Virus record (IMG/VR): IMGVR_UViG_3300044639_000560
Coordinates: 1-50,117 of that record
DNA length: 50,117 nucleotides
From: a virus
Strand: one strand, 5' to 3'
Below the pieces are notes generated by a model, which was not told where the DNA came from, ran no database searches, and saw only the letters and a program-made list of their open reading frames with translations. Below, piece after piece: positions 1 through 50,117 of this stretch; the first letter of the stretch is position 1, and each line of letters begins with the position of its first letter. Position numbers and translations under genes: made by a program.

Positions 1-175
1 CTGGCCGCTCAGTGGATTTTATACTAGAGCCAACCTTGCCGCCAGATGCAAATTGACTGCTCAGCACCTTAATTAACCCCTTCATGCCCTGCAGACACTC
101 AGATGTCTCACCAGCAGAGAGATTGGACTTACCCATTTTGCATAGCACTCTAGCAATCGCGGCTTTATTCATCAT
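1..175 (-). CDS. Partial small protein with FASGGKV motif, cut by left edge
   Basis: This open frame starts at ATG 175 (a second ATG follows at 172) and reads 58 codons off the left edge without a stop. It was read by hand. The start is supported by a strong AGGAAGG Shine-Dalgarno a few bases upstream. The protein begins MMNKAAIARVLCKMGKSNLS and contains FASGGKV at about residues 42-48. That is the same aromatic-A-x-G-G motif that recurs in the putative ejected proteins of this phage, so a virion-associated role is possible but unproven. It diverges from the short plus-strand gene at 224. No family is recognised. Confidence 0.55.
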   Translation of the reverse strand, partial: MMNKAAIARVLCKMGKSNLSAGETSECLQGMKGLIKVLSSQFASGGKVGSSIKSTERP

Positions 176-191
176 CTACCTTCCTATGGTG

Positions 192-197
192 TATAAT
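192..197 (+). promoter_or_regulatory. Candidate -10 box (TATAAT) for the plus-strand 53-aa gene
   Basis: A perfect TATAAT lies at 192-197. No good -35 is visible at the right distance. Transcription would begin near 204, downstream of an ATG at 200 but upstream of the ATG at 224. This supports 224 as the real start of the small gene. Confidence 0.4.
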
Positions 198-223
198 ATA
201 TGTTTATCTACAGCGAGGGCATC

Positions 224-385
224 ATGGACAAGAATCAGATCCAGTATGAGCATCTAATGACAATGGTTGAATCTGCCGTTGAAAGTGCACAGCCATTCCC
301 CGGTCAATTCTCTCACAAGACGGAATGGCTGATCGATGACGTGTCTAAGTACCTGAGAGAGATCTTAGAGCTTCCGCCTATTTAA
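224..385 (+). CDS. Small acidic hypothetical protein (53 aa)
   Basis: The predicted protein starts MDKNQIQYEHLMTMV. ATG 224 was chosen over an in-frame ATG at 200 because GAGGG sits just upstream of it and because a TATAAT at 192-197 would place the transcript start after 200. It is mostly hydrophilic with no signal peptide or membrane segment. It is the only plus-strand gene in the left 40 kb, diverges from the left-edge gene, and its 3' end overlaps the convergent end of the 1791-aa gene by 8 bases. No family is recognised. A solitary plus-strand gene with its own promoter often acts early or as a moron, but that is inference. Confidence 0.5.
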   Translation: MDKNQIQYEHLMTMVESAVESAQPFPGQFSHKTEWLIDDVSKYLREILELPPI

Positions 386-3300
386 CCTTTGGGTTCTTCT
401 CCATCCAGTTCATTACGCTATCCAGCCACTCTTGGTTAGCAACCTGACCGGGATGCCCTAACTGGAACGACCTCGGATCACCAAACTCTGGAGTGCCCGC
501 AGCCCTTCTCGCATTATAGAATGTTGGGAACATTACACTTCTTGGTGGCTGTGCAGCGAACCCGCCAACATACTTCCCTGCTAATTGAGTATTGTAAGAG
601 GTATGAGCTGGTGATGCCGGGTCTGTGATGATGCCGCCAGCTGGATCCATCTTTGCTATGGTGAACCCTGAAGAGTGAAGCGGCGCATCCAGAAGTTCGG
701 GCTCAGCTATCGCTGCCCGAGTAGTTGCGAGATCTGGAAACCCTGCATTAGCATTTTGCTTTAACCCCATCTCGGCAACAAACGCATGCCGTAGCGCACC
801 ATTGTCATTAAGCATGTCCCGTGTCTCTGGGTGCAATAACCCCTTGAACTCTGGACGCACTGCCTTAACGTTCCTATCGAATTCCTTTACAGCCTTTTTG
901 GTAATCTTGCTATTTCCGATCTGCTCCAACAGGCTATTAGCCATCATCGTTGAGAAGTCACCGCTAGGGGTGTGCGCCATTGCAACATACGGCATGTAAA
1001 CATCTCTACCGCTTTCGGCTGCACCTCTTATTTGCTTGGAAATGCTCGATGCCGCCCCCTTGTCTGCAGCCCATGCGGCTCCATATGGTGCATGCGATCT
1101 CATGAAGTCTGCGCCACCCTCAAGCTGAACCGGGATATCTAACTTGGCTTCACCAATATGGGTTAACAGTGACCCTGCAGCGGTTCTATCTCCAAGTGCA
1201 GGAACGATGTAGCTTCCATACAGCTCCTCTGGAGAGATTGCTTTTCGGGGAACCATTGGAGTGTTTGGAACTCTAGTTGATGTCATCTCTGACAAGGGCT
1301 TCACCAACTTAATTCCGCCACCTATGGGGTGATAGAGCCCAGCTGCTATATTCTCAGCTTTACTAGGTCTGGCCTGTTCTTGATATTGAACCAGCTTCTT
1401 TGCCAACCAGTCTCCGCCAGCACTGGCAATCTTACCGCCCTTGGCATACTTAAACTTAACGATCTGATCCTCGACTGGAACATCATATTTAGGAATGTTT
1501 GCCGCACGTTCTGCAGGAGTCATATTCATGCGGGCTTCAGTTAGGCGGGACTCAACCTCTCCAGCATGGCGATGATAAGCTTCCCGTGCAGCGTCATCTT
1601 GCGAGGGCTTGAGGCCAGCTTTAACCATGCCATCAAATATTTTCTGCGCTTCTGGGTTTAGAGTGTTTGGCCCTATTGTCCCTTTTGATGAGAACATTGC
1701 ATCTGGACTGCTACCTCTTGCCCAACCCTCTTTATCTTGAATCGCATGCTGCATCTCATGCAATAGTTCAGGCTTTCCAGAACGTCTATCGAGGGTAATG
1801 TATGCAGAAGAACCGCCGCCGGATGGGCTAAACACCCCGCCAGCATGGGGAATATCCTCAACATGGGTGAGCATATTTTTTAGATGCGGATATGCCTCAT
1901 AAAGCCTTGGATTGTCATAGAACTCCTTGGTATGTCCATAGAAGTTCTTGTCTTGCAGACTGGACAGTGCTTCAGCTTCGTTTCGGGCCAAGTCATGACC
2001 CCTTGTCCTATCAGCTAGATAAACTGATCCAGAAATTGGCTCCCGACCGTACTTATCTGCAAATATCTTGCTCGCATCAGCAGTCCCGATGCTATGAGTA
2101 TCCATGATCTCTTTTAACTTAGACGCATGAACGGCCTCATCATATTGCTTCTGCTTAAATGCTTGGCTCCCAAGACTCGCTGCATTCGCAGAATATGGCG
2201 CAACACTGTCATCAATCTCTTGCCGCCACTTTTTGTCTGGCCCTTTAAAGTTCTTTGTCGCTGCCCATATTTTTACAGGGCTCTCGCCAGCACTCTCCAT
2301 CTCAGCGGCTTTGGCAGCTGCCGGAGAGTCCCAAGTCTGTGATTTCTCGCCAACAAACATTCTCTGGCGAGGGTCAATCACCTTACTACCCAGAACCCCA
2401 GTACCAGTATGAATCTGTCTAGCGGCTTCTTTAGCAGCACCTTTGACAAATGCCTTGCCAGCTTGACCAAGTAATGTAGCCCCACCAGCGGCATCAACAA
2501 CTTCTGGCTTGAGCGTTATCGTCATGCCCCTGCCAGTTGTCGGAGGTACTCTATAGCTCGCGTCTTCAGCTACCTTACGCAATGACTCGACACCTGTTAG
2601 ATCAGCACCAGTCATCCCGCCAAATATTGGATCTCTCTCTGGAACCGTATACTTCCCGGCGAACTCAGAGATAGGCTTCAGGAGATGAGCGGCCAGACCA
2701 AGTATCTTATTTTGTGGCGTGTTCCTAACCTCGCCCTGATATGCCCTATTCTTAGCAACTTCGCCGCCCTTGGCATACTTCTTCTTGAGCTTATTGAGCT
2801 CTTCGGATATTAACTCTGGGGCAAGCACTCCGCCAACACCTACACCAGCAAGAATGTCTGCTTCATGTCTACGGAAAGGATCGAAGGCGGCGAAGCGGGA
2901 GCGTACTTGAGATGGATTAAATACCGCAATCGTTGGGTAATCATCTCCAGTAGACTCACGCAACCTCATTGAGTCATACCCTTTGCTTTTTAGATACCCA
3001 ACCACTGGCTTAGTCTCATACATCATGTAATTGCCGCCAGTATAAAGATCTTGAACGTCTGAAGGTATGTTGTTTTTCTCAAAGAACTCCGACATTACAT
3101 GCATGTCAGTTTCCGGGTTGAATGTTTTGTTGGCATCAACCTTCATCGGATAAACCGTTGAGTGCATTTTGTCTGGGATCATAGCGCCCCCAAATTCTTT
3201 TAGTTGATCAGCTCTGGATAATGCATTTCTGCGGTCGTACTCCTTATTGAACTCATCACCCTCCAATCGCTGAAGAGCGTCATCAGAATACAAATGCTTT

Positions 3301-5753
3301 GTCCGTATTCCACGATATACATCTTCAGCTGACTTTACTTCTTGCTCTGCCTGCCCACCAGAGCGTTGTTGCAACTTGCCCTTACCAATCCACTTACTTG
3401 CAAATTCTGGGGACTCGGTTACAAAAGCCAAGTTATCGTCATACCCCGGTTTGAATGCCCCCGTTATGTCTTGCTTTGTCCCGTGGTACACATCTTTTTT
3501 ACCCATAGCATTAGCTCTGTCTATATAGGTATTATCTGCAGGCAGTCCTAGTCCGCCCTTATCCTTTGGTAGAGCTGCATTCTTCTGAGCTGTATCATGC
3601 AATATCTCCCACTCTGTCTTGGCCCGGTTAACCTTGGACTCAATAGACTTTGCCGCACGTTCTGCAAGCTTCTTAGCAATACCACCCTTGGCATACTTAG
3701 CTGGCTCCTCCTGCGATAGACCAAGCCCAACTGGGGCAGCTGGTGCAACAGAGAATAGCTTCTGACCTTGGGATAGGATCTTATCCTTTGTGCTCTGTGG
3801 GATATCTACAGAGAATGCGTTACCAACACGCCGAGACTCTGCCCAGCCCATTGGAGTAAGTGATGGATTCTTTCCTGTATCCAGCTCGGGTATGAACGTC
3901 CTACCAGCTCCCACCCCAAACTCTTTGGATGAGTACTTATCCACAAGCTTCGGGAGCATCTCGTCATAGAACTTAACCATCCCCGCAGCCTGCTTCGTCC
4001 CCATCTTCAGGTTTTCACCAGCGAGACTTACCATTGGGGGGTCAATCTCATCCCATGATGGATCTTGCTTTGGCCTATTATCAATCTGGCTCACAATCTT
4101 CTCGGCCTGATCCTTGCCCACATGAGCAGCCAGATCCTCCCTAGATATACCTTTTGAATCAAGAATAGGGGTCTTGTCTTTTATGCCCTGTATGTCAAAC
4201 TTTCCATTTGGACGTAAGGTGGCAGTGATCTCATCAACATAATTCGCCATGTTGTATCGCTTGATATGCTCTGCAGCTGGGGCAAATGAAACCTTGTCAT
4301 ATCCCTCTCTGGCTGCAGTATCGAATACATGCTTAACAACTAAGTCGGGCCATGTTGACTTGAATGGAGCGTCAGGAACCTTGCGGCTAAGCGCATCGCG
4401 CTGCTCTCTATATGATCTAAGAGTGTTGAGTGTTGGATCGGTACGGTCAATGTTTGACTGATTACTAATATCCCTTGGCAATGCGCCGGGAACTGATTCG
4501 CCAGTTTTTGGATCTACTTCAATCACTCTTGCCGACCACGACACTGGAGAACTTCTTGCGGCGGCCTGCTTTATAGCATCAGCATCAGTTCCACTAAAGC
4601 CAGAGTATGTTCCCCTCCACTGTCCATCCTCATCGAGCACCCTTAACTCTCGCTGCCCACTATGTGGAAATTCCCTAGCTGTCTCAACAGTCCACTTAGA
4701 GATATCGAGGCCACGGCCACCCTTTGGGTCAAAGGCCAATACCTTGTCATGGTAATTGTTGACAAGATCTTGGTCGAGTAGATTCGATCTGATAACTCTC
4801 CCCGGAACAAAGTGATTCTTAATCTCTTCTTCGTTTACGCCCTCTCTTCCAACTCGATAGATATCCTTATTGAGCTTTGCAAGGGCAGCGTCATCTTTAG
4901 GCGTTAGGTATCCGGCATCTGCAGGGATCTCCTTGAGGGCATCCGCAACCGATATCCCCTTCTCTCTGGCGAGAATTTTCGCTTGGCCCTTTCTTGCTTC
5001 TCGTCCCTGCTGATGCCAATCAGACTGCATCTCTTCGACATGCAGGATCTTCTCTCCTTCAGGCCCTGCCCTATCTGTCATCCTCACATGGGCAACAACC
5101 TGCGGCTCGTCCCAGTGACCGTTAGAATACTCATTGTCACGCGACAATGAAGCCTCCGCTTCCGCCTCACTGTTTCTTTTCTTAATGAGATGGTCTATGC
5201 GGTCAGAGAAGGCGCTCGCATCCTCACCGTTATCGATTCTTAAACGATACGCTCTAGTGAGCTCTTCTATCTCTGGCTTATACTTATTAGATACATTCTT
5301 AAATATATCCTCTTTTGATAGTGCTGGCATCTGCAGCTGTAACAGATGCTCCCTGTAATTCTTCCCGCCCGGTGTTTGCAGGGTTGCATCACCAAACTTT
5401 GCATGGTTATTGTTCCACGCGCCATCGGGATCTTGCCACTGACGATTTTTCCCGCCGAACTTACTAACCTTCTCAATTACATTGATCTGTGGGATTGGAT
5501 TCTTTTCAAGATGGCGAGCCAGCTGCTCTTTGGTGACTGACGGCTTATTCGCTAGGAACTGGGGGACGCGGCGGAGATCCATCTCCTCCTTCTTGACCCC
5601 GGAAGATTGAATCTGCTTGAGCATCTGCTCACCAGTACCCTTCTGCTGTTTAAGGGTCTGGATTGCATTGTCGATAGATGAGACAAACTTTTTGGCGACA
5701 GCGCCGCCAATAGCGTACTTCTGCCTTAACTGATTAAGCTCACTGTTGCTCAC
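378..5753 (-). CDS. Large polyvalent virion protein: LPD, ART-like and zincin-like modules
   Basis: A 1791-residue multi-module protein, probably packaged and ejected with the DNA. Four KYA(K/I)GG motifs, at about residues 12, 686, 992 and 1434, divide it into four modules. Module 1 has the 'EEMQSDWHQQGR' region (about 240) typical of large polyvalent protein-associated domains. Module 2 has DVYHGTK (about 754-760) and a C-terminal IAVFNPSQVRS stretch, as in ADP-ribosyltransferase-like domains of polyvalent proteins. Module 3 has LLHEMQHAIQ, with HEMQH at 1332-1336, a zincin metallopeptidase signature. Module 4 is unrecognised. The start is GTG at 5753 inside the end of the upstream gene (14-base overlap), with GGAGAG upstream. 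It is the last gene of the leftward block. Enzymatic activity is inferred from motifs only; the virion role comes from context. Confidence 0.8.
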   Translation of the reverse strand: MSNSELNQLRQKYAIGGAVAKKFVSSIDNAIQTLKQQKGTGEQMLKQIQSSGVKKEEMDLRRVPQFLANKPSVTKEQLARHLEKNPIPQINVIEKVSKFGGKNRQWQDPDGAWNNNHAKFGDATLQTPGGKNYREHLLQLQMPALSKEDIFKNVSNKYKPEIEELTRAYRLRIDNGEDASAFSDRIDHLIKKRNSEAEAEASLSRDNEYSNGHWDEPQVVAHVRMTDRAGPEGEKILHVEEMQSDWHQQGREARKGQAKILAREKGISVADALKEIPADAGYLTPKDDAALAKLNKDIYRVGREGVNEEEIKNHFVPGRVIRSNLLDQDLVNNYHDKVLAFDPKGGRGLDISKWTVETAREFPHSGQRELRVLDEDGQWRGTYSGFSGTDADAIKQAAARSSPVSWSARVIEVDPKTGESVPGALPRDISNQSNIDRTDPTLNTLRSYREQRDALSRKVPDAPFKSTWPDLVVKHVFDTAAREGYDKVSFAPAAEHIKRYNMANYVDEITATLRPNGKFDIQGIKDKTPILDSKGISREDLAAHVGKDQAEKIVSQIDNRPKQDPSWDEIDPPMVSLAGENLKMGTKQAAGMVKFYDEMLPKLVDKYSSKEFGVGAGRTFIPELDTGKNPSLTPMGWAESRRVGNAFSVDIPQSTKDKILSQGQKLFSVAPAAPVGLGLSQEEPAKYAKGGIAKKLAERAAKSIESKVNRAKTEWEILHDTAQKNAALPKDKGGLGLPADNTYIDRANAMGKKDVYHGTKQDITGAFKPGYDDNLAFVTESPEFASKWIGKGKLQQRSGGQAEQEVKSAEDVYRGIRTKHLYSDDALQRLEGDEFNKEYDRRNALSRADQLKEFGGAMIPDKMHSTVYPMKVDANKTFNPETDMHVMSEFFEKNNIPSDVQDLYTGGNYMMYETKPVVGYLKSKGYDSMRLRESTGDDYPTIAVFNPSQVRSRFAAFDPFRRHEADILAGVGVGGVLAPELISEELNKLKKKYAKGGEVAKNRAYQGEVRNTPQNKILGLAAHLLKPISEFAGKYTVPERDPIFGGMTGADLTGVESLRKVAEDASYRVPPTTGRGMTITLKPEVVDAAGGATLLGQAGKAFVKGAAKEAARQIHTGTGVLGSKVIDPRQRMFVGEKSQTWDSPAAAKAAEMESAGESPVKIWAATKNFKGPDKKWRQEIDDSVAPYSANAASLGSQAFKQKQYDEAVHASKLKEIMDTHSIGTADASKIFADKYGREPISGSVYLADRTRGHDLARNEAEALSSLQDKNFYGHTKEFYDNPRLYEAYPHLKNMLTHVEDIPHAGGVFSPSGGGSSAYITLDRRSGKPELLHEMQHAIQDKEGWARGSSPDAMFSSKGTIGPNTLNPEAQKIFDGMVKAGLKPSQDDAAREAYHRHAGEVESRLTEARMNMTPAERAANIPKYDVPVEDQIVKFKYAKGGKIASAGGDWLAKKLVQYQEQARPSKAENIAAGLYHPIGGGIKLVKPLSEMTSTRVPNTPMVPRKAISPEELYGSYIVPALGDRTAAGSLLTHIGEAKLDIPVQLEGGADFMRSHAPYGAAWAADKGAASSISKQIRGAAESGRDVYMPYVAMAHTPSGDFSTMMANSLLEQIGNSKITKKAVKEFDRNVKAVRPEFKGLLHPETRDMLNDNGALRHAFVAEMGLKQNANAGFPDLATTRAAIAEPELLDAPLHSSGFTIAKMDPAGGIITDPASPAHTSYNTQLAGKYVGGFAAQPPRSVMFPTFYNARRAAGTPEFGDPRSFQLGHPGQVANQEWLDSVMNWMEKNPKVK

Positions 5754-8700
5754 TTTTTAGTCTCTCCATTATTTGGTCAACATCGACTGCAGGCTCTGGG
5801 TTGTATTCAGCTGATGGTTCTGGAGCTGAAAGTATACCCGTTTCAGCGGAGATTCCTCTCTCTGTCATACCTCTAACAGACTGTCGCTTCGCAAAGTCCT
5901 TGCCGTGTGCCTCTAATAGATTTAAAGCATGTCCAACCTCGTTCGGGCTCCCAGCCTTGAGAATGTGTGCAACATTCCCGGCGGTCTTCTCATCAAGACT
6001 CGCACCAGACTGGATGAACTTCAGAACCTTACCGATGATGGTTCCAGTTCCGCCAATTGACATGTCAACTGCGTCCCCGGCAACATCCAGAAGCCTGCTT
6101 GGGTTCTTCAGATCTTGCATGGCAGCTGCCTTGTTGGCGGTACGACTACCCCTGACGATGTCTTGAGCGTTCCTGAACAGCTCGCTCTCACGAGTAAGGG
6201 CGTTCTCGAACAGTTGATAGTCTTCAGGCTTGTCGAACAGTACCGACAATCTCTTACGGGTAGATGGCGAGCCTATGACGCGCTGTGCTGCGTTGATTTG
6301 CTGCGGGCTATCCATTACCTTAGACAGAATCGATTGTGCAACACCAGCCCTGAGAGCGTCTCTCTCGCCGCCAGACATCCCGGCGACAAGGTTCTTGGCC
6401 TGCTCTGGGAGCATCTTTGGTGATAGGTAGTCATTCTTGCCGAGCTGCAGGGCATCAAGAACCTCACGGTCGCCAGCATACTTAGCCCGCGCCTGTGCAT
6501 ACTTGGATACGCCATCTACTGTGGTTGCCTCATCGATGGTGCTGACAAAGGCCCGCTTCAGATCTTTAAGGGCAGAAGCCTCGGCCTTAGACATCCCAGA
6601 TCCGCTGTAACCTTTATCAATCATCGCATCGATCCCGCGCTTGACGTAGTCAAGGGTGCGGACATCTGGGAGACTCACAAGAGTGGCAACGCCATCAGGA
6701 GTGACTTGATACATTTGCTTGAGCATGAACCTAGATGGATCTTCGCCCCTCAACTCTGCAGCACGAGCCTCTTTACTGGCTATCGACTGAGCCTCTACAT
6801 ATGCCTTCTTGAAGGTGTCATCATGCAGAACATGTGTAATGCGTGGGTCATTTATCTCGCCATGGGCATAAGCCTCATCATAGGCATTAGATGCATTTGA
6901 TCTGAGCTTGCCAACTAAGTTGCTCTCTTCCTTGGTGAAGTCAACGCCCTTGCCGATGTGCTGCAGTGCGCGAGCTCCAACACGCTCACGACCCTCATCC
7001 AGACGCTGGTTAAGCTTCTCGCCAAGTATCTTGCCGCCCGAGCCGGGATAGGTAACAACGGCCTCACCCAGAGACTTGAGTGCTGGACTGGAATCCATCA
7101 GCATTGATGGAACGCCAAGCGCACGATCCTTCGCCATCGAAGTACGCAGGTCTTGTGGGTTAATCGAGTCCCTTCCCATTGCCTGCAGAACCTTCTCTGC
7201 GGCACGTCTCTCGGATGCATCTGGTGAGCTCAGAAGCCTTGAGTAGATCTCTCTACCAGCTGAGCCAGCTCCAGTTGCGGCCTTGGACAGAACTGGCCCA
7301 GCAACCGCTGATGTCAATCCAGTCTCGACCCCAGATCCAAGGCGGTTAGACATATCACCCTCACCCGCTCCCATCCCGCTAACGAATCCAACGCCGCCGG
7401 ATGTTCCGGCAAGCTTGGCAACCGGGCTCTGGAATGCTTTAGCAACCCTTCCTACGGTCTGACCAGCCCTAGCCACACCGAGTGGCTGAGCTCCGGGGAT
7501 AGCAAAGCTTGCCGCCGTTGGGATAATTCCGCCAACGACTTCAGCTCCGAGGGAGGTGAGTGGATACTGATCAGAGAACTGCTTGTATGATGCCCGCTCT
7601 TCAGCAAGGAGATCCTCATACGGCCTGTTCTCTAGCTTAGATCTAACTCTGGCAATGGCCTCATCACCGAAGCCAAGGGTAGCGCCTTGCATTCCAGCGC
7701 GACCAATATTGGCGGGTGTTAATCCACCACCATCCGCCATATGAACAGCACCGCCACTTGCGAATCCTCTACGTCCTCTCTTTAGTGTCTCCTGATCTTG
7801 GCTGCTAACTTCTTCTGGAGCGTCCTCAATTACAGCATCATCTGGGCTACGGCTTGAATAAGAGCCAGATTCGATATCTTTTAGCTTTTCTTGGTGACGC
7901 GCCACTCTTCGAGCTGCAAGCCTTTGAGCCTCTTTAAAGATCTTCTCCCTTGCTCTAGGGGTCTGAGTAATTGCCCCCTGAATCTCCAACAGAATCTTGC
8001 GCTCACCTTCCGTTGGGTTTCCGCCAAAGGTTGCTTTCAAGCTGGCTAATGCGTTACCTTTTAATATGTTATCCAGCTCTGTCGTTGCATTCTGTGCATC
8101 ACTTGAGCTGATTCCGGGGATTACTGAGCCAACAAATTCCCGTGCCCCAGCTGTTCGGCCAGTATATGCAATCGGGCTCAGTTTAATAGCCCGCTCAAGA
8201 TTCCCGATAATATCCCTCCCGGTATCTATCTTATCTATCGTGTCGCTCTTCATCTTTATTTCTTGATTGCTGAGCTTGGTTGGGATCAAGCTCTTTGGAG
8301 CTGCCTCTGGAGGAATACGATTAGCCTTGGTTATTGCCTGCTGTGCAATTCTCTTCTGTGACTGAGTTGCATTCGGGTCTTCAAGTACAGCCGCCAAACG
8401 CATAATCTCTGGCGGGTTTGTTTGCTGACCACGGTTTGGGTTGGACAGATAATCAAGCCTAGATTGAATAACAGGAATAGATGGGTGGCCTTTAGGCAGG
8501 CCATTCAATGCCTCTGTCAGCTGCATAACTTCAGGAACGCGACCCCTGTTTATCTGGGCGAGCTTGGTTACAACACCGATCTGGTTCTCTAATCCCTCAA
8601 CGTGCTGATCGATCCCGGCAGTCTGATACTTCTGCTGAAGATCTTGCAATGCCCACTGCTGTTGCTGGCGGCGTTCTGCCTCGTTACCAGCAGCCTCTGC

Positions 8701-9003
8701 GACATTACCCATCGTCTCACCAAACCCACCAGTGCGGGTTGGCTTGCCAAATGCCGCCGCTATTTTGAATAGCGAGACGGCATCAGTCATCGGATCTTTA
8801 ATCCTGCTCAGCAACCTCTCCTGTGCCTGATCCAATACGTCACGCCTCTGCTTAGATCTCTGCTGAAGCGCAGGGCCATACTCTCCGAGCATCTTAGATA
8901 GCTCTGAGGAGTATGGGGTTGTCCCAGTTAGGGTGGTGGCTCCTAGATCATCTGGATGATCTCCATATACTGTCGTTGGCTCTAAACCTTGAGTGTTTGG
9001 CAT
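5740..9003 (-). CDS. Internal virion / DNA-ejection-type protein (1087 aa)
   Basis: A long, largely helical, Ala/Gln/Arg-rich protein. It has a Gly/Ala/Val-rich hydrophobic stretch around residues 480-580 (for example EVVGGIIPTAASFAIPG), which resembles the membrane-active segments of podovirus ejection proteins. The first 200 residues contain Q-rich helices. FASGGAVHMADGGG at about residue 410 is a copy of the motif that separates modules in the neighbouring 1791-aa protein. It starts at ATG 9003 with GGGATT upstream and overlaps the next gene by 14 bases. Its position between a 328-aa virion protein and the polyvalent protein fits the ejection cluster. No catalytic motif such as a lytic transglycosylase was recognised. 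Confidence 0.65.
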   Translation of the reverse strand: MPNTQGLEPTTVYGDHPDDLGATTLTGTTPYSSELSKMLGEYGPALQQRSKQRRDVLDQAQERLLSRIKDPMTDAVSLFKIAAAFGKPTRTGGFGETMGNVAEAAGNEAERRQQQQWALQDLQQKYQTAGIDQHVEGLENQIGVVTKLAQINRGRVPEVMQLTEALNGLPKGHPSIPVIQSRLDYLSNPNRGQQTNPPEIMRLAAVLEDPNATQSQKRIAQQAITKANRIPPEAAPKSLIPTKLSNQEIKMKSDTIDKIDTGRDIIGNLERAIKLSPIAYTGRTAGAREFVGSVIPGISSSDAQNATTELDNILKGNALASLKATFGGNPTEGERKILLEIQGAITQTPRAREKIFKEAQRLAARRVARHQEKLKDIESGSYSSRSPDDAVIEDAPEEVSSQDQETLKRGRRGFASGGAVHMADGGGLTPANIGRAGMQGATLGFGDEAIARVRSKLENRPYEDLLAEERASYKQFSDQYPLTSLGAEVVGGIIPTAASFAIPGAQPLGVARAGQTVGRVAKAFQSPVAKLAGTSGGVGFVSGMGAGEGDMSNRLGSGVETGLTSAVAGPVLSKAATGAGSAGREIYSRLLSSPDASERRAAEKVLQAMGRDSINPQDLRTSMAKDRALGVPSMLMDSSPALKSLGEAVVTYPGSGGKILGEKLNQRLDEGRERVGARALQHIGKGVDFTKEESNLVGKLRSNASNAYDEAYAHGEINDPRITHVLHDDTFKKAYVEAQSIASKEARAAELRGEDPSRFMLKQMYQVTPDGVATLVSLPDVRTLDYVKRGIDAMIDKGYSGSGMSKAEASALKDLKRAFVSTIDEATTVDGVSKYAQARAKYAGDREVLDALQLGKNDYLSPKMLPEQAKNLVAGMSGGERDALRAGVAQSILSKVMDSPQQINAAQRVIGSPSTRKRLSVLFDKPEDYQLFENALTRESELFRNAQDIVRGSRTANKAAAMQDLKNPSRLLDVAGDAVDMSIGGTGTIIGKVLKFIQSGASLDEKTAGNVAHILKAGSPNEVGHALNLLEAHGKDFAKRQSVRGMTERGISAETGILSAPEPSAEYNPEPAVDVDQIMERLKSEQQ

Positions 9004-9011
9004 AATCCCTC

Positions 9012-9998
9012 TTATTTAATTTTACTAAGAGCTGTAGCAGTTACCGCAGCATTTGCCAGAGATGCAAGACCTGATGGCTGATAGACCTGTGCAGGAGCAA
9101 CATTCTCTGTAGCTGTCCGACTAGGTATCTCAAGCCCACGAAGGGTCTGGTTCAAGAATGAAACCATATCCTGCGGCCTATCGCGCTGAGCCAAGAAGTC
9201 TTTGTATGCCCAATCAAGATTGGCTTGGTTTTGCATCTGCTGTTGACCGCCAACCGCTTCCTGCGCGGCCAATCCAGTAAGCCCAAGTTGCTGCTGCAAT
9301 CCACCAAGAGTCTCTTGCTGACGAGCGATATCAAGATATCTGTTCAAGTCTGATGTCTGCAGAGCTCCAGAAGCCTGACCCAGTTGGGCCAATCTATTCT
9401 GATCTGAAGTGAACTGAGCGCCAGCCTGAGTATACCCACGCTCAAGTGCTGCAGATTGCTGGGCCATCGTTGACTCTTGGATATCTCTCAATCCTTGAGC
9501 CAATGCCTTACCAGACCTGCTTCCGCCAAATGTGCCGCCAGCTGTGAACTGCCCCTGAACGGTTGGAATAAGGTTCTCAGATACTTGCCTCTTAGCCAGA
9601 TCCCCAAGCCTATTAACTACATTCTCAGTATACGGATTCAGGTAGTCTGAAACCCCGCTAGGTATTGTCCGTGAGGCTTGATTGAAGTATGGCTGAGCCG
9701 CAGAAAGGCCAGTGGAGCTCCCGGCAGCATTTATAGCTTGAGCTGCCTGATTAAACGCTGGCTTCCAAGAGTCCGCAGCAGCATCAACTCCAGCAAACGC
9801 CTTCTGCTGCTCTGGAGCGAACCCGGCAACCCTATTCAATCCGTAGGGTTGATAAGGCGATGATGCAATCGAATTAGCCTTTTCAATCAGGCCCTGCGTG
9901 TAATCTGAGTACCACGCAGGCTGAGTAGTTGCCGCCACTCCATACGTCTTGATAGACGCTGGAGGAGCACCATTAAATAGAAAGTCTGAGATTGACAT
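9012..9998 (-). CDS. Virion / ejection-cluster protein (328 aa)
   Basis: A Gln/Ala/Gly-rich helical protein with the segment DYLNPYTENVVNRLGDLAKR (about 116-135) followed by FTAGGTFGGSRSGKA. I recognise this arrangement from many phage genes placed among internal or tail structural proteins. The remainder is repetitive Q/A/L helix (QQETLGGLQQQLGL). It starts at ATG 9998 with GGGAT upstream, 9 bases before the downstream 1087-aa gene ends its leader. No enzymatic motif is visible. A structural or DNA-ejection role is inferred from context and composition. Confidence 0.6.
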   Translation of the reverse strand: MSISDFLFNGAPPASIKTYGVAATTQPAWYSDYTQGLIEKANSIASSPYQPYGLNRVAGFAPEQQKAFAGVDAAADSWKPAFNQAAQAINAAGSSTGLSAAQPYFNQASRTIPSGVSDYLNPYTENVVNRLGDLAKRQVSENLIPTVQGQFTAGGTFGGSRSGKALAQGLRDIQESTMAQQSAALERGYTQAGAQFTSDQNRLAQLGQASGALQTSDLNRYLDIARQQETLGGLQQQLGLTGLAAQEAVGGQQQMQNQANLDWAYKDFLAQRDRPQDMVSFLNQTLRGLEIPSRTATENVAPAQVYQPSGLASLANAAVTATALSKIK

Positions 9999-10007
9999 AT
10001 CTGATCC

Positions 10008-12140
10008 CTATTTTAGATATTTAGATGGTGCTTTTGCGTTAGGGGATATCTTCCCTTTAGCTAGAGCCTTACCCTTTTGCTTTCTGATTGCTGCCCGCAT
10101 CGCATCCAGCTTCTTAGCGCCAGCATCACTCGAGCCATTCCCAAGCAATCCAACAGACTCAGCGTCCATCACATACTCGCCATTGGACAGCATTGCGGGA
10201 ACATCATCAGATCTGCCATCGGCAATCTTACCGCCACCTGCATAACGACCTTGCTGTCTCTGCATCAGCATCTGTTGATGTAGCCGCTGCTGTTGGCGGA
10301 TACGTTCCTGTTGGGTCATCGCCCCACCAAGAGTTCCTGCCGCTTGTGAGGGAGCAACTGACTGGGGAACAGTTCCATAACCATAGTACTTGTAGTTAGG
10401 ATTCTGCTTGCTTGGGGCTACCATCTGACTCAATGTTCCCGGCTGACCTTGTTGCGGGGTTCCGGGCCGTACTGGCTGACCTTGTTGACCTTGTTGCGGA
10501 GTTCCGGGCCTTGGAGGAGCGCCCTTCATCGACAATGCGGTAAGGGGTGCGAGCTGCTGCAGCATCTGTTGACGATCAGCCTCAGACATCGGGCCACCTT
10601 GAGGAAGCGCTCCAGAAGATCCCCAAGGCATTGATCCTTGGTAACCTTGGGCAACTGGCATCTGCTGAACGTTAGGATCTGCATATTCAACAACAGATCC
10701 ACCGTCTGCATAACCTCGCAGACCCGCTCCAGCACCTTGCATCATCATGCGCTCACGATCTGTAGGGTTAACACTTCCACCGTCCGCATATCCTTGCATA
10801 GCCTGCAATCCTTGGCCTTGTAGCTGTGGCATTGGTTGGGCGGCATAAGGATCATTGTTGTATGGATCTTGATTTACAGGGCCACCATCAGCCATCCTAA
10901 CGTACCCACCCCTTGCAGCTGCAGGAACGGGCGTATACATAGGATCGCTCAAGAACTTAAACTCTCCACCGCCTGACTCAGCGTATTTGTTAAGGTCGTC
11001 ACCATACTGGTTGCGTGACTGGCTCATGGCGTACTGATCTAACGGCTGATCAAATGTTGCGTTATATCTGGAAAGGTCTGGTGCTCCAGATGGCGCTCCA
11101 GATGGTGCTCCACCAGTTTCGCCAAATGCACCCAGCTTGTCTAAAGCTAGAATTCCAAGACCAGACTTGATTGGATTATCCATAACCCACTTGGCGCCAT
11201 CCCATAGCATATTGCCGGATGTCGCCCCTGCCTCTCCAGATGCACCCTTTGTTGTGGCGCTTGATATATCTCCTATAGCAGCCGCCCCATCTGCCCCATA
11301 GCTTCTCTCTACAATTGAAGCTGGGACTTCTTGCGTCATGCTCATCATTTCTTTTACTGTCATCGGCGGATTCGCAGCCCCCTCTGCAGCAGCCCCCTCT
11401 GCAGCAGCTGTGTTGGCTGATCTTGCAACATTCGTTACTGGGACAGATTCAATAGTCGCAACCGAAGGAAGTGACAGAGATGGGTCTGCTGACAATGATG
11501 CGGTTCTGCTATTCCTACCAACTTCTGCGCCAACATCCCTTCCAGCGTTTTTAAAAGCTGCTGTGGATGTGTCAAATGCTGCGCCAAGATCAGATGCTGC
11601 TGGAGCGCCAATCTCTAGGTTCTTAATAAAGGTTCCTGTTTTTGGATTTATTGTGCTGCCAAGATCTCCATAGAGAGAGTTTGCGAGGGGATTAGTGACT
11701 CCGGGTTTAGCAACTTGCCCAAGATCCCCCCAAAGAGCCTTTTCTGAAGCAGTCATTGTCTTTCCTACAGTGCTGCCAAATGCTTTACCAGCAAGTGCGC
11801 CACCAGCATAACCAGTAGCGCCAGCTATCACACCAGACTTCAATGCATCCCCAAACTTCTCGCCCTCTGCCAAGCCTACGCCAGCATTCATCACGCCAGA
11901 CATTACGGAGCCAGCAATTGGGCCTACGCCGGGGATAAAGTACGGAGCTACTGTTGCAATAAACCTGATTGGATCATCAGCAATCGGCTTTATCACGTCC
12001 TTATAGATGTGTTTGCCTGCATCCTCAAACCCATGAGCTAGGCTGTTGTCTATATGACCAAAGTCACCCTTAACTACGTCCTTAACTACGTTAACAACCG
12101 TCTTAACAACATCCTTTACCAAATGAACAATAACTGCCAT
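10008..12140 (-). CDS. Gly/Gln-rich internal virion protein with YADGG repeats (710 aa)
   Basis: The N-terminus is an amphipathic Val/Lys helix (VKDVVKTVVNVVKDVVKGD). A Gly/Ala/Pro-rich hydrophobic segment follows at about residues 65-130. The middle is low-complexity Ala/Ser, and the 400-630 region is Gln/Pro/Gly-rich with MADGGPV and two GYADGGSV copies (about 407-480). The C-terminus has YAGGGKI followed by DDVPAMLSNGEYVMDAESV (about 630-660), a tail-end motif I have seen repeatedly in phage ejection or tape-measure-like proteins. It starts at ATG 12140 with GGAG six bases upstream. It is likely a membrane-interacting ejected protein; function is inferred. Confidence 0.6.
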   Translation of the reverse strand: MAVIVHLVKDVVKTVVNVVKDVVKGDFGHIDNSLAHGFEDAGKHIYKDVIKPIADDPIRFIATVAPYFIPGVGPIAGSVMSGVMNAGVGLAEGEKFGDALKSGVIAGATGYAGGALAGKAFGSTVGKTMTASEKALWGDLGQVAKPGVTNPLANSLYGDLGSTINPKTGTFIKNLEIGAPAASDLGAAFDTSTAAFKNAGRDVGAEVGRNSRTASLSADPSLSLPSVATIESVPVTNVARSANTAAAEGAAAEGAANPPMTVKEMMSMTQEVPASIVERSYGADGAAAIGDISSATTKGASGEAGATSGNMLWDGAKWVMDNPIKSGLGILALDKLGAFGETGGAPSGAPSGAPDLSRYNATFDQPLDQYAMSQSRNQYGDDLNKYAESGGGEFKFLSDPMYTPVPAAARGGYVRMADGGPVNQDPYNNDPYAAQPMPQLQGQGLQAMQGYADGGSVNPTDRERMMMQGAGAGLRGYADGGSVVEYADPNVQQMPVAQGYQGSMPWGSSGALPQGGPMSEADRQQMLQQLAPLTALSMKGAPPRPGTPQQGQQGQPVRPGTPQQGQPGTLSQMVAPSKQNPNYKYYGYGTVPQSVAPSQAAGTLGGAMTQQERIRQQQRLHQQMLMQRQQGRYAGGGKIADGRSDDVPAMLSNGEYVMDAESVGLLGNGSSDAGAKKLDAMRAAIRKQKGKALAKGKISPNAKAPSKYLK

Positions 12141-12141
12141 T

Positions 12142-12597
12142 TTATTCTCCCTGTACTGGTGTTCTTGGCCCTAGAATCAGGGTTCCAATAAATTGCCCAT
12201 CGTCAGACTCTCCGATTTGATATCCCATATTCGGGCGCGGGGGGTTCTTGGCAAGTATCGTGAATAGGTTAATAAGCGACTGATCCTTGAACTGAGTTCT
12301 GAGCGCCCAGTATCCTGAATTGTATGCGTCAACTATCCACTTTCTGGAGTTCTCAATATAGTTCTGAGGGGTGTCTGCATTTATTGCACGGAATATTCCT
12401 GTGCCGGGGACTTCTTCAGATCCGTGAACTATAAATATGGTGTTCCCATATCTAAAGAACTTTGAGTCTGGCATCTGGGCCTCTCTGACAAATGCGGCCA
12501 GAACCAACTCCATTGGAACCCCCTCATTTGCCATCTCTGCCGCAATCCGCATTAGATCCTCCACCACCAGCATCTGCTTTTTACTATCGACTAACAT
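12142..12597 (-). CDS. Ejection-cluster protein, possibly GNAT-like (151 aa)
   Basis: An alpha/beta protein with KFFRYGNTIFIVHGSE (about 46-61), then INADTPQNYIENSRKWIVDA, and ending NMGYQIGESDDGQFIGTLIL. The pattern of beta strands around a central helix pair resembles the small GNAT-fold proteins found near internal virion proteins of podoviruses, but I cannot see a clear acetyl-CoA loop (Q/RxxGxG/A). It lies 1 base before the 710-aa gene and 3 bases after the ketoacyl synthase gene. It could therefore belong either to the ejection set or to the acyl-carrier module. It starts at ATG 12597. Confidence 0.5.
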   Translation of the reverse strand: MLVDSKKQMLVVEDLMRIAAEMANEGVPMELVLAAFVREAQMPDSKFFRYGNTIFIVHGSEEVPGTGIFRAINADTPQNYIENSRKWIVDAYNSGYWALRTQFKDQSLINLFTILAKNPPRPNMGYQIGESDDGQFIGTLILGPRTPVQGE

Positions 12598-12600
12598 AAT

Positions 12601-13725
12601 TTAGACCCTCGTATCGAATATCGATGCTGCATAAATATTGCCCATTCCAGATGCTAAGCTTAATAGCAAGCCATCAGGGACACCAGACTCTTTCGACAAG
12701 AAAATATCGTCATCTTCCGTTCTATTTTTAATAGCTGGAATGATCCCCTTCTTGATGTCGTCAAGAATTAATCCTGTTTCAACCAAACTACTCGCGGCCA
12801 ATGTATGCCCAATATGCTGCTTATATGATGTTGCTATGAAATCATCGAGGACTGTTGTGAGGGCGTTCCTCTCGGCCTTGTTATTGGTAAGCGTTCCAGT
12901 TCCATGCGTCTTCACCAGCTTAATGTCTTTTGCCTTCTTCTTGGCGAACTCAAGAGCCCCTGTAATAGCCCTCTGGTATCCCTGACCATCCTCTCTCTGT
13001 CCAATTGGGTTGGGGTTCTGCTCTGCCGAAATGTATGCGCTAAGAAGCTCAGCCTTTGGCTGAACAGCGTTCTTATTAACAGCGGTCTCGGTCTCAAATA
13101 TCATAATCCCTGCCCCATGACCCAGAATAAACCCACAGTTCTTGCTATCAAATGCAGATGGAATTCCGCCCTGATCTTCAGATGTTGACAGTAACGATGC
13201 CTTCATCTGGCCGAAGTACTCTAGCGTTTGCTTAGAAGACTGATCCTCTGCTCCAACTATAATCACTCTATCGAACCCCAAGTTATCCATGAGGTTCTTC
13301 GCATCCATCATGCACTTAATCCCTGACGCACATGCACTGGCATCAGTCGTTACATAATCATATGCCTCAAACATAGCCGCCAGTCTTCCAGCGTATACGT
13401 TGGTCATTGTCAACATTCCAAGCTTGTAAACATAATCAAGCTCAGTCTGAACCTCTTTGTTCTTTGACTTGCCGCCAGCCCATCCCTGTGACCCTGCCGC
13501 CAATAAGAATGCGGTCTTACCGTCCACCGGGTTGTCCTTCACATAATCAACAATCTCTTTTACAACTACCTTGTTCACCAGCTCATGCGGAACATAAGAC
13601 AGGCCGGACTGAACCCTTGAGAATACCTCTGGTATCCAATGCATCCTCTGTGGATAAGTGATATTTTCTATTAACCTTGTCTCTGTTGTGCAGACCGTTT
13701 TGTATTGAGTTAAGTATGTTTTCAT
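12601..13725 (-). CDS. Beta-ketoacyl-ACP synthase (KAS II/FabF-like condensing enzyme)
   Basis: A thiolase-fold condensing enzyme that would join an acyl group to a malonyl-ACP-type extender. With ATG 13725 as residue 1 (374 aa) the Cys-His-His triad is complete: nucleophile C132 in DASACASG, H274 in KTHGTGTLTNN and H307 in KQHIGHTLAASS. The conserved Lys302 sits five residues before H307, as in FabB/FabF. AFDSKNCGFILGHGAG matches the family's PFDxxRDGFVxGEGAG, with His replacing Glu. It is slightly shorter than typical FabF (about 410 aa). An in-frame TTG at 13746 is the longer alternative; ATG lies one base after the ACP stop. A KAS with all catalytic residues inside a phage structural operon, directly coupled to an ACP, is unusual. 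The substrate is unknown. Confidence 0.85.
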   Translation of the reverse strand: MKTYLTQYKTVCTTETRLIENITYPQRMHWIPEVFSRVQSGLSYVPHELVNKVVVKEIVDYVKDNPVDGKTAFLLAAGSQGWAGGKSKNKEVQTELDYVYKLGMLTMTNVYAGRLAAMFEAYDYVTTDASACASGIKCMMDAKNLMDNLGFDRVIIVGAEDQSSKQTLEYFGQMKASLLSTSEDQGGIPSAFDSKNCGFILGHGAGIMIFETETAVNKNAVQPKAELLSAYISAEQNPNPIGQREDGQGYQRAITGALEFAKKKAKDIKLVKTHGTGTLTNNKAERNALTTVLDDFIATSYKQHIGHTLAASSLVETGLILDDIKKGIIPAIKNRTEDDDIFLSKESGVPDGLLLSLASGMGNIYAASIFDTRV

Positions 13726-13726
13726 A

Positions 13727-14011
13727 CTAAAGCTTAATACTCGCAATCGCCTCGTCTATCGTCTTCTGGTCGCTTGTCGCATTGGCCTCATACATCTCAA
13801 AGAACTGCCGAGGCGTTGCTGGCATCAATGTCTTTGAAACCCCTTCTGAGACACCATATATCTCTGAAAAGTAAATGCTAAGCATGATCGCATCAAGGCT
13901 ATCTATTCCTAGATCGCCAAGCATTTCATCCAGCGTACTTGACTGTGAATCTTCTCTACTTGCGGGTTTTGCAGCTTTCACGATTTTGTTGAAAAGCTCT
14001 AACTTATCCAC
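13727..14011 (-). CDS. Acyl carrier protein (94 aa)
   Basis: A small acidic four-helix carrier protein. LGDLGIDSLDAIMLSIYF (about 31-48) contains the D-S-L motif, in which Ser38 would carry 4'-phosphopantetheine, added by a host transferase because none is seen here. Length fits the ACP family (70-100 aa). The start is GTG 14011 with GGGAG about 9 bases upstream. The stop is one base from the ATG of the KAS gene, so the two are translationally linked and probably partners. Host FabB/FabF or other acyl enzymes could also use it. Confidence 0.85.
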   Translation of the reverse strand: MDKLELFNKIVKAAKPASREDSQSSTLDEMLGDLGIDSLDAIMLSIYFSEIYGVSEGVSKTLMPATPRQFFEMYEANATSDQKTIDEAIASIKL

Positions 14012-14021
14012 AACTTTCTCC

Positions 14022-14249
14022 CTATGTCATAACTTGCGCGAATCGACTGGCCCATTCTCGCCAATCGGTAAAGCCCTTTGGATCGGGCGGGTTTTTCTGG
14101 CTAATTCCCGGCATTGTGCAAAAGACAACAGCCCATTCTTGCCATTTACTCTCATCTTCCAACTTCTCAATCGCTCCATAAACATTCAGATCGAGTGCGA
14201 CCTGATCAGTCCAATCGAGCAATCCTATTATAACTGGTAGTGTGATCAA
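14022..14249 (-). CDS. Small hypothetical phage protein (75 aa)
   Basis: A Trp-rich acidic protein with the C-terminal segment DPKGFTDWREWASRFAQVM and an N-terminal MITLPVIIGLLDWTDQVA. The C-terminal FxDWxEWA pattern is familiar from small genes next to phage tail and neck genes, but no function is known to me. The start is TTG 14249, overlapping the upstream stop as TTGA. There is no Shine-Dalgarno, so initiation probably depends on coupling. It ends 10 bases before the ACP gene. Confidence 0.6.
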   Translation of the reverse strand: MITLPVIIGLLDWTDQVALDLNVYGAIEKLEDESKWQEWAVVFCTMPGISQKNPPDPKGFTDWREWASRFAQVMT

Positions 14250-15892
14250 TTTGTATTTGTAGCGCCCAATACAGTTCCATCAGCCTCTTCCATATGGGCA
14301 ATTATCTGACCCATCTGATAGTCACCATTTACGGTGTTGGAGCTGAACCTGAACCTCATCTCTCTTCTAATGTCCTTGAAGTATACAACCTGATCATATG
14401 GCGTAGCTGGATTATCTGAGAACGTCCTGATCTCTGACGGAATCTCTGCAGATCTAGCATTAGAGCGGCCAGTAACAGACACGCTCATGTCACCAGACTG
14501 GACAAAGTCAGGCTCCAGCAGGTCACATCTCAACGACTTGGCATGGCCCTGAGTTACAAGGGCACTCATGTCTGAAGTCTCAAAGTATGACTCGATGGCG
14601 TTAAGGCGACTGATATCAATCTCGTTAACGCCAACCTCATGCTGCCAGCACTTAAAATTATCACCGAAATAGATAATCCGCACATCACCAGCTGGTGCGG
14701 TTGTGCGGATGTCGCTATTTGGGAGCTCTGTTATTCTGATGCCGGGATCAAGCCTAGATATGTTCTGTGCAGCGCCCATCAGGAATGGGGTGGCGTACTG
14801 AGTGGTGAACTCCCCAGCTGACCTGCCGCCATTTGGTAGAGCTGTGTCATACCAAGTGTTCTCACGCACATTATAGATAACAGCATGCGTACACTCTGTG
14901 GCCGCACCCCTTGGGTAGCACCACCATATCTCACCGTATCGCGTAACCTTGAAGGCAAATACCCGCTGAGCAGCTTCCCGGTTCAATCCATTGAAGAACC
15001 AGTTCAAGCTAAGATTATTCGGCAGATCCCGAACAACGCCATTGAACATGATGAACCTATCAGCGCCCACCCAGAAGTAAACGCCATCATATTCAATAAC
15101 GGACGCAGCCGACAGGATAGAGCTCTGAGCACTGATCGTGTCGAACTGGAAGGTTTGTGTTCCGCCAACAAACGACCCCCTAACTACCGCATCCAGTGAC
15201 CAGAATAGACCTGATGGTGCATTGCCGGGGCCACCTCGAAGTGGCAAGCCCCTGACTAGCTTCTGAGCTGCAATCCGGGCATTACCAGAACCCTCACCAG
15301 ACATGTCTGCTGGGTTGCCGGGGGCTGACCACCCGATTGATCCATCTGCGCCAAATACTGTTAGATATGGGTGGAGTACGCATATCCCGCCAGAAGCATC
15401 CACACCCTCTGGGATAGCTAAGTCTATAAGGCGGTCGCCTGACCGAACATCACCATAAAATACTTGAGCTCCAGTGGTATTCGATAGGGCAGGATAGTTT
15501 GGCGCAACCTGTGCGATGATCTTGTTGCTTGGAACCAAGCTAATTGAGTCATACAGGACATCGAACTGCCACAGGTTGTTATCATTGAAGTTTAACGATG
15601 CCGGGGTACGATCCTCAGATCCGCCAGCATTTGCATTCTCATCCATCGTGATGCGCTGGACGTATGACGCGCTACCAGTATGCAAATAGGTATATCCATT
15701 CTGTGTGAATGTCTTTATCCCGCGACTTATCTCGGCAATATAGTCAGTTACATTGCGATACCCGCTCATCTTACGGGGCAGCCCACGCTGGAATCGAACC
15801 CACTGGCCGTCCACATAGTACTCGCCCTCAAATTTAGTCCCGTCCCGCTTGATCCCGGCAAGAGACTTAATGACTACTGGCGTTGTTGCCAC
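14246..15892 (-). CDS. P22 gp10-like DNA-stabilisation / tail-hub protein (548 aa)
   Basis: A beta-rich protein resembling the packaged-DNA stabilisation family (P22 gp10 type), which closes the portal after packaging and joins the tail. The N-terminus PRKMSGYRNVTDYIAEIS plus repeated blade-like units (EYDGVYFWVGADRFIMFNG; KVTRYGEIWWCYPR; HAVIYNVRENTWYDTALP) fit a beta-propeller. Length is close to the family (about 470-550). The start is GTG 15892 directly after the upstream TAG; the stop overlaps the next gene by TTGA. Neighbours are a fibre and a neck protein, consistent with the role. Confidence 0.65.
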   Translation of the reverse strand: MATTPVVIKSLAGIKRDGTKFEGEYYVDGQWVRFQRGLPRKMSGYRNVTDYIAEISRGIKTFTQNGYTYLHTGSASYVQRITMDENANAGGSEDRTPASLNFNDNNLWQFDVLYDSISLVPSNKIIAQVAPNYPALSNTTGAQVFYGDVRSGDRLIDLAIPEGVDASGGICVLHPYLTVFGADGSIGWSAPGNPADMSGEGSGNARIAAQKLVRGLPLRGGPGNAPSGLFWSLDAVVRGSFVGGTQTFQFDTISAQSSILSAASVIEYDGVYFWVGADRFIMFNGVVRDLPNNLSLNWFFNGLNREAAQRVFAFKVTRYGEIWWCYPRGAATECTHAVIYNVRENTWYDTALPNGGRSAGEFTTQYATPFLMGAAQNISRLDPGIRITELPNSDIRTTAPAGDVRIIYFGDNFKCWQHEVGVNEIDISRLNAIESYFETSDMSALVTQGHAKSLRCDLLEPDFVQSGDMSVSVTGRSNARSAEIPSEIRTFSDNPATPYDQVVYFKDIRREMRFRFSSNTVNGDYQMGQIIAHMEEADGTVLGATNTN

Positions 15893-17020
15893 CTAAAACA
15901 CCCCACCATCAACTGGATCGATGCCTAGATTTATAAGGGCAGCAGCTGCAGTTACCGCCCCAGTTCCACCCTGACTAATTGACAGAGGCAGCGTAACCCC
16001 GAAAGTCTCAGCTGGCACTACTTGAGCGCCATTAGAATATATGATCGCAGCCGCCCCTTGGGATATGAATTCGCCCCCAGCGGTTACAGTCTTAACTTCT
16101 AGGGTGAATGCGCCAGTTGTTGAGTTCGTTACCCAATACTGCTGAACTGTGTTTGGGACAACTACTACTCGGTTGCTGGTAAGTGCGCCAGTGAAGTTGT
16201 ACGCGACTCGGTTAAGCTCTGCACCAGATAAGGTGTATACCCCAGATCCGGCAACATTTATGGTGGTGTAATCAAATGCAAAGGATGCCGACTGACCATA
16301 ACCAAGGGAGAAGTAGTTCGTTCCATCGGTCATCACGATTGCCGAGTCAAGCGGCTGCAGGATCAGATTTAACTGCCCATCAATTGTGTTTGATCCAACT
16401 GGCTGGATCGTAACAATACCGCTGCCAGCGTTCTTAAACTGAACGAACCAATTGTTACCAGCCAAGGATGCGAGCGGGAGGGAAAAGACTCCAACCCCAC
16501 CAGTCCATAAGAATGTCATGGCCCGATCAGGAACGACAGCTGTATGGCTAACTGTATATGTAACGACTGGCATTGACTGGGATAGCAACGACCCCAGTGC
16601 AATGATTCCAGTACCCGCCAATGAAGATGCATTCGCTGTTGATATCGCAGCGCCATACTGGAATGTTCTCCACAACCCGCCAGCGGTAGTGTTATCTGTT
16701 AGGTAGATCTGCCATGTCGTACCCGGAGCAGCATCCAGAACCTGAACGCCAACAGAGTCAAAAACAGTGAAGTTGTACGCCCCAATGTTATTGAATAATA
16801 TCGTCTGGCCGTTTGACGCATCTAGCGCCGATGGCAACCAGAGCTGCCTACTCGCTGCGTCTTGAGTTATATCCATTACCCCGGCGATAAGGTTATCCCC
16901 GGTAGATGCCTCAACAGGCCAGTTAAAGTAGGTGATAGGCTGGGTTAGGTTAACCTCAACATAAGAGAACTCTGCCGATGCAATATTTGAACCGCCAAAG
17001 ATATTTGTATATACAGTCAT
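15893..17020 (-). CDS. Tail fibre-like protein (375 aa)
   Basis: A Thr/Gly/Val-rich beta protein made of irregular beta repeats (ATGDN-type turns, for example PGTTWQIYLTDNTTAGGLW). The C-terminus LPLSISQGGTGAVTAAAALI followed by NLGI is the classic fibre signature ('GGTGATTAAxARxNLG') found at shaft/tip joints of phage tail fibres. It ends soon after this motif, so it may be an adaptor fibre onto which another fibre docks. It starts at ATG 17020, 2 bases after the neck gene stop. Receptor specificity cannot be read. Confidence 0.65.
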   Translation of the reverse strand: MTVYTNIFGGSNIASAEFSYVEVNLTQPITYFNWPVEASTGDNLIAGVMDITQDAASRQLWLPSALDASNGQTILFNNIGAYNFTVFDSVGVQVLDAAPGTTWQIYLTDNTTAGGLWRTFQYGAAISTANASSLAGTGIIALGSLLSQSMPVVTYTVSHTAVVPDRAMTFLWTGGVGVFSLPLASLAGNNWFVQFKNAGSGIVTIQPVGSNTIDGQLNLILQPLDSAIVMTDGTNYFSLGYGQSASFAFDYTTINVAGSGVYTLSGAELNRVAYNFTGALTSNRVVVVPNTVQQYWVTNSTTGAFTLEVKTVTAGGEFISQGAAAIIYSNGAQVVPAETFGVTLPLSISQGGTGAVTAAAALINLGIDPVDGGVF

Positions 17021-17022
17021 AA

Positions 17023-17676
17023 TTAAGCCTCGTCCCGAGCTGCTGATCTATCAAAGATTTTCTTCGTGTCTTCTGTATCAAGTGCGGTTGCAGCCATCTG
17101 ATAGAAGCTCATCCATGTCGGTATCCGCTCATCGTTCTTGAGATAAGGGGTGGCCTCCAAGAGAGTGCCGTACAACAACAAATTAGGTGCAAAGTTGGTT
17201 AGCCAGTTGGTCTGTACCTGATCATCCAGCAAGGCAGGCAGCTCGTAGTACAGGATCTCAATTGGATACGCCACATCAGGCGTTGGAACAACCAGCCAGT
17301 TGGTGTAGTTGTAGTCCGCATAGAACTCTGGCTGTGCAACGTCAGTCTGGTTGGGCCAGTAAGAGCGGCAGTACTCATATGACCTTGGGTAGATCATCGA
17401 CCTCTGGTTGCCCTGTGGGTCGAGACCGATATTCATTGAGACAGTCTCTCTCCACCGATCAGGCTTTGGGATCACTGGAATATTTACCTGCAGGGTACTT
17501 GTTACAGCAACCAAGAACCCCTGAACCTTGATGTCCCTAGCGATCCTTCTCTCTGCTAGGTTGATCAGTCGGGGGATCTGTGCATAGACGAGTGGATCAG
17601 TTGCTGCTGATGCCCCCCGCTCAAGATAACTTCTGATGTCATCTTTGAGCGAGTTGAATGTCATTGCTTGTGGCAT
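17023..17676 (-). CDS. Neck / head-tail adaptor protein (217 aa, gateway-type)
   Basis: The N-terminus FNSLKDDIRSYLERGASAAT, then PRLINLAERRIARDIKVQGF (about 35-54), matches the helical start of phage adaptor or tail tubular A-like proteins that form the ring beneath the portal. The middle is beta-rich with RWRETVSMNIG and YPIEILYYELPALLDD, and the end returns to helices (ALDTEDTKKIFDRSAARDE). It starts at ATG 17676. It sits between a glycosyltransferase and a fibre gene in the tail module. The exact neck position relative to the gp4-like protein at 23.0-24.0 kb is uncertain. Confidence 0.6.
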   Translation of the reverse strand: MPQAMTFNSLKDDIRSYLERGASAATDPLVYAQIPRLINLAERRIARDIKVQGFLVAVTSTLQVNIPVIPKPDRWRETVSMNIGLDPQGNQRSMIYPRSYEYCRSYWPNQTDVAQPEFYADYNYTNWLVVPTPDVAYPIEILYYELPALLDDQVQTNWLTNFAPNLLLYGTLLEATPYLKNDERIPTWMSFYQMAATALDTEDTKKIFDRSAARDEA

Positions 17677-17685
17677 TACAGCTCC

Positions 17686-18405
17686 TTATGGGTGGATGAC
17701 AGCTGCTTCACCAAATTCATCGATTCCGTCATTGATCACTGGGCTTGGAGCCATCTCCTTAACGGCCAATGAATTGATGAACTCTAAGAAATTGCCAGAA
17801 TACTTTTTAACGCCAATATGGTTGCAGGTCATGGTCGGGTCGATGTACACCTTCCCACCAAGATCCGCCCACTTGCGACAGAAGATATTATCCTCGCTTA
17901 TCAGCTCGCCATCTATGATCTTAATATCAAATACCAGCCTGCTGGTCTTGCCTTGGCTGGTATATTCGCTACTAATCTCCCAGATAGACTGAATGGCCTC
18001 TTTGGAGACCCGCAGGAAGCCTGTGCCGACTGATACAACCTCTATCAAGCCATTCTCCTCTACCTTCATGCCGCTATCTAGTATCTTTACGTTGAATGCG
18101 ATCTCATCGCTCTTCTTAATTACCGTCCCGCCAACAACGTCAACAGGGTGATTGAGTAGCGTAAATATCCATTCTGGGTTCCACTCCTGATCGGCATCCA
18201 TGAATATGATGTCATCACAGCCAGACTCTACTGCCATCTGGAACAGATCGTTCCGAGCTCTCTGCACCAGAGCGTCATAGCAGACCTGAATGGGGATGAT
18301 CTCTATGTCAGGTGGGCACATCTTGATGGTGTTGACCAGTGAATGCAGGAACTCTGCATTTACCTTGCCATCGTAGCAGGGGGTTCCGAATAGGACTTTT
18401 CTCAT
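17686..18405 (-). CDS. Glycosyltransferase, GT-A fold (239 aa)
   Basis: Transfers a sugar from a nucleotide donor. Visible motifs are KVLFGTPCYDGKV at the N-terminus, ARNDLFQMAVESGCDDIIFM followed by the DAD (DxD-type) metal/nucleotide site, VVGGTVIKK, and ISEDNIFCRKWADLGGKVYI followed by a C-terminal histidine (CNHIG). No signal peptide or membrane segment is seen, so it is cytoplasmic. Its ATG overlaps the stop of the giant fibre gene (ATGA), suggesting co-expression and possibly glycosylation of that Thr/Asn-rich fibre or of host surface sugar. The acceptor is inference. Confidence 0.75.
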   Translation of the reverse strand: MRKVLFGTPCYDGKVNAEFLHSLVNTIKMCPPDIEIIPIQVCYDALVQRARNDLFQMAVESGCDDIIFMDADQEWNPEWIFTLLNHPVDVVGGTVIKKSDEIAFNVKILDSGMKVEENGLIEVVSVGTGFLRVSKEAIQSIWEISSEYTSQGKTSRLVFDIKIIDGELISEDNIFCRKWADLGGKVYIDPTMTCNHIGVKKYSGNFLEFINSLAVKEMAPSPVINDGIDEFGEAAVIHP

Positions 18406-21400
18406 GGATGACTTGCCTTGTATGCCTCGAACTTAGCATCTAGTTCTTTAATTGCGTTGATTAATGGGGTTATTAGTGCTGCATTTCCCAGCCGCTGCGT
18501 CCCATCCTCGTCAGTACTCCATAGGTCGCTGAATGTATCCACACCAGCCTTATCGAGCGCAGCCTTTACATTCTGCGCTATAAGACCATGCATTACTATC
18601 TCTGTATCCTTTACATTCTCTTCCTTGTACTGAGTAGTCAAATCCTCAGTGATTTCATTGGATGGCTTCCAGCGGAAGGTTACGGGCTCGAGCTCATTAA
18701 TAAAATCAAGGCCAAGGGTATCTTTCCCGACAACGTTCTTGATACGCTCATCTGATGAGAATGTCCATACTGCACTTGCTGTGTACGGACATGAGATACG
18801 AGCAGTACCGTTACCTATGATTACAGAGTTATCCACACCCTGCGTAAAGTTACGACCAATTGCAATACGGCCAGTCGCAGCAGCAGCAAGGGTGATTGCG
18901 TCACCAAATACTTGGTTGCTGGAACCAGTAGTCAATAGCAGTCCAGTGTTGTAACCAGCAATGGTATTTGTTCCGCCAGATGTAAGGACTACGCCAGCAT
19001 TCTGACCAATTGCTGTGTTATTAACACCAGTTGTGTTGGCAGTGAGTGCATTTACACCAACTGCTGTGTTCTGAATGCCAGTTGTATTGGAGAAGAGTGC
19101 GTTATATCCAACGGCTACGTTGTTAGTACCAATTGTGTTGGTTTGGAGTGCTTGATAGCCTAGAGCTGTATTCTGAACACCAGTTGTGTTGGCATTGAGT
19201 GCGGCAAATCCAACTGCTACGTTATTAATACCAATTGTGTTGACACCGAGTGCGGCATTCCCAACTGCTACGTTACTAACACCAGTTGTGTTGTTCTGGA
19301 GTGCATTCTGACCAACTGCTATGTTGTTAGTGCCAATTGTGTTGGTAGTTAGGGCGTTAAATCCAACTGCAGTATTAGCAGTACCAGTTGTGTTGGCAAC
19401 GAGTGCGCTACCTCCAACTGCTACGTTATTAGATCCAGCTGTGTTGGCATTGAGTGCGCTATTTCCAACTGCTGTGTTACTAGTACCACCTATGTTGCCG
19501 CCGAGTGCGTTATTGCCAACTGCTACGTTGCCAACACCAGTTATGTTGGATAAGAGTGCATTCCGACCCACTGCTACGTTACTAACACCAGTTGTGTTGG
19601 ATTGGAGTGCGCCACCTCCAACTGCTATGTTGTTAGTGCCAATTGTGTTGAAAGAGAGTGCACTCACACCCAACGCTGTGTTGCCAATACCAGTTGTGTT
19701 GGAAGAGAGTGCAAAAACACCAAGAGCCGTGTTATTAGCGCCAGTTGTGTTAGAAGCTAGGGTTTGGAAGCCAACTGCAGTGTTGCTGCTGCCAGTGTTG
19801 ACTTGGAGTGCTTGTGAACCTACTGCTGTGTTATAAGCGCCAGTTGTGTTAGCAGAGAGCGTGTTAGATCCAAGAGCTGTGTTATCGAGACCAGTTGTGT
19901 TAACAATGAGTGCGGAATATCCAACTGCTGTGTTATTAGTACCTACTGTGTTAGCCCTTAGAGCTCGGGAACCAACTGCTGTTAAGTTAGATGCTGTGCT
20001 GTTTAGGAGTGCTTGTGAGCCTACTGCTGTGTTATTAGAATCAATTGTGTTGGCTGCGAGTGCGGTATACCCAAGAGCTGTGTTATTGATACCTGTTGTG
20101 TTGGCAACGAGTGCGGTATACCCAAGAGCTGTGTTCTGAGTACCAATTGTATTGGTAGCGAGTGCGGCAGCTCCAACTGCAGTGTTACTAGCGCCAGTTG
20201 TGTTAGCAGCGAGTGCGGTATACCCAAGAGCTGTGTTGTTAACGCCAATTGTGTTGACGAAGAGTGCATTTAAACCAACTGCTGTGTTCTGAATACCAGT
20301 TGTATTGGAGTAGAGCGATTGATAGCCAACTGCTGTGTTATAAGCACCAGTTGTGTTGGCATTGAGTGCGACAGATCCAACTGCTGTATTCTGAGTGCCA
20401 ATTGTGTTGTTTGCGAGTGCGCCCCGACCCATTGCTGTGTTCTCAGCACCAGTTGTGTTAGCAGCGAGTGCGTTATATCCAACTGCCGCATTATTATTGC
20501 CAGTTGTGTTGGCAGTTAGTGCGTTAGATCCAAGAGCTGTGTTCTGAACACCAATTGTGTTGAGTTGGAGTGCATTACGACCAACGGCTGTGTTATTGAC
20601 ACCAGTTGTGTTGGAGAAGAGTGCGCTATCGCCAACTGCAGTGTTGGCAGTACCAATTGTATTGGTAGCGAGTGCGGCAGCTCCAACTGCTGTGTTATTA
20701 GCGCCAGTTGTGTTAGCAGCGAGTGTGCTCACACCAACTGCTGTGTTATTGATACCTACTGTGTTGGAACCGAGTGCGGCATTTCCAAGAGCTGTGTTAT
20801 TAACACCAGTTGTGTTGAGATTGAGTGCGGCATTTCCAACTGCTGTGTTATCAACACCAATTGTATTGGAGAAGAGTGCTTGATAGCCAACTGCTGTGTT
20901 GTTGAAACCAATTGTGTTGGCATTTAGTGCGGAAACTCCAACCGCTGCGTTATTGGCACCAGTTGTGTTAAGAGCGAGTGCGCCATTTCCAACTGCTGTG
21001 TTGGCAGTGCCAATTGTGTTGACAGCGAGTGCAGAAACTCCAACTGCTGTATTCTGAGTACCAGTTGTGTTGGAAGTGAGTGCGGAAAGTCCAACTGCTA
21101 CGTTGTTAGTACCAGTTGTGTTGGCATTGAGTGCGGTATTTCCAACTGCAGTGTTACTACTGCCAGTTGTGTTGTTAGCGAGTGCGCCCCGACCCATTGC
21201 TACGTTATCAACGCCAGTTGTGTTGGATAAGAGTGCGTTATATCCCACCGCTGTGTTATTGACACCAGTTGAGTTGGTAGAGAGTGCGCCACCTCCAACT
21301 GCTGTATTCTGGACACCAGTTGAGTTGGATAAGAGTGCGCCACTTCCAACTGCTGTGTTACTAGTACCAGTTGTGTTGGCAGCTAAGGCGGTATATCCAA

Positions 21401-22817
21401 CGGCTGTGTTGTTAGTACCAATTGTGTTAGCGAGGAGTGCGGTATACCCAAGAGCTGTATTCTGAACACCTGTTGTGTTAGCAGTTAGGGCGTTATATCC
21501 AACTGCTGTTGAGTTGTCTACTGTAGAAGCTGCGAGTGCACTACGACCAACTGCTACGTTACCAGAGCCAATGATGTTCGCTGCGAGTGTACTACGACCA
21601 ACTGCTGTGTTCTGAATGCCAGTTGTATTGGAGAAGAGTGCGCTATCGCCAACTGCAGTGTTACTAATACCAGTTGTGTTGGAAGTGAGTGCGTTGTATC
21701 CAACTGCTGAGTTATTAGTACCAGTTGTGTTGTTTAGGAGTGTACTACGACCAACTGCTGTGTTCTGAGTACCAATTGTGTTGGTAGCGAGTGCATTTAC
21801 ACCAACTGCTGTGTTGTTAGTACCAGTTGTGTTGGCTTGGAGTGTGCTAGTTCCAACTGCTGTGTTCTGAGTGCCAGTTGTGTTGGCAGTTAGGGCAAGA
21901 TAGCCAAGAGCTGTGTTAGCAGTACCAGCTGTGTTGGCCTTTAGAGCTTGGAAGCCAATGGCTGTTAAGCTATCTACTGTAGAGACGTTAAGTGCTTGCA
22001 AACCCACTGCTACGTTAAAGGAACCTGTTGTGTTGCCCCCGAGTGTGCCATTCCCAAGAGCCGTGTTCTGGATACCAGTTGTGTTGGAAGCGAGTGCGGC
22101 ATTACCAACTGCTGTGTTGTTGAAACCAGTTGTGTTGGATTGGAGTGTGGCATATCCAAGAGCAGTGTTGTTAATGCCAGTTGTGTTGGAAGCGAGTGCG
22201 GCATTACCAACTGCTGTGTTATTAATACCAGTTGTGTTGAGATTGAGTGCGGCAGATCCAACGGCTGTGTTACTAACACCAGTTGCGTTGGTAGTGAGTG
22301 CGCCATATCCAAGAGCTGTGTTGTTAGTGCCAATTGTGTTTGAGTCGAGTGCAGTCGATCCTATAGCAATGTTGGTACTTACATTCCCGCCGCCCAATCC
22401 TATGCTTACTGTATTTATGCTCGCATCGCCGCCAGTAACTTCAAGCTTGAACGCGCCGCTAGGGGTGTTGCCAATCCCAACATTGCCACTCGGATCAATA
22501 ACAAATGGGGTGACATCTGGATTTGCTGAGTCTTCTACAACAAATGAATTGCCCGCACCCGTATTTGTAATCCTGACACCACCGCCAGCACCAGTCTGTG
22601 TGATCGTTACGGCATTGTGCGTGGCATCGTTGACATTGATGACAACAGGGGTCTCAAAAAGTGGCCCACTCGCCACCAGAATAACGTTGCCAACACTATC
22701 AAGACTGTAGAGCTTGTTGTCTGTGACGTTGATCGCCAACTCGCCCTGAACCAATTGCCCTGCTGATGGGGCGATTCCGGGTGCTGCATTGTTCTTTGTG
22801 ATAATTGTGACTGCCAT
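18402..22817 (-). CDS. Giant repeat tail fibre with S74 self-cleaving chaperone end (1471 aa)
   Basis: A probable trimeric receptor-binding fibre. The N-terminus (1-about 150) has LVQGELAINVTDNKLYSLD, a common virion-attachment start of phage fibres. About 65 tandem 17-residue units of the type NTAVGxxALxxNTTGxx fill residues about 150-1270, like YadA/haemagglutinin-head beta-roll repeats. A short connector follows, then the intramolecular chaperone (Peptidase_S74) begins at SSDERIKNVVG. Ser1355 and Lys1360 have the spacing of the known catalytic Ser-Lys pair, so the last about 117 residues should be cut off after trimer folding. It starts at ATG 22817. The neighbouring glycosyltransferase overlaps its stop. 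Confidence 0.85.
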   Translation of the reverse strand: MAVTIITKNNAAPGIAPSAGQLVQGELAINVTDNKLYSLDSVGNVILVASGPLFETPVVINVNDATHNAVTITQTGAGGGVRITNTGAGNSFVVEDSANPDVTPFVIDPSGNVGIGNTPSGAFKLEVTGGDASINTVSIGLGGGNVSTNIAIGSTALDSNTIGTNNTALGYGALTTNATGVSNTAVGSAALNLNTTGINNTAVGNAALASNTTGINNTALGYATLQSNTTGFNNTAVGNAALASNTTGIQNTALGNGTLGGNTTGSFNVAVGLQALNVSTVDSLTAIGFQALKANTAGTANTALGYLALTANTTGTQNTAVGTSTLQANTTGTNNTAVGVNALATNTIGTQNTAVGRSTLLNNTTGTNNSAVGYNALTSNTTGISNTAVGDSALFSNTTGIQNTAVGRSTLAANIIGSGNVAVGRSALAASTVDNSTAVGYNALTANTTGVQNTALGYTALLANTIGTNNTAVGYTALAANTTGTSNTAVGSGALLSNSTGVQNTAVGGGALSTNSTGVNNTAVGYNALLSNTTGVDNVAMGRGALANNTTGSSNTAVGNTALNANTTGTNNVAVGLSALTSNTTGTQNTAVGVSALAVNTIGTANTAVGNGALALNTTGANNAAVGVSALNANTIGFNNTAVGYQALFSNTIGVDNTAVGNAALNLNTTGVNNTALGNAALGSNTVGINNTAVGVSTLAANTTGANNTAVGAAALATNTIGTANTAVGDSALFSNTTGVNNTAVGRNALQLNTIGVQNTALGSNALTANTTGNNNAAVGYNALAANTTGAENTAMGRGALANNTIGTQNTAVGSVALNANTTGAYNTAVGYQSLYSNTTGIQNTAVGLNALFVNTIGVNNTALGYTALAANTTGASNTAVGAAALATNTIGTQNTALGYTALVANTTGINNTALGYTALAANTIDSNNTAVGSQALLNSTASNLTAVGSRALRANTVGTNNTAVGYSALIVNTTGLDNTALGSNTLSANTTGAYNTAVGSQALQVNTGSSNTAVGFQTLASNTTGANNTALGVFALSSNTTGIGNTALGVSALSFNTIGTNNIAVGGGALQSNTTGVSNVAVGRNALLSNITGVGNVAVGNNALGGNIGGTSNTAVGNSALNANTAGSNNVAVGGSALVANTTGTANTAVGFNALTTNTIGTNNIAVGQNALQNNTTGVSNVAVGNAALGVNTIGINNVAVGFAALNANTTGVQNTALGYQALQTNTIGTNNVAVGYNALFSNTTGIQNTAVGVNALTANTTGVNNTAIGQNAGVVLTSGGTNTIAGYNTGLLLTTGSSNQVFGDAITLAAAATGRIAIGRNFTQGVDNSVIIGNGTARISCPYTASAVWTFSSDERIKNVVGKDTLGLDFINELEPVTFRWKPSNEITEDLTTQYKEENVKDTEIVMHGLIAQNVKAALDKAGVDTFSDLWSTDEDGTQRLGNAALITPLINAIKELDAKFEAYKASHP
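19000..22370 (-). repeat. About 65 tandem 51-bp coding repeats in the fibre gene
   Basis: A 51-base period encodes 17-residue units; most copies differ at only a few codons. On the plus strand the recurring words are CCAACTGCTGTGTT and CCAGTTGTGTTGG. The array is coding throughout, with a few shorter units (for example where VDSLTA-type variants occur). Such an array can change copy number by recombination or slippage and is hard to assemble from short reads. Confidence 0.9.
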
Positions 22818-22819
22818 TT

Positions 22820-23047
22820 TTAGGGCCTCAGTGGGGTGTCTGGTCGGGTGAACTTCAACGTTATAATTTCAGTCTGTCTTGCTGGCAACCGATACGGATC
22901 TAGGTCATCAAGATCCTTCTCGCACACCATCAGACCGGGGCTGTTTGGATCAGAGTACAGATCCTCGATTGACATCTTTATGCTGCAGCGGGCGCATAGC
23001 GCAATGCCGTATGTGGACTTCCCGGTTGGATCGAGGTATATGCTCAT
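22820..23047 (-). CDS. Small Cys-containing hypothetical protein (75 aa)
   Basis: Begins MSIYLDPTGKSTYGIALCAR and has C-x2-C (CARC) plus a later Cys in LMVCEKDLDDLDPYRLPARQ, which suggests a small zinc-ribbon-like or rubredoxin-like knuckle, although a fourth ligand is not obvious. I recognise this compact layout from genes beside phage neck proteins, function unknown. The ATG overlaps the stop of the gp4-like gene (ATGA); the stop is 2 bases before the fibre ATG. Confidence 0.65.
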   Translation of the reverse strand: MSIYLDPTGKSTYGIALCARCSIKMSIEDLYSDPNSPGLMVCEKDLDDLDPYRLPARQTEIITLKFTRPDTPLRP

Positions 23048-24030
23048 CGTGTGTACACTCCAATGTTAGGGGTGAAGTAGACGGGTGAATTATCTCTCTC
23101 TTCCTCTTCTGCCTCAAGCAATGACCTCTGAGCCTTCTGATCCAGCAATGCCGCCATGTTCGGATCAATCGCTGGCAACTGCTCAGCCATCTCCGCAGCC
23201 AGCAGGTACACGATTGCATCGTACCAACGCTGCGGCACTTCAATCTCTTGTGCGAGTGTACCAACGTCCATGATGTAACGCTTAACATAAGTCACGATCT
23301 GGGCTATCTCGAACGCGGCATTTGGAACGGGCCAGATATACAGGAACGGCTGATCTACCTGACGATCAAGCCAGAACTGTAGCGGTCTACCTTGGAATGT
23401 CTTGTTTGGGAGAGTTGAGTAGCTATCTCTATTGAGTCTAGCCATGACGATCTCATTCGGCGTATTGCCAAATAGAACGCTGCTTTGCGAGAGAACTCCA
23501 AGGGTTACCCTAACACGCCAGTATGTTGCGTTAACAGATCCATCGATGTCAGCCCATGTCCAAGCGCCTGCATTCAGGTTTGGATTCGCAATCGTCTCGA
23601 TTGTAGTCCATGTCAGGCCGTCATTTGACCACTCGATTACGAATGGAGCCGATGCAGCACTCCACTGCACACCAATCGTGGTGACGATTGCGCCAGAAGC
23701 AACGAAGAGTGATGAGGTTGTTGCGGTTCCAGTAGCAACACCAGTTAGGTACTGCATCGTTCTCAGATTCGTATTGAGAAGATCCACCGTACCAACAGGT
23801 GCGGGGACTGATGCCATGTTCTCGTACATCGGCAGAATGACTTTATCGATACACCACAGCTGCAGACCCCTGTTCGCAAGGCGCGATAGGATTAGATATA
23901 GGGTCTCTTGGGCAACCTGCAGTTGTTCAGCGGCAACGCCCTCTGGTGGAAGGCGACACCTACGAAAAGCATGATCGATGACTTTTCGTGTGTTGAATGT
24001 TGTTTGGGATACTGTTCCAGATACGGCCAC
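23044..24030 (-). CDS. P22 gp4-like neck protein with inserted beta domain (328 aa)
   Basis: The N-terminal helices (TRKVIDHAFRRCRLPPEGVA; LYLILSRLANRGLQLW) and C-terminal helices (RWYDAIVYLLAAEMAEQLPA) match the head-closure/tail-accessory (gp4-type) fold that binds beneath the portal. Between them, at about residues 90-200, is an extra beta domain with VIEWSNDGLTWTTIETIANP and YWRVRVTLG, reminiscent of discoidin/F5-F8 type carbohydrate-binding modules. P22 gp4 itself is only about 166 aa, so the insertion explains the length. The start is GTG 24030 with AGGAG 8 bases upstream. Confidence 0.65.
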   Translation of the reverse strand: MAVSGTVSQTTFNTRKVIDHAFRRCRLPPEGVAAEQLQVAQETLYLILSRLANRGLQLWCIDKVILPMYENMASVPAPVGTVDLLNTNLRTMQYLTGVATGTATTSSLFVASGAIVTTIGVQWSAASAPFVIEWSNDGLTWTTIETIANPNLNAGAWTWADIDGSVNATYWRVRVTLGVLSQSSVLFGNTPNEIVMARLNRDSYSTLPNKTFQGRPLQFWLDRQVDQPFLYIWPVPNAAFEIAQIVTYVKRYIMDVGTLAQEIEVPQRWYDAIVYLLAAEMAEQLPAIDPNMAALLDQKAQRSLLEAEEEERDNSPVYFTPNIGVYTR

Positions 24031-24090
24031 CGAGTCTGCTCCTGTTAGTTCGGAATGCCGATGCGGCAGACCCAGCGGTTATTGTTGAAC

Positions 24091-24720
24091 TTATCTTGGG
24101 ATTATTTTACCAAATTTTGGCAACTTAGAGTAGGAAGGAACAGCCTTTCCACCACGTTTCAGACCATTATGTGCTTGTGACGCTGGTTTGTCAGCATGCT
24201 TTTTGATCTCTTGATCAATTAGCTTCTTGTCAGCAGCCATGTCTTCAGCTGCAGATCCGCCATGGCCCATCTTCCGTGACTCAGACATAGCAATTGCAAG
24301 CGCCTGCTTTGGGTTCTTAACGACATTGCCGTCCTTGCCAGAGTGGAGAGCTCCCTTCTTGAACTCGGACATTACGAGCCCGACCTTCTTTTGAGCCTTG
24401 CCCTTTACAGGGCCACCAGCTGCACATCCCGCCTCTTCCCTCTCGGCCCGGATCATCTTAGCTGGAGCTCCAACCTTCTTCAAGAGTGAGATCTCACGAA
24501 TGACCATACCATGCGGCTCGGCATCACCCTCTCTCTCAGCCATCTCATGCCTCAGAACATCACGAGGGGCATTGGCTCGCTCAAGGAAAGCGATCTCATC
24601 GCCACCCTTCTTAGCCTTGCCACCCCTAGCGTACCCCTTAACGTTCTGCTTTCCGGCGCTGCCCGTGTAACCATTCTCAGATCCAAAACTGAAGTCGCCG
24701 TACTTTAATGTCTTTCCCAT
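24091..24720 (-). CDS. Basic DUF6496-like protein with YARGG motif (209 aa)
   Basis: A Lys/Gly-rich basic protein. KKVGLVMSEFKKGALHSGKD followed by NPKQALAIAMSESRKMG (about 111-150) matches the DUF6496 type often seen in phages and bacteria, function unknown. GYARGGKAKKGGDE at about residue 29 and later GGPVKGK and LKRGGKAV resemble the aromatic-A-x-G-G motifs in the ejection proteins. It starts at ATG 24720. Strong basicity suggests DNA association or packaging inside the head, as inference. Confidence 0.6.
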   Translation of the reverse strand: MGKTLKYGDFSFGSENGYTGSAGKQNVKGYARGGKAKKGGDEIAFLERANAPRDVLRHEMAEREGDAEPHGMVIREISLLKKVGAPAKMIRAEREEAGCAAGGPVKGKAQKKVGLVMSEFKKGALHSGKDGNVVKNPKQALAIAMSESRKMGHGGSAAEDMAADKKLIDQEIKKHADKPASQAHNGLKRGGKAVPSYSKLPKFGKIIPR

Positions 24721-24739
24721 GATCGTTCCTTAGATTAGG

Positions 24740-26791
24740 TTAAGCCCAGTTACCTACCGATGTATTGCCCGTAGTGTTTCCTACGGGCCACAAAATTATA
24801 TGAGATGACGACAATGCAGTTCCGACAGTAGGGGCAACGGTGAACGCCATCAGGAAGTCAACAGTACCAGCAACAGAAACATCGAAGCTGCCCTTCATAC
24901 GCAACACGAAGTTGCCAGCAATTGCACCAGATGCAGGTGTAATTGAGACCAGCGTACCGGGAGCTGCTGTTCTATTGTACATCATGGTTGGAGCGGTAGG
25001 AGTCGTGAACGCAGCGGCAAAGAATGACATCACGTTGTATTCATGCGCGGTTACTGTCGCCGTACCTCCGAGCGAATATTGAATTGCTTTTGCACTTACC
25101 GCAGTATTGTTGAATACTATGTCCAGCTCATATTCATACCGGGTGGTTGCCGCCAAAGCTGTCGACACCCCAAACATTGACTGGGCGGTTATAACGTTTG
25201 CAAGGGCTCTATCTGCACCGAGCTGGAACATGCTCTGAACAACTATCAATCCCCTAGCTGTACCAGCCGGGGTGAAGTATGCGGTGCTTACATCACGCTC
25301 AAGTGATCCGGCAACTGGAATAGTTAGCAGTGACCCAGCGGCAAGCCTCATTGCTGGAACAGTTAACGTCCCAGCAGCCACATCAACAAATGCAGCTGGG
25401 GCCGCAACTCCAGCACCAACCCTGCCCGTTGTCGCAATCAGGTTACCAGTTGTTGTTACGTTAACGCTTGCGGCAACCGTAGTTCCAATGCGAAGACGCT
25501 CAGCTGATACGCCAGCATTCATCGTCTTTAGGCTTAAATAAATATCCTCTAAGCTTAAAGTCGTGGTCTGTATAACAGATGAGATAGTAGATCCAACCTT
25601 GTTAACCCCAGCAGTTGTCTCTAACTCGAACTCTATGTTCGTTCCAAACCCTGCGGCTGGAACGTTGGCGGTATTGTGCGATAGGCGTAACGCTGATGAC
25701 TCAACGTTCGTCACGATATCCGATGTAACTACCTGCAGGGTAGATGCCGGGGTGGATGTATTAATCCCTACGCGGGCATTATGGAAAGCAGTCGCCGACT
25801 GAAGGCGCATGGTCTCCTGATTCTCCGATCCCCGCTGGAGAGATCCGAACGCCAAGTCAAACTCCTCTATGCCGGGAGCAACACTGGTAGATATCGCGGC
25901 GACAATGCCACCGATCTTGGTTGTGTTTGACTGAACCTCAGTCAAGAGCTCAATAGATGTACCGATGCCAGCTGCAGGCGTTCCGCTTGTTGTGTGCGTG
26001 AACCTTCCGGCAACCGTATTGCTGCTTTGGTTTGCATCCTCGATAGCGGCCTCAATTGTGGCCGTAGGCGTTTCAGTACCAACCCCAAGGCGCTTGGTTC
26101 CCATGAACCTAGCAGCTTCTGTCAGCGTACCAGAGGCCATAACATTAACCGCCAGACCAAATGACTCAACGCCAACACCATTTGCAGTAACAACTGAGTC
26201 TATTGCCCCGCCAACCTTAACCAGCGCAGCACTTGTCTCTGTTGAGAGCGCAAGTCTCGTCCCGATCCCAACAGCTGGCGATCCAGATGTTGAGTGCGTT
26301 GCGTTAAATACCTGAACAACTGAGTTGTTGTTCGCATCATCTGTGATCGTATCAATCGCACATGCAGGAGCAGCTGTGCCAATCCCAAGCCTCTTGGTAG
26401 AGGTTATGCGAGCTACCTCGGCAACAGTCCCTGCAACCATGTTCTGCACAACAAAGTCAGCCGCTTCAGCAGCTGCGGTGACCGAAGTAGAGACAGCTAC
26501 AAGCTTTACCTGCTCAGTGACAATGCCTAGAAGAGCCGTCTCAGCAGAAAGGGTAAGGCTCCCGCCAATACCAACAGCAGGTACTCCAGATGTGGTGTGG
26601 GTTAGGGTGACAACGTTCGACACGCCAGCATTGTTGGCATCATTCACCACAAACGTTGGGACGGAGCTCGTGAACAGCTTGATCTGAGCTGCGGACAGCT
26701 TTACAGATCCGCCGCCCTGCACTGACTCAAACTGCTCTAATCCAGTGAGCGTTACTCCTGCTGGTAGTTCGGGGATTGTTATATAGGCCAT
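24740..26791 (-). CDS. Repetitive beta-rich head or tail fibre-like protein (683 aa)
   Basis: Residues about 49-470 contain four imperfect repeats of about 95-105 residues. Each begins with a (N/D)DANN-like segment, followed by THTTSGxPAxGIG, and ends with TKRLGIGTxxP-like turns. These are typical of fibre shaft domains. The final 200 residues form a different all-beta domain without Cys. The N-terminus AYITIPELPAGVTLTGLEQF resembles virion-attachment segments of fibres. It starts at ATG 26791. It sits among capsid-side genes rather than next to the main fibre, so a head fibre is an alternative to a tail fibre. Confidence 0.6.
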   Translation of the reverse strand: MAYITIPELPAGVTLTGLEQFESVQGGGSVKLSAAQIKLFTSSVPTFVVNDANNAGVSNVVTLTHTTSGVPAVGIGGSLTLSAETALLGIVTEQVKLVAVSTSVTAAAEAADFVVQNMVAGTVAEVARITSTKRLGIGTAAPACAIDTITDDANNNSVVQVFNATHSTSGSPAVGIGTRLALSTETSAALVKVGGAIDSVVTANGVGVESFGLAVNVMASGTLTEAARFMGTKRLGVGTETPTATIEAAIEDANQSSNTVAGRFTHTTSGTPAAGIGTSIELLTEVQSNTTKIGGIVAAISTSVAPGIEEFDLAFGSLQRGSENQETMRLQSATAFHNARVGINTSTPASTLQVVTSDIVTNVESSALRLSHNTANVPAAGFGTNIEFELETTAGVNKVGSTISSVIQTTTLSLEDIYLSLKTMNAGVSAERLRIGTTVAASVNVTTTGNLIATTGRVGAGVAAPAAFVDVAAGTLTVPAMRLAAGSLLTIPVAGSLERDVSTAYFTPAGTARGLIVVQSMFQLGADRALANVITAQSMFGVSTALAATTRYEYELDIVFNNTAVSAKAIQYSLGGTATVTAHEYNVMSFFAAAFTTPTAPTMMYNRTAAPGTLVSITPASGAIAGNFVLRMKGSFDVSVAGTVDFLMAFTVAPTVGTALSSSHIILWPVGNTTGNTSVGNWA

Positions 26792-26800
26792 ATCAGATCC

Positions 26801-27271
26801 TTATGCAGCTATTATGTAAGAACCTGTCAACAAAGGCTCATATCTAACAAAGTGTCTCCATGTTCCAGTAGTTGACCCAACTCCAATCACTATCTTTAAA
26901 ACCCCTGTCGGAAGCCTAACGCCACGAGATGCTGTGTTTAGCATTATTCCAGATGCACTCTGAATTGGAGCCTCTGCCAATGAAGATGCAGCCGCTATAG
27001 CAACAGAGTACCCAGCAGCGACATTAGCCAAGCTGGTAGAGGCATTGGAAAGTGCTAACGTTGATCCGAGAGCAGTGGTTGAGCTGAATTGCAAACTTGA
27101 TGCAGTTGCTCCGTTCGCCGTCTGGCACTCAGACACAAGACTTGTAATCTGGACATCACCAAAAATTGTAAATATAGTGTCGCCAGATACCATTATCTTA
27201 GAAATGGTTGCTGCAGTATGATCAGAATCTTGAGGAGAGCCACTCAAAATTGGGTTTACGATAACTCCCAT
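26801..27271 (-). CDS. Beta-rich structural protein (156 aa)
   Basis: A Ser/Thr/Ala-rich protein without Trp-rich or catalytic motifs. It has SDHTAATISKIMVSGDTIFT near the N-terminus and WRHFVRYEPLLTGSYIIAA at the end. Composition and spacing (1 base after the 114-aa gene, 9 bases before the fibre-like gene) match small capsid-surface or fibre-base proteins. The family is unrecognised. Confidence 0.5.
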   Translation of the reverse strand: MGVIVNPILSGSPQDSDHTAATISKIMVSGDTIFTIFGDVQITSLVSECQTANGATASSLQFSSTTALGSTLALSNASTSLANVAAGYSVAIAAASSLAEAPIQSASGIMLNTASRGVRLPTGVLKIVIGVGSTTGTWRHFVRYEPLLTGSYIIAA

Positions 27272-27272
27272 T

Positions 27273-27617
27273 TTATACCCCCATGTAAACAGAAACAGAG
27301 CCGTCAGTCCCGGTTACCCCTGCAGTGTCGATATATACTCTGACATTCTCCCATACAGCATCTGTAGCGAATCCGTCTGATGTTACAGCAGTGCCAAGTG
27401 GTAGCGTCATTATCGCTAAATCAATCCAATTCGATGAATCATTTGATACCTGAATTTTAGCTGTTGCAGTACCAGTTGAGGCAGATGTAGATCCAACAAT
27501 TTGAAAGGTGCGCTTTCCATACTGCGGAGGAGCAGTTGTTATCCTCCAAGTGTTCCCCACAAAAGGGGCCCCAGATACAATTGTTGTTGTTACAGCAGAT
27601 GCTAATGTAACTGCCAT
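27273..27617 (-). CDS. Small beta-rich virion protein, decoration-like (114 aa)
   Basis: An all-beta protein (TAKIQVSNDSSNWIDLAIM; WENVRVYIDTAGVTGTDGSV) with the look of a beta-sandwich surface or decoration protein; no firm family. The start at ATG 27617 is backed by AGGAGATCGAA. It lies just downstream of a strong rho-independent terminator, so its expression may be lower than that of the capsid genes. Confidence 0.5.
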   Translation of the reverse strand: MAVTLASAVTTTIVSGAPFVGNTWRITTAPPQYGKRTFQIVGSTSASTGTATAKIQVSNDSSNWIDLAIMTLPLGTAVTSDGFATDAVWENVRVYIDTAGVTGTDGSVSVYMGV

Positions 27618-27628
27618 TTCGATCTCCT

Positions 27629-27655
27629 AAAAAGAGGGGGAGTTGCCCCCCCCCC
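27629..27655 (-). terminator. Rho-independent terminator after the 151-aa head gene
   Basis: Read on the minus strand, a run of ten G (27655-27646) is followed by CAACT, CCCCC and TCTTTTT: a 5-bp or longer G-C stem with a T tract. It starts 5 bases after a stop codon and ends just before the next Shine-Dalgarno, so it probably attenuates rather than ends the structural operon. Confidence 0.75.
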
Positions 27656-27660
27656 AATTA

Positions 27661-28116
27661 TTATTTCTGAGCGTACACCACAGTGAAATTTATCACAGCT
27701 TGCGTGGTCAGGATGGTTCCATTGGGGTCAATCGTGCAATACACGACTGTGTTTGTACCAATGTTAGACATCGCCAACAACGTTGCTACGGTAGGAACTC
27801 CTGTTGAACGAACAGTAGTCCACATATCAACTGACGGTATGTATTGAGCTCCGCCTGCCGCAGTACCAACGGTACATGGCAATGTCGTAGCAGTACCAGC
27901 ACCTTCAACCTGAAGCACGGTCTTATCGATATAGACATCGATAATTTGTGATCCAGATGGAAGTGTCAGTGTACCAGTAGAGGGCAAGCCAGTTGCCAAG
28001 CTTGTTACTGGGACAACTTGAGATACTACAACATAGCCGCCATCAGTGCTTTGGGTAAGCGTTCCAGAACCTGTCATCAGCGTAGAGCCAATGTAAGTCG
28101 TTGCTAAGCCAGCCAT
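27661..28116 (-). CDS. Head-associated beta-rich protein (151 aa)
   Basis: A Thr/Val/Gly-rich protein (GGYVVVSQVVPVTSLATGLP; IIDVYIDKTVLQVEG), probably an all-beta capsid accessory or decoration protein. It starts at ATG 28116 with AAGGAGAAGGAA. It is immediately downstream of the major capsid gene and is followed by a strong terminator, which suggests it is made at levels close to the capsid protein. No named family was recognised. Confidence 0.55.
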   Translation of the reverse strand: MAGLATTYIGSTLMTGSGTLTQSTDGGYVVVSQVVPVTSLATGLPSTGTLTLPSGSQIIDVYIDKTVLQVEGAGTATTLPCTVGTAAGGAQYIPSVDMWTTVRSTGVPTVATLLAMSNIGTNTVVYCTIDPNGTILTTQAVINFTVVYAQK

Positions 28117-28136
28117 ATTCCTTCTCCTTTGTAGGA

Positions 28137-28158
28137 GCCGAGAGCTTTCGCCCTCGGC
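28137..28158 (-). other. Very stable GCGAAAGC hairpin between capsid and accessory gene
   Basis: On the minus strand GCCGAG-G-GC-GAAA-GC-T-CTCGGC forms an 8-bp stem with a single mismatch and a GAAA tetraloop. No T tract follows, so it is unlikely to terminate by itself. It could protect the 3' end of the capsid message or mark a processing site. Confidence 0.6.
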
Positions 28159-28166
28159 AAGTTAGA

Positions 28167-29084
28167 TTAAAGACCCGCTGTACCGTAAACGGTACGGGGA
28201 TCAGTCCAACCCGGAATATAACGCTCAGTTGCCTTGTAGCGCATGGAGTCTGTTTCAAAGTCTCCTTCCATGCTCTTCTCAAGGCTACGGCGCATCATCA
28301 GCTGCAGGCCAACTTGTGCATCTGTCTTCACCCACCAAGCAGTGGTAGAGGTCAGACGAGACAGGTTAGCTTGTCCGCCAGACAACATGCCCATTGACTT
28401 GATCGGGTTGATGTCGTTGTTTGCGTTACCAGCCCGCAGAACAGACTTCAACAGGACTTCAGCTTGGAACACGTTTGAAGGGCTAACAACCAAACACTCA
28501 GGGGTCAGACGAATCCGTTTGCCGTTGTTGTCAACTGCGTTGCGGATCTGAATCAACATCTGTTCCAACGAGGTTTGTGACAGAGCTGCAGGGGTTGCCA
28601 GCACATTGCTGAACGTGCCGCTTGCTATCGGGTGCGAAGCACTTACTAGTGCAACGCCATCGCCACCTACATATGCACCGCCAGTGAATGAGCGGTTCAA
28701 GATGTTAGCGCACAATGTTTCTTTGGTTTCAATCAATGACTGAGCCAAGTGCTTGGCGTAGGTCTGACCGATAGAGATATGATCGCCATCCTCAACCAGA
28801 ACTTTGGTCAGGGCAAATGCCAGACCGTAGACCTTGTAGACGTAACGAGCATTGAACAGAACTCCACCAGCCTGATATGTGACAGGCATGCCATCGGGCA
28901 ACTCAGGAGCCGCGCCAAAGCCATAAAGAACTGGTTCTTCATGGTAGTTGCGTGGGATACCCTTGCGCTCGGTGAATACTTGCTTCCATTCGTCAGCACG
29001 TTGGTCATATATGCCATCAAACTCTTCATTTAGAATCGGCTCAACAATCGATCTAAAGTCTGTACTTCGCATTGGGACTGCCAT
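28167..29084 (-). CDS. Major capsid protein (HK97 fold, Mu gpT-like, 305 aa)
   Basis: Forms the head shell. Diagnostic stretches are ANILNRSFTGGAYVGGDGVA, LVSASHPIASGTFSN (about 150-165), LEQMLIQIRNAVDNNGKRIR, and ECLVVSPSNVFQAEVLLKS with GNANNDINPIKSMGML. These match the Mu-like head subunit (gpT) branch of HK97-fold capsid proteins. Length is normal (about 300). The start ATG 29084 follows a GGAGGG. Genes upstream encode a decoration-like and a scaffold-like protein, and a hairpin follows its stop. Confidence 0.85.
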   Translation of the reverse strand: MAVPMRSTDFRSIVEPILNEEFDGIYDQRADEWKQVFTERKGIPRNYHEEPVLYGFGAAPELPDGMPVTYQAGGVLFNARYVYKVYGLAFALTKVLVEDGDHISIGQTYAKHLAQSLIETKETLCANILNRSFTGGAYVGGDGVALVSASHPIASGTFSNVLATPAALSQTSLEQMLIQIRNAVDNNGKRIRLTPECLVVSPSNVFQAEVLLKSVLRAGNANNDINPIKSMGMLSGGQANLSRLTSTTAWWVKTDAQVGLQLMMRRSLEKSMEGDFETDSMRYKATERYIPGWTDPRTVYGTAGL

Positions 29085-29097
29085 GTTCTATCCCTCC

Positions 29098-29649
29098 TTA
29101 ATAAGCAGCAATTGTAGCAACGTTCTGGTGTTTCGACAGCTCAACCTGAACGATTACATATGTATCACCCCATGCATTATCTGGGCCGGGGGTGATTCCG
29201 ATAACTCTCATTGGTGCGTTGGTGGTCGTGGTTGACACGCCAAGAGTCGCTGTGCTCAGACCAGTGGTGGTCGAGCCTGAAGTGACTGCGGCAAAGTCAA
29301 ACTGCTCACCAATGTTGCTAACAGCAATGGTTGCGTCTGTTTGGATTTCATAAACAATCATCGAATCAGAAGTCACATATGCAACAATGTTGGTTCCAAC
29401 GTTGTTCGCTACCCATTTATTGGATACGCGACGACGACCGTCAGAATCTGTGAACTCAACACCCATGAATGTTCCGATGAGTGCGTCTGATGCTCCTGCT
29501 GGAACGACTTGTCCGGCTACAAGCTTGACTGGCTGATATTGCAGAATGGTGCTGGTGTAATTATCAGTCATGGTCAATGCCTGCGGACGAACGAACCCGC
29601 TTGAGTGGTACGCTGGACGTAGTCCAAATGGTGCGCTTGTACTTGACAT
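29098..29649 (-). CDS. Capsid decoration-like structural protein (183 aa)
   Basis: The N-terminus SSTSAPFGLRPAYHSSGFVR is a recognisable opening of phage head proteins placed just before the capsid gene. The rest is Val/Thr-rich beta (ALIGTFMGVEFTDSDGRRRV; GDTYVIVQVEL). It probably decorates or stabilises the capsid. It starts at ATG 29649 with GAGG upstream and ends 13 bases before the major capsid gene. Confidence 0.6.
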   Translation of the reverse strand: MSSTSAPFGLRPAYHSSGFVRPQALTMTDNYTSTILQYQPVKLVAGQVVPAGASDALIGTFMGVEFTDSDGRRRVSNKWVANNVGTNIVAYVTSDSMIVYEIQTDATIAVSNIGEQFDFAAVTSGSTTTGLSTATLGVSTTTTNAPMRVIGITPGPDNAWGDTYVIVQVELSKHQNVATIAAY

Positions 29650-29685
29650 ATAACAATCCTCTTTTTAAAGGTCGGAAAAGCCCAG

Positions 29686-30219
29686 CTAGTCAGAAAATAC
29701 TGCTTTGCCGGGAGCTTCGCGCAGGGCTTGCATACCGTCACCTTCAATTACTCGTCCACCTGAACGTTGAATCCCGTCTGATATTTGGTCAACCATAGAT
29801 TGAAGCTTCTCATCTTCGCGCAATGGCGCATTGAAGTGAGCCTCTTCCATGTATGTGTTGTACAAACGCATAGGAATCTTAAATGCTAACATCTCGTTCA
29901 CGCCAATCATTCCAGCATACTCGCCCGTCTTAACGGTTGCGTAGTCCCAGCCCGGTACATCACTAGGCTTTACTTGCTCGTATCCTAACCTCATACGAGC
30001 GTGGACTGTATCACGGGGATTGGTGGTTGTTAGCCAACAGGTGTGATAATCAGGTATCTTCGGCAGATCAGGCAGTGCGCTTTGAAAAAACTGCTGCCTG
30101 AACATTTCAATGCGATCATCATCGGATAACTCACGAGATTCTTTGGCCGAACGACTTAGTTCCGCCCTAGACTGACGTGCTGGATCCGCTGCTTTTTTTA
30201 GTCTCTCATCACTACTCAT
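29686..30219 (-). CDS. Head-module hypothetical protein (177 aa)
   Basis: ATG 30219 was chosen because AAGGAG lies 9 bases upstream; an ATG at 30252 has no ribosome site and overlaps the previous gene. The N-terminus is charged helix (MSSDERLKKAADPARQSR). The core PKIPDYHTCWLTTTNPRDTV, then HARMRLGYEQVKPSDVPGWD, is a pattern I recognise from phage head gene clusters, but its role is unknown. It lies between the scaffold-like and decoration-like genes, suggesting assembly or a head-completion function. Confidence 0.6.
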   Translation of the reverse strand: MSSDERLKKAADPARQSRAELSRSAKESRELSDDDRIEMFRQQFFQSALPDLPKIPDYHTCWLTTTNPRDTVHARMRLGYEQVKPSDVPGWDYATVKTGEYAGMIGVNEMLAFKIPMRLYNTYMEEAHFNAPLREDEKLQSMVDQISDGIQRSGGRVIEGDGMQALREAPGKAVFSD

Positions 30220-30238
30220 AGTACTCACTCCTTTATTT

Positions 30239-31147
30239 TCAGCGAGTTGCATTATTTTTGTCCCACTTCGCGTATTGCTTCAAATAGCGTTGCCGCGAAG
30301 CCGGATCATCCCATACACCAGCGTCAACCATAGCCTGTTTACGTTCTGGTGAAACATATACTTCATTGCGTGAACTCCTTGGGACATGTTCCCTACCTGA
30401 TCCCATCGGTGGCCCGCGCCGTGCACCTTTTGATTCTACATTAAGTTCGGCTATTCGTTTATCTAATTCTTGCCAGTAGTCTAGCGACTGCGGGTTGTAA
30501 CCCTCGCCAGATAACTCCTTATCAATCTCCAAGGCCATCTGCGACTTGGTATCACCAGAAGCAGGATCATACCATGGGTTAAGTTTAACCCAATCCTGCG
30601 CCAGTTGTGCGGGTGGCGGCTGCTGGAATGTCGGAGTGGGCTCATTAGCCTTGCGACTAATGGCATTCCTAGCTACATCAAGCTGCCTTGCTGTGGATAT
30701 CGCATCATCACGAATCCGCATCGCCCTAGCAACATCCTCGCCATTACCCATCTCAACTGCCCGAGCGATGATATGCTCAGCCGCCTTGACCTCTTCAACA
30801 GACTCCCTGAACCGCTTGTCCATTGCAAAGTATTCTGTACTGCTGGATCGCTTCTCGACACTGCTGAGTCGGGTTGAGAGCTCCTCATTCTGCTTGCGGA
30901 GGAGCTGCATCTCGGCCTTGTCGCGCTCTATTGCTGCCTTTCGGCGGTGAGCTCGCTCGGTCTTCTCCTCACGTCTACGCTTCCTGATCCCGTCCCGGTC
31001 ATCACCCTCTTCGGTGAGTCGTGCGTCTCCGTCATCGTCATCATCGGCACTATCAAGCTTGGTGTCAACTGCTACATACTCCTCGCCCTCTACCTCAGTG
31101 CCAGCCTTCTCGTCATCATCACTCAATACTTCTTCATTGCTCGCCAT
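30239..31147 (-). CDS. Probable capsid scaffolding protein (302 aa)
   Basis: The N-terminus (1-60) is very acidic, then a Lys/Arg-rich coiled coil spans about 55-175 (ERAHRRKAAIERDKAEMQLL). A C-terminal part has DWVKLNPWYDPASGDTKSQM and ends in basic residues (RQRYLKQYAKWDKNN). Acidic coiled-coil plus basic C-terminal helix is typical of scaffolds that bind the inner capsid. Position just upstream of head genes and downstream of the portal supports this. It starts at ATG 31147. No protease domain was seen. Confidence 0.65.
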   Translation of the reverse strand: MASNEEVLSDDDEKAGTEVEGEEYVAVDTKLDSADDDDDGDARLTEEGDDRDGIRKRRREEKTERAHRRKAAIERDKAEMQLLRKQNEELSTRLSSVEKRSSSTEYFAMDKRFRESVEEVKAAEHIIARAVEMGNGEDVARAMRIRDDAISTARQLDVARNAISRKANEPTPTFQQPPPAQLAQDWVKLNPWYDPASGDTKSQMALEIDKELSGEGYNPQSLDYWQELDKRIAELNVESKGARRGPPMGSGREHVPRSSRNEVYVSPERKQAMVDAGVWDDPASRQRYLKQYAKWDKNNATR

Positions 31148-31166
31148 AATAAGCTCCTTTCAGCTA

Positions 31167-31586
31167 TTAGATAAACGCACGAATCTTCGTGGGGTCTCCC
31201 GTAATTTTGCCGATAACGTCCAGATCATTGTAAATAACAAACTCGATCTCTTCTTCGCCAAACCTTACAGTCCATCGGTCACCGCCATACTTCGGTGTCC
31301 TAACATAATCGCCGATCTGACACCAAGCCCCTTCAGGCCACAGTTCCATCGTGTTGCGATTCTTAAACGCCAGTGATCCAACTCCGATCACCTTCGATAC
31401 CTGAGTGTTGCTCGCTTCTGTCTTGCGAACATCTTCGGGAATGAAGATACCAGACTTGGTCTGAGCTCTTGCCCTGCGAATCTGAACCATTATGCGAGAT
31501 CCGAGCGGCAAAATGCCCGGATCAACTTCTGGGAATGATTCGTCCGCCGTGGCGTGTGATAAGTCTATTGGTGTTTCGAGTAGCAT
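31167..31586 (-). CDS. GroES-like co-chaperonin (139 aa)
   Basis: Resembles Cpn10: VDPGILPLGSRIMVQIRRAR, then KSGIFIPEDVRK (mobile-loop region), VIGVGSL, EGAWCQIGDYVRTPKYGGDR and FVIYNDLDVIGKITG. The order of strands and the final (E/N)xDIxGxI motif fit the GroES family, though it is longer than host GroES (about 97) and has an insertion near the middle. Like T4 gp31 it would work with host GroEL to fold capsid protein; no GroEL gene is present. A perfect GGAGG Shine-Dalgarno precedes ATG 31586. Confidence 0.7.
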   Translation of the reverse strand: MLLETPIDLSHATADESFPEVDPGILPLGSRIMVQIRRARAQTKSGIFIPEDVRKTEASNTQVSKVIGVGSLAFKNRNTMELWPEGAWCQIGDYVRTPKYGGDRWTVRFGEEEIEFVIYNDLDVIGKITGDPTKIRAFI

Positions 31587-31609
31587 ATGCCTACCTCCTA
31601 TGCTGATGG

Positions 31610-31801
31610 TTAAAGTTCTCTCTTGTCTTGGTCATTTAAGACCTTCTCTATCTTGAGCAGGGCGGTTTCTAGGCCAGCATAGAAGCCGACCTTCTTGCCA
31701 TACTCAAAATCTATTTGCTTCCCATCAGAGGAGAACTTCATCGAATCATGAGCGATCCGATTTTGCTCCTCTTTGATCAGGAAGATTATCCTTGCAATCA
31801 T
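31610..31801 (-). CDS. Small hypothetical protein between portal and co-chaperonin (63 aa)
   Basis: Reads MIARIIFLIKEEQNRIAHDS and then KKVGFYAGLETALLKIEKVL. It is mostly amphipathic helix with no Cys or membrane segment. The ATG overlaps the stop of the upstream 61-aa gene (ATGA). The family is not recognised; similar short helical genes are common in phage head operons. Confidence 0.55.
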   Translation of the reverse strand: MIARIIFLIKEEQNRIAHDSMKFSSDGKQIDFEYGKKVGFYAGLETALLKIEKVLNDQDKREL

Positions 31802-31983
31802 TTACTAACGCGACCCTCGGTACGGCTTGATGGCATTGGCGTTGTCGTTACCTTCATCTTAGGCTTCATCGTTGCCTTGCCTGAAGGTTGTGCTGGGGTT
31901 GGCGATGGATCTTTGCCGCTGCCGAGTGATGTTGGATACCCTTTGCCCATTGCCATTAGTTTGTGCAGACTTATTGCTTCCAT
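31798..31983 (-). CDS. Small Pro/Ser/Thr-rich hypothetical protein (61 aa)
   Basis: Low complexity: after HKLMAMGKGYPTSLGSGKDP the rest is Pro/Thr/Ser/Lys-rich and basic, with no hydrophobic core. GGAGAT precedes ATG 31983 and the stop overlaps the next ATG (ATGA), so translation is likely despite the odd composition. Function unknown. Confidence 0.5.
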   Translation of the reverse strand: MEAISLHKLMAMGKGYPTSLGSGKDPSPTPAQPSGKATMKPKMKVTTTPMPSSRTEGRVSK

Positions 31984-31994
31984 GTTTATCTCCT

Positions 31995-34529
31995 TTAAGG
32001 TAGTGGATTTGGATTGATGCCAGTGCCAGTTGAATAACCGATCTTCTCGCCACTCTCGACCTCGAGAGCTGCCAACTGCTTGGCGGTGTTGTTGTCTTCT
32101 GCGTTCATTCTCATGCGTGATTGTAACTCTACTTCCTGTCTATGGTCTTCACGATCTTGACGTAACTTCTCTTTATCCAGCTCAGCCTGCAGCTGCATGA
32201 CCTTCTGTTGTAGCTCAACCTTGGTCGTCTCTTGATCCATAGCCATCTTGGCCTGATCAGCAGCAGCCTTAACCTGATCTGCTGCAGCCTTCCTGTCAAC
32301 TTCCTTCTGAGCTGTGTCGATAGCTGGATCTGTCTGAGGCGGCGACAATGACTGAAGGGTCTCGATTGCCTTGTTGATGATGTCAGGTATTCCCTTCAGG
32401 GAGTCGTTGATCTCACCAATAACAGACTGGCTCGCAGCTGCCATCACCCTGTCGAATGCCTTCTTCTCTTCTTCTGTCGCCTTTACCTGAAGCTTTTCAA
32501 TGGGTTGGCCTGCGGCCTCGGATGCAACGTCCACCATACGAGTGACATACCACAGAACCATGTGCTCCCTGATGTGCTCGAGCAATATAGGCACTGCGGT
32601 CGGTGCGGCCACCCGGCTAGATCCAAGTACTGGACTGGTCAGGAAGTCTAAGTGAACCTGCAGATGGGCCAGATGCTCTTGGTCAGGGTAGGCGGCAATC
32701 GGCCTGCTCATGGTCGCAGCGAGGTTCTCGTTCACCGCATTCATCTCGGCAACCTCTGGCACTGGGTTCAATAACGAATCGCCCTCTGGAACCTTCAGCT
32801 GTTTGAGCAGCAGCTCCTCGATCTTCCTAGCGTTGTACAGCTCTGGATGTGCATCAGCCCGCTGAACTACCGCCTGAATCTGCGCGAAACGCTGAGCATC
32901 GCTGTAGATATTCGGGTCAGAAACCGGGATAACATCCATCGGGCCCTCAAAGTCTTTCCTGTAAACCAGCAGCGAACCTGTATCATCATAAATCTCCTTC
33001 TCTTCCATGTAGAACTTGTTGATTCTAAACAGAACTTGTAACACGCGAGCCATGGCATCATGAACCCGAGCGTGTATCGAACTGAATACAATCATGCCCT
33101 GCTCGATCCGAGCCATCGTTGTTCCGACCGGGACATTGGCGCTATTGTCTGACAGATCCTCAAAGGTGGTTCTGACCACGCCCTTGCCTGCGTCAACCAG
33201 ATAACCCAGCAGGCTGTACAGAACCTGTGATGGTGGATTGAACGGGAGCGGCATCATAACCTTGCGGATATCGTCCTGACTGAATGATCCCTCGATCTCG
33301 AGCACTTCGGTCGGGTCGATACGGTCTGACTGACCGCCAGCTCCGCCCTTGAGCTTCAGCATGCCGGGGAAGTTGTTGATGTGAGCCGAGTCAAGCAGCG
33401 CCCTCAATGCGCCAGTAGCAGCAGCTGACAACCCGCCAATCATATGCGTCAGGCCAATAGGATAAGCGCCACGCCATGGAACGAATGGGAACTCAATGAT
33501 CCAGACCAGCTCTTCCATGAGCTCGTCGTCCTCTTCCCAGTTGCGGTAGATCGAGAGCACTGTCTGAGTCTGCTTGTCTATCGAGATGATGTACGGTGCA
33601 GTTCCCTCGGTATCGTCCTCGATGTCATAGAAGGCATTGATCTCGTAGATCGTCCTGAGTCCGTCCGTGTTGTATGCGTCCGCATCACGTCCCTCGATCT
33701 TGTCGTTGGCCCGCTCAGACTTCGATACCTCTGGGGTTGATGGGTTGGCTACCAAGACGATGTCGCGGTACATGCCAGACCGAACCCTGCGGTCGTACTC
33801 TAGCTTGGTGACATACTGGACATGGGTCTTGCGGTCAGCCGTATAGAAGTTGGTGGCCGAGAACGGCAGATAGATGTCATCTACCGAGATGAACTGTGGG
33901 CAAGGCTTCTTGCGCCGTGAGTCCCACGTCAGCTTCATGTACTGAACGCCGCCGAGCGGCATCTGTGTTGCCATCTGCTCGAGCTCTGACCTGAACTCAG
34001 GCATCTGCTTGGTGGTCTGCCAGTTCAGGAACTTCGACAGCCGCTCAGCCTTCTTGAACTTGGCCTCGGTCAGCTCACCCACAACGTTCTGACGGGCTGG
34101 CCCGCCGGGGGGCATGATCTCCTTCATGACCCGTGACGAGAAGTCCACGCATGCTTCGGTCAGCATTGGGTGAACTACCTTGCTCGCCCCGGTGAACGCT
34201 GCGCCGCCGGGAGCGTCATCGCCTAGACCAGTGCGGCGGATACCTTCTTCGTACTGTTCGTCCCGGCGCTTGCGGGCTTCCTTGTCTCGCTCGACTAGGT
34301 CACAGAGTGCGCTACCAATCGCAGCGAGCTCACCCTCGGGCAAGTCTTCCGCCAGATTGGCGTAGAACTCACTGTCGCCGGGGAGTGGCTTATTCGATAG
34401 CTTGACGATTGCACCGCCATCTTCGGTGTCCTCGACATCGCCCTCTTCTTCATCATCATCGACTGGCATCATCTCGCCGATCTGCTCTTCCATCGTGTCG
34501 TCTTGGTCGTTCATGTCTTTGGTAGCCAT
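31995..34529 (-). CDS. Portal protein (844 aa, P22-like)
   Basis: Forms the dodecameric DNA channel at one head vertex. It has an acidic leader (1-50), then FTGASKVVHPMLTEACVDFS (about 108-127) and MPPGGPARQNVVGE, a helical crown/wing region around 430-640, and a long C-terminal charged coiled coil (about 760-830: KVMQLQAELDKEKLRQDRED) like the barrel of P22-type portals. Length exceeds P22 gp1 (725 aa) because of the extended tails. It is located directly after the large terminase, as expected. It starts at ATG 34529 with GGGATC. Confidence 0.8.
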   Translation of the reverse strand: MATKDMNDQDDTMEEQIGEMMPVDDDEEEGDVEDTEDGGAIVKLSNKPLPGDSEFYANLAEDLPEGELAAIGSALCDLVERDKEARKRRDEQYEEGIRRTGLGDDAPGGAAFTGASKVVHPMLTEACVDFSSRVMKEIMPPGGPARQNVVGELTEAKFKKAERLSKFLNWQTTKQMPEFRSELEQMATQMPLGGVQYMKLTWDSRRKKPCPQFISVDDIYLPFSATNFYTADRKTHVQYVTKLEYDRRVRSGMYRDIVLVANPSTPEVSKSERANDKIEGRDADAYNTDGLRTIYEINAFYDIEDDTEGTAPYIISIDKQTQTVLSIYRNWEEDDELMEELVWIIEFPFVPWRGAYPIGLTHMIGGLSAAATGALRALLDSAHINNFPGMLKLKGGAGGQSDRIDPTEVLEIEGSFSQDDIRKVMMPLPFNPPSQVLYSLLGYLVDAGKGVVRTTFEDLSDNSANVPVGTTMARIEQGMIVFSSIHARVHDAMARVLQVLFRINKFYMEEKEIYDDTGSLLVYRKDFEGPMDVIPVSDPNIYSDAQRFAQIQAVVQRADAHPELYNARKIEELLLKQLKVPEGDSLLNPVPEVAEMNAVNENLAATMSRPIAAYPDQEHLAHLQVHLDFLTSPVLGSSRVAAPTAVPILLEHIREHMVLWYVTRMVDVASEAAGQPIEKLQVKATEEEKKAFDRVMAAASQSVIGEINDSLKGIPDIINKAIETLQSLSPPQTDPAIDTAQKEVDRKAAADQVKAAADQAKMAMDQETTKVELQQKVMQLQAELDKEKLRQDREDHRQEVELQSRMRMNAEDNNTAKQLAALEVESGEKIGYSTGTGINPNPLP

Positions 34530-34539
34530 TTGATCCCCA

Positions 34540-36030
34540 TCAAGCTGAGTAAGGGTTCACTGCCTTTGATGGCGGTGAACGGCGTTGTGCCTTGTCGTTG
34601 TCATCGGTCTTGCGTGTTACTGAAATCTGGTTCCTATCAGCCAGCAGCCTGAGTGCCTGCGTGGTTGAGTCAACATAGTCATCGTGCTTAATCGATCCCT
34701 CTCCGTAGAAGCTACAGACCTGAGTGATCAGTGGATCTGCCCAGCTCTTCGGCATGCCGTGCTTCTTCTCTGATTCTACAACCCACACATACTTGTGTGC
34801 AAACAGATGACTAACTGCATGAAGACGCTGCAGCTTGTCAGCCCGTCCGGGGTTATAAGGATACGCCAGTATGTCTTCTCTTGCCAGCATCTGTCGAAGA
34901 CTGATACCAGAGCCCTTGTCCTCAATGACGAGCAGGTCAGGCTTGCGGCCACCGAACTGCGACTGCTTTGGCCCGAACATCGGAGCGATCATCGGCTTCG
35001 AGTCGTCATCACCATACCGAACCTGATACTCCTTCCTAACTCTCTCGATCAGAGCGGGCATTCCGAGCCGCTCCTCCCAGCAGTCCAGCAGCAGGAACGC
35101 TGGCTTCTTCTCGTGCCTGAATACGCCCCAGACTGAGCATGCTGTTGGATCAGGGTCGTGCGACTTCTTGTTAGTAGTCTGCTCGCTGAAGGCGGTGTCG
35201 AGCGACATCACGATGTACTCGAACGCTGGCAGCACCTTGTCGTGGGGCCAGAGCTCGAACCATTCTCGCTTGATGATGCCTGACTCTTCCGGGTTCAGCA
35301 CCTCGGCATGGATCTCTTGCCGCCCGAGCTGCGTACCTTCGTACAGCAGGATCTGATCCTTGAAGCTTGGTGCTAGGTTGTCTATGTTCGAGTAGGTGCT
35401 GGCCCGTGTGCAGATCACGCTCTTCTTGCGCTTGACCAGATCCGCTATGAGTGGCTTGGGCTTGGGAGTGGTGGTGCAGAGGATCCTCGGCTTCGAGCCG
35501 AGTCTCATACCGAACTGGATCATGTCCCATGCGTCATCGAGATACTCCCAAGCCGCCAGCTCGTCACACCACCCGCCATGAAACTGTGGGCCCCGCAGGC
35601 GCTCTGGCTCCGATGCGGCGATCCCCTTAATGATCGTGCCATTCTTGAGCACAATCTCGTGCAGTGACTTTGAGTACGTCTCGATGATCTCCGGCGGACA
35701 GACGCTGATCAATCCGCTCTCGCCCTCGAAGCATACGTCCCGTATGTCCCCCGAGGTGGGGGCCGACACCAGCCACCGTGTGCCGGGTTGCGACCAGCCG
35801 TACCACCATATGGCTTCAGCCGCCGACCGAGTCTTGCCTGCACCACGGCCAGCGAGCAGCAGCCACACCGACCAGTCGCCTTCATCCGGCGGCGGGAGCT
35901 GGTGATCGAGCGATATCGACAGCCACTTAACTCGAGCCCTGATCGCAGCCCGGTAGGCTGGCGGTAACTTGCCTAGCTCCGGGCTGTTCTTAATCCTATC
36001 TGTGAACTCATCGATGACGCTACTTTGCAT
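34540..36030 (-). CDS. terL: Large terminase subunit, ATPase-nuclease (496 aa)
   Basis: The packaging motor. Walker A is LLAGRGAGKT (about 58-67), Walker B ends in CDE (D156, E157), and the C-terminal RNase H-type nuclease has acidic residues at D278 (SLDTAF), E370/D371 (VIEDKG) and D450/D451 (KHDDYVD). Length is normal (480-520). It starts at ATG 36030, overlapping the small terminase gene by 11 bases, and is followed by the portal gene. Packaging mode (headfull or cos) cannot be decided from sequence alone. Confidence 0.92.
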   Translation of the reverse strand: MQSSVIDEFTDRIKNSPELGKLPPAYRAAIRARVKWLSISLDHQLPPPDEGDWSVWLLLAGRGAGKTRSAAEAIWWYGWSQPGTRWLVSAPTSGDIRDVCFEGESGLISVCPPEIIETYSKSLHEIVLKNGTIIKGIAASEPERLRGPQFHGGWCDELAAWEYLDDAWDMIQFGMRLGSKPRILCTTTPKPKPLIADLVKRKKSVICTRASTYSNIDNLAPSFKDQILLYEGTQLGRQEIHAEVLNPEESGIIKREWFELWPHDKVLPAFEYIVMSLDTAFSEQTTNKKSHDPDPTACSVWGVFRHEKKPAFLLLDCWEERLGMPALIERVRKEYQVRYGDDDSKPMIAPMFGPKQSQFGGRKPDLLVIEDKGSGISLRQMLAREDILAYPYNPGRADKLQRLHAVSHLFAHKYVWVVESEKKHGMPKSWADPLITQVCSFYGEGSIKHDDYVDSTTQALRLLADRNQISVTRKTDDNDKAQRRSPPSKAVNPYSA

Positions 36031-36352
36031 CTTTCTGCTTTATTGCCAGCAGATCCTTCATGAGCGTGTTAGCGAAGTCCAGAACTTCGACTTGTATAGG
36101 GCCCTGATCAACGCCAGTGACCTCCGTGCGTGATAACTTAGGCACATGGTACTCAATCATGTCTGTGTAGCACTGGAACGCTTTTAAAGGGCCTTCTGTC
36201 TCAGCGATAGCGTCCAACCAGATCTGCACTCGATGCGCGTTGCCATCCACGAACCGTGCGATAGCCTCTCTAGCGTTAGCTGTAGACTTGTTAACGACCC
36301 CTTTGGGTCGTCCGGGGCCTGCTCCTTGTATCTTGTGTTTTTTTAATGCCAT
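36020..36352 (-). CDS. terS: Small terminase subunit-like protein (110 aa)
   Basis: The N-terminus AGPGRPKGVVNKSTANAREA (an AT-hook-like GRPKG) followed by IARFVDGNAHRVQIWLDAIA and CYTDMIEYHVPKLSRTEVTG is a layout I know from small terminase genes that precede TerL. It would recognise the packaging site. The stop overlaps TerL (11 bases) and the ATG overlaps the upstream winged-helix gene by 10 bases. Confidence 0.75.
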   Translation of the reverse strand: MALKKHKIQGAGPGRPKGVVNKSTANAREAIARFVDGNAHRVQIWLDAIAETEGPLKAFQCYTDMIEYHVPKLSRTEVTGVDQGPIQVEVLDFANTLMKDLLAIKQKDAK

Positions 36353-36606
36353 GGTTCCATCACCTCGTGTGCGGGCAATCGTCTAGGAAAGTATGTGTAC
36401 TGCCATATCTGGCGGCGACCATATCGCGTGACTCTGTTCTCAATCAGTTCACGAGTCAAGTACCTTTGCTTCACGAAGTGACTGAGCGCCATTGAGATCT
36501 CGCTCTGTTGCAGGTCTGGGAGACTATTACGAATATCCGTGAAGGTGACGATACCACTAGCGTGTGCGTCTAGTAGTGCCCTTATTTTTGATGCTGCATT
36601 CGCCAT
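36343..36606 (-). CDS. Winged-helix DNA-binding-like protein (87 aa)
   Basis: A helix-turn-helix-like core IRNSLPDLQQSEISMALSHF followed by a possible wing (RELIENRVTRYGRRQIWQYT) suggests a small winged-helix protein. It is the first gene after a good promoter with an overlapping dyad and lies directly ahead of the terminase genes. It may be a late regulator or part of packaging-site recognition. GGAG precedes ATG 36606. Confidence 0.55.
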   Translation of the reverse strand: MANAASKIRALLDAHASGIVTFTDIRNSLPDLQQSEISMALSHFVKQRYLTRELIENRVTRYGRRQIWQYTYFPRRLPAHEVMEPWH

Positions 36607-36629
36607 GGTCTGCTCCTGTTGTTGGGCGG

Positions 36630-36658
36630 ATAATATATGATCTGATCATACATTACAA
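36630..36658 (-). promoter_or_regulatory. Candidate promoter plus operator dyad for the terminase block
   Basis: Minus strand: TTGTAA (36658-36653), 17 bp, TATTAT (36635-36630). A dyad TATGATC-T-GATCATA (plus strand 36636-36650) fills the spacer and is a likely repressor or activator site. Transcription would begin near 36623, ahead of the winged-helix, terS, terL and portal genes. Confidence 0.55.
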
Positions 36659-36807
36659 TCATCATCTGCCATCTTGAGTTGCTGAGCGACCAGCTCATCG
36701 TATCCCTCTTTACCGCCGAAGAGTTTGTAGAACTCCTCCATGACAGCGGCATTCTCACCGAAGAGATGTCCTTCATCGTTATCGCCGAACTTCTCGTTAC
36801 CGTTCAT
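36646..36807 (-). CDS. Small acidic hypothetical protein (53 aa)
   Basis: Read by hand: begins MNGNEKFGDNDEGHLFGENA, contains EEFYKLFGGKEGYDELVAQQ and ends CNV. ATG 36807 overlaps the upstream TGA (ATGA) and has GGGAG upstream. It is acidic and helical with no known family. Its last codons overlap the promoter proposed for the terminase block. Confidence 0.55.
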   Translation of the reverse strand: MNGNEKFGDNDEGHLFGENAAVMEEFYKLFGGKEGYDELVAQQLKMADDDCNV

Positions 36808-36998
36808 TTAAGCATCTCCCTTTGGAGCTTACGTTCCAGATAGTCTATGACTGCATTAGACAGGACGGCTTCATGTTCAAGTGTTTTGACTCTGCACTGT
36901 TCTGCTTCTAACTGTGTTTCAAGCTCCAGAACCTGTAGTGACTCGCTCGGTTTGTAGGAGCCTACTGGTCTTCCAACTTTCTTTGTAACTGTTTTCAT
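36804..36998 (-). CDS. Small coiled-coil protein with AT-hook-like N-terminus (64 aa)
   Basis: KKVGRPVGSYKPSES (about 6-20) contains a GRP core like an AT-hook; residues 22-62 form a heptad-type helix (LELETQLEAEQCRVKTLEHE). It could bind A/T-rich DNA as a dimer. It starts at ATG 36998 with AAGGAA, and both ends overlap its neighbours by ATGA. Confidence 0.55.
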   Translation of the reverse strand: MKTVTKKVGRPVGSYKPSESLQVLELETQLEAEQCRVKTLEHEAVLSNAVIDYLERKLQREMLK

Positions 36999-37162
36999 GG
37001 TTTCATTTCCTTTTTGTATTTGATCATAGCATCGGCAATCTTGTATGCGGTGACTGCCCCCTTGTGACTTCTCTCTTCTTCACCTTCGCCCCACTTGTAG
37101 CCGTACTTAACTACTAATGCCATCATTGCCATTGCTGCTAGTTCGTCCCTGCTATCACTCAT
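36995..37162 (-). CDS. Small hypothetical protein (55 aa)
   Basis: Read by hand: MSDSRDELAAMAMMALVVKY, then GYKWGEGEEERSHKGAVTAY, and ends KKEMKP. GAGGAG precedes ATG 37162 and the stop overlaps the next ATG. The start MSDSRDELA resembles the tandem paralogue family upstream (MS.REEL), but the rest differs. Function unknown. Confidence 0.55.
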   Translation of the reverse strand: MSDSRDELAAMAMMALVVKYGYKWGEGEEERSHKGAVTAYKIADAMIKYKKEMKP

Positions 37163-37302
37163 GTGCTCTCCTCGTAGTCCTCCAAAGCAGCCTTAGCATT
37201 ATTGTATTCAACCTCCGCAGCATCCCTAGCATCATCAGCGGCATACCAAGCATCGCTAGCAGCCTTCATCGCCTTCACCAGTTCTTCTCTTGTCTCACTC
37301 AT
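37159..37302 (-). CDS. Tandem paralogue A: small helical protein (47 aa)
   Basis: Reads MSETREELVKAMKAASDAWY and ends AALEDYEEST. ATG 37302 was chosen because AAGGAG lies upstream; a longer frame to 37350 lacks a ribosome site. It is an Ala/Asp/Glu-rich single helix-hairpin type without Cys or membrane segment. It is a member of a four-copy family sharing M(S/T)xREEL...DA...A(A/L)L..Y(D/E)(K/E)E(N/S)T. Its last codons GAG GAG AGC ACA form the Shine-Dalgarno of the next gene. Confidence 0.6.
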   Translation of the reverse strand: MSETREELVKAMKAASDAWYAADDARDAAEVEYNNAKAALEDYEEST

Positions 37303-37484
37303 GTGTTCTCCTTGTCGTAAACCTGCAAAGCACCCTTGGCAATGAGCCAAATACGGTAAGCCTCAGCATCATATGCACGAGCAATGTCATTAGCATTCTC
37401 AATAGCATTAAAAACTTTCCTAGCAGCAATCGAAGCAGTTTTCGCCTCATCAAGTTTCTTCACCAGATCTTCTCTCGTTATCAT
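37299..37484 (-). CDS. Tandem paralogue B: small helical protein (61 aa)
   Basis: Reads MITREDLVKKLDEAKTASIA and ends GALQVYDKENT; the longest family member. AAGGAG precedes ATG 37484. The ATG shares one base with the previous TAA, and its terminal codons AAG GAG AAC ACA supply the ribosome site of paralogue A, with which it overlaps by ATGA. Function unknown. Confidence 0.6.
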   Translation of the reverse strand: MITREDLVKKLDEAKTASIAARKVFNAIENANDIARAYDAEAYRIWLIAKGALQVYDKENT

Positions 37485-37627
37485 TATTTGTTCTCCTTGT
37501 CGTAAGCCACTAAAGCGGCATGAGCAGCATCATAAGCATCACTAGCATCCTCCCTATTATCATCAGCAGCATAAAAAGAAGACGCAGCATCCTCAACCGC
37601 CTTCTCTAGTTCTTCTCTTGTACTCAT
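37484..37627 (-). CDS. Tandem paralogue C: small helical protein (47 aa)
   Basis: Read by hand: MSTREELEKAVEDAASSFYA and ends ALVAYDKENK. The Tyr/Ala/Asp-rich middle (YAADDNREDASDAYDAAHAA) closely matches paralogue A. The start at 37627 has GGGGGAGG upstream. The DKEN codons again make AAGGAG for the next gene. Confidence 0.6.
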   Translation of the reverse strand: MSTREELEKAVEDAASSFYAADDNREDASDAYDAAHAALVAYDKENK

Positions 37628-37633
37628 GTGTTC

Positions 37634-37831
37634 TTATCCTCCCCCAACATTGTCAGACATAACTGAAAGAGCTAATGCCTCGCCTCGTGCTGCCGCCGCT
37701 TTCAATTCTGCTATTGCATATAACGTGTTTTCGGTATCGCTGCATCCGTCATCACCGATTCCCAGTGCCTCATCAATCGCAACAAGCGAGCGAATGGCAT
37801 CTTCTAACATGTTCTTGTAGTAGTCAGTCAT
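37634..37831 (-). CDS. Small hypothetical protein inside the tandem array (65 aa)
   Basis: Reads MTDYYKNMLEDAIRSLVAID, then EALGIGDDGCSDTENTLYAI, and ends SDNVGGG. It is not clearly related to the neighbouring paralogues but is transcribed with them. Its ATG overlaps the upstream TGA. The three terminal Gly codons (GGG GGA GGA) form the Shine-Dalgarno for paralogue C. Function unknown. Confidence 0.6.
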   Translation of the reverse strand: MTDYYKNMLEDAIRSLVAIDEALGIGDDGCSDTENTLYAIAELKAAAARGEALALSVMSDNVGGG

Positions 37832-37974
37832 GTGTTCTCCTTATCGTAATTCTTCAAAGCCCTCCACGCAGCATCCAAAGCGCACCAAACTGCATCAGCA
37901 GCAGAATGAGTATTAACATTCCAAGCATCCCTAGCATCATCAAGCTTCTTCACCAGTTCTTCTCTCTTTGTCAT
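37828..37974 (-). CDS. Tandem paralogue D: small helical protein (48 aa)
   Basis: Read by hand: MTKREELVKKLDDARDAWNV and ends ALKNYDKENT. It shares the family's start and end with paralogues A-C while the centre (THSAADAVWCALDAAWRA) has drifted. GGGAGG lies upstream of ATG 37974; both ends overlap neighbours by ATGA. Confidence 0.6.
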   Translation of the reverse strand: MTKREELVKKLDDARDAWNVNTHSAADAVWCALDAAWRALKNYDKENT

Positions 37975-38324
37975 TCTGATCCCTCCCAATGTTCACACTG
38001 GCATACATATCTACCAGCATTGTGCGATGAGTTCCTGAGAAACGAGTGCGGTGCATCTGGATGAGTTTTGCAATCGATGTAATCAGCAGCATTACCGTCA
38101 TCAGATTCTTTGCACCAAGTATCGAACTCTTCTGTGTTCTCCTTAGTGTCAGTCCACTTCCATCCAATGAAAATGTAGGTCATCTTTTGGTGAAACCAAT
38201 TTGGGCGTTTTGCCAAGCATATTCTCATGCCGTTCTTGCCACCAAGACTCCAATGTCCGGCATATACCGGGGTGTAGTCAATTGAGGTGAACGTGGTATG
38301 TTGTGTTGTGTCATTGTCACTCAT
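37971..38324 (-). CDS. Hypothetical Cys/His-containing protein (117 aa)
   Basis: ATG 38324 was chosen (AAAGGAG upstream) over a longer frame to 38381. It is a Trp-rich protein (PVYAGHWSLGGKNGMRICLA; YIFIGWKWTDTKE) whose C-terminal part has several Cys and His residues (YIDCKTHPDAPHSFLRNSSH, then YVCQCEHWEG), so a metal site is possible. No family is recognised. The stop overlaps paralogue D. Confidence 0.55.
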   Translation of the reverse strand: MSDNDTTQHTTFTSIDYTPVYAGHWSLGGKNGMRICLAKRPNWFHQKMTYIFIGWKWTDTKENTEEFDTWCKESDDGNAADYIDCKTHPDAPHSFLRNSSHNAGRYVCQCEHWEGSE

Positions 38325-38334
38325 GTGTTCTCCT

Positions 38335-38577
38335 TTAATCGAGTGGGGTAAGAAGCAAACTACAGCACCCTTCTCCACCAATCATTTTTTTGTTGTGTTC
38401 AAGATAACGGCGAATAATGTCCGCATCTTCAATCTCGTATCTTCTCTGTTCCATTGAGAGCAATGTAAAAACTACATTTAGAGGTCTTGAATACCCAGAC
38501 ATTAATATGTTGTTGAGTCTTAAAGCCATCTCCAAATCTCGCAGATTTCTTAGTTCGTCTTCTTCTTTGGCACTCAT
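38335..38577 (-). CDS. Hypothetical protein (80 aa)
   Basis: Reads MSAKEEDELRNLRDLEMALR, then PLNVVFTLLSMEQRRYEIED, and ends in a Cys pair (GGEGCCSLLLTPLD). Helical; no known domain. Its ATG overlaps the stop of the HTH gene (ATGA), with GGAG upstream. Confidence 0.5.
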   Translation of the reverse strand: MSAKEEDELRNLRDLEMALRLNNILMSGYSRPLNVVFTLLSMEQRRYEIEDADIIRRYLEHNKKMIGGEGCCSLLLTPLD

Positions 38578-38828
38578 GACTCCGCCTTGAACTTATCTAT
38601 CCTCTGATTACACGCAAAGCGCATTAGTATCCAGTCATAGCCACCCATCATGCGCTCACCAGTCTCGGCCTCATGGATAGTAAGCGGGCATATCTTGGTT
38701 AACAGACCCAGCTCTACTTGAGTAAGGCCAGCCGCCAGTCTAATCGCCTTAACTGCTTCAGGGGTTTGCATCGTGCTGCTCATGATCATTGGTTGAATTG
38801 AGTTTGCGCTCATTCTCCTCGAACTCAT
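38574..38828 (-). CDS. XRE-type HTH protein (up to 84 aa)
   Basis: The core TPEAVKAIRLAAGLTQVELG followed by PLTIHEAETGERMMGGYDWI is a Cro/CI-type helix-turn-helix with the usual (A/G)LTQxELG...xxxxxxEtG pattern. It probably acts as a regulator of the small-gene operon. The start is unsure: ATG 38828, 38810, 38789 or 38783 are all in frame and none has an ideal ribosome site. The HTH core begins only after the last of these, so the domain is intact either way. Confidence 0.65.
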   Translation of the reverse strand: MSSRRMSANSIQPMIMSSTMQTPEAVKAIRLAAGLTQVELGLLTKICPLTIHEAETGERMMGGYDWILMRFACNQRIDKFKAES

Positions 38829-38940
38829 CGATGATATGTTTGTAGCTATCCAGCAGCTGCTCTTGTGTTTCCTTATTGGCGCGGGAGTACGACAGGACTG
38901 TACGGGCTACTGCCACTTGATATGAATCATTGATACTCAT
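38758..38940 (-). CDS. Small helical hypothetical protein (60 aa)
   Basis: Reads MSINDSYQVAVARTVLSYSR, then QLLDSYKHIIDEFEENERKL, and ends DHEQHDANP. ATG 38940 has GGAGAAG upstream; a longer frame to 39012 lacks one. An acidic amphipathic helix. It overlaps the HTH gene by up to 71 bases depending on that gene's start. Confidence 0.5.
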   Translation of the reverse strand: MSINDSYQVAVARTVLSYSRANKETQEQLLDSYKHIIDEFEENERKLNSTNDHEQHDANP

Positions 38941-38941
38941 G

Positions 38942-39055
38942 TTACTTCTCCAAGAATAGTTTGATTGCAAGGTAACCAGCAGCCCCGAATGAGAACGATA
39001 CGATGATATCAATCAGGACTGCATGCTTCAGGTAGAACTTAACTTTGTCGTTCAC
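38942..39055 (-). CDS. Tiny single-pass membrane protein (37 aa)
   Basis: Read by hand from GTG 39055, which overlaps the upstream TGA (GTGA): MNDKVKFYLKHAVLIDIIVS, followed by FSFGAAGYLAIKLFLEK. One membrane segment spans about 12-34. There is no clear Shine-Dalgarno beyond coupling. Such tiny membrane proteins can act as lysis helpers or host-membrane modulators, but nothing specific can be said. Confidence 0.45.
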   Translation of the reverse strand: MNDKVKFYLKHAVLIDIIVSFSFGAAGYLAIKLFLEK

Positions 39056-39345
39056 GATGGGTTATTTCTAGCGCGTGGGGCGCAGTTTACATCTATCACC
39101 ACATCGGACATCTGGTTCGAGACTAGGCGCTTTGCATAGAAGGTCACTGCACGGAATCCATTGTCGTGACAGTCTGTGATTGCCTGAATGACTTCATTGC
39201 GTGACATGGGCCTGATTGTCTCCTCGAGTACTAGGGTCTGCCGTGAGGCTTCTGGCATATTTGCATGCCGGATGTTGGGGGGTGAGCTGCATGCCGCCAG
39301 TGATGCCAGTGATAGTGCCGCCACTACATAATATATGCTCTTCAT
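39052..39345 (-). CDS. Small secreted lipoprotein (97 aa)
   Basis: A signal peptide (MKSIYYVVAALSLASLAACS) with lipobox LAAC gives a predicted mature lipidated Cys at residue 18. The mature part has RQTLVLEETIRPMSRNEVIQ, then FRAVTFYAKRLVSNQMSDVV and DVNCAP; I have seen this layout in other phage small lipoproteins. ATG 39345 was chosen for GGAGATT upstream. It would sit in the inner or outer membrane of a Gram-negative host. Superinfection exclusion is one possible role. Confidence 0.7.
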   Translation of the reverse strand: MKSIYYVVAALSLASLAACSSPPNIRHANMPEASRQTLVLEETIRPMSRNEVIQAITDCHDNGFRAVTFYAKRLVSNQMSDVVIDVNCAPRARNNPS

Positions 39346-39365
39346 TTTAATCTCCAAAGTTTAGG

Positions 39366-39491
39366 TTAGATACAATTATTATCAATTGATGATACGAGTG
39401 CTAGTGCGAGTACGATACAAAGTACAACGAGCCAAGGTGCTGCAGAAAATGGTTTGCTTGCTGGCGGCATATCGTCATAGCGCCTTCTCAT
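39366..39491 (-). CDS. Tiny single-pass membrane protein (41 aa)
   Basis: Read by hand: MRRRYDDMPPASKPFSAAPW, then LVVLCIVLALALVSSIDNNC and I. A basic N-terminus is followed by one membrane helix at about 20-36. The ATG overlaps the upstream stop (ATGA). It lies immediately before the lipoprotein gene, so the two may work at the same membrane. Confidence 0.5.
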   Translation of the reverse strand: MRRRYDDMPPASKPFSAAPWLVVLCIVLALALVSSIDNNCI

Positions 39492-39664
39492 GCTGCCACC
39501 TCATCAAGATACTGCTGGTAGTTGCATTCGTTGGTTTCTTCGATCCACTGATCGACCATCTCATTGAAGTGCTCTTTGTGCATCCAGTTCCCTTCATTGA
39601 GTATCCGAAGGGAAGCCGCACCTATCTGAAAGTCTGTTGGCATAAACGAGTCGTATGATTTCAT
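39488..39664 (-). CDS. Small hypothetical protein (58 aa)
   Basis: Reads MKSYDSFMPTDFQIGAASLR, then KEHFNEMVDQWIEETNECNY, and ends DEVAA. ATG 39664 was chosen for GGAGATAC upstream; the frame is open to 39694 without a ribosome site. No family is recognised. Confidence 0.5.
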   Translation of the reverse strand: MKSYDSFMPTDFQIGAASLRILNEGNWMHKEHFNEMVDQWIEETNECNYQQYLDEVAA

Positions 39665-39683
39665 TTTGTATCTCCAGTAAAAA

Positions 39684-39884
39684 TTAATATACAAAGAAAT
39701 TTTCTACTACCTCATCACAGAAACCAAGTAGGTTATTAACCGCTTCATCCTTGGTACACCCGAAAGCTACTCGACCATTAGGCATTTCTGCAATCCAATC
39801 GTTGATGCCCAATTCAATCTGCTTATCTAATGAGAAGTCATTGGTGCAAGTATTTGCAATTTCGTAAACTTCGAAGTTATTCAT
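39684..39884 (-). CDS. Small hypothetical protein (66 aa)
   Basis: Reads MNNFEVYEIANTCTNDFSLD, then WIAEMPNGRVAFGCTKDEAV, and ends FFVY. It is a compact alpha/beta protein with no recognised motif. GGAGATAAC precedes ATG 39884, and a UUCG-loop hairpin lies just upstream, so its level may be set by attenuation. Confidence 0.55.
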   Translation of the reverse strand: MNNFEVYEIANTCTNDFSLDKQIELGINDWIAEMPNGRVAFGCTKDEAVNNLLGFCDEVVENFFVY

Positions 39885-39901
39885 TTGTTATCTCCAGAGA
39901 A

Positions 39902-39919
39902 TCCTCCCCGAAGGGAGGA
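39902..39919 (-). terminator. UUCG-tetraloop hairpin, probable attenuator
   Basis: On the minus strand TCCTCCC-TTCG-GGGAGGA forms a perfect 7-bp stem with a UUCG loop, followed by TTCTCT. It lies between two co-directional small genes. The weak T tract suggests partial termination. Confidence 0.6.
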
Positions 39920-39925
39920 GGGTTG

Positions 39926-40219
39926 TTAGTATGAGTAGAATCCAAACTGACTGCATATTCCGACATAACCACCAACTGATGTTTTTCTATTTACAAGTTC
40001 GTTCATGTTCACCGCTCCGATCCATCTACCCCACGCTGCGTTGAATACGACTACATATTCTGCTTCACGTTTAGTTCTGTCGAAATGGTTTGCTGCCATT
40101 TGGGCCATTTTAGAAGTAGCCTTTTCTGCGGCAGCCTGAGTCTTGTAATTCTTGCATGGGGATTTGTTGGTAGCCCTGTACTCTTCTACTCGTGCGATCA
40201 AGGTATCGATTGTGTTCAT
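39926..40219 (-). CDS. Hypothetical early protein (97 aa)
   Basis: The first gene of the leftward small-gene block. The start MNTIDTLIARVEEYRATNKS (ATG 40219) has GGAGATG upstream and is preferred over ATG 40225. The C-terminal half YVVVFNAAWGRWIGAVNMNE, then SVGGYVGICSQFGFYSY, is a sequence type I recognise from small phage genes of unknown function. It is a likely early host-interaction protein by position. Confidence 0.6.
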   Translation of the reverse strand: MNTIDTLIARVEEYRATNKSPCKNYKTQAAAEKATSKMAQMAANHFDRTKREAEYVVVFNAAWGRWIGAVNMNELVNRKTSVGGYVGICSQFGFYSY

Positions 40220-40262
40220 TTGCATCTCCAGTTTTTGCTCTCAGCCGAAGCGGCCTCGATGT

Positions 40263-40295
40263 GTAATATATTACGCTGTTCATAATATATGTCAA
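40263..40295 (-). promoter_or_regulatory. Leftward early promoter with palindromic operator
   Basis: Minus strand: perfect -35 TTGACA (40295-40290), 16 bp, -10 TAATAT (40273-40268). A perfect 12-bp palindrome GTAATATATTAC (40263-40274) covers the -10 and is a likely operator. It would drive the small-gene block from 40219. Confidence 0.65.
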
Positions 40296-40322
40296 CATTT
40301 ATTTTACTGTCCCAATCTTCCG

Positions 40323-40438
40323 TACATCGAGCGTACCAACGTACCCCCTCTAAAGAGGGGGGTACGGTACGGTACACTATTCTCGTTTTTGTCATAAAAC
40401 GTACCAGTACGCCACGGTACGGTACGGTACGCCGGTAC
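40323..40438. repeat. GTAC-rich iterated region (12 GTAC motifs)
   Basis: Twelve copies of the palindrome GTAC lie within about 115 bp, including two runs of three tandem GGTAC units. A near-perfect hairpin GTACCCCCTCT-AA-AGAGGGGGGTAC (40341-40365) is included. It lies between the primase stop and the leftward promoter. Candidate roles are replication-origin iterons, an operator array, or a terminator. Confidence 0.7.
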
Positions 40439-40439
40439 G

Positions 40440-42461
40440 CTACCTGCTGTTCTTCAATAAAATCAACTGCATACACCAACCTGCCTCGGCAACCACCCAC
40501 CCATTCTCCTGATCTATGATGGAGCCATCGGCTCTGAGTGCCCCGATCAGCTGATCCGAGCTCCCCGGCCTCAATTTCCGTGCGATGAGGGTGTCCGACA
40601 CCCCGTCCGCCGTCAATTTCTCCACCAACCCCGACCGACTGATGTACGGTTTGCCATCCCGAACCTCCGCGCCCGAGCTCCAAAATGCATCGGTAATTGT
40701 CTTCTTGAAGACATCCAACTTGGAATCTTTCTTGGCCTCTGGGGGGGCATCGACATGAATCACAGCTGCCGCCATCGATGGCTCACCGTCCTCGTTATCC
40801 CAGCCCGGAACCGCGAACCGCTCGAGCTCCACCCAGACCGAGTCGGTAAGCTCACTGTCCTTGCTCTTGCGCTGCACGATCTCGATGGGGCCACCACGCT
40901 GCTTGCTTGGGACGATACTGATCTCAATGTCCAGCGCCCCGCGCCACGCGCTACTGCCCCGTGCCCGGTGCTGTGACTCTTCCGACACACCAGTATGATG
41001 TACCAACAGTACGGTACAACTGTACTTCCGCATCAGGATCGCGCAGGCATCCAGCATGCCCTTGGTATCAACCGAGGAGTTCTCATCCCCGAGCAGGAAC
41101 CTATGCAGGGTATCTACTACAATGATTGCAGGCTTATGCTCAAGGCTGTTGATGTTATCTACTACACGCTGCAGGCCCTCTCTCGTATTCAGATCACAGC
41201 CATCACGGGAGATGTGCATCCTGAGACGCGGTATACGATGGTAATGCTTCCACCCGGCCACACGAGACTTGATGCCCTTGTGACCCTCACCCGCCAGATA
41301 CACCACATGTGCACCCGGCTTGATCTTGTGCTGCTCCCCGCACCAATCAGGAATATCTGCCGCCATCCTGAGAATCCAATCCAGAACCACGAACGTCTTG
41401 CCGCCAGCTGACGGGCCATGAACCATGATCAGGGCCTCGGCCTGAATCCACTTCTTGACTAACCAAGTAATCGGCTCTGGCTTGGAGCAGAACTCATCTG
41501 CCTGCACGAGCCAGTCGAGTTTTGGTGGCATGAGCAGGATTGACAGATCTCTTCCCGCTGCCACATAATCATTGGCATCCCCTCTCTCGGGAGGGGTGAT
41601 CGTGCGCGTCTTATAGAGTAAAGAGGCTTGGTCGGCTTGGGACTGCCCAACGCCGGACTCATCATTATCTGCAACGATAACAATGTCCTGAGTTATCCCA
41701 TACATATCTCGCATGATTCCGGCGACCTTAACCAGATTGGATGCTGAGTATGCCGCCACACATGGGCGACCAGTTTGCTCGGCTATTGTTGCTGCGGTAG
41801 CGAACCCCTCGGCGATGTACAGTGTACCGGGCTCATCGAACTTATCTACCATCCAGAACTTTCCGCTTGTAGATCCGCCAACGTGATATAGCTTTTCGCC
41901 ATCTGCGGAGATGTACTGCAGGGAGCATAGGATCGAGTGCTCGTCATACAGCGGCAGAACAAGTCGGCCATCCCCCGTCACCCGCGCACCATGCGGCACG
42001 ATGCCCTTGCGCTTCAGGTATGGATGATCGATTGTGGCCTGAGTGCAGCCAGCCCAAATTGTCTCAACGACATTTGCAGCGACTTCATGCTTCTTCTCTG
42101 TCTCTGCATCCCGCAGTGCGCGGGCCTCTGAGAGCCTGCGAGTGTGCGACATTTCCTCCCAAGAAGAGATCTCCCGTCCTATGTCGGCGCGAAACGGCAT
42201 CTCAACACTTGATCGCCAGTCACCGAACCTACCTGCAGGTATGCCGTCACCAAAACATACATACCAACCCGACTTATCGCCATGGCCGCTACCACCCTTT
42301 GTGCCGGACGCGAACCGATGCAGCCTGCCGTCTAACCTGATATCTGTAGGCGGCTCGAGCCCAGCAGATCGCATGGCATTCGCCAGCTGTATCTCTGGCG
42401 GATCAATTTGCGGTTGGTTAGATGGAGACCAATCGCCAAGTATCTCTGTCAGATCTGCCAT
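40440..42461 (-). CDS. Primase-helicase: Toprim plus RepA-like ATPase (673 aa)
   Basis: Makes primers and unwinds DNA at the phage origin. The N-terminal part (about 44-85: DGRLHRFASGTKGG, GRFGDW) looks like plasmid-type primase leaders. A Toprim domain has E218 (LYIAEG), D265/D267 (VIVADND) and RGDANDY (293-299). A RecA-fold helicase has Walker A GPSAGGKT (349-356), Walker B AIIVVD (D450) and a motif ending LLVHHTG. The last 120 residues may be a winged-helix tail (SGLVEKLTADGVSDTLIARK). ATG 42461 overlaps the HTH gene by 13 bases. Its 3' end abuts the GTAC array. Confidence 0.85.
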   Translation of the reverse strand: MADLTEILGDWSPSNQPQIDPPEIQLANAMRSAGLEPPTDIRLDGRLHRFASGTKGGSGHGDKSGWYVCFGDGIPAGRFGDWRSSVEMPFRADIGREISSWEEMSHTRRLSEARALRDAETEKKHEVAANVVETIWAGCTQATIDHPYLKRKGIVPHGARVTGDGRLVLPLYDEHSILCSLQYISADGEKLYHVGGSTSGKFWMVDKFDEPGTLYIAEGFATAATIAEQTGRPCVAAYSASNLVKVAGIMRDMYGITQDIVIVADNDESGVGQSQADQASLLYKTRTITPPERGDANDYVAAGRDLSILLMPPKLDWLVQADEFCSKPEPITWLVKKWIQAEALIMVHGPSAGGKTFVVLDWILRMAADIPDWCGEQHKIKPGAHVVYLAGEGHKGIKSRVAGWKHYHRIPRLRMHISRDGCDLNTREGLQRVVDNINSLEHKPAIIVVDTLHRFLLGDENSSVDTKGMLDACAILMRKYSCTVLLVHHTGVSEESQHRARGSSAWRGALDIEISIVPSKQRGGPIEIVQRKSKDSELTDSVWVELERFAVPGWDNEDGEPSMAAAVIHVDAPPEAKKDSKLDVFKKTITDAFWSSGAEVRDGKPYISRSGLVEKLTADGVSDTLIARKLRPGSSDQLIGALRADGSIIDQENGWVVAEAGWCMQLILLKNSR

Positions 42462-42628
42462 GTGCGGTTCTCCAAATAATCGCTGAGCAGTTTGACTGTC
42501 TCATACGATGGCTTGGAGTCCGGGCTGAAGAACCGATAGACCGTGCTGGGATGTATGCCAGCTCGCTCCGCGACCTTCTTTAAGTTTGAATCAGTAAGAT
42601 GTAGCTTTATCTCTTCCACGGTCATCAT
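42449..42628 (-). CDS. Small HTH regulator (59-60 aa)
   Basis: Starts MMTVEEIKLHLTDSNLKKVA with a helix-turn-helix AERAGIHPSTVYRFF then PSYETVKLLSDYLENR, like short Cro/LacI-type DNA-binding proteins. ATG 42628 (or 42625) has GAGGG about 8 bases upstream; longer frames to 42760 run into the promoter region. It faces the divergent early promoters, making it the prime candidate for their repressor or timing switch. It overlaps the primase gene. Confidence 0.65.
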   Translation of the reverse strand: MMTVEEIKLHLTDSNLKKVAERAGIHPSTVYRFFSPDSKPSYETVKLLSDYLENRTWQI

Positions 42629-42663
42629 TGTTAGCACCCTCGTAATTAATTTGTCGATAACGC

Positions 42664-42728
42664 TTGCAATATAATTCATCTTGAAATAATATACAACCTG
42701 CATCGACCGGGAATTTCCCCAACCGATG
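42664..42728 (+). promoter_or_regulatory. Divergent control region: rightward promoter and long dyad
   Basis: Plus strand: TTGCAA (42664-42669), 17 bp, TAATAT (42687-42692), with transcription expected near 42699. Immediately after it a 28-bp imperfect dyad runs 42701-42728, with outer arms CATCG/CGATG and inner core GGGAATTTCCC (42709-42719). This could be a repressor site or a 5' leader hairpin. A weaker leftward promoter (TTGTAT, 17 bp, TATATT on the minus strand) overlaps it and would serve the HTH-primase genes. Confidence 0.55.
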
Positions 42729-42748
42729 TAAATAAATAGGAGATTCAA

Positions 42749-43426
42749 ATGGCAATTCAACTAAAAGGTACTGGCAGCATTGCATCATCGGGGGTCAAGA
42801 TGATGGTGTACGGCCAAGCAGGAGCTGGCAAGACATCTCTCATCAAGACACTTCCTCACCCAGTCATAATCTCAGCCGAGGGCGGTCTCTTGTCAATACA
42901 AGACGCAGACCTACCATACATCGAGATCCGTGGTCTGGATGATCTGCGCGAGGCTTACAATTGGGCAACTTCTGCTGACGAAGCAAAAAACTTTGAGTCG
43001 ATAGCTCTGGATTCTATCTCAGAGATCGCCGAAGTGGTGCTGATCGCAGAAAAGAAAAGCAACAAAGATCCTCGTGCTGCGTATGGCGCGATGCAGGACA
43101 TCATGACCGAGATCATCAGAAGCTTCCGCGACATCTCAGATCGTCACATCTACTTTACGGCCAAGGCTGAGAAGGCAACTGACGAGACCGGGAAGATCTT
43201 GTACTCACCCAGCATGCCCGGCAATAAGACTGGACAGAGCCTTCCATACTTCTTCGACTTGGTAATGGCACTACGGGTCGAGACGAATGAAGAGGGCGTT
43301 AGTCAGCGGGCATTGATGTGCGATTCAGACAGCTCATGGCTGGCAAAGGATCGTAGCGGGAAGCTCAATAGGTGGGAGTCTCCAGATCTGGGTGAGATCA
43401 TTGCAAAGATCGGAGGTGCAAAGTGA
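42749..43426 (+). CDS. Sak4-like RecA-fold ATPase (AAA_24), single-strand annealing (225 aa)
   Basis: Phage recombination ATPase. Walker A is VYGQAGAGKTS (Lys28), a Walker B-like FESIALDSISEI has Asp88, and DISDRHIYFTAKAEKATDET followed by SPSMPGNKTGQSLPYFFDLV is the usual AAA_24/Sak4 end. Length is typical (about 220-250). AGGAG precedes ATG 42749. It overlaps the next gene by 4 bases and lies with DUF669 and a RecB-like nuclease, the usual trio for annealing-type recombination. Confidence 0.8.
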   Translation: MAIQLKGTGSIASSGVKMMVYGQAGAGKTSLIKTLPHPVIISAEGGLLSIQDADLPYIEIRGLDDLREAYNWATSADEAKNFESIALDSISEIAEVVLIAEKKSNKDPRAAYGAMQDIMTEIIRSFRDISDRHIYFTAKAEKATDETGKILYSPSMPGNKTGQSLPYFFDLVMALRVETNEEGVSQRALMCDSDSSWLAKDRSGKLNRWESPDLGEIIAKIGGAK

Positions 43427-43815
43427 GCAACGACATCGAGTATCTCGTGCGCGAGTGGGAAGCCAGCAAGACCGATGAGTCAGAGGCTACTGCACGGCGC
43501 AGGCGCTTCGAGGATCTAATCGTTGCAGCTCTTGAGATTCCAGAATCTCTTGAGGGTACGGAGAACTTCGATGTCGGCAGCTACAAGCTCAAGATCGTAG
43601 GCCGTCTCAACCGTAAGGTTGATTCCGAGATGCTGGTTCAGATCGCCGAGGAGAATGGTCTGTCTGACCACCTCTCAAGCCTGTTCCGCTGGAAGGCCGA
43701 GATGAATGTAACAGTATGGAAAGCAGCATCAGAAGCAATCACCCGCCCACTTTTGGACGCGGTGACAACCGAGCCGGGTCGCCCCAGCTTTTCAATTCAA
43801 ATCAAGGAGCAATAA
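43423..43815 (+). CDS. Phage protein linked to the recombination module (130 aa)
   Basis: A charged helical protein with FDVGSYKLKIVGRLNRKVDS, then SSLFRWKAEMNVTVWKAASE and a PGRPSFSI end. I recognise this pairing from phage genes that sit between Sak4-like and DUF669 genes; its biochemical role is unknown. The start is GTG 43423, overlapping the Sak4 stop (GTGA). Confidence 0.7.
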   Translation: MSNDIEYLVREWEASKTDESEATARRRRFEDLIVAALEIPESLEGTENFDVGSYKLKIVGRLNRKVDSEMLVQIAEENGLSDHLSSLFRWKAEMNVTVWKAASEAITRPLLDAVTTEPGRPSFSIQIKEQ

Positions 43816-43816
43816 A

Positions 43817-44290
43817 ATGGCCTCATTAGGTGAAACATTTGACCTTAGCAAGATGGATCAACCCTCTAACTCTTTCGAGCCGTTACCAGTGGGTTGGTAT
43901 GACGCAACAATAACCAAGGCTGAAATCAAAGCCACAAAGTCCGGCACGGGCAAGTACGTCTCGATCCGCTTTGACATCACTGGCCCAACACATCAGGGCC
44001 GTGTCGTGTTCACGAACATCAACGTTCGTAACGCGAACCCTACAGCTGAGAAGCGTGGCCGCGAGGATTTCGCAGCGATCATGTTAGCTGGCGGAATCCC
44101 AACTGCTACCGATTCAGACCACCTCATCGGCGCGAGCATGAAGATCGATCTGGGTATCGAGCGCAGTGAAGAGTACGGCGACAAGAACAATATCAAGGCG
44201 TACAAGGCATTGTCAGGCGGCATCCCTGCAGCTGAAGCTGCAACCAAGACAGCGGCAAAGGGCAGCGGCCCGTCTTGGTCAACGAAGTAA
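43817..44290 (+). CDS. DUF669 protein, probable ssDNA-binding (157 aa)
   Basis: The N-terminus FDLSKMDQPSNSFEPLPVGW, then YDATITKAEIKATKSGTGKY and VSIRFDITGPTHQGRVVF, match DUF669, an OB-fold-like family found with phage annealing proteins. The tail is Ala/Ser/Lys-rich and ends GPSWSTK. It likely coats single strands for the Sak4-like ATPase and replication. It starts at ATG 43817, 1 base after the previous stop. Confidence 0.8.
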   Translation: MASLGETFDLSKMDQPSNSFEPLPVGWYDATITKAEIKATKSGTGKYVSIRFDITGPTHQGRVVFTNINVRNANPTAEKRGREDFAAIMLAGGIPTATDSDHLIGASMKIDLGIERSEEYGDKNNIKAYKALSGGIPAAEAATKTAAKGSGPSWSTK

Positions 44291-44300
44291 ATAACGGAGA

Positions 44301-44329
44301 CCCTGCCCGAAAGGGTGGGGTTTATTCTT
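44301..44329 (+). other. GAAA-loop hairpin with T-rich tail in front of the nuclease start
   Basis: CCCTGCCC-GAAA-GGGTGGGG (44301-44320) forms a stem with wobble pairs and a GNRA loop, followed by TTTATTCTT and then ATG 44330. It may attenuate transcription. Because its G-rich 3' arm is the only possible ribosome-binding sequence, it may also mask the nuclease start. Confidence 0.55.
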
Positions 44330-45373
44330 ATGAAGATTCCAGAACCAATGAATTCATTATCAGCAATGATCGACCGCGCCCACGAGGAGCGGCAGGAGCC
44401 GCCACGCCCCCACCTTGGGGCATCCATGCTGGGCCACCCGTGCGACAGATGGCTGTGGTTGTCCTTCAGATGGACGGTAGTCGAGAAGTTCCCCGGCAGG
44501 GTATTGCGTCTGTTCAGGCGCGGGCAGAATGAAGAGGCTCAGATTGTGAGCGACCTGAGATCTGCAGGCATAACCATAGTATCAACTGGTGGTGCTCAGA
44601 GCCGGGTTGATTTTGGCTCACATGTATCAGGCAGCTTGGACGGCGTGATCACGCATGGGGTTCCAGAAGCGCCAGCCAAGAAGCACATCGCCGAGTTCAA
44701 GACGCACTCCAAGAAGTCCTTCGATGATCTGATTAAGGTTGGGGTCGAGGCGAGTAAGCCGATGCACTATGTTCAGATGCAGGTCTACATGATGGGCAAG
44801 AAGATAGACCGGGCGCTGTACGTTGGTGTCTGCAAGGACGATGACCGCATCCACACAGAGCGAGTGCGGCTCGACAAGAAGGTTGCCGAGAAGGCTGTTG
44901 CTCGTGGTGTCAGGATCACGATGCTGGATCGGATGCCGGAGCCCTGTGCTGGAGCTGCACCAGACTGGTATCAGTGCAAGTGGTGTCCTGCTCATTCATT
45001 CTGCCACGACACCAAGCTCACCAAAGAGGTGAACTGCCGTACCTGCGCCCACTCTACGGCCACACCAGATTCCAAATGGACGTGCGCCAGATACGACAAC
45101 ATTGAACTGGCGGTAGAGAACCAACGCACTGGCTGTGACTCACATGTATTACATCCTGACCTAGTGCCGTGGGACAGGGTAGATAGCGACAACGCACACG
45201 AGGCTGTCTACATCATTGATGGCAAGCCCGTCAGGAATGGTGATCGGAACGTTGCCTATGACAACCAATGCTTCTCGAGCAAGGAGATGGTGTCCAATCC
45301 AAATGCCTGCGCCAATCCAGATGAGGTTATTAATGAGCTGAGATCTGAGTTCGATGCGAGGATTGTAGGATGA
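44330..45373 (+). CDS. RecB/Cas4-like PD-(D/E)XK nuclease with Cys cluster (347 aa)
   Basis: A DNA exonuclease, likely making single strands for annealing. Counting from ATG 44330, the motifs are a G-x3-E-type RRGQNEE, D104 (SGSLDG), E122-x-K124 (AEFKTH) and QMQVY (149-153). Cys38 (HPCDRW) with Cys216, Cys219 and Cys225 (CKWCPAHSFC) is the spacing of the 4Fe-4S cluster in Cas4/AddB nucleases. A further Cys-rich stretch (CRTCAH and later Cys) follows. A GTG at 44315 lies inside the hairpin and is less likely. It overlaps the helicase gene by ATGA. Confidence 0.8.
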   Translation: MKIPEPMNSLSAMIDRAHEERQEPPRPHLGASMLGHPCDRWLWLSFRWTVVEKFPGRVLRLFRRGQNEEAQIVSDLRSAGITIVSTGGAQSRVDFGSHVSGSLDGVITHGVPEAPAKKHIAEFKTHSKKSFDDLIKVGVEASKPMHYVQMQVYMMGKKIDRALYVGVCKDDDRIHTERVRLDKKVAEKAVARGVRITMLDRMPEPCAGAAPDWYQCKWCPAHSFCHDTKLTKEVNCRTCAHSTATPDSKWTCARYDNIELAVENQRTGCDSHVLHPDLVPWDRVDSDNAHEAVYIIDGKPVRNGDRNVAYDNQCFSSKEMVSNPNACANPDEVINELRSEFDARIVG

Positions 45374-46992
45374 TTGAGATATTGCTACGGGACTACCAGC
45401 AACGTGCGCTGGATGATCTCGACAACTGGTTCAGGACTAGCAAGCTCAAGCACCCGTGCCTAGTCCTGCCTACCGGGTCGGGCAAGAGTCACATTATTGC
45501 GGCGTTCTGCAAGGCTGCGATACAGAGCTGGCCCAACACCAAAATCCTGATGCTGACGCACGTCAAGGAGCTGATCGAGCAGAATGCCGCCAGAATGCGT
45601 GAGCACTGGCCGGATGCGCCGATGGGGATCTACTCATCTGGCATGGGGATGCGCCAACTGGGGAACTCCATCACCTTTGCCGGGATACAATCGGTCAGGA
45701 AGCGTGGGCATGAGATTGGACATATCGACATAATTATCATTGACGAGTGCCACCTCGTTGGACACAAGGCTGAGGGTGGGTATCGGACTCTGATCGATGT
45801 CCTGACCTCGATCAACCCCAACCTGCGGGTAGTAGGATTGACCGCCACCCCGTACCGTCTGGGGCATGGGGTCATCACCGACAAACCCGCCATATTCGAT
45901 GCGCTGCTTGAGTCTGTCCGCATCCCTGAGTTGATCTACAAAGGGTTCTTGGCAACGCTGCAGTCAAAGAAGACCAAGACGGAGCTGGACACATCGTCAG
46001 TCCACAAGCGTGGCGGGGAGTTCATCGAGAGTGAACTGCAGTCCGCAGTTGATACCGATTTGCAGAACTCTATGGTGGTAACTGAGACAATAGAGAGGGC
46101 GGGAGACAGGCGGTCGTGGCTATTCTTTTGCTCTGGCGTAGAGCACTCCTACCACATTGCCGATCAACTCAATCGGTATGGGATTGTGACGGAGACGGTC
46201 ACGGGCAATACCCCAAAGAAGGAGCGGACTAGAATCTTGGCCGACTTTCGCAGCGGGAAGATAAAGGCGCTGACCAATGCCAATGTCCTCACCACTGGAT
46301 TCGATCACCCCGACCTTGACCTGATCGTAATGCTGCGCCCGACCATGAGCGCGGTGCTGTACATCCAGATGGCGGGTAGGGGGATGCGCCCGAAGAGCCA
46401 CACTGATCATTGCATGGTGCTGGATTTTGCCGGGAACGTCTCTCGGCATGGGCCAATCACCAGTGTAGATACGCCACAAAAGGTCACGGAGGGTGGGGGT
46501 GTGCCGCCCGTCAAGGTATGCCCGGAGTGCCATGAGCTCGTTCATCCATCGGTGAAGATCTGCCCATCATGTGAGTATGAGTTTCCCGGCAATGATAAAA
46601 AGAAAGGGGCGGGCCTAAAACTCCATGATGATGACATCATGGGGATCGCCGGGAATGATATGACGATTGAGTCGTGGACTTGGTCAGCTCACACCAGCAG
46701 GCAGTCCGGCAAAGATATGTTGATGGTGAGGTACTATGGCACTAAGCTATCAGACCCAATCGTTAGCGAGTACCTTTGCATTGCCCATGATGGATATGCT
46801 GGAGAAATTGCCCGCAAACTGTTGATGAAAATAATCTGGGACTCTAAGGAGTTTTCGCGTTATGGGCCAGAGATAGGGGATGACATGGAAAAGACCGCTG
46901 GGAATTTGAATGACGCAGTAGCACGGCCAAAACGCATAGAGTACAAGCGGGACGGGAAGTTCTTTAAGGTCATGAATAGGAGCTGGAAATGA
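45370..46992 (+). CDS. SF2 DEAD/DEAH-type helicase with zinc ribbon (540 aa)
   Basis: An ATP-dependent DNA or RNA unwinding enzyme. Visible motifs are Q-motif region LLRDYQQRAL, Walker A LPTGSGKS (33-40, Lys39), DECH (125-128), TAT (158-160) and QMAGRGMR (333-340). A Cys4 knuckle follows (C384, C387, C398, C401: CPECHELVHPSVKICPSC), then a C-terminal domain of about 130 residues that is not recognised. It is similar in layout to UvsW/RadD-like phage helicases. It overlaps both neighbours by 4 bases. Confidence 0.85.
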   Translation: MIEILLRDYQQRALDDLDNWFRTSKLKHPCLVLPTGSGKSHIIAAFCKAAIQSWPNTKILMLTHVKELIEQNAARMREHWPDAPMGIYSSGMGMRQLGNSITFAGIQSVRKRGHEIGHIDIIIIDECHLVGHKAEGGYRTLIDVLTSINPNLRVVGLTATPYRLGHGVITDKPAIFDALLESVRIPELIYKGFLATLQSKKTKTELDTSSVHKRGGEFIESELQSAVDTDLQNSMVVTETIERAGDRRSWLFFCSGVEHSYHIADQLNRYGIVTETVTGNTPKKERTRILADFRSGKIKALTNANVLTTGFDHPDLDLIVMLRPTMSAVLYIQMAGRGMRPKSHTDHCMVLDFAGNVSRHGPITSVDTPQKVTEGGGVPPVKVCPECHELVHPSVKICPSCEYEFPGNDKKKGAGLKLHDDDIMGIAGNDMTIESWTWSAHTSRQSGKDMLMVRYYGTKLSDPIVSEYLCIAHDGYAGEIARKLLMKIIWDSKEFSRYGPEIGDDMEKTAGNLNDAVARPKRIEYKRDGKFFKVMNRSWK

Positions 46993-47315
46993 AGACAGAA
47001 CATGAGGAGCAGCGGGAGTTGGTGCAGTGGTTTAGGCGCAGCTTTCTGGTTAGGATCTTCGCCATACCAAATGGGGGTGCTCGGTCTGCAGGTACTGGGG
47101 CTCGGCTCAAGGCGGAGGGAGTAAGCGCCGGGGTTCCAGATCTATTTGTCCCGGCATGGAATCTATGGATCGAGATGAAGAACGAGAAGGGCGGGACGAT
47201 CAGCGCATCGCAGCGGGATTGGATCGAGTACTTAGAGGGCATCGGACACACGGTTATCATGGGGAATGGCAAGGAAGATGCCATGGACAAGGTTAACAAA
47301 TTCATCTCCAGATGA
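46989..47315 (+). CDS. VRR-NUC domain nuclease (108 aa)
   Basis: A stand-alone VRR-NUC protein. EEQRELVQWFRRSFLVRIFA opens the fold; GVPDLFVPAWNLWIEMKNEK holds the PD...(E)xK catalytic residues, and SASQRDWIEYLEGIGHTVIM completes the core. Phage members act on branched or flap DNA, which suits the helicase directly upstream (ATGA overlap). Length is typical (90-120). Confidence 0.85.
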   Translation: MKTEHEEQRELVQWFRRSFLVRIFAIPNGGARSAGTGARLKAEGVSAGVPDLFVPAWNLWIEMKNEKGGTISASQRDWIEYLEGIGHTVIMGNGKEDAMDKVNKFISR

Positions 47316-47449
47316 ATGCGTCCGGCGCGAAATAGCCAAGTGCTGAAAAAAGTATCGATGCCTTTAATCGAGACAAGCTATATCTTTTTAACCAATAAAA
47401 ATATCGGGGAACGAAAATTAACTATCCAGTTGGGGGGCAGTATTCGGAT

Positions 47450-47821
47450 TTGACGGGGAAGGGATCGCTGGCTGGGATCGCTGATGATGTGCTTAACATC
47501 ACCAAACGAAACAGGCTGCAATGGGAGGAGACTGAACGGCTGAAGCTTATGCGGACTGTAGAGATGCGGGACTACAAGCGACAGAGCAGGTCTAGGCAGG
47601 TAAAGCGGATGACTGCGGCCATGATGGACATCATCCAATACGTTAAGCACAAGCCGGGGGCGCAGCGCCGGGAGTTACTGGAGCGGGCTTTAGGGGGTAG
47701 AATCATCTCTCCATCCAGTTTGGGAGGTAGCCTAAAGGCTTTAGTTGATCAAGGAATACTGGAGACCAATGGGTTTACTGTAAACAGGAAGTTCTACATA
47801 AAGGGATCAAAGCATGATTAA
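47450..47821 (+). CDS. Hypothetical protein with winged-helix-like C-terminus (123 aa or slightly longer)
   Basis: A basic middle segment (LKLMRTVEMRDYKRQSRSRQ) precedes a winged-helix-like part (MMDIIQYVKHKPGAQRRELL, then SLGGSLKALVDQGILETNGF). The start is uncertain: TTG 47450 has no clear ribosome site, and the frame stays open to 47399. GGGGA lies suitably upstream of an ATT at 47417, where the reading INYPVGGQYSDLTGKGSLAG looks protein-like. It may be a regulator of the late rightward genes. Confidence 0.6.
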   Translation: MTGKGSLAGIADDVLNITKRNRLQWEETERLKLMRTVEMRDYKRQSRSRQVKRMTAAMMDIIQYVKHKPGAQRRELLERALGGRIISPSSLGGSLKALVDQGILETNGFTVNRKFYIKGSKHD

Positions 47822-47948
47822 GGATAAATGGCGGTACAGGTTCTCTCACCACGAGACGATGATCGTCTGTGTGATTCTATGTGTAGTAGTTGTCCCGGTA
47901 ATTTTGCTGCTGGTGCTAATCGGATACTTAATAGGACTCATGCTATGA
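47814..47948 (+). CDS. Small single-pass membrane protein (44 aa)
   Basis: Read by hand: MIKDKWRYRFSHHETMIVCV, followed by a long hydrophobic stretch (about 16-43: ILCVVVVPVILLLVLIGYLI). AAGGG precedes ATG 47814. It overlaps the upstream gene by 8 bases and the next by ATGA. Being one gene away from a cell-wall hydrolase, a holin or lysis-timing role is possible. Confidence 0.6.
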   Translation: MIKDKWRYRFSHHETMIVCVILCVVVVPVILLLVLIGYLIGLML

Positions 47949-48175
47949 GCGACATGAGCTACCTCAACTCGTCTCTTCTCAAAGAGCTGTCAGAAATCCT
48001 GATAAAGCACAAGGCCAACGAGACCATAACAATACTGGCGATCCTGTACTCAGCTGCGGTCGTCTCGTCCGGGGCGGACAAGGATAAGGCCCTGTACTTT
48101 ATATCTGACATGATCGATGACGCTCAAGAGCGTGACAGTGAGAAGACCCACCATGACAAGAAGAGATATAACTGA
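47945..48175 (+). CDS. Small hypothetical protein (76 aa)
   Basis: Reads MSDMSYLNSSLLKELSEILI, then TITILAILYSAAVVSSGADK and a charged end (DDAQERDSEKTHHDKKRYN). The central segment is hydrophobic but short, so membrane association is uncertain. ATG 47945 (ATGA overlap with the membrane protein) is preferred over a frame open to 47828. Its TGA shares a base with the next ATG. Confidence 0.55.
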   Translation: MSDMSYLNSSLLKELSEILIKHKANETITILAILYSAAVVSSGADKDKALYFISDMIDDAQERDSEKTHHDKKRYN

Positions 48176-48561
48176 TGGAGAGCATGCTGCTCTGGCTGAC
48201 GCTGACGATCTGGTACGAAGGAAGGTCTGAGCCTGAGCATTGTCAGGTCAAGATTGGGCAGGTCGTGCTTAATAGGTTAAATCAGATGGGGCCTGATGGA
48301 GACATCGCCAAGGTTGTTTTGGCTCCCGCTCAGTTCAGCTGGGTTCCAGAGAAGATGACCAATGGGGTTCTAAAGGTTGAGCACCGACCAAATAGAGAGA
48401 GTGCTGCTTGGGCAAAGTCCGAGCGAGCGGCCAGAACCGCCATATATGGACGGGGTCGGCTTGATGCAACGCACTTCCATGCGACTTGGATAGATAAGCC
48501 AGCCAGTTGGTACAGGCTTACGCATGTCACCACCTGTGGGCTTCACCACTTCTACAAATAA
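48175..48561 (+). CDS. SleB-type cell-wall hydrolase (Hydrolase_2, 128 aa)
   Basis: A peptidoglycan-cleaving enzyme. LTIWYEGRSEPEHCQVKIGQ holds the conserved E-x-R/E region, followed by VVLNRLNQ, VVLAPAQFSWV and the C-terminal DATHFHATWIDKPASWYRLT with CGLHHFYK, all matching the SleB/Hydrolase_2 family. There is no signal peptide, so it needs a holin or acts from the virion. It starts at ATG 48175, coupled to the upstream stop. The M15 enzyme at 49.6-50.0 kb is a second wall hydrolase. Confidence 0.8.
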   Translation: MESMLLWLTLTIWYEGRSEPEHCQVKIGQVVLNRLNQMGPDGDIAKVVLAPAQFSWVPEKMTNGVLKVEHRPNRESAAWAKSERAARTAIYGRGRLDATHFHATWIDKPASWYRLTHVTTCGLHHFYK

Positions 48562-48572
48562 GAGGGAACAAT

Positions 48573-48776
48573 ATGAGTAAATATGACGATGATCAGGGTG
48601 TCGTGATCCATCACAACCACCGCCACATAACAGACAAGAGCTTCATCTACATCAATGACGTATCAACCGATGTGGTTAGGACATTCAGGAAGTTTGGCTG
48701 GGTTCCGCCAAGCGAGCTGAAGCGTAAGCAGCAGGAAGAGGAGAAGATGATCTCCCAGTACTGTGATGAGAAGTGA
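48573..48776 (+). CDS. Small His-rich hypothetical protein (67 aa)
   Basis: Reads MSKYDDDQGVVIHHNHRHIT, then VVRTFRKFGWVPPSELKRKQ, ending in an acidic helix. The His cluster could bind metal but no family is recognised. GAGGGAAC precedes ATG 48573. It is the last rightward gene before the repeat-rich gap. Confidence 0.55.
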   Translation: MSKYDDDQGVVIHHNHRHITDKSFIYINDVSTDVVRTFRKFGWVPPSELKRKQQEEEKMISQYCDEK

Positions 48777-48779
48777 AAT

Positions 48780-48834
48780 CCGCTCGCGGGATTCGGAAAC
48801 CGCTCGCGGGATTCGGAAACCGCTCGCGGGATTC
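48780..48834. repeat. Three direct copies of a 20-bp repeat
   Basis: CCGCTCGCGGGATTCGGAAA occurs at 48780-48799 and 48800-48819, with a third copy truncated after GATTC at 48834. Each unit contains a small CCGC-TC-GCGG hairpin. It lies just after the last rightward gene. G+C-rich iterons next to an A/T-rich stretch suggest an origin, a packaging signal or a recombination-derived repeat. Confidence 0.8.
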
Positions 48835-49096
48835 AAGTTAACAATACCTGCTATTTAAGTTAACAGTTATTAACTTAGAGAAGGCATATAGATACTGCCT
48901 TCATCCTATACATATTAGAGATAGTAGTTCTGTCGGTTAGAGATAAGTGCAGGGGTCGAGGGGTTTGACCCTTTTGACAAAAGGGTGATACCCATCTATT
49001 GTGAATAAGTCAGGCAGCGAGCAGTAGAGTTTAGGACGTATTGTGAATCCCACCCATCTGTCGTTTTCGGGCCATGCCCCTAGCCCAACTTAATCG
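48835..49096. other. Non-coding convergent region with nested inverted repeats
   Basis: No credible gene was found here. It holds two direct AAGTTAACA copies (48835 and 48857), a dyad AAGTTAA...TTAACTT (48857-48876), a hairpin GAAGGCA...TGCCTTC (48880-48902) and ACCCTTTT-GAC-AAAAGGGT (48968-48986), the last a plausible two-way terminator. TATTGTGAAT and ACCCATCT each occur twice. On the plus strand TTGACA (48974), 17 bp, TATTGT could act as a promoter running antisense into the lysis genes. Confidence 0.6.
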
Positions 49097-49591
49097 TTAC
49101 TTTATGGCGGATTCTTCTTTGACCCAAGACTGGAGGGCTTTTAGGGTTTCTGCGTTGACGTTACAGGCTTGGTAGTTTTCAAGGATGGTATGGGTAGCAC
49201 TTTCAAGGCTAATGGTTCCCTCATCAACAATTCTGGTGGGGTCGGGAAGTTCAGATTTGACGGCGCTATCGTGGAGCATCCGCCAGCCAGCAGACAGATT
49301 GCAAGTATCTTGTACATAAGCCACCTCTTTAATTATCTCTCTGCTCGTTTTTTGCACGATTTGTACTCGATCCACATACCTTGTGACCGTATTGTCTGAA
49401 ACCACCGCCTGTTTGATCCCTGTTTCAATAGCATGGGCCTGCGCCTCGATTTGAGCCTCATAACAGCTTGTTACTCCCCAACGGTGACCAACGTATAGAC
49501 CAGCAGAAAATAATGCAGCAGCGAGCGTTGTGGCGATAGCAATTTTGGCGCTTAGAGATAATGCCTGTATTCCGGCGACAAATGGTATCAA
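49097..49591 (-). CDS. Rz-like inner-membrane spanin (164 aa)
   Basis: An N-terminal membrane anchor (LSAKIAIATTLAAALFSAGL) is followed by a periplasmic helical region (IEAQAHAIETGIKQAVVSDN) and a C-terminal part with CNLSAGWRMLHDSAVKSELP and TILENYQACNVNAETLKALQ. This is the layout of Rz-like proteins that help disrupt the outer membrane. TTG 49591 overlaps the endolysin stop as TTGA with AGGA upstream; GTG 49642 is a longer alternative without a ribosome site. No separate outer-membrane partner (Rz1) was identified with confidence. Confidence 0.7.
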   Translation of the reverse strand: MIPFVAGIQALSLSAKIAIATTLAAALFSAGLYVGHRWGVTSCYEAQIEAQAHAIETGIKQAVVSDNTVTRYVDRVQIVQKTSREIIKEVAYVQDTCNLSAGWRMLHDSAVKSELPDPTRIVDEGTISLESATHTILENYQACNVNAETLKALQSWVKEESAIK

Positions 49592-49998
49592 GGAATGAAT
49601 GTCCTGTGACCGCTGCCCGGTTTCCGGGTAGATAGGTGACACCAGCCATGTGTAAATCCGGGCGACTCTCTGTAGAGGTCGTGTTTCTCCAGAATTGAAT
49701 CTGTTACGAACTCATCGATGTCGCCAGCCGTATCCGCCACGTCTACACCCTGACCAGACTTATGCGAGCTAAACGGACTACCCGTCTTCGAGTTCTGTAA
49801 CCTGAACCCGCCATCGCCATTGTGATCGCCAGAGATATTGCACCCGGTCTTCAGACTGACTGGGATATGCTTCCCGGTTGCCAGCGTGAATTCCGCCAGC
49901 AGATCATTTACACGCTTCAGCAGATCCACAGCATTCAGGCTGATCTCTGGCGTGACAGCTGCGGTCTTGTTGTTAAAGTATTCCTGCAGCGTGATCAT
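49588..49998 (-). CDS. M15-type D,D-peptidase endolysin (136 aa)
   Basis: A zinc peptidase that cuts peptidoglycan peptides. Zinc ligands are H79 and D86 in SSHKSGQGVDVAD, and H121 in HGWCHLS, matching the SxHxxGxAxD...WxH pattern of M15/VanY-like enzymes. A GDHNGDGGFRLQNS stretch (57-70) looks like a metal-binding loop. There is no signal peptide, so it needs a holin. ATG 49998 overlaps the upstream membrane-protein stop (ATGA); the spanin gene follows. It is a complete lysis cassette in order. Confidence 0.8.
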   Translation of the reverse strand: MITLQEYFNNKTAAVTPEISLNAVDLLKRVNDLLAEFTLATGKHIPVSLKTGCNISGDHNGDGGFRLQNSKTGSPFSSHKSGQGVDVADTAGDIDEFVTDSILEKHDLYRESPGFTHGWCHLSTRKPGSGHRTFIP

Positions 49999-50117
49999 TC
50001 TATCGGTTCAGTCGTTTTGTATCTTAGGATCATGTTCCCGGCACTGCTGACAAATACCAAGCCAGCATATACTACTGGCGGGATGAACGCAGAGAATGTC
50101 TGGGCGGCAAGTTCAAT
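49995..50117 (-). CDS. Partial small membrane protein, possible holin, cut by right edge
   Basis: Only the last 40 codons are in the window, read by hand: IELAAQTFSAFIPPVVYAGL, then VFVSSAGNMILRYKTTEPIE. A hydrophobic segment of about 20 residues (FIPPVVYAGLVFVSSAGNMI) is followed by a basic tail. Its stop overlaps the endolysin ATG, the usual place for a holin. The family cannot be assigned from the fragment. Confidence 0.55.
   Translation of the reverse strand: MELAAQTFSAFIPPVVYAGLVFVSSAGNMILRYKTTEPIE

Follow-up and report, generated by a model that had tools for sequence, protein, structure and literature searches.

We analysed the whole 50,117-base stretch of an IMG/VR virus record, hereafter the window. 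The record carries the genes of a tailed phage, with matches to Terminase_6N (E 7e-21) and to a portal family (phrog_1216, E 1e-15). On the minus strand, positions 378-5753 form a single uninterrupted frame of 1791 amino acid residues, which starts with GTG and is preceded by a ribosome-binding-like GGAGAG. Its product, hereafter the chain, appears to be a polyvalent protein of five domains; a 100% identical copy of this protein is present in two other IMG/VR contigs.

The start of the chain gene and the stop of the gene upstream share 14 bp. The two genes upstream (5740-9998, minus strand) encode proteins of 1087 and 328 residues. The 328-residue protein resembles a DNA ejection protein, and the matches of the two genes are to phrog_4287 (DNA ejection protein, E 4e-7) and phrog_5880 (a phage family without known function, E 1e-48). 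At the other end, a small gene on the plus strand (224-385), which we call M4i, encodes an acidic protein of 53 residues; it is convergent with the chain gene and overlaps, at its own end, the stop of the latter.

Domain layout of the chain

The first-pass annotation had proposed that the frame consists of four modules, each beginning with a KYA(K/I)GG motif, and that it arose by the fusion of four separate ejected effectors. All four motifs are present in the one open frame: KYAIGG at residues 12-17 (5703-5720) and KYAKGG at residues 686-691 (3681-3698), 992-997 (2763-2780), and 1435-1440 (1434-1451), all on the minus strand. Profiles made from relatives divided the chain into five domains, M1, M2, M3N, M3C, and M4. 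The module-wise build was thus retained, but the third module is composed of a leader (M3N) plus an LPD23-zincin unit (M3C). The modules do end shortly before the next motif, M1 near residue 670 (from relatives and AlphaFold), M2 at about 975-985, and M3C at about 1432 (from relatives). The motif, however, fits the description of a joint or tail element better than that of a module start. M4 begins about 45 residues past the fourth copy. Two of the alignments, A1 and A5, had too much diversity for scans of the collections, and closer subsets took their place.

M1 (3744-5696, minus strand) spans residues 20 to 670 approximately, or to about 682 by the profiles, and has an invariant E-QSDW at residues 241-246. 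In the AlphaFold model of M1 alone (pLDDT 78), the fold ends near residue 670 and a disordered tail follows. The domain occurs in at least 544 places in IMG/VR, and M1 of the window had no match in Pfam, PHROGs, PDB sequences, or PDB folds. The motif [EQ]E[MIL]QSDW, seen in the IMG/VR loci L128-L207, has more than 500 occurrences in viral contigs and corresponds to no Pfam family; M1 is a candidate for a named domain.

M2 (2799-3620, minus strand; residues 712-985 approximately) is the ADP-ribosyltransferase (ART)-like module. M2 alone matched Pfam ART-PolyVal (PF18760) with E 8e-5, and eight of 13 M2 members matched it (E up to 0.05, best 5e-10); the score of the window copy (23.8 bits) is nevertheless under the curated cut-off of 31.2. 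In the alignment, H72 of the YHG motif (YHGT at residues 756-759 in the window) is invariant. The last-strand column, which we take to be the site of the catalytic glutamate, has T in the close subfamily of the window and E or Q in other members. Because of the score below the cut-off and the T at this column, catalysis by M2 in the subfamily of the window is doubtful.

M3N (2367-2735, minus strand; residues 1007-1129) is the leader, which in other proteins is N-terminal and stands ahead of varied cargos. M3C (1458-2363, minus strand; residues 1131-1432 approximately) contains LPD23 (residues 1132-1185) and a putative zincin metallopeptidase. The zinc-binding motif HEMQH that had been noticed earlier is at residues 1332-1336 (1746-1760, minus strand), and a downstream glutamate is at residue 1399, so that M3C has both the HExxH and the downstream glutamate ligand by which a zincin is recognised. 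Among 29 aligned sequences, the HE-QH and GE ligands (H217, E218, H221, and E284 of the alignment) are invariant; LPD23 was detected in 26 of them, the DUF6782 metallopeptidase in 12, and Peptidase_M78 in three.

M4 (381-1301, minus strand; residues 1485-1791 approximately) had no match in Pfam or PHROGs. AlphaFold predicted a compact fold, with pLDDT above 90 across most of the module residues 50-357, and a disordered motif and basic helix. This fold is without a PDB counterpart: fold searches of the PDB with M4 and M1 gave nothing under E 0.02, and profile searches of the PDB with all four modules gave no credible match. Among predicted viral structures, 17 phage proteins of up to 1489 residues are counterparts of M4. 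One of them, from a Flavobacterium phage, is annotated as 'Structural protein', and a literature search found no structural proteome of that phage. Similarity of M4 to a YTH/EVE fold is no more than a lead, since the recurrent matches were weak (E 0.5 and above).

The predictions for single modules, made with M1 alone and M4 alone, gave folded domains with low-confidence linkers on their flanks, and the surroundings of motifs 2 and 4 are such linkers. The chain is probably not one continuous fold, a reading that rests on the relatives more than on the models.

The joint motif

Copies of K[YF]AxGG were expected at 0.007 per protein in composition shuffles, and none of 5000 shuffles reached four. 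Among proteins that contain the modules, the class [YFHW][AKSR]xGG, widened from [YF]AxGG once variants had been seen, occurs at 18 of 27 joints between effectors (1.6 expected from shuffles) versus one of 27 joints between leader and cargo (Fisher p 1.4e-6); with the strict [YF]AxGG, the counts are 9/27 and 0/27. Near C-termini the motif is likewise enriched, at 3.0 per 1000 residues within the final 50 positions of proteins versus 0.43 in the reversed control; look-alikes of the type 'EGFAxGG' inside the zincin were excluded from the density counts. Because of the bias to effector-effector joints and the C-terminal enrichment, the motif looks like the tail of one module, left behind when the next one joined. 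Copies 2 to 4 have identical codons at K, Y, A, and K (chance probability 0.006, calculated post hoc), which is suggestive of duplicated linkers.

[YF]AxGG is also found in neighbouring proteins of the phage, encoded at 10008-12140, 5740-9003, and 24091-24720 on the minus strand; therefore, the polyvalent chain is not the only place where it occurs. Apart from it, several C-terminal tails recur in the loci L131, L138, L161, L174, L202, and L203, on proteins of differing domain content. They are of the types '..GG..DDLI[IL]EERPL', '..N[PR]DxMFMEL..KRK', and 'NIVERALAVTRRK', and are possibly sorting tags or the shared ends of one ortholog.

Modules in other phages and the small gene beside M4

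A search for the modules as separate genes had been suggested, and every module was found in separate proteins of relatives, in some cases in adjacent genes. Each is present in different phages by tblastn, and many more were found in scans of IMG/VR. The architectures include M1 alone, M4 alone, M3C alone, M2 alone, and M3N-M2, among others. This phage, including the two contigs with the identical protein, is the only one in which the order M1-M2-M3N-M3C-M4 was seen, and no intermediate with three or four modules in this order was found among close relatives. Adjacent genes carry M2 then M1 (L104), M3C-M4 then M1-M2 (L018), M3C then M1 (L022), and M4 then M1 (L149, L161, and others). The neighbouring genes overlap by exactly 4 bp in 15 of 21 pairs and by 1 bp in four; these counts, like the others given here, are drawn from loci fetched by means of the same modules, and redundancy was cut by a simple k-mer filter.

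In 54 of 58 proteins, a set that includes near-identical phages, M3N starts within residues 1-24, and 51 of the 58 genes have a terminase or portal gene at a distance of no more than 1.5 kb. Its cargos are M1, M2, M3C, M4, a PBECR5 RNase-like domain (E about 1e-23), and GNAT. In the chain of the window, the leader is internal; it begins at residue 1007, directly after the KYAKGG at residue 992, and in the alignment this motif falls on the initiator region of the free leaders. The internal M3N resembles, by sequence, the start of a buried gene. The locus L138 has a second internal leader, likewise straight after a joint, YKKGG. M3N had no match in Pfam, the copy of the window and three relatives had none in PHROGs, and a pattern scan found no relative in the genomes of 84,980 bacterial and archaeal species. 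M3N, M1, and M4 appear to be three families absent from the libraries searched. A relationship of the leader to the neighbouring ejection proteins was also considered, and it failed on comparison.

The exchange of cargo can be followed at the DNA level. L097 and L117 are related phages (left flank 86%, portal 93.5%, and leader 83% identical) in which the cargos behind the leader are unrelated, M2 versus M4. The M2 core of the window (2830-3620) is 84% identical in DNA to L097, and the segment with M4 and the downstream gene (186-1366) is 79% identical to L115-L117. The start of a candidate gene for the terminase small subunit (36113-36352) is a 240-bp patch with 87.5% identity to L097, probably a third exchanged patch. 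No further patch was found between the window and these phages, and the terminase large subunit and the portal were without a detectable match; the phages are in other respects unrelated. Both the M2 and the M4 patch end inside the module edges and do not contain the KYAKGG linkers; motif 2, for example, is outside the patch shared with L097. Since what M2 and M4 have in common with other phages is a cargo patch without the linkers, an end-to-end fusion of four genes is too simple a description of the chain.

In the tree of M4, the window copy pairs with that of L117 (support 100/100), and the pair is placed inside a clade of 15 rows (97/91) that otherwise contains short M4 proteins of 370-558 residues. 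This position argues for joining and against splitting. As the DNA patches agree with this nesting among free M4 proteins, joining rather than splitting is the preferred direction, and the assembly of the chain from circulating modules is well supported by the sequence comparisons. Of the fusion that had been proposed, joining is retained, by virtue of the internal leader, the DNA patches, and the nested M4, and the end-to-end joining of four effectors is not; the earlier interpretation as a whole is partly supported.

Relatives of M4i adjoin the 3' end of M4 genes and can be on either strand: some are in line and overlap by 4 bp, and others are convergent. Examples are at 3470-3631 (minus strand) of L117 and 6927-7121 (plus strand) of L216. 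M4i is under purifying selection, with dN/dS of about 0.04 against L115 and about 0.08 against L117. A small acidic open reading frame is present at 25 of 38 non-redundant M4 gene ends versus three of 76 for M1, M2, and M3C (p 1e-12), where the divergent ones were counted by position and character and not all by profile. The small frames at M1, M2, or M3C were found to be only genes for the terminase small subunit and apparent antisense artefacts. M4i lies in the same DNA patch as M4, and this patch is at a different genome position in L115-L117; M4i has probably moved together with M4 between phages. No known family was found for M4i, tblastn gave no relative in annotated phage records, and a promoter scan of the region found no full sigma-70 promoter, with a TATAAT standing upstream. 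In the annotated isolate Roseobacter phage CRP-902, the M4 protein gp72 forms such a pair with the adjacent, convergent gp71, for which the sequence support is weak. The natural reading of M4i is a candidate antidote or chaperone of M4.

Assembly, function, and relation to known systems

We consider it likely that the chain was built by accretion of modules that circulate elsewhere as separate genes or single cargos. Effector genes would stand head to tail and overlap by the 4 bp ATGA, where a single small indel or recombination event would join a pair of genes; the first gene's short [YF][AK]xGG tail would stay at the joint. The chain would be produced late, be loaded into the virion alongside the ejection proteins, and enter the host with the DNA; there the ART-like domain, the zincin, and the two uncharacterised domains would act on host targets, and M4i would neutralise or chaperone M4 in the producing cell. 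Packaging, ejection, effector role, and enzyme activity of the chain, like the effect of M4i, are predictions, that of packaging and injection being made from the genomic context.

In the opposite direction, a long ancestral polyvalent protein, of which the window keeps the old state, would have been split in relatives. Long relatives with several modules do exist (1868 residues in L024 and 2278 in L248). Nevertheless, such fission is very unlikely: 54 of 58 proteins have the leader at the N-terminus, the M2 and M4 patches speak for recent exchange, M4 of the window lies inside the clade of free 370-558-residue proteins, and the five-domain order was seen only here and in the two contigs with the identical protein. 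A further alternative is a self-processing polyprotein, from which four mature effectors would be released by the zincin, or by some other protease, through cuts at the KYAxGG sites; the first-pass annotation had named self-cleavage by the zincin at the GG motifs as a thing to look for. The residues of the zincin are intact, sites 2 and 4 are in linkers predicted to be disordered, and processing of polyvalent chains by zincins has been proposed [Iyer et al. 2017, PMC5512222]. The same motif, however, joins the modules of chains without a recognised M3C zincin (L165, L251, L244, and L099) and occurs in free C-terminal tails and in neighbouring proteins of the virion cluster, and the virion RNA polymerase of N4, which carries such a domain, is packaged uncut [PMC5512222]. 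Self-processing at GG therefore seems improbable to us.

The chain might also be a structural or ejection-channel protein with vestigial enzyme-like domains. It follows genes of the ejection type, a protein with the M4 fold bears the annotation 'Structural protein' in the Flavobacterium phage, and the presumed catalytic glutamate of M2 is not at its usual place. This is unlikely, since the zincin residues are invariant, the leader also carries RNase-like and acetyltransferase domains, and the modules swap freely between phages, unlike core ejection proteins. As for M4i, an unrelated small late gene or an antisense artefact, in place of a functional partner of M4, would agree with the failure to find a known family, a full promoter, or a tblastn relative in annotated phage records, and with its absence at 13 of 38 M4 genes. 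Given its dN/dS of 0.04-0.08 against L115 and L117, its constant position beside M4 on either strand, the ratio of 25/38 to 3/76 (p 1e-12), and the sharing of the M4 patch despite the different genome positions, we regard that explanation as rather unlikely. A wider proposal, which we put forward only tentatively, is that M3N is a new leader family that loads swappable effectors into the virions of phages without prophages in the searched genomes, and that M4 and M4i are a virion-delivered toxin with its own antidote (or a secretion-type chaperone), an effector-immunity pair like those of interbacterial polymorphic toxins.

Polyvalent proteins of phages and conjugative elements were described by Iyer et al. 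in 2017, with the proposal that they are packaged, injected, and at times processed by their own zincins [PMC5512222; for the class, see also PMC9503650]. Each such chain combines between two and 15 domains with unrelated activities, and the genes belong to portal-terminase phages or conjugative elements. The chain of the window has M1, M2, M3N, M3C, and M4, and its phage has the Terminase_6N and phrog_1216 genes. With unrelated effector-type domains including a zincin and an ART-like domain, with LPD23, and with mosaic architectures among its relatives, it most probably belongs to this class. Unlike the described members, it adds a leader and an M4 family without a Pfam or PHROG match, the joint motif, an exchange of cargo that can be seen in the DNA, and a small partner gene.

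The MuF polymorphic toxins of temperate phages [Jamet et al. 2017, PMC5576092] are similar in that a constant phage domain near the packaging genes is followed by a variable effector, as in M3N with M1, M2, M3C, M4, PBECR5, or GNAT. M3N differs in that neither the chain of the window nor ten leader-cargo proteins had a Pfam match to MuF. MuF toxins are tied to temperate phages; for M3N, the pattern scan of bacterial and archaeal genomes found no relative and hence no sign of prophages. By analogy with T4 Alt and other ARTs packaged in the head [PMC5512222; PMC9503650], the ART-like domain would be packaged and injected; unlike Alt, M2 is one of five modules, is under the family cut-off, and belongs to a subfamily in which the presumed catalytic glutamate is not conserved. 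As a large, presumably early-acting phage protein with a zincin domain, the chain also resembles DdrB of P1, which is proteolytically processed before packaging, and the virion RNA polymerase of N4 [PMC5512222]. It differs from both, as neither an RNA polymerase nor a ParB domain was detected and there is no evidence of processing.

Cargo swap behind a common leader, 4-bp overlaps, and a motif that marks the joints give a DNA-level view of how multi-domain phage weapons assemble. The small gene M4i stays beside M4 even where the strand is inverted. If it is an antidote, the phage must protect its own factory from what gets packed. With the chain and the partner of M4, the arming of viruses against bacteria can be studied on a concrete case.

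Two other genes of the window, both on the minus strand, were noted. One (12601-13746), inside the virion gene cluster, is similar to beta-ketoacyl-ACP synthases, an odd site for a fatty-acid enzyme; it matched the FabF model with E 2e-33, well under the curated cut-off, and the Pfam C-terminal domain with E 8e-16. The other (31167-31586) has 29% identity, over most of its length, to a region of Roseobacter phage CRP-902 annotated as co-chaperonin GroES, and is probably a phage-encoded GroES near the portal.
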